A stretch of DNA of 16,986 nt, from contig JAFGON010000100.1 in the NCBI GenBank assembly GCA_016926475.1, positions 1-16,986 of the forward strand, read 5' to 3'. Position 1 is the first letter of the stretch. Each line of letters starts with the position of its first letter. This document shows, in pieces, positions 1 through 16,986 of the stretch. Origin of the DNA: a candidate division WOR-3 bacterium (GTDB taxonomy: Bacteria; SDB-A). The notes under the pieces are model-generated. The model had not been told where the DNA came from and searched no databases. It saw only the letters and a list, made by a program, of their open reading frames with translations. The position numbers and the translations under genes are program-made.

Positions 1-76
1 ATCTTCCGGCACATATTTCTACAGGATAGTCGCCGGTTCTTTCACCGACGCCAACAAGATAGTTGTTGTAAGGTAA
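1..76 (+). CDS. C-terminal end of a secreted protein with a FlgD-like sorting tail (5' partial)
   Basis: Reading from base 2, the sequence encodes 24 residues, SSGTYFYRIVAGSFTDANKI followed by VVVR, and then a TAA stop at 74-76. The SGTYFYR...GSF...K motif is the final strand pair of the FlgD Ig-like (Por secretion tail-like) C-terminal domain. It lines up with the ends of the two large proteases downstream (GSGTYFYRMTAGSF and PSGTYFYKVTA). The gene therefore belongs to the same kind of tail-bearing exported proteins and probably is a third member of a tandem set. Its catalytic or binding domain lies outside the window, so its activity cannot be named. It is too short to appear as a normal open reading frame. 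The strong hairpin at 86-113 follows it directly. Confidence 0.8.
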   Translation, partial: SSGTYFYRIVAGSFTDANKIVVVR

Positions 77-85
77 AATAATTTA

Positions 86-113
86 ATCCTGGGGGAGTAA
101 TCTCCCCCAGGAT
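86..113 (+). terminator. Strong hairpin after the upstream gene, probable terminator
   Basis: There is a perfect 12-bp inverted repeat (arms 86-97 and 102-113, the core being GGGGGAG/CTCCCCC) with a 4-nt TAAT loop. It starts 9 nt after the stop codon of the truncated upstream gene. No U-tract follows at once; the next run is A-rich. It may act as a terminator with a weak tail or as an mRNA 3'-end stabiliser. It separates the upstream gene from the next transcription unit, whose ribosome binding site is at about 212-218. Confidence 0.65.
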
Positions 114-223
114 GGAGTGACCTCCAAAAAATAAAGAATTTCTCGCCTTGTTGAAAAGAGGGGTATGTTTTTTTTAATTGTATATTTAAGGAAAATATAA
201 ATAAAAATCACGGGAGGGAAAAC

Positions 224-3200
224 ATGGATAGAACTTTCAAAGTACTCTTTTTAATGCTTCTTACAGTCCCTGTAATGAACCCTATTGCAGCTTTTGGCAC
301 AAGTGAAGTCATGAAAATGGAAGTAAACTCTGAAGGGAACAACGGGCTTGAATTGAGCTTCTCTCTCGGATTTTATGAAATAAGGGATTTTGAAACCGGA
401 GGAAAAATATTTCAGGAAATAATAGCATCCGGAATTGTGCTCCCAAACGAACCAGGTAAACCTTATTTCCCTACTTATTCAGAGGTTTTTGCAGTTCCGA
501 GCGGAGCGGAAATAGTTTTAAACGTCAATAATGAAATTACCAGAACCGTGGAAGATGTTTTGCCGGTTCCATCTTTCATAATACCGGCTGACAACGACAA
601 TTCTCCAATTTCTTATGTCCCCGACCAGTCGATCTATGAAGGAAACATGCCGTACCCTGATCAAAATGTTTTTGTATCGCAAAGGTGGAAGATTAGAGGC
701 GTAGACCTCATAACCGTCACTGTAATACCTTTTAGTTGGAATCCGGTTCTGAGAAAGTTGACCGTATATGAAAATATAGATTTTTCCATATCGTTTGTAG
801 GCGGTTCGGGCAGGATTGGTGAAGAAAGACTACGGACACGAAATTGGGACAGAGTCTTGAAGTCAATTGTAGCTAATTACAATTCACTTCCGAAAATCGA
901 TTATTCGAAGAGGATTGAAGAAGCTCTTGGAGATTCAAGAGACAACGCTGAATTTTTGATTATTGTACCCGACGATTCAATTTTTATTTCATGGGCTGAA
1001 AGCATTAAAGACTTCAGAGTTGAAGAAGGAATAATAACCGAAGTTTTCACTTTGACCGAAATAGGGGGAAGCACTTCGACGATAATTGAAAGTTTCATAA
1101 ACGATGCTTTTTATAACTGGACTATTGCTCCCGAAGCAGTTTTGATCCTGTCTGATTATCCCAACAGCGGGGACGGATACGGTGTAGTAGCTCCTATCTA
1201 CAACGGATATTGTGCTTCTGACAACATTTACGCCGATATTGACGGAGATAATCTTCCGGACCTCGCGATTGGCAGGATATGCGCTCAGAACGAAGATCAC
1301 CTCAGGGATATGATAACGAAAGATTTAAACCTCGAAAGAAATCCGAATACAGAAATGCAATTCTACAAAAACCCAATATCAGCTTGCGGGTGGCAATACG
1401 AGAGATGGTTTCAACTCTGCGCGGAAGTGATCAGAGGTTTCTGGGCTAACTCTCTTGGTAAAGACCCTTTAAGAGTTTACGCAATATATCAATCCCCGAA
1501 CCCGGCTCCAGGTATGCAATGGTCTTCAGCGGCGAACACGCAGACTGTCGTCAATTATTTCAACGCTTTGGGTTATATCGATCTGACAGTTCCCAGCACC
1601 ATCACTTGGAACGGAACAGCTCAGGATGTCATCGTCGGATTAAACAGCGGCGCTTTCATGCTGCAGCATAGAGACCATGGAAGCGAGAGTGGCTGGGGAC
1701 AACCTGATTTTTCTGTCGGCAGTATCAATCAGCTTCAAAATTACGACACAAAATATCCCTATGTAATGTCCACAAACTGCCTCACAGGAAAATATAACAG
1801 TTCCGGGCAAGTTTTTGCCGAGAGGTTTCACAGAATAACCGACAGGGGCGCTGTCGGTGTCAACGCCGCGAGTGAAGTCTCTTATTCTTTTGTAAACGAC
1901 GTCTACGCATGGGGAATTTATGATTATATGTGGCCGTGGTTTGACCCTAATCATGGAGTGGGAGGTCAGGCGGACGTAAGACCGGGTTGGGCTACAATGT
2001 CTGCCAAATATTATCTCTTTTCTTCCTCTTGGTGCGGTTCGACTTCAAAACCGGTTACCTATCATTTGATGCATCATTTTGGTGACCCATACATGAGGCT
2101 ATTTTCCGAGGAACCCCAGCATCTTTCTGCAATATACCCTGAAGCAATTTTGGAAGGTGTCGATTCTTTCCGTGTATGGGCTCCGGAAAGCAGTATTGTA
2201 GCCTTCTCGCAGGGAGGAGAAGTAATAGGAAGGGGTGAAGGCGACGGATCGTGGCAATATTACGATATTGAACCTCAAAATGCCGGGGATACAGTTAAGG
2301 TAGCGGTTATTAAGCAGAATTATTACAGAAACGTCGGACACCTTCCTGTTGTGCCTGCTTCACTTCCTTATATAGTCTATTCGCACATAAGCGACACATC
2401 CGGAGGACACGGTGACGGTCAGATAAATCCTGGCCAGGCATATTCTCTGACGGTTCAGGTGGCAAACTGGGGTGGGGCGAACGCCCAAAACGTCTTCGGA
2501 CACCTTTCTTCTTCAGACCCGAATGTCAGTATCGCCATGGATACTGTATCGTACGGAACTATAAATTCAATGGACACGACCAACACAAATGAAACCCTCG
2601 GATTGCAAATTTCAAACGGGGTACAAGACAGCACGACAGTCAATTTCGATATAATTTGCAGAGACTCGCAGGATTCCGCCTGGACGAGTCAGATAAGTTT
2701 GTTGGTGAATTCTCCCAGACTTGAAGTCTCTGATATCTCAGGACCGGTAAGTTTAAATCCAGGGGATGATTTTAAATTTTCGGCTGCCCTTCAAAATTTA
2801 GGATCTGGAACAGCCCACGGCATAGAATTCAAGTGCAGAATAGCCGACCCATACATAACCGTCATGGATTCAACTGAATCCCTCGACAGCCTGAGCAGTC
2901 AACAAGAAGCTGTGTTTGACAGCGCTTTTAGGGTAATTATTGACCCGAGCTGCCCCCAAGGTCATTTTACGGATATGATCTTTGTGTCCACGTCTGGGGG
3001 AGGCATGACTTTCTCGGATACATTCCGGTTCGGTGTCGGAGTTTCTTTCGTGGAAGATTTTGAGACCGGAGGAACAAACTGGACATACACAGGTCCTTCT
3101 TCATGGCATGTAACCGAACACAGATACCATGGTGGACAAAAATCCATGTATTGCGGAAACGAAAACACCTGGGTCTACTCAAATTCGGTGGCTAATGCGA

Positions 3201-3865
3201 GGGTAATAAGCCCTGATCTTGACTACACCAACAACAGCGTCCTTTCATTTTGGCACTACTACGATATGGCGAACAATTACGACAAAGTTCAGCTTCAATA
3301 CAGTATTGACGGAGGTACGAGCTGGAATCTTATAAATCCAGAAGAAGGTTACACGGGAGCATGGGGTTACACCCCATACGATTCTATTTACACCGGTTCG
3401 CAAACGGTCTGGGAAGAACAGCATGTCAGATTTCACGGCAACGGGACTTTGAAGTTTGCCTGGCTTTTCTTTTCTAACCCGACTCTGTCCGCTGAAGGAT
3501 ACTACTTCGACGATGTCAGCTTGACACTTGGCTCGGGTTTTGTGGGAGTTGATGAGGAAGAAGAATTGACCGGAGGAGCAGGAGAATTCATTTTCGGGTT
3601 GAAAAGAGTATTTCCCAACCCTATGAAAAATCGTGCCATGATTTCTTTCAGTATTGGTGAAGAAGTGAACACGAGCATAATTGTTTACGATGTTTCGGGC
3701 AGAACCGTCAGAACTCTGGTCGAAGCCGTTCTTCGTCCGGGGAACTACCGCACCGAATGGGACGGAAGAGATGACAATGGGACGTTTGTGGGGAGCGGGA
3801 CCTATTTCTACAGAATGACAGCCGGATCTTTCAGCGCCGGAGACAAACTAATTTTGATCAGATGA
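224..3865 (+). CDS. Secreted gingipain-like (C25 family) cysteine protease with Ig-like repeats and FlgD-type C-terminal tail
   Basis: This 1213-residue exported protein starts at an ATG with GGGAGGG 5 nt upstream. Residues 1-24 form a signal peptide (basic start, hydrophobic core, AAFG). Residues 30-235 resemble the C25 propeptide (PGKPYFPTYSE motif). The catalytic domain spans roughly 242-628 and carries the expected His-Cys dyad: His485 in HRDHGSE and Cys519 in STNCLTGKY. A calcium-type loop DIDGDNLPD lies at 338-346 and the domain closes with HFGDPYMRLF. Then come an Ig-like segment, two CARDB-like repeats (about 720-940, each with a PG-rich start), a jelly-roll/MAM-like module (952-1102) and a FlgD-like tail (about 1124-1213) ending SGTYFYR...KLILIR. 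The tail suggests export and surface attachment by a type IX-like route, but no secretion genes are present here to confirm that. Family membership is well supported; cleavage specificity is unknown. The gene heads a cluster with a second C25 protease 20 nt downstream. Confidence 0.9.
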   Translation: MDRTFKVLFLMLLTVPVMNPIAAFGTSEVMKMEVNSEGNNGLELSFSLGFYEIRDFETGGKIFQEIIASGIVLPNEPGKPYFPTYSEVFAVPSGAEIVLNVNNEITRTVEDVLPVPSFIIPADNDNSPISYVPDQSIYEGNMPYPDQNVFVSQRWKIRGVDLITVTVIPFSWNPVLRKLTVYENIDFSISFVGGSGRIGEERLRTRNWDRVLKSIVANYNSLPKIDYSKRIEEALGDSRDNAEFLIIVPDDSIFISWAESIKDFRVEEGIITEVFTLTEIGGSTSTIIESFINDAFYNWTIAPEAVLILSDYPNSGDGYGVVAPIYNGYCASDNIYADIDGDNLPDLAIGRICAQNEDHLRDMITKDLNLERNPNTEMQFYKNPISACGWQYERWFQLCAEVIRGFWANSLGKDPLRVYAIYQSPNPAPGMQWSSAANTQTVVNYFNALGYIDLTVPSTITWNGTAQDVIVGLNSGAFMLQHRDHGSESGWGQPDFSVGSINQLQNYDTKYPYVMSTNCLTGKYNSSGQVFAERFHRITDRGAVGVNAASEVSYSFVNDVYAWGIYDYMWPWFDPNHGVGGQADVRPGWATMSAKYYLFSSSWCGSTSKPVTYHLMHHFGDPYMRLFSEEPQHLSAIYPEAILEGVDSFRVWAPESSIVAFSQGGEVIGRGEGDGSWQYYDIEPQNAGDTVKVAVIKQNYYRNVGHLPVVPASLPYIVYSHISDTSGGHGDGQINPGQAYSLTVQVANWGGANAQNVFGHLSSSDPNVSIAMDTVSYGTINSMDTTNTNETLGLQISNGVQDSTTVNFDIICRDSQDSAWTSQISLLVNSPRLEVSDISGPVSLNPGDDFKFSAALQNLGSGTAHGIEFKCRIADPYITVMDSTESLDSLSSQQEAVFDSAFRVIIDPSCPQGHFTDMIFVSTSGGGMTFSDTFRFGVGVSFVEDFETGGTNWTYTGPSSWHVTEHRYHGGQKSMYCGNENTWVYSNSVANARVISPDLDYTNNSVLSFWHYYDMANNYDKVQLQYSIDGGTSWNLINPEEGYTGAWGYTPYDSIYTGSQTVWEEQHVRFHGNGTLKFAWLFFSNPTLSAEGYYFDDVSLTLGSGFVGVDEEEELTGGAGEFIFGLKRVFPNPMKNRAMISFSIGEEVNTSIIVYDVSGRTVRTLVEAVLRPGNYRTEWDGRDDNGTFVGSGTYFYRMTAGSFSAGDKLILIR
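3077..3529 (+). repeat. Copy 1 of a duplicated 151-codon jelly-roll-like module
   Basis: This stretch encodes residues 952-1102 of the first C25 protease. It aligns without any gap to 6622-7074 in the next gene. By hand count about 89 of 151 residues are identical, including GPSSWH.TEH, SMYCG.EN, APYDSIYTGSQ/TPYDSIYTGSQ and EGYYFDDVSL. The fold looks like a MAM/choice-of-anchor-J-type beta sandwich that could bind carbohydrate or act as a spacer. Confidence 0.8.
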
Positions 3866-3885
3866 ACCTATAAAAGGAGACAGTT

Positions 3886-6800
3886 TTGAAGAAAATTTTC
3901 ACAACATCCTTGTTTGCCATTCTCGCTTTTTATTCACTGACGGCTGGACAACTTGTTTTCGATTTTTCGATAGACAGATCGGATTTCAATTTGATTTCAA
4001 TCGGAGAGAGATCTTTAATTCAAATGGAAGACGGAATGGCATCTTCTGAGAAAGGCAGCCCTTTTCTACCTTCTTTGAAAATTAACTATTCAATACCATC
4101 GCGTTCCGTGGTCAGAGATGTTGTAGTTGAAGACGCGGAGTGGATTTATTTAGGAAACTACAGGATATTTCCAAGCCAGGGGTACGTCCGTCTCGATGAG
4201 AATTTTGTATTTCACCCTGAGGATCCTGAAATCTACTCGGAAAACGCTTATTACCCTGAAAATATTCTGGAAAATTTTACAACGGGCAACAAGTCCGGTT
4301 TTTCAATTTGCGCTCTCGAACTGAACCCATTCCGGTATAATCCAGCGACAGGCGAATTGTATTATCTCGAGCGTTGCAGATTAAAAGTAGATTTCGATGA
4401 TGGTCTTGGAGATATTGTGTATCTGACTGAAAAGCAGTCAACGGAGTTTTCACGGCAGATCGAGGGAATAGTCGAAAATCCCGGTGATGTTTTTGTTTTC
4501 AGCCCCATGATAAAGGATCTCAGGGATTCCTCGCACGAATACGTTATAGTGGCGCCTTATTCAATTTCTCAGGAATTTGAAGAACTGATAGAGTGGAAAT
4601 CTAGAAAAGGGTATTCATCCGTTGTAGTCCCTGTTGAATCAATTTACGTCAATTACAGCGGCTATGACGACATGGAGAAGATCAGGAATTTTGTCAAGGA
4701 TATGCACCAGAACCATGGTCTCATATACCTTGTTTTAGCCGGTGATCATGATAATTTAGGCTCGAGGGTAATACCAATAAGAAACGGTTCGACGACCGAC
4801 AACACGCCTTCCGACCTGTATTTTTCTGATGTCGTCCCTTATTCTTCGAACTGGGACGGAAACGGCAATCATGTATATGGAGAATACAACATAGACGGAT
4901 GCGACTGGTATAGCGATGTCTATGTCGGTAGGTTCCCAGTGAACAATTCTCAGGAAGTGCAGAGATGGATATCCAAAGTCATTGGGTACGAACAGAATCC
5001 GCCTTCAGGCTATCTTGAAAAATCATTGATGGCGGGGGCGGGTCTCTGGCCAAGTGTCAACTACTACGGGGACAGGGTCTGCAATTATATAGCCGACAAC
5101 TTCCTTCCCGTTCATTGGCAGCATGTCAAAATGTACCAAACAGACACTCTTTCCTTTCCTCAAGGATTCACAGATTCATTCAGCGACGGATGCGCGTGGA
5201 GTCAAATCTGCGGTCACGGCAACCCCGACGGTATATACTGGTACAATCCGGGCGGATCCATTATAGACGGTTCTTCGGCTTCGGCTCTGACAAACGGAAT
5301 GAAACTAGGGGTGGTTCATTCCATAGCATGCCAGCCCGGCTGGTTTGACAACTATGAATGCGTCGGGGAGAAATTATTCAACGCTCCAAACGGAGGAGCC
5401 ATCGCTGTCCAGTTCAACGCGAGGTATGGCTGGGGGGCACCTCCGTCTTTCGGACCTTCTGAATGGCTGTGTATTTGGTTGGCTGAGGTGGTTTTCACCA
5501 ACGAAGTGTGGAATATTGGTGCCGCCCACGGTTTGAGTAAAGATGTAATGGTTCCAGGTTTAAGCCAAGGTGAACATTGGTGCGTCACGGAGCTCAATTT
5601 ATTCGCTGACCCTGAAACTCCTGTGTATTCATCTGAACCTCAGTCGCTCTATCCCACTTATGATCCGGTGGTCAGCCTTGGATCGAATCAGTATTCGGTC
5701 AACGTCTCAAATTCGAGGGATCCTGTGGAAGGCGCTGTTTGTTGCCTTTCAGACAGAGACGAACCTTCAATAAAATTTTATGCTGTTACCGACCCCTCGG
5801 GAAATGCAGTTGTAAGTACAAATTTTATCTCCACGACAAGTGTCGTGCTGACGGTGACCTCACATGACTACAGGGCTTTCCTGGATACTATACCGGCTTC
5901 AAGCTCATCTTCTTTTGTCGCTTTTACGGGAATAGACACAGTTATCGGCGGTTATCAAAACGGACAGTTCAATACCGGGTGTCATTATTCGGCGAAAATT
6001 GATGTAGCGAATTTTGGAACGCAGACGGCAAACGCGGTCAGGGGGGTTTTGTCCTGTTCTGAAACCGGAATAGCATTTAATCAAGATACGCTTGTATTCG
6101 GGAATATTGATCCTTCAGACACCGTCACTTCTGCCGGCTCCGCTGCCTTTTCTGTTTCAAACAACATTCCCGACGGCACCACTTTTCACGTGGATCTGAC
6201 CTGCTTCGATCAAGACGACAGCACTTGGTTGAGTTCTTTTGATTTGACAGTAAATTCTCCTCAAATTGATTTTGTTGTTTTAAAAGGCCCCCAGACAGCT
6301 TCACCCGGTGACACTTTGCTTCTGACTCCTGTTGTTAAGAACACTGGAAGCGCTAACGCTTTTAATTCCACGGTCAAAATGAGAACCACCAACACAAACA
6401 TTTCGGTTTTTGATTCTTCTGAGACGGTAGCGTGCTTACATCCCGATTCCTCAGCTGAACTCTACAGACAATTTGCAATCGCCATATCCCCATCTTGCCC
6501 TGAACCGACATACATAGATCTCGTCTTTGAGATCAAAACCGAAAGTCTCGATGTTTTTTGCGACACCTTCGTCCTTTATGTGGGGCAAGCTTTTGAGGAG
6601 GATTTTGAAGGAACCCCTGGGGACTGGATATTTTCAGGCCCTTCTTCCTGGCACACCACTGAACATACATCTAACAGCCCTACTCATTCAATGTATTGCG
6701 GAGTTGAAAACAATTGGACTTATTCCAATTCAATAGCTAATTCCAGGGTTATTTCACCAGCTGTCGATATAGCAAGAGGCAGTCAACTGACCTTCTGGCA

Positions 6801-7401
6801 TAAATACGAGCTGTACGACAACAAGGATAAAGTGCAGGTGATGATTTCAACTGACGGAGGATCAACCTGGGACCTTATAAACCCGGTTCAAGGATACACG
6901 GGAAAATGGGCATACGCACCTTACGACTCAATTTATACGGGCAGTCAGCAGACATGGCAAAGGCAGGATTTTATTCTTGACTATGAAGGAGAAGTAAAAC
7001 TGAGCTGGCTGTTTTTCTCCAACCCTTCACAGAACGCCGAAGGCTACTATTTCGACGATGTTTCATTGCATCTATCTTCAGGTCTCACCGGAGTCGAAGA
7101 GCCGGTAGAACCTTCACCTTTGAAAGATTTCGAGCTGTTCAGGGCTTATCCGAATCCGACTCAAGGAGAGATCCTGATCTCTTATTCTCTGGGGGTTTCC
7201 TCTATAGTTGAGGTGTCGGTTTTCGATATCACGGGAAGACAAGTTATCCGACTTTACAGCGGAGAGCAGAACCCAGGAAGATATTCGGTTGAATGGAACG
7301 GAAGAGACGAAAAGGGCGAATTAATGCCTTCGGGCACCTATTTTTACAAAGTAACAGCATGCGGACAAATTACAGGAGACAAATTTATAGTCGTGAAATA
7401 G
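3886..7401 (+). CDS. Second secreted gingipain-like (C25 family) cysteine protease with the same C-terminal architecture
   Basis: This 1171-residue exported protein starts at a TTG, 5 nt after AAAGGAGA, giving MKKIFTTSLFAILAF, a clear signal peptide (about 1-21). A C25-like propeptide (EKGSPFLPSLK) comes first. The catalytic domain is at about 217-584, with His444 in ICGHGNPDG and Cys482 in HSIACQPGWF as the predicted dyad. The calcium-type loop of the first protease is replaced here by YNIDGCDWYSD before VGRFPV, so metal dependence may differ. After an Ig-like region and two CARDB-like repeats (about 680-900) come the jelly-roll-like module (913-1063) and the FlgD-like tail (about 1083-1171, ending PSGTYFYKVTA...KFIVVK). 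The 20-nt gap to the preceding protease points to one transcript. The catalytic halves are much more diverged than the C-terminal halves, so the two enzymes probably differ in substrate preference. The specificity itself cannot be read from the sequence. Confidence 0.9.
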   Translation: MKKIFTTSLFAILAFYSLTAGQLVFDFSIDRSDFNLISIGERSLIQMEDGMASSEKGSPFLPSLKINYSIPSRSVVRDVVVEDAEWIYLGNYRIFPSQGYVRLDENFVFHPEDPEIYSENAYYPENILENFTTGNKSGFSICALELNPFRYNPATGELYYLERCRLKVDFDDGLGDIVYLTEKQSTEFSRQIEGIVENPGDVFVFSPMIKDLRDSSHEYVIVAPYSISQEFEELIEWKSRKGYSSVVVPVESIYVNYSGYDDMEKIRNFVKDMHQNHGLIYLVLAGDHDNLGSRVIPIRNGSTTDNTPSDLYFSDVVPYSSNWDGNGNHVYGEYNIDGCDWYSDVYVGRFPVNNSQEVQRWISKVIGYEQNPPSGYLEKSLMAGAGLWPSVNYYGDRVCNYIADNFLPVHWQHVKMYQTDTLSFPQGFTDSFSDGCAWSQICGHGNPDGIYWYNPGGSIIDGSSASALTNGMKLGVVHSIACQPGWFDNYECVGEKLFNAPNGGAIAVQFNARYGWGAPPSFGPSEWLCIWLAEVVFTNEVWNIGAAHGLSKDVMVPGLSQGEHWCVTELNLFADPETPVYSSEPQSLYPTYDPVVSLGSNQYSVNVSNSRDPVEGAVCCLSDRDEPSIKFYAVTDPSGNAVVSTNFISTTSVVLTVTSHDYRAFLDTIPASSSSSFVAFTGIDTVIGGYQNGQFNTGCHYSAKIDVANFGTQTANAVRGVLSCSETGIAFNQDTLVFGNIDPSDTVTSAGSAAFSVSNNIPDGTTFHVDLTCFDQDDSTWLSSFDLTVNSPQIDFVVLKGPQTASPGDTLLLTPVVKNTGSANAFNSTVKMRTTNTNISVFDSSETVACLHPDSSAELYRQFAIAISPSCPEPTYIDLVFEIKTESLDVFCDTFVLYVGQAFEEDFEGTPGDWIFSGPSSWHTTEHTSNSPTHSMYCGVENNWTYSNSIANSRVISPAVDIARGSQLTFWHKYELYDNKDKVQVMISTDGGSTWDLINPVQGYTGKWAYAPYDSIYTGSQQTWQRQDFILDYEGEVKLSWLFFSNPSQNAEGYYFDDVSLHLSSGLTGVEEPVEPSPLKDFELFRAYPNPTQGEILISYSLGVSSIVEVSVFDITGRQVIRLYSGEQNPGRYSVEWNGRDEKGELMPSGTYFYKVTACGQITGDKFIVVK
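6622..7074 (+). repeat. Copy 2 of a duplicated 151-codon jelly-roll-like module
   Basis: This encodes residues 913-1063 of the second C25 protease. It has exactly the same length as 3077-3529, with identity of about 60% by hand alignment. Several stretches are also close at the nucleotide level, such as around the YDSIYTGSQ and YYFDDVS codons. Tandem gene duplication followed by divergence of the catalytic half is the simplest explanation. Confidence 0.8.
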
Positions 7402-7435
7402 ATCTGCAAATACATACTGTTTTTGAGGAGGAACT

Positions 7436-8485
7436 TTGCTGAAATACGTCGATTTTGCCGTGGAAGAAATTTTGCGTCTCTGTAAAATACCCAGCCCTTC
7501 GGGTTTTACGAGAGAAATAGAAAATCAAGTTTTCAATGAACTCACGTCTTTCGGTTTTCAGACCACATATTCCAACAAGAGGTCAATCCTTTCCCTTTTA
7601 GGGGGTGAAGGTCATACGCTGGTCCTCGCCGCTCACTTAGACACGCTAGGCGCTATGGTGAGGTCACTTAAGCCGAATGGAAGGTTGAGGTTTACAAAGA
7701 TCGGAGGATTTCCGGAAAATTTCATCGAGGGAGAGAACTGCACTATCCATACTCGAGAAGGGCGCACTTTTTCTGGAACTTTTCAGCTTTTAAAGCCTTC
7801 TGTCCATGTAAACAAGAAAGCCGCAGAAGAGAAAAGGGATGATGAAAACGTGGAAATTGTTGTTGATGAAAAGGTCAGAGACAAGAAAGACTTGATCTCA
7901 CTCGGCATCAGTCCGGGGGATTTCGTGTCTTTTGACCCCAAGACAGTTTTGACCCAAAGCGGCTTTATCAAGAGCAGACACCTCGACGACAAAGCGAGCG
8001 CGGGGATATTGATCGCGTTAGCCAAATTGCTGAAGGAAGAGAAAATAACACCGGCAAGAAAAGTTTACCTTCTTTTTACGACATTTGAGGAAGTAGGACA
8101 CGGAGCGTCTTCAGGTTTGCCTGAAGACGCCGAAGAAATAGTTTCGGTCGACATGGGGGCTGTCGGTGACGATCTTGAGACTGACGAATACAAAGTTTCA
8201 ATATGCGCAAAAGATTCTGGAGGACCTTACGACTTCAATGTCACCAACAAACTCATAGAGTTAGCGAAAAAGGAAAAACTTAATTACGCCGTGGATATTT
8301 ATCCTTTTTACGGCTCTGATGCTGAAGCGGCTCTTTACGCGGGCTTCGACGTCAGGCACGGCTTGATTGGACCGGGAGTTTCCGCCTCCCACGGTTACGA
8401 AAGGACGCACAGAGAAGGAGTTGAAAACACGCTGAAATTGCTGAAAGAATATGTCAATTCTCCGGTGGTTTCTGCTCTTTCTTGA
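7436..8485 (+). CDS. M42-family metallo-aminopeptidase (tetrahedral aminopeptidase/FrvX type)
   Basis: This 349-residue cytoplasmic enzyme has no signal peptide. It starts at TTG, 4 nt after GAGGAGG. All the expected M42 residues are present: His67 and Asp69 (AAHLDTLG), Asp184 in RHLDDKAS (bridging metal ligand), the catalytic Glu218 with ligand Glu219 (TTFEEVGHG), Asp239 (SVDMGAVG) and His319 (SASHGYERTH). The usual dimerisation/PDZ-like insert lies between about residues 75 and 170. Length matches the family (about 340-360). M42 enzymes form dodecameric shells that remove N-terminal residues from peptides using two metal ions. Close co-orientation 34 nt after two secreted endoproteases suggests it finishes the digestion of imported peptides. 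Some family members are annotated as endoglucanases, but that label is historical and unlikely here. Its 3' end overlaps the convergent LapA-like gene by 32 bp. Confidence 0.9.
   Translation: MLKYVDFAVEEILRLCKIPSPSGFTREIENQVFNELTSFGFQTTYSNKRSILSLLGGEGHTLVLAAHLDTLGAMVRSLKPNGRLRFTKIGGFPENFIEGENCTIHTREGRTFSGTFQLLKPSVHVNKKAAEEKRDDENVEIVVDEKVRDKKDLISLGISPGDFVSFDPKTVLTQSGFIKSRHLDDKASAGILIALAKLLKEEKITPARKVYLLFTTFEEVGHGASSGLPEDAEEIVSVDMGAVGDDLETDEYKVSICAKDSGGPYDFNVTNKLIELAKKEKLNYAVDIYPFYGSDAEAALYAGFDVRHGLIGPGVSASHGYERTHREGVENTLKLLKEYVNSPVVSALS
8105..8130. repeat. Perfect 11-bp inverted repeat inside the M42 gene
   Basis: Arms 8105-8115 (GCGTCTTCAGG) and 8120-8130 (CCTGAAGACGC) are perfectly complementary around a TTTG loop. 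They lie in the codons for ASSGLPEDA, just after the catalytic EEVGHG motif. No T-tract follows on either strand. Protein coding constrains the bases, so it may be chance, but it would form a stable mRNA hairpin. Confidence 0.75.
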
Positions 8486-8690
8486 CGCCTTTTAAAGTCT
8501 GTTTTAAAAAAGCGAAAACACTGCCTCCGGTTATCATACCGAGTATGTAGACTATTAAAACCTGCAGTGCCAGTGGAAGGGTCATCTTCCATGAGAGAAA
8601 GCAAAGCGTGACCGTCTGTCTGTTCTGAACGGCGAAAATGACCACCAAGCAGATAAATACAGTAATCAATACAATATAAACATACCGCAT
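8454..8690 (-). CDS. Small LapA/DUF1049-like membrane protein
   Basis: This 78-residue protein starts at MRYVYIV. Longer reading from upstream is possible, but the ATG at 8690 has an ideal AAAGGAGGAAAT ribosome binding site, which decides the start. There are two transmembrane helices: residues about 4-21 (VYIVLITVFICLVVIFAV) and about 38-60 (LPLALQVLIVYILGMITGG). Between them is QNRQTVTLCFLSW, the hallmark of LapA-domain proteins (QN...PVT..FL.W, then LPLAL). The tail FLKQTLKGVKKEQKPPEN is basic and probably cytoplasmic. In enterobacteria LapA proteins help assemble lipopolysaccharide with LapB; outside that group the role is unclear, and no lapB-like gene is seen. The gene overlaps the convergent M42 gene by 32 bp. 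Confidence 0.8.
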   Translation of the reverse strand: MRYVYIVLITVFICLVVIFAVQNRQTVTLCFLSWKMTLPLALQVLIVYILGMITGGSVFAFLKQTLKGVKKEQKPPEN

Positions 8691-9162
8691 ATTTCCTCCT
8701 TTGACCTTTGTTATACAACAGCAATTGTGCCCTAAGAAAATCATTATAAAGCCAAGAGGTCCGTTTACGGAACCAGTTATAAAACACGGGCGGTTTAAAA
8801 GTATAATACTACGCTTTAAGAAATACGAGGAAAATGGATAACTATTCTTGGAGAAGGAGATACAAACAAAACAGAGCATATTTTCTGCAAAAAATATAAA
8901 TTGGACTTCAGAGAAAAAATTGTCAATTGTTCTTAAAAGTTTAAAGATATTTTGGATAAATTTTCGGGGCTACAGCTTTTCATCATTCAACGCTGAGATG
9001 GAAAATTCTGATGATTATGAAATCCGGGACAAAATTTACGCTTGATGGATTTGGAGCAGCACACGAGTTATCAATTCGGAAAACAAGCAGCTATCTACAT
9101 TATGCTTTAAATTTATTTCAAGAGAGTATAATATATTCTACAAAATCATAAAGAGGTGGATT
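8691..9162. other. AT-rich divergent intergenic region with possible promoters and no convincing gene
   Basis: These 472 nt separate the LapA-like gene (minus) from the HerA-like ATPase gene (plus). A TATAAT on the minus strand at 8743-8748 could serve the LapA-like gene but has no good -35. A plus-strand TATAAT at 8802-8807, in a near-palindromic AGTATAATACT, precedes a 21-codon reading frame (8834-8899, MDNYSWRRRYKQNRAYFLQK then I) with a GAGG 3 nt before its ATG. It is very basic and aromatic and may be spurious. A longer frame with a TTG start (8848-9045) has no ribosome binding site and a random-looking composition. No tRNA-like cloverleaf or clear terminator was found. Confidence 0.5.
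9127..9132 (+). promoter_or_regulatory. Probable -10 element for the HerA-like ATPase gene
   Basis: A perfect TATAAT lies 30 nt before the TTG start at 9163, which would give a leader of about 24 nt holding the AAAGAGGTGG ribosome binding site. The -35 region (around 9104-9110, GCTTTAA) matches poorly, so this is a moderate call. Confidence 0.4.
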
Positions 9163-11541
9163 TTGCAGGATTTTGAAAAACTCGGTTTTTTCTATATTGG
9201 AAAAAAGTATGATTTTCAAAACAAAAAACTGACAAACGACTATTTTTTGTATGATTCCCGCGACCTGTTGACTCACGCAGTCTGTCTTGGTATGACTGGA
9301 AGCGGAAAAACAGGACTCTGCGTGACCCTACTTGAAGAAGCCGTTATTGACGGTATTCCGTCCCTGATTATTGACCCAAAGGGAGATATAGCAAACATAC
9401 TTCTGACTTTTCCCGAACTAAAAACCGAAGATTTTTTGCCGTGGATCAACCTGGACGATGCGAGAAAAGAGAATATGACCGAACATCAGTTCGCCGAAAA
9501 ACAGGCGAACATCTGGAAAAATGGAATTATGGAATGGGGGCAGAGCCTTGATAGGATAAATCTTTTGAAACAATCCTCCGATTTCAGAATATACACTCCA
9601 GGCAGCAACGCCGGTTTGCCTGTTTCTTTCCTCAGATCTCTGAAAGCTCCGAATATGAGAATTGCTTCAGACAGGGAATACTTGAATGAAAAGGTTAATT
9701 CCACGGTCACCAGTTTACTCAAGCTTGTCGGAGTTCAGGGAGATCCTCTGAACAGCAGAGAGCATATCCTTTTGGTGAATATTTTCGAGCATTTCTGGAG
9801 TGACAAGAAAGATCTCAACCTTGAATTGTTGATTCAATCGATTCAAAAACCGCCGATGAACAAAGTTGGAATAATGGATTTGGAAACTTTTTTCCCGGCA
9901 AAAGATAGGTTTGACCTTTCGGTTAAATTCAACAATATTATCGCTTCTCCTTCGTTCAATTCCTGGACAGCTGGAGCCCCTCTTGATATTGACGGATTTT
10001 TAAGGGATAAAAATGGAAAACCGCGTGTCAGTATTTTTTCCATATCTCATTTAAACGACTCGGAGAGAATGTTTTTTGTATCTTTATTTTTGACGAATCT
10101 TCTTGAATGGACAAGATCACAGGAAGGCACTTCGAGTCTGAGAGCAATTTTTTACATGGATGAGATTTTCGGCTATTTCCCTCCCGGAGCTATGCCACCC
10201 TCAAAGCCCCCTCTTTTGTCGCTTCTCAAACAAGCGAGAGCTTTCGGGCTCGGCGTCGTTTTAGCCTCTCAAAACCCAGTGGATTTGGATTATAAAGGGC
10301 TCTCGAATATCGGAACCTGGTTTATAGGAAGACTTCAGACGGCACGAGACAAAGAAAAACTTATCGATGGTCTTAAATCGCTCTCTATGAGTATGTCCGA
10401 AAGAGAAATTTCCGATATTATTTCCTCTATCGGCAAAAGAATTTTTCTTGTTAAAAACATTCATGGGGATAAAATAGAAATTTTGATGACCCGGTGGGCT
10501 CTTTCCTATCTCAGAGGGCCCATGACGAAAGAGATGATAAAGAAGCTGACGCCGGAAGACAGAGAGGGCGAAAAGGATGTTTTTCCAGATCCTGATCCAG
10601 AAATTTCAGATCAGTCATCGGCATTTTCATCGAGAATTACCGTTCCTCAGGATATCAATGAATATTTTATTCCTTGCGATTTAAATCAACAAAGAGGCAT
10701 TGTCTACAAACCGTATATTATGACTTCAGCGCGGATATTTTACAAGATCGGTAAAGATGTTCACGAAAAGAAATGTAGTTTATTTTCGCCTTTTTCAAAA
10801 TTGCTTGGCAGACCTGATCTCGACAACACAAAACATTTGGATTTTCAAATTCAAAACTTGACGGACAAGCCCTGCAGGGAGGACGCCTCTTTCATAGAAA
10901 TACCGGAAGAAGCTTTAAACGCCAAATATTTCGATAAAGCTTCAAAAATTATAAAAGACTGGATATACAGAAATGTTTCCGAAGAAGTATTGAAATATCC
11001 TTTTTTAAAGGAAGTTTCAAAACCCGGCGAAGGCGAGAAGGAATTCAGAACAAGAATTTCTCAACAAATGCGTGAAAAAAGAGATGAAGAAGTCGATGAA
11101 CTAAGAACAAAGTACGCCGCAAAGTTCGACAAACTTGAAGAAAAAGAGGCGAGAGCTTTTAACTCCCTTGAAAAGAAAAAAGACGAAGCCGCCGACCAGA
11201 AGTCACAGTCCGCAATTTCATTCGGCTCGACAATTATCGGAGCATTGATAGGAGGCAGAAGACTAAGCGTCTCCAATTTAGGCAGAGCTGCCACATCAGT
11301 AAGAAGCATTTCAAGAGTGAATAAAAAAAATAAAGAAGAGCAAAGAGCCCGGCAGAATTACGAAAAAATAGCAGAAGAGAAAAAGGATTTAAAAGAAGCC
11401 CTTGAGAAGGAGGTTTCTTCTCTTCAGGAAAAATTTGACGTTTCGAAAATTGAGTTTGAAAAGGAAAAAATATTCCCCAAAAAGGGCGATATTTTTGTCG
11501 ATTTGTCATGTCTTGTCTGGAGACCTTTCGCGGCAAATTAG
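9163..11541 (+). CDS. HerA/FtsK-type P-loop ATPase with coiled-coil C-terminus, function unknown
   Basis: This 792-residue protein starts at TTG, 4-5 nt after AGAGGTGG. Walker A is GMTGSGKTG (43-51, Lys49) and Walker B is AIFYMDEIFG (Asp333, Glu334), followed by KQARAFGLGVVLASQNPVDL as the sensor region and RWALSYLRGP near 450. The phrases IYTPGSNAGLPVS, FFPAKDRF and DMDE-type FYMDEIFGYFPP are signatures I recognise from a widespread bacterial family related to HerA and VirD4/TraG-like DNA pumps. A beta-rich region follows (about 490-620), then a charged coiled coil (636-683), a Gly-rich hydrophobic insert (GSTIIGALIGGRRLS, near 687-701) and a second coiled coil (719-770). It has no signal peptide or clear membrane segment. 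HerA proteins translocate DNA with NurA nuclease, but no nuclease or conjugation gene is adjacent, so a DNA-translocating role is inference. It stands alone and converges on the kinase gene after 31 nt. Confidence 0.8.
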   Translation: MQDFEKLGFFYIGKKYDFQNKKLTNDYFLYDSRDLLTHAVCLGMTGSGKTGLCVTLLEEAVIDGIPSLIIDPKGDIANILLTFPELKTEDFLPWINLDDARKENMTEHQFAEKQANIWKNGIMEWGQSLDRINLLKQSSDFRIYTPGSNAGLPVSFLRSLKAPNMRIASDREYLNEKVNSTVTSLLKLVGVQGDPLNSREHILLVNIFEHFWSDKKDLNLELLIQSIQKPPMNKVGIMDLETFFPAKDRFDLSVKFNNIIASPSFNSWTAGAPLDIDGFLRDKNGKPRVSIFSISHLNDSERMFFVSLFLTNLLEWTRSQEGTSSLRAIFYMDEIFGYFPPGAMPPSKPPLLSLLKQARAFGLGVVLASQNPVDLDYKGLSNIGTWFIGRLQTARDKEKLIDGLKSLSMSMSEREISDIISSIGKRIFLVKNIHGDKIEILMTRWALSYLRGPMTKEMIKKLTPEDREGEKDVFPDPDPEISDQSSAFSSRITVPQDINEYFIPCDLNQQRGIVYKPYIMTSARIFYKIGKDVHEKKCSLFSPFSKLLGRPDLDNTKHLDFQIQNLTDKPCREDASFIEIPEEALNAKYFDKASKIIKDWIYRNVSEEVLKYPFLKEVSKPGEGEKEFRTRISQQMREKRDEEVDELRTKYAAKFDKLEEKEARAFNSLEKKKDEAADQKSQSAISFGSTIIGALIGGRRLSVSNLGRAATSVRSISRVNKKNKEEQRARQNYEKIAEEKKDLKEALEKEVSSLQEKFDVSKIEFEKEKIFPKKGDIFVDLSCLVWRPFAAN

Positions 11542-11572
11542 TCTGTTATAGAGAGAAATTGAAGGGAATTCT

Positions 11573-13870
11573 TTACTTTTGACAACCGGAAGGCGACGGT
11601 ACCGGCCAGTATACCTTGACGGTGGTTCCGACATTTATTTCGCTGTATATGTTTATTGCGCCGTGATTTTGTTTTACGATGCCGTAAACTATCGAAAGAC
11701 CGAGACCTGAACCCTTACCTTTTTCCTTCGTCGTGAAAAATGGTTCAAAAATTCTTTGAGTGAATTCCTCCGACATACCCATTCCGTTATCGCTTACAGA
11801 TATTCTGATGTAATTGCCGGGGTTTAGGCCCAAATGTTTTTTTAAGTAATTCTCGTCGAGGTTGACATTTTTAGTCTCTATGGTTATGTATCGATGACCT
11901 TGCTTGAGTTGCTTTTGTGAAACGGCATCTTTCGCGTTCATAGTCAGGTTAAACAAAAGTTGCTCTAAATGCAGAGGGTCTGCCTTTATTGGCCCAATAT
12001 CAGTAGAGAGCTCGAGCTTGAAATCTATGTCGTCTCCGATCAAGTTTTTTGTCATTTTTTGAAAATTTACTACCGCTTCGTTCAAATCAAGCATGATTGG
12101 GTTGAAATCTTGTTTCCTGCTGAAAGTCAACAGCCTGTTCGTCAGGTCTGATGCTTTTTTACAGGAGTCTTTTATGTAAAACAGTTCTCTTTCGAAGGAT
12201 TCCCCTTCGGATACTTTCATATCGATGATTTCCGCTAAATTTGAAATAATTGATACCATATTCTTGAAATCATGTGCCATTTCACCAGCTAGTTTGCCGA
12301 TTGAATCCAATTTATGTATCTGTGCTAACTGCTGATTCAGTTGGCGTATGGCGGTGATGTCTTCTTTCAGACAGAAAAATCTGATTATTTCATTTTGTTC
12401 ATTTTTAATTGGGGCGATTGTTATTGATCCCCAATAAATTTCACCGTTTTTTTTCTTGTTTTTCAGTTCACCGATCCATGTTTCACCAGAGAGAATTGTC
12501 TCCCAGAGCTTCAAATACTCATTCGCGTCTGAATCACAGGTTTTCAGAAAGTCTAATTTTTGTCCTCGTACCTCTTCTAAGTCATAGCCTGTAACTTCTG
12601 TAAATTTTGGATTGACGTATTCTATGAAGCCTCTTTTGTCGGCAATCAAAATCAAGGTTGGGCTTTTTTGGATCGAATGCGAAAGCATCATGGCGTTTTC
12701 TTCAGCTTCTTTTTGTTTTGTGATGTCCCTGCAGACTGAAATCAAGATTGAGTCATTGTCGCGGTCTATAATAGTCGATAAAGATTCCAGCCAGTAATCA
12801 GTTCCGTCTTTTTTGGTTTTTCTTTCGGTGAATAAAAAAGGTTCTCCCTCTGATATTGTCTTCTGGAAACCGGAAAGAGAGCTATTGTCCACGACTCTTA
12901 TGCAGGGATCTGATAAGGCATTTTTCTTCAACAATTCTTCTCGGGTAAAACCCGTCTGATTTTGGGCGGATTTGTTGATATCAATCACTGATCCTGCGTT
13001 TTTACCTTTTGCTTTTGACAGGATAACTGCGTCAGGAAGATACTCAAATAGCCTCTTGAATTTGTTTTCAGATTCTTTTAATTCTCTTTCAGCTCTTTTT
13101 AAACTTGTAATATCCTTCACCATCACCAAACTTGAAATTTTGTTTTTATAAAGTATTGGAAAAGAGGTCACTTCCACGTCTATCTCTCTGCCGTCGAGAG
13201 TCAGGAACTTTTCTTCCAGCGGTCCTGAATGCTTGTTTTCTTGCTGAGCAAGTTTTGTTCTTTCCGCGACTATGTTTTTAAAATTGGGGTGAACAAAATC
13301 GAATACGCGCATACCGATTAAGTCATCTGGAGTTTTAGAACCTATTACTTCAGAAGCTTTTATATTTGCGTATTTGATTATTCCTTCTGAATGTATGGCT
13401 ATCGCAACGGGGTTGAAATGTATCAATCTTCTGTAATCGTTTTCGAACTTTTTCTGATTCGATCCAATGGTTTTATTCTTGATGGCTTTAACAGAAAGGC
13501 TTTTTTTTATTCTGTTGACAAGTTCTTCTTTTTTAAAAGGAGATACGATGAAATCGTCCATTTGTCTCAAAATTGGGATTATAGAGTCTGGATTGTTTTC
13601 TTTCGTCAGTAAAAAAATAATCGGTATGGATCGGCACGACGGATTAGAGATGAAATCTTTTAAGATTGAAACGTTTTTACCGTCGTTTTTATAGGCGGAG
13701 AAAATCACCAGAGCAGGCTTTTTTTTCACCGATAGATCTTTTAAATGGGATCTTTTACTGGACAAAGAGACTGATATTTTTGACGATTCGATAGATTTGA
13801 TAAGCTTTGATGGGATTTTCAACGTTTCTGTGAAAATTAAAATTTCTCTGTATTCTGTTTTTTCGTCCAT
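11573..13870 (-). CDS. Soluble triple-PAS sensor histidine kinase with pseudo-receiver N-terminus
   Basis: The frame is open to an ATG at 13948 (791 residues, the numbering used here), but Met27 at 13870 is preferred. It starts MDEKTEYREILIF like a receiver domain, whereas the extra 26 residues are unlike any domain and lack a ribosome binding site. An AT-rich GATAAT (minus strand, 13917-13922) could be its -10. Domains: receiver-like 33-152; PAS 168-282, 290-412 and 420-533, each ending with a typical DIT/KDIT motif; HisKA with phospho-acceptor His559 (GEMAHDFKN); HATPase with N box (NLTMNAKDAV), Asp720 in DNGMGM, FEPFFTTK and GKGSGLGLS. The receiver-like part lacks the phospho-Asp (Ser84 in ALVIFSA) and the conserved Lys (Ser136 in IVSPF), so it probably cannot be phosphorylated. 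There is no transmembrane segment, so the signal is likely cytoplasmic. No partner regulator is visible. Confidence 0.85.
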   Translation of the reverse strand: MDEKTEYREILIFTETLKIPSKLIKSIESSKISVSLSSKRSHLKDLSVKKKPALVIFSAYKNDGKNVSILKDFISNPSCRSIPIIFLLTKENNPDSIIPILRQMDDFIVSPFKKEELVNRIKKSLSVKAIKNKTIGSNQKKFENDYRRLIHFNPVAIAIHSEGIIKYANIKASEVIGSKTPDDLIGMRVFDFVHPNFKNIVAERTKLAQQENKHSGPLEEKFLTLDGREIDVEVTSFPILYKNKISSLVMVKDITSLKRAERELKESENKFKRLFEYLPDAVILSKAKGKNAGSVIDINKSAQNQTGFTREELLKKNALSDPCIRVVDNSSLSGFQKTISEGEPFLFTERKTKKDGTDYWLESLSTIIDRDNDSILISVCRDITKQKEAEENAMMLSHSIQKSPTLILIADKRGFIEYVNPKFTEVTGYDLEEVRGQKLDFLKTCDSDANEYLKLWETILSGETWIGELKNKKKNGEIYWGSITIAPIKNEQNEIIRFFCLKEDITAIRQLNQQLAQIHKLDSIGKLAGEMAHDFKNMVSIISNLAEIIDMKVSEGESFERELFYIKDSCKKASDLTNRLLTFSRKQDFNPIMLDLNEAVVNFQKMTKNLIGDDIDFKLELSTDIGPIKADPLHLEQLLFNLTMNAKDAVSQKQLKQGHRYITIETKNVNLDENYLKKHLGLNPGNYIRISVSDNGMGMSEEFTQRIFEPFFTTKEKGKGSGLGLSIVYGIVKQNHGAINIYSEINVGTTVKVYWPVPSPSGCQK

Positions 13871-14014
13871 GTTTTCTACCGCTACCGCCTTAGATATCTC
13901 GTAAATTTGAAGATATATTATCAGAATAATTTTTTTTTGAAAAGGCATCTTTTATGGTTTTTAACGAAAGAATACATGCCGGCATAAGAAGGGTAAATTC
14001 CAGAAGAAAAAAAT

Positions 14015-14043
14015 TTGAAAATTTTGCCAAATTCTGATAAGAT
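14015..14043 (+). promoter_or_regulatory. Promoter of the ornithine carbamoyltransferase gene (extended -10)
   Basis: The -35 TTGAAA (14015-14020, five of six consensus bases) and the -10 TAAGAT (14038-14043, four of six) are separated by 17 nt. The -10 is preceded by TGA (14035-14037), which fits an extended -10. Transcription would start near 14050, leaving a leader of about 40 nt with AAAAGGAG before the ATG at 14091. Confidence 0.55.
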
Positions 14044-14069
14044 CGATGGAAATTTCCTGAAAATTTTGC
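14016..14069 (+). promoter_or_regulatory. Pair of 12-bp direct repeats flanking the promoter, possible operators
   Basis: TGAAAATTTTGC occurs exactly at 14016-14027 and 14058-14069, with CA or AC after it. The repeat distance is 42 bp, four turns of B-DNA. The first copy covers the -35 and the second lies just after the predicted transcription start. Each copy has an internal partial palindrome (TGAAAATTTTGCA). This layout fits cooperative or looping repression, possibly by an arginine-type repressor, but the match to known ARG boxes is only loose. Confidence 0.45.
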
Positions 14070-14090
14070 ACAAACAGAAAAGGAGCTTAT

Positions 14091-15092
14091 ATGTCTTTTA
14101 ACTTAAGAAACAGAAATTTTCTTAAACTTCTCGATTTCTCCCAAAGCGAGATTAAATACCTTCTCGACCTGTCTTTTTATCTGAAAAAAGCCAAAATTGC
14201 TGGTTGTGAACAGCAAAGGTTGAAGGGGAAAAAAATTGCTCTCATTTTTGAAAAAGCTTCGACTAGGACGAGATGCGCTTTTGAGAGTGCCGCTTTTGAC
14301 CAAGGGGCTAATGTGACATATCTTGGCCCTGAAGGTTCTCATATGGGGAAAAAAGAGACCATTAAAGATACGGCAAGGGTTCTCGGAAGAATGTATGACG
14401 GTATTGAGTACAGAGGCTTCGGACAGGAAATTGTTGAGGCTCTGGCGGAATTTTCCGGTGTTCCCGTCTGGAACGGGCTGACCGACGAATTTCATCCAAC
14501 CCAGATACTCGCAGATTTTATGACCATGATTGAGCACGTTGAAAAACCGCTCTGCAAGACATCTCTTTGTTTTCTTGGAGATACGAGAAACAATGTCTCA
14601 AATTCATTATTAGTCGGGTCGGCTAAAATGGGATTGGATTTCAGGCTAGCTGGACCAAAAGACAGGCATCCGGAAGAAAAACTTCTCAATGATTGCCTAA
14701 AATTAGCTGAAATTAGCGGAAGTAAGATTACCGTGTCAGAGGATCCCGAAGAGGCTGTAAAAGGAGTCGATTTTCTATATACCGATGTATGGCTTTCTAT
14801 GGGGGAACCGGAAGATTTTTGGAGCGACAGGATAAAAAAAATGCTTCCTTATCAAGTCAACGAAAAATTGATAAAAAAAACCGACAACAAAAACGTCAAG
14901 TTTTTACACTGTCTTCCTTCATTTCACAACAAGGAGACATCGGTCGGAGAAAAAATCTTTAAAGAGTATAAACTCGACGGTCTTGAAGTCACTGAAGACG
15001 TCTTTGAATCATCATGTTCGGTAGTGTTCGACGAAGCGGAAAACAGAATGCACACGATAAAGGCAGTTATGGTTGCGACTCTAGGGGATTGA
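14091..15092 (+). CDS. argF: Ornithine carbamoyltransferase
   Basis: This 333-residue cytoplasmic enzyme joins carbamoyl phosphate and ornithine to give citrulline and phosphate. It starts at ATG with AAAAGGAG 6 nt upstream. The carbamoyl-phosphate signature is Ser57-Thr-Arg-Thr-Arg61 in [13 protein letters not shown], with His135-Pro-Thr-Gln138 in [10 protein letters not shown]. The ornithine-binding SMG loop is at 236-238 (DVWLSMGEP) and the catalytic Cys motif at 273-276 (FLHCLPSFH). The SMG loop separates it from aspartate carbamoyltransferase. Its length and the segments [14 protein letters not shown] and [23 protein letters not shown] are of the long OTC class, which includes both anabolic ArgF/ArgI and catabolic ArcB; no arcA, arcC or arg gene adjoins it, so the direction of flux is uncertain. 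It sits alone between its own promoter and terminator, as expected for a single-gene unit, and is divergent from the kinase gene. Confidence 0.93.
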
Positions 15093-15118
15093 GAACTTAT
15101 ACCTCACGGGACTTATAC

Positions 15119-15150
15119 AGCGACGCGATTTATCATCGCGTCGCTTTTTT
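15119..15150 (+). terminator. Intrinsic terminator of the ornithine carbamoyltransferase gene
   Basis: GCGACGCGAT (15120-15129) and ATCGCGTCGC (15135-15144) form a perfect 10-bp, GC-rich stem around a 5-nt TTATC loop, followed by six T. A15119 and T15145 can extend it. It begins 26 nt after the stop codon. Two copies of ACTTATAC (15095-15102 and 15111-15118) lie just before it. The right half also encodes the last residues of the convergent membrane-protein gene. Confidence 0.92.
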
Positions 15151-15402
15151 AAATGATTTGTTTCTGTAATAAAGCAATATATCTGCGATCACCATAAGAG
15201 CATTCAAAACATACAATAGGATAACCTTGTCGAAACTGTTAAAAACTTTATGTGCTATACCGCTTAAGTAGCCGAGTAAAATTATCCATAGAAAAAAAAC
15301 GCTCTTACCTTCGGTCTTTCTGGAGCGGTATGATTTCCAGATGGAAAAAGGCCAAGCGGAACCGAAGCATAACAACATCAGAGATTCAAAAAAGACTACC
15401 AT
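15133..15402 (-). CDS. Small three-helix PQ-loop/SemiSWEET-like membrane protein
   Basis: This 89-residue protein has three predicted transmembrane helices: about 2-20 (VVFFESLMLLCFGSAWPFS), 34-54 (SVFFLWIILLGYLSGIAHK) and 59-80 (KVILLYVLNALMVIADILLYY). Helix 1 ends in WPFSIWKSYRSRKTEGKS, a motif resembling the PQ-loop turn of SemiSWEET/MtN3-type half transporters, with the helix pattern of that fold. Similar small proteins of unknown substrate occur in Clostridia and other anaerobes. The ATG follows the protease stop codon with no gap (TAG then ATG), so it is probably translated by coupling; no strong ribosome binding site is visible. Its last codons and TGA stop lie inside the terminator hairpin of the convergent gene. 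Transport function is inferred from the fold only. Confidence 0.7.
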   Translation of the reverse strand: MVVFFESLMLLCFGSAWPFSIWKSYRSRKTEGKSVFFLWIILLGYLSGIAHKVFNSFDKVILLYVLNALMVIADILLYYRNKSFKKATR

Positions 15403-16491
15403 CTAAATTTCATTTATATCTGATTCATCAGAAGGAGCACAGCCGAATTTTTCAATCAAAAAATTGTCGAGTTTGTCGGCTCTTTTTGAAATTTCCAGCA
15501 TGTCGTTTAATATTTGTCCGGAAAAACTTGAATTTATATCGCTGAGGTGGATTCTGTAGGAGATGTATAAAATTCCTTTGTCAACACCTAAATAGAAAGG
15601 CAACTCGGGTTCGCTGAGAGTGTATCTGTAAAATTCAGTGAGATTCTCCTGGGGTAGCTTGACAAGCGGGCAGGTGACAATCAAGTAATTTGTTTTGTAC
15701 ACGAAAATCCTTAGAAGTGCGCTTCCCCGATGAAATTCCCAGAATTCATATCCGTTTCTTGCCAGGATTGGATCGATTCCCATTTTTTCTATTGCATTTT
15801 CGACAAAAACAGAGAGCTCGCTGAGGGGTGTTTTGCCGAAAAGTTTTTTCGAATCGATTTTTGCGCCGCAATTTTCGCAATACTCGTCTTCATGTTGAAG
15901 AAGAAAGCCGCAGGACGGGCATTTTACGGAATATTGACCTGGAGCTTTCGTCTGGAATATTTCCAGTTCTTTTTCTATGATGTCAGACGGAAGAGAAAAT
16001 CCCATGTTTTCAGCTTCTTTAAACTTACAGGTTGTTATACCGACAATTTTTCCTCCAGGCATAATCATCGGTCCTCCGCTGTTGCCTGGATTTATCGCGG
16101 CGTCAGTTTGAATATAATACTGACCGTTTATAAGCTGTTTGACGTTTGAGACAATTCCTTCCGTTACCGTGAACGGGTAACCGAAAGGATACCCAAGGAC
16201 AAGTACTTTATCCATATTTTTAACTTCATCCGCTTTGGAGAAATCAATGTCGGGTCCATCAATTTCCTTAGTAGGTTTTAAAAAAGCCAGGTCAAATTTC
16301 GGAGAAACAAGAATGACTTCGGCTTTAAAAGCTCTTTTGTCTGAATCTTCAACCGCGACTTCTCTTTCTCCATCGACCACGTGATAATTTGTTATGATCA
16401 AATTTTGTTTTTTTGAAAAAAACCCCGAACCGCTCCCTTTGGAAGTCTTTATTTTAAAAACCAACTTAAAAATTGAATTCAAATCCGCCAT
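15403..16491 (-). CDS. Cytoplasmic HtrA-like serine protease fused to a zinc ribbon and a YbjN/CesT-like domain
   Basis: This 362-residue protein starts at ATG, 4-5 nt after CGGGAGGA. Residues 15-180 form a trypsin-like S1C (DegP/HtrA-type) domain with the full triad: His37 (TNYHVVDG), Asp67 (FDLAFLKP) and Ser138 (GNSGGPMI). There is no signal peptide, transmembrane helix or PDZ domain, so it should act in the cytoplasm, unlike DegP. A four-cysteine zinc ribbon follows (Cys191, Cys194, Cys205, Cys208; CPSCG...CENCG). The C-terminal part (about 222-350, SELSVFVENAIEKMGI...) has the alpha/beta pattern of YbjN or type III chaperone-like (CesT) domains, a match by pattern only. It is followed at once by a membrane-protein gene and preceded by an unknown gene 15 nt upstream, so the three likely form one operon. 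The zinc ribbon and chaperone-like domain may recruit substrates or partners; the substrate is unknown. Confidence 0.85.
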   Translation of the reverse strand: MADLNSIFKLVFKIKTSKGSGSGFFSKKQNLIITNYHVVDGEREVAVEDSDKRAFKAEVILVSPKFDLAFLKPTKEIDGPDIDFSKADEVKNMDKVLVLGYPFGYPFTVTEGIVSNVKQLINGQYYIQTDAAINPGNSGGPMIMPGGKIVGITTCKFKEAENMGFSLPSDIIEKELEIFQTKAPGQYSVKCPSCGFLLQHEDEYCENCGAKIDSKKLFGKTPLSELSVFVENAIEKMGIDPILARNGYEFWEFHRGSALLRIFVYKTNYLIVTCPLVKLPQENLTEFYRYTLSEPELPFYLGVDKGILYISYRIHLSDINSSFSGQILNDMLEISKRADKLDNFLIEKFGCAPSDESDINEI

Positions 16492-16506
16492 TTTTCCTCC
16501 CGTATG

Positions 16507-16968
16507 TTATTTGGAAGTCATCACTTTTGTCATTGCTTTGAAAAGTTCATTGGCAGCTTTTTGCCAATCTTTGCCCGAAGAGTTTTTTAAACCTTCATTT
16601 AAATTTTCTTCTATATTCCTTGGAACGAGATACCTGTAGTATAGATTGTAAATATCGAAGAGCAGAAACACAACAGCGCTCAAATGGCCTGAAGACGCGA
16701 TATCTTTTTCAGCGTTGTTGTAATAATTCTGCAGTTGCTGTTTGACAACCGGCAAAGAAGCGTGTCTGCGCACAGAGATGAGAAATTCTGTCTTGTAAAT
16801 AGAGTCAGAAAACTTTTCAAAAGAGAGGTTTTTCATGTTTTCGAAAAACTTTTGGGAATTTTCGACTTTTTCCGCTGGAGGTATTTTCGCGTAAGACTCG
16901 TTTATGGCTTTCTCAATTTCGGTTCTCAAAAAACCTTGAGGAGAAAATATATAGTCAATTTTCATCAT
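16507..16968 (-). CDS. Unrecognised mostly helical protein upstream of the zinc-ribbon protease
   Basis: This frame encodes 153 residues from the ATG at 16968; a second ATG follows at 16965. I do not recognise the family. Most of the protein is predicted helical and charged (for example EKVENSQKFFENMKNL and RNIEENLNEGLKNSS), with one hydrophobic stretch near 96-117 (LSAVVFLLFDIYNLYYRYLV) that is more likely a buried helix than a membrane segment. No cysteine is present. No clear ribosome binding site precedes the ATG pair, and the frame stays open to the edge of the window (16986), so the true start may lie further upstream and the gene may be 5' truncated here. Its stop is 15 nt before the protease gene, so they are probably co-transcribed. 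It may be a partner or substrate of that protease, which is inference from position only. Confidence 0.6.
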   Translation of the reverse strand: MMKIDYIFSPQGFLRTEIEKAINESYAKIPPAEKVENSQKFFENMKNLSFEKFSDSIYKTEFLISVRRHASLPVVKQQLQNYYNNAEKDIASSGHLSAVVFLLFDIYNLYYRYLVPRNIEENLNEGLKNSSGKDWQKAANELFKAMTKVMTSK

Positions 16969-16986
16969 AGATATAAGGGCTGATTC

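Follow-up and report, generated by a model that had tools for sequence, protein, structure and literature searches.

The window, i.e. the whole stretch of 16,986 nucleotides that was analysed, is the entire contig C100 of genome G000. Close to one of its ends it carries, on the minus strand, the gene of an HtrA-type (S1C) protease, preceded by a partner gene that is truncated by the contig end and followed by a small gene for a PQ-loop-like membrane protein (Table 1). On the downstream side the cluster is closed by a terminator-like hairpin that reaches into the 3' end of the PQ-loop-like gene and belongs to a convergent gene of the ornithine/aspartate carbamoyltransferase family (14091-15092, plus strand). 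Elsewhere in the window there are two tandem gingipain-type C25 peptidases (224-3865 and 3886-7401, plus strand) with C25 propeptide, FlgD_ig and Por_Secre_tail-like C-termini, which suggest that this genome of a candidate phylum has a type IX-like secretion. A small LapA-domain membrane protein (8454-8879, minus strand, E=2e-7) overlaps the end of an M42 peptidase gene on the opposite strand, and a HerA/DUF87-like ATPase of 792 aa (9163-11541, plus strand, E=4e-6) is also present, for which genus members show a relative in the corresponding gene region.

Table 1. Features of the protease cluster; positions are those of the window unless another contig is named, residue numbers are those of the protease.
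Feature	Position	Strand	Remark
Partner gene, 3' part (C-terminal helical domain)	16507..16986	-	truncated by contig end
Partner gene, 5' part, 205 codons, TY-chaperone domain	G000:C38:4-615	-	runs off contig end
Protease gene, 362 aa	15403..16491	-	S1C domain, C4 zinc ribbon and C-terminal YbjN/TY-chaperone domain
S1C (HtrA-type) catalytic domain, ~residues 19-175	15967..16437	-	H37, D67, S138 in GNSGGP
Zinc ribbon, ~residues 189-212	15856..15927	-	C191, C194, C205, C208
C-terminal YbjN/type-III-chaperone-fold domain, ~residues 225-349 (~125 residues)	15445..15819	-	profile and predicted topology
PQ-loop-like three-helix membrane protein gene, 89 aa	15133..15402	-	
Terminator-like hairpin of the convergent carbamoyltransferase gene	15119..15145	+	11 pairs, T-run on plus strand

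HtrA enzymes normally act outside the cytoplasm and pick their clients with PDZ domains. The protease of the window has the catalytic domain of these enzymes, as it matches Pfam Trypsin_2 with E=3.8e-27 and has HtrA 1l1j as its nearest solved relative in a PDB sequence search (E=1.4e-26), the closest solved relatives of this domain being 1l1j, MucD and HtrA1. With the model of the whole protein, the VIA fold search against solved folds yields HtrA proteases at Z 24-27, and only HtrA proteases among the matches listed, a ranking that applies to the protein as a whole. The triad that the earlier note had read from the sequence is well conserved, with His37 and Asp67 invariant in 18/18 protease homologues and Ser138 kept in 17 of them, and the four cysteines of the CPSCG...CENCG zinc ribbon are invariant in all 18 as well, the match to Pfam Zn_ribbon_3 itself lying under the cut-off (E=1.1e-4). 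Also the NCBIfam model degP_htrA_DO (TIGR02037) covers the catalytic part only, and with 148.9 bits it is reached far below its cut-off of 416. A second S1C protein of the same genome (G000:C29) matches the protease in no region other than the catalytic domain. A Pfam scan found no PDZ domain in the protease or its 18 homologues, and in 18/18 proteases there is no export or transmembrane segment (no 19-residue hydropathy peak of at least 1.6); in the window protease, the catalytic domain begins near residue 19. The protease seems to stay in the cytosol. This agrees with what had been proposed before, namely a cytoplasmic S1C protease that has neither a signal peptide nor a PDZ domain and carries a zinc ribbon and a YbjN/CesT-like domain in place of the latter.

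The C-terminal alpha/beta domain, for which the YbjN/CesT-like nature had been suspected, is confirmed by a profile match to YbjN (2plg, E=1.8e-7 over ~128 residues) and by its predicted topology, which in the model is a helix, 3-4 strands, a helix, 2 strands and a long helix. This alpha-bbb-alpha-bb-alpha order is predicted also in the N-terminal domain of the partner, and the same order of elements is given for YbjN and the type III chaperones (PMC3575483). By profile, the partner matches YbjN 2plg with E=1.1e-3. Pfam assigns YbjN to 2 of the 18 protease homologues and neither TY-Chap1 nor YbjN to the window protease, whereas TY-Chap1 (T3SS/YbjN peptide-binding chaperone) matches 9/17 partner homologues with a best E of 2.1e-6, the scores of TY-Chap1/YbjN on the close relatives of the window's partner being 18.7-25.6 versus a gathering cut-off of 27. 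A profile alignment of the two families, protease C-terminal against partner N-terminal (hhalign probability 98.2, E=4.2e-14, 121 columns), shows at the sequence level that the chaperone-type domains of protease and partner are homologous. In the partner model, residues 33-161 match YbjN and type III chaperones (ExsC, VecA, one subunit of the SycN-YscB heterodimer) in fold, with Z 8-9.5 (3kxy Z 9.5, 1xkp_C Z 9.2, 2plg Z 8.7). Since the AlphaFold models, which were made from 4 sequences, are of middling confidence (protease pLDDT 76, pTM 0.59; partner pLDDT 70, pTM 0.43), the sequence-profile results weigh more than the folds.

Small stand-alone proteins that are clearly akin to the protease C-terminal domain are found as well, at L136 (G208, 2081-2527, plus strand), L106 (G003) and L105 (G721), and these are possibly ancestors or cut-down relatives of the domain. 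In addition, at L135 (G294) a stand-alone TY-Chap1/YbjN gene (E=3.3e-17) overlaps the end of a PspA/IM30 gene (3898-4584 and 4577-5005, plus strand), which is in line with the CesT/Tir-PspA dyads described in PMC11237479.

The partner is larger than it appears in the window. Upstream of the protease, a 153-aa open reading frame (16968..16507) had been described as an unknown helical gene, but its frame stays open as far as position 16986, where the contig ends, and it aligns only to the C-terminal ~155 residues of a protein that in relatives has ~368 aa; it is in fact the 3' part of the partner gene, misread as a small gene because the contig end cuts it. The 5' part, which is the one that reveals the nature of the protein, lies on another contig of this genome, C38, with ~4 residues missing between the two parts, and the gene upstream of the partner on C38 resembles a thiamine-pyrophosphokinase gene that lies upstream in a genus member. 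Across the pairs, the partner has ~370-440 aa and consists of the N-terminal TY-chaperone (YbjN/CesT-fold) domain and a C-terminal helical domain, for which the sequence reveals no family, no solved relative and no known effector. The fold matches of the helical domain to FliS (1orj, Z 9.2) and to the sacsin HEPN domain (Z 5.9) are below the significance level for helical bundles, and an effector function was rejected on these grounds.

Protease and partner are a two-gene module that occurs together in at least three bacterial phyla. When a profile of the zinc ribbon and the C-terminal domain was used as query, the full protease architecture was found in 14/395 Bacteroidota genomes, a fifteenth match, in G208, being the stand-alone domain mentioned above, and the full partner is present in the same 14 genomes and in 0 of the 381 others, three more genomes giving weak partial matches. 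With fixed totals, the chance of such a 14/14 overlap is 5e-26, a figure from counting that ignores phylogeny. As the partner profile was made from neighbours of the protease matches, the search for the partner depends in part on that for the protease, although the partner of G099, which is unlinked and was left out of the profile, was still recovered at E=1.5e-105. In 12 of the 14 Bacteroidota pairs the two genes are neighbours, the partner lying upstream, and the intergenic spacing is mostly between -17 and +65 nt, with one case of 326 nt and one long overlap that results from an over-called start. The pair is also linked in each of the three genomes that represent the window's genus (split over C38 and C100 in the genome of the window itself) and in 1/42 genomes of the Fermentibacterota, the phylum of Hyd24-12 bacterium UBA6080. 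The Fermentibacterota pair is 60-70% identical, yet it has different neighbours, which suggests that the pair was transferred as a unit. The trees of protease and partner agree in their two main clades and in the majority of sister groups. The module is rare, as the Bacteroidota count shows, and a widely sampled survey of 386 genomes gave no full match beyond the window's genus. Cargo of phages or plasmids was considered and rejected, since a tblastn search with a Fulvivirgaceae sequence found no match to the C-terminal part in phage and plasmid records and the matches on viral contigs were to the S1C domain only. The same applies to a known defence gene, as PADLOC matches are limited to the protease domain and the partner is left unmatched.

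The third gene of the cluster is a different matter. The earlier note had described a three-gene unit in which the small membrane protein might bring the protease to the membrane, and it had named linkage across phyla as its own test. Linkage across phyla was found for protease and partner and, in the genomes searched, is lacking for the third gene. The PQ-loop-like gene does begin directly after the protease stop codon (TAG-ATG), as had been noted, and it lies 3' of the protease in 3/3 genomes of the genus, which is what a membrane-linked unit with the PQ-loop protein as an anchor of the protease would look like, the Pfam PQ-loop match itself being under the cut-off (E=0.002, 18.3 versus 22 bits gathering score). 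However, no homologue was detected in 11 other genomes searched, 10 of them with the pair (Fermentibacterota, Bacteroidota), and homologues with 39-60% identity (one weak match aside) are found in eight other genomes, none of which gives a match to the protease profile. A membrane-linked three-gene unit as a general feature is largely refuted by this distribution, membrane targeting through the small protein lacks support, and an anchoring function of this kind is very improbable. The PQ-loop-like gene is judged to be a passenger in an operon-like position, outside the core module.

It might be argued that the partner is an inhibitor, comparable to a zymogen propeptide or an antitoxin, or a substrate that is cut upon a signal and thereby frees its helical domain as an effector. 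The strict co-occurrence and the partner-first gene order fit this as well as they fit an adaptor, and conflict systems are known in which trypsin-like peptidases are coupled to dedicated neighbours (Trypco1/2; PMC7159879). The partners, however, give no match to Pfam Trypco or in PADLOC, and the helical domain does not match any known effector. Another indication comes from G099 and G240, which form one clade in both trees and in which protease and partner are encoded on different contigs. In G240 the catalytic serine of the protease is replaced by glycine and in G099 the GNSGGP motif is altered, and the protease branches of both are long, but both retain an intact partner as well as the zinc ribbon and the chaperone domain of the protease. 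The chaperone half thus seems to keep its use when proteolysis is impaired. A partner that is kept together with a damaged protease fits poorly with a function as nothing but inhibitor or substrate, a function that does not predict the intact partner of G240. An inhibitor or substrate is considered unlikely.

It is more probable that the apparently cytosolic HtrA-type protease and its partner constitute a chaperone-protease module in which paired chaperone-fold domains receive or gate substrates. The homologous domains of the two proteins would pair with each other. Chaperones with the YbjN/type III chaperone fold usually form dimers, and peptide binding and dimerisation are described for the fold (PMC3575483, PMC9503650), with SycN-YscB as a heterodimeric chaperone of this fold (title of PDB 1xkp). 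The paired domains would then take an unfolded or tagged segment of a client, and the client may either be handed over to the attached protease or switch the protease on by its binding, while the helical domain of the partner may recognise the client or report its state. The earlier idea that the protease is controlled by the binding of a partner is strengthened by the presence of a homologous domain in the partner. Instead of acting generally on unfolded proteins, the protease could also have a housekeeping function and cut one cytosolic regulator or envelope-stress factor, with the chaperone domains used for docking only. Proteins with a YbjN fold are indeed regulators or partners of specific proteins (DR1245-DdrB, PMC3575483; BacA, PMC10948618), and CesT/Tir-type chaperones adjoin pspA in many genomes (PMC11237479), the pair at L135 being one such case, but the neighbours of the module vary between lineages and do not indicate a specific client, and such a function seems distinctly improbable. 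Neither a substrate nor a stimulus is pointed to by the neighbour genes, which are not conserved between lineages. If one goes a step further than the chaperone-protease module as such, the pair may represent an as yet undescribed bacterial class of cytosolic chaperone-proteases that work independently of ATP, in which a trypsin fold is gated by a heterodimer of the type III chaperone fold and clients are directed to destruction or to a stress or defence response; this proposal is plausible but clearly tentative.

Within bacterial cells, most regulated proteolysis is carried out by ATP-driven enzymes like Clp, Lon and FtsH, and the function of the YbjN fold is poorly understood. If the chaperone-protease module is true, client binding would be coupled to proteolysis in a novel manner, by a chaperone-fold domain that stands in for PDZ and an obligate partner that has this fold too, and the YbjN fold would gain a two-protein system that can be tested. 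As the pair is small, predicted to be soluble and found in Bacteroidota, its direct expression and assay should be feasible. A protein that combines trypsin, zinc ribbon and YbjN was not found in a literature search, which reached few subscription journals and did find papers on TY-Chap and YbjN proteins.

Several known systems share single aspects with the module. The ADP-ribose-linked TY-Chap systems, too, have TY-Chap1 in a conserved gene neighbourhood, but the part of their description that was consulted mentions no protease (PMC9503650), and beside the pairs analysed here no gene related to ADP-ribose was recognised. In the Trypco conflict systems (PMC7159879) a trypsin-like peptidase likewise co-occurs with a dedicated neighbour, but here the partner is a TY-chaperone with no Trypco domain in any of 17 partners (Pfam), and among the neighbours of the pair, which were read by eye, no NTPase, vWA protein or second-messenger enzyme was recognised. 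With the HtrA/Deg proteases (MEROPS S1C; DegP, DegQ, DegS, HtrA1) the window protease has the catalytic domain, the triad and the GNSGGP motif in common, but it differs from them by lacking an export segment and a PDZ domain, by possessing a zinc ribbon and a YbjN/CesT-fold domain, and by its obligate genetic partner. Closest on the chaperone side are YbjN, the class I type III chaperones and TY-Chap1 (PF22551, PF10722; 2plg, 6vu7, 1xkp, 4h5b), with which the domains share the order of elements, the profile match and the predicted fold. Known proteins of these kinds are small, stand alone and act as chaperones or regulators, whereas here, with no secretion system nearby, one TY-chaperone domain is fused via a zinc ribbon to a protease and the other one to a helical domain.
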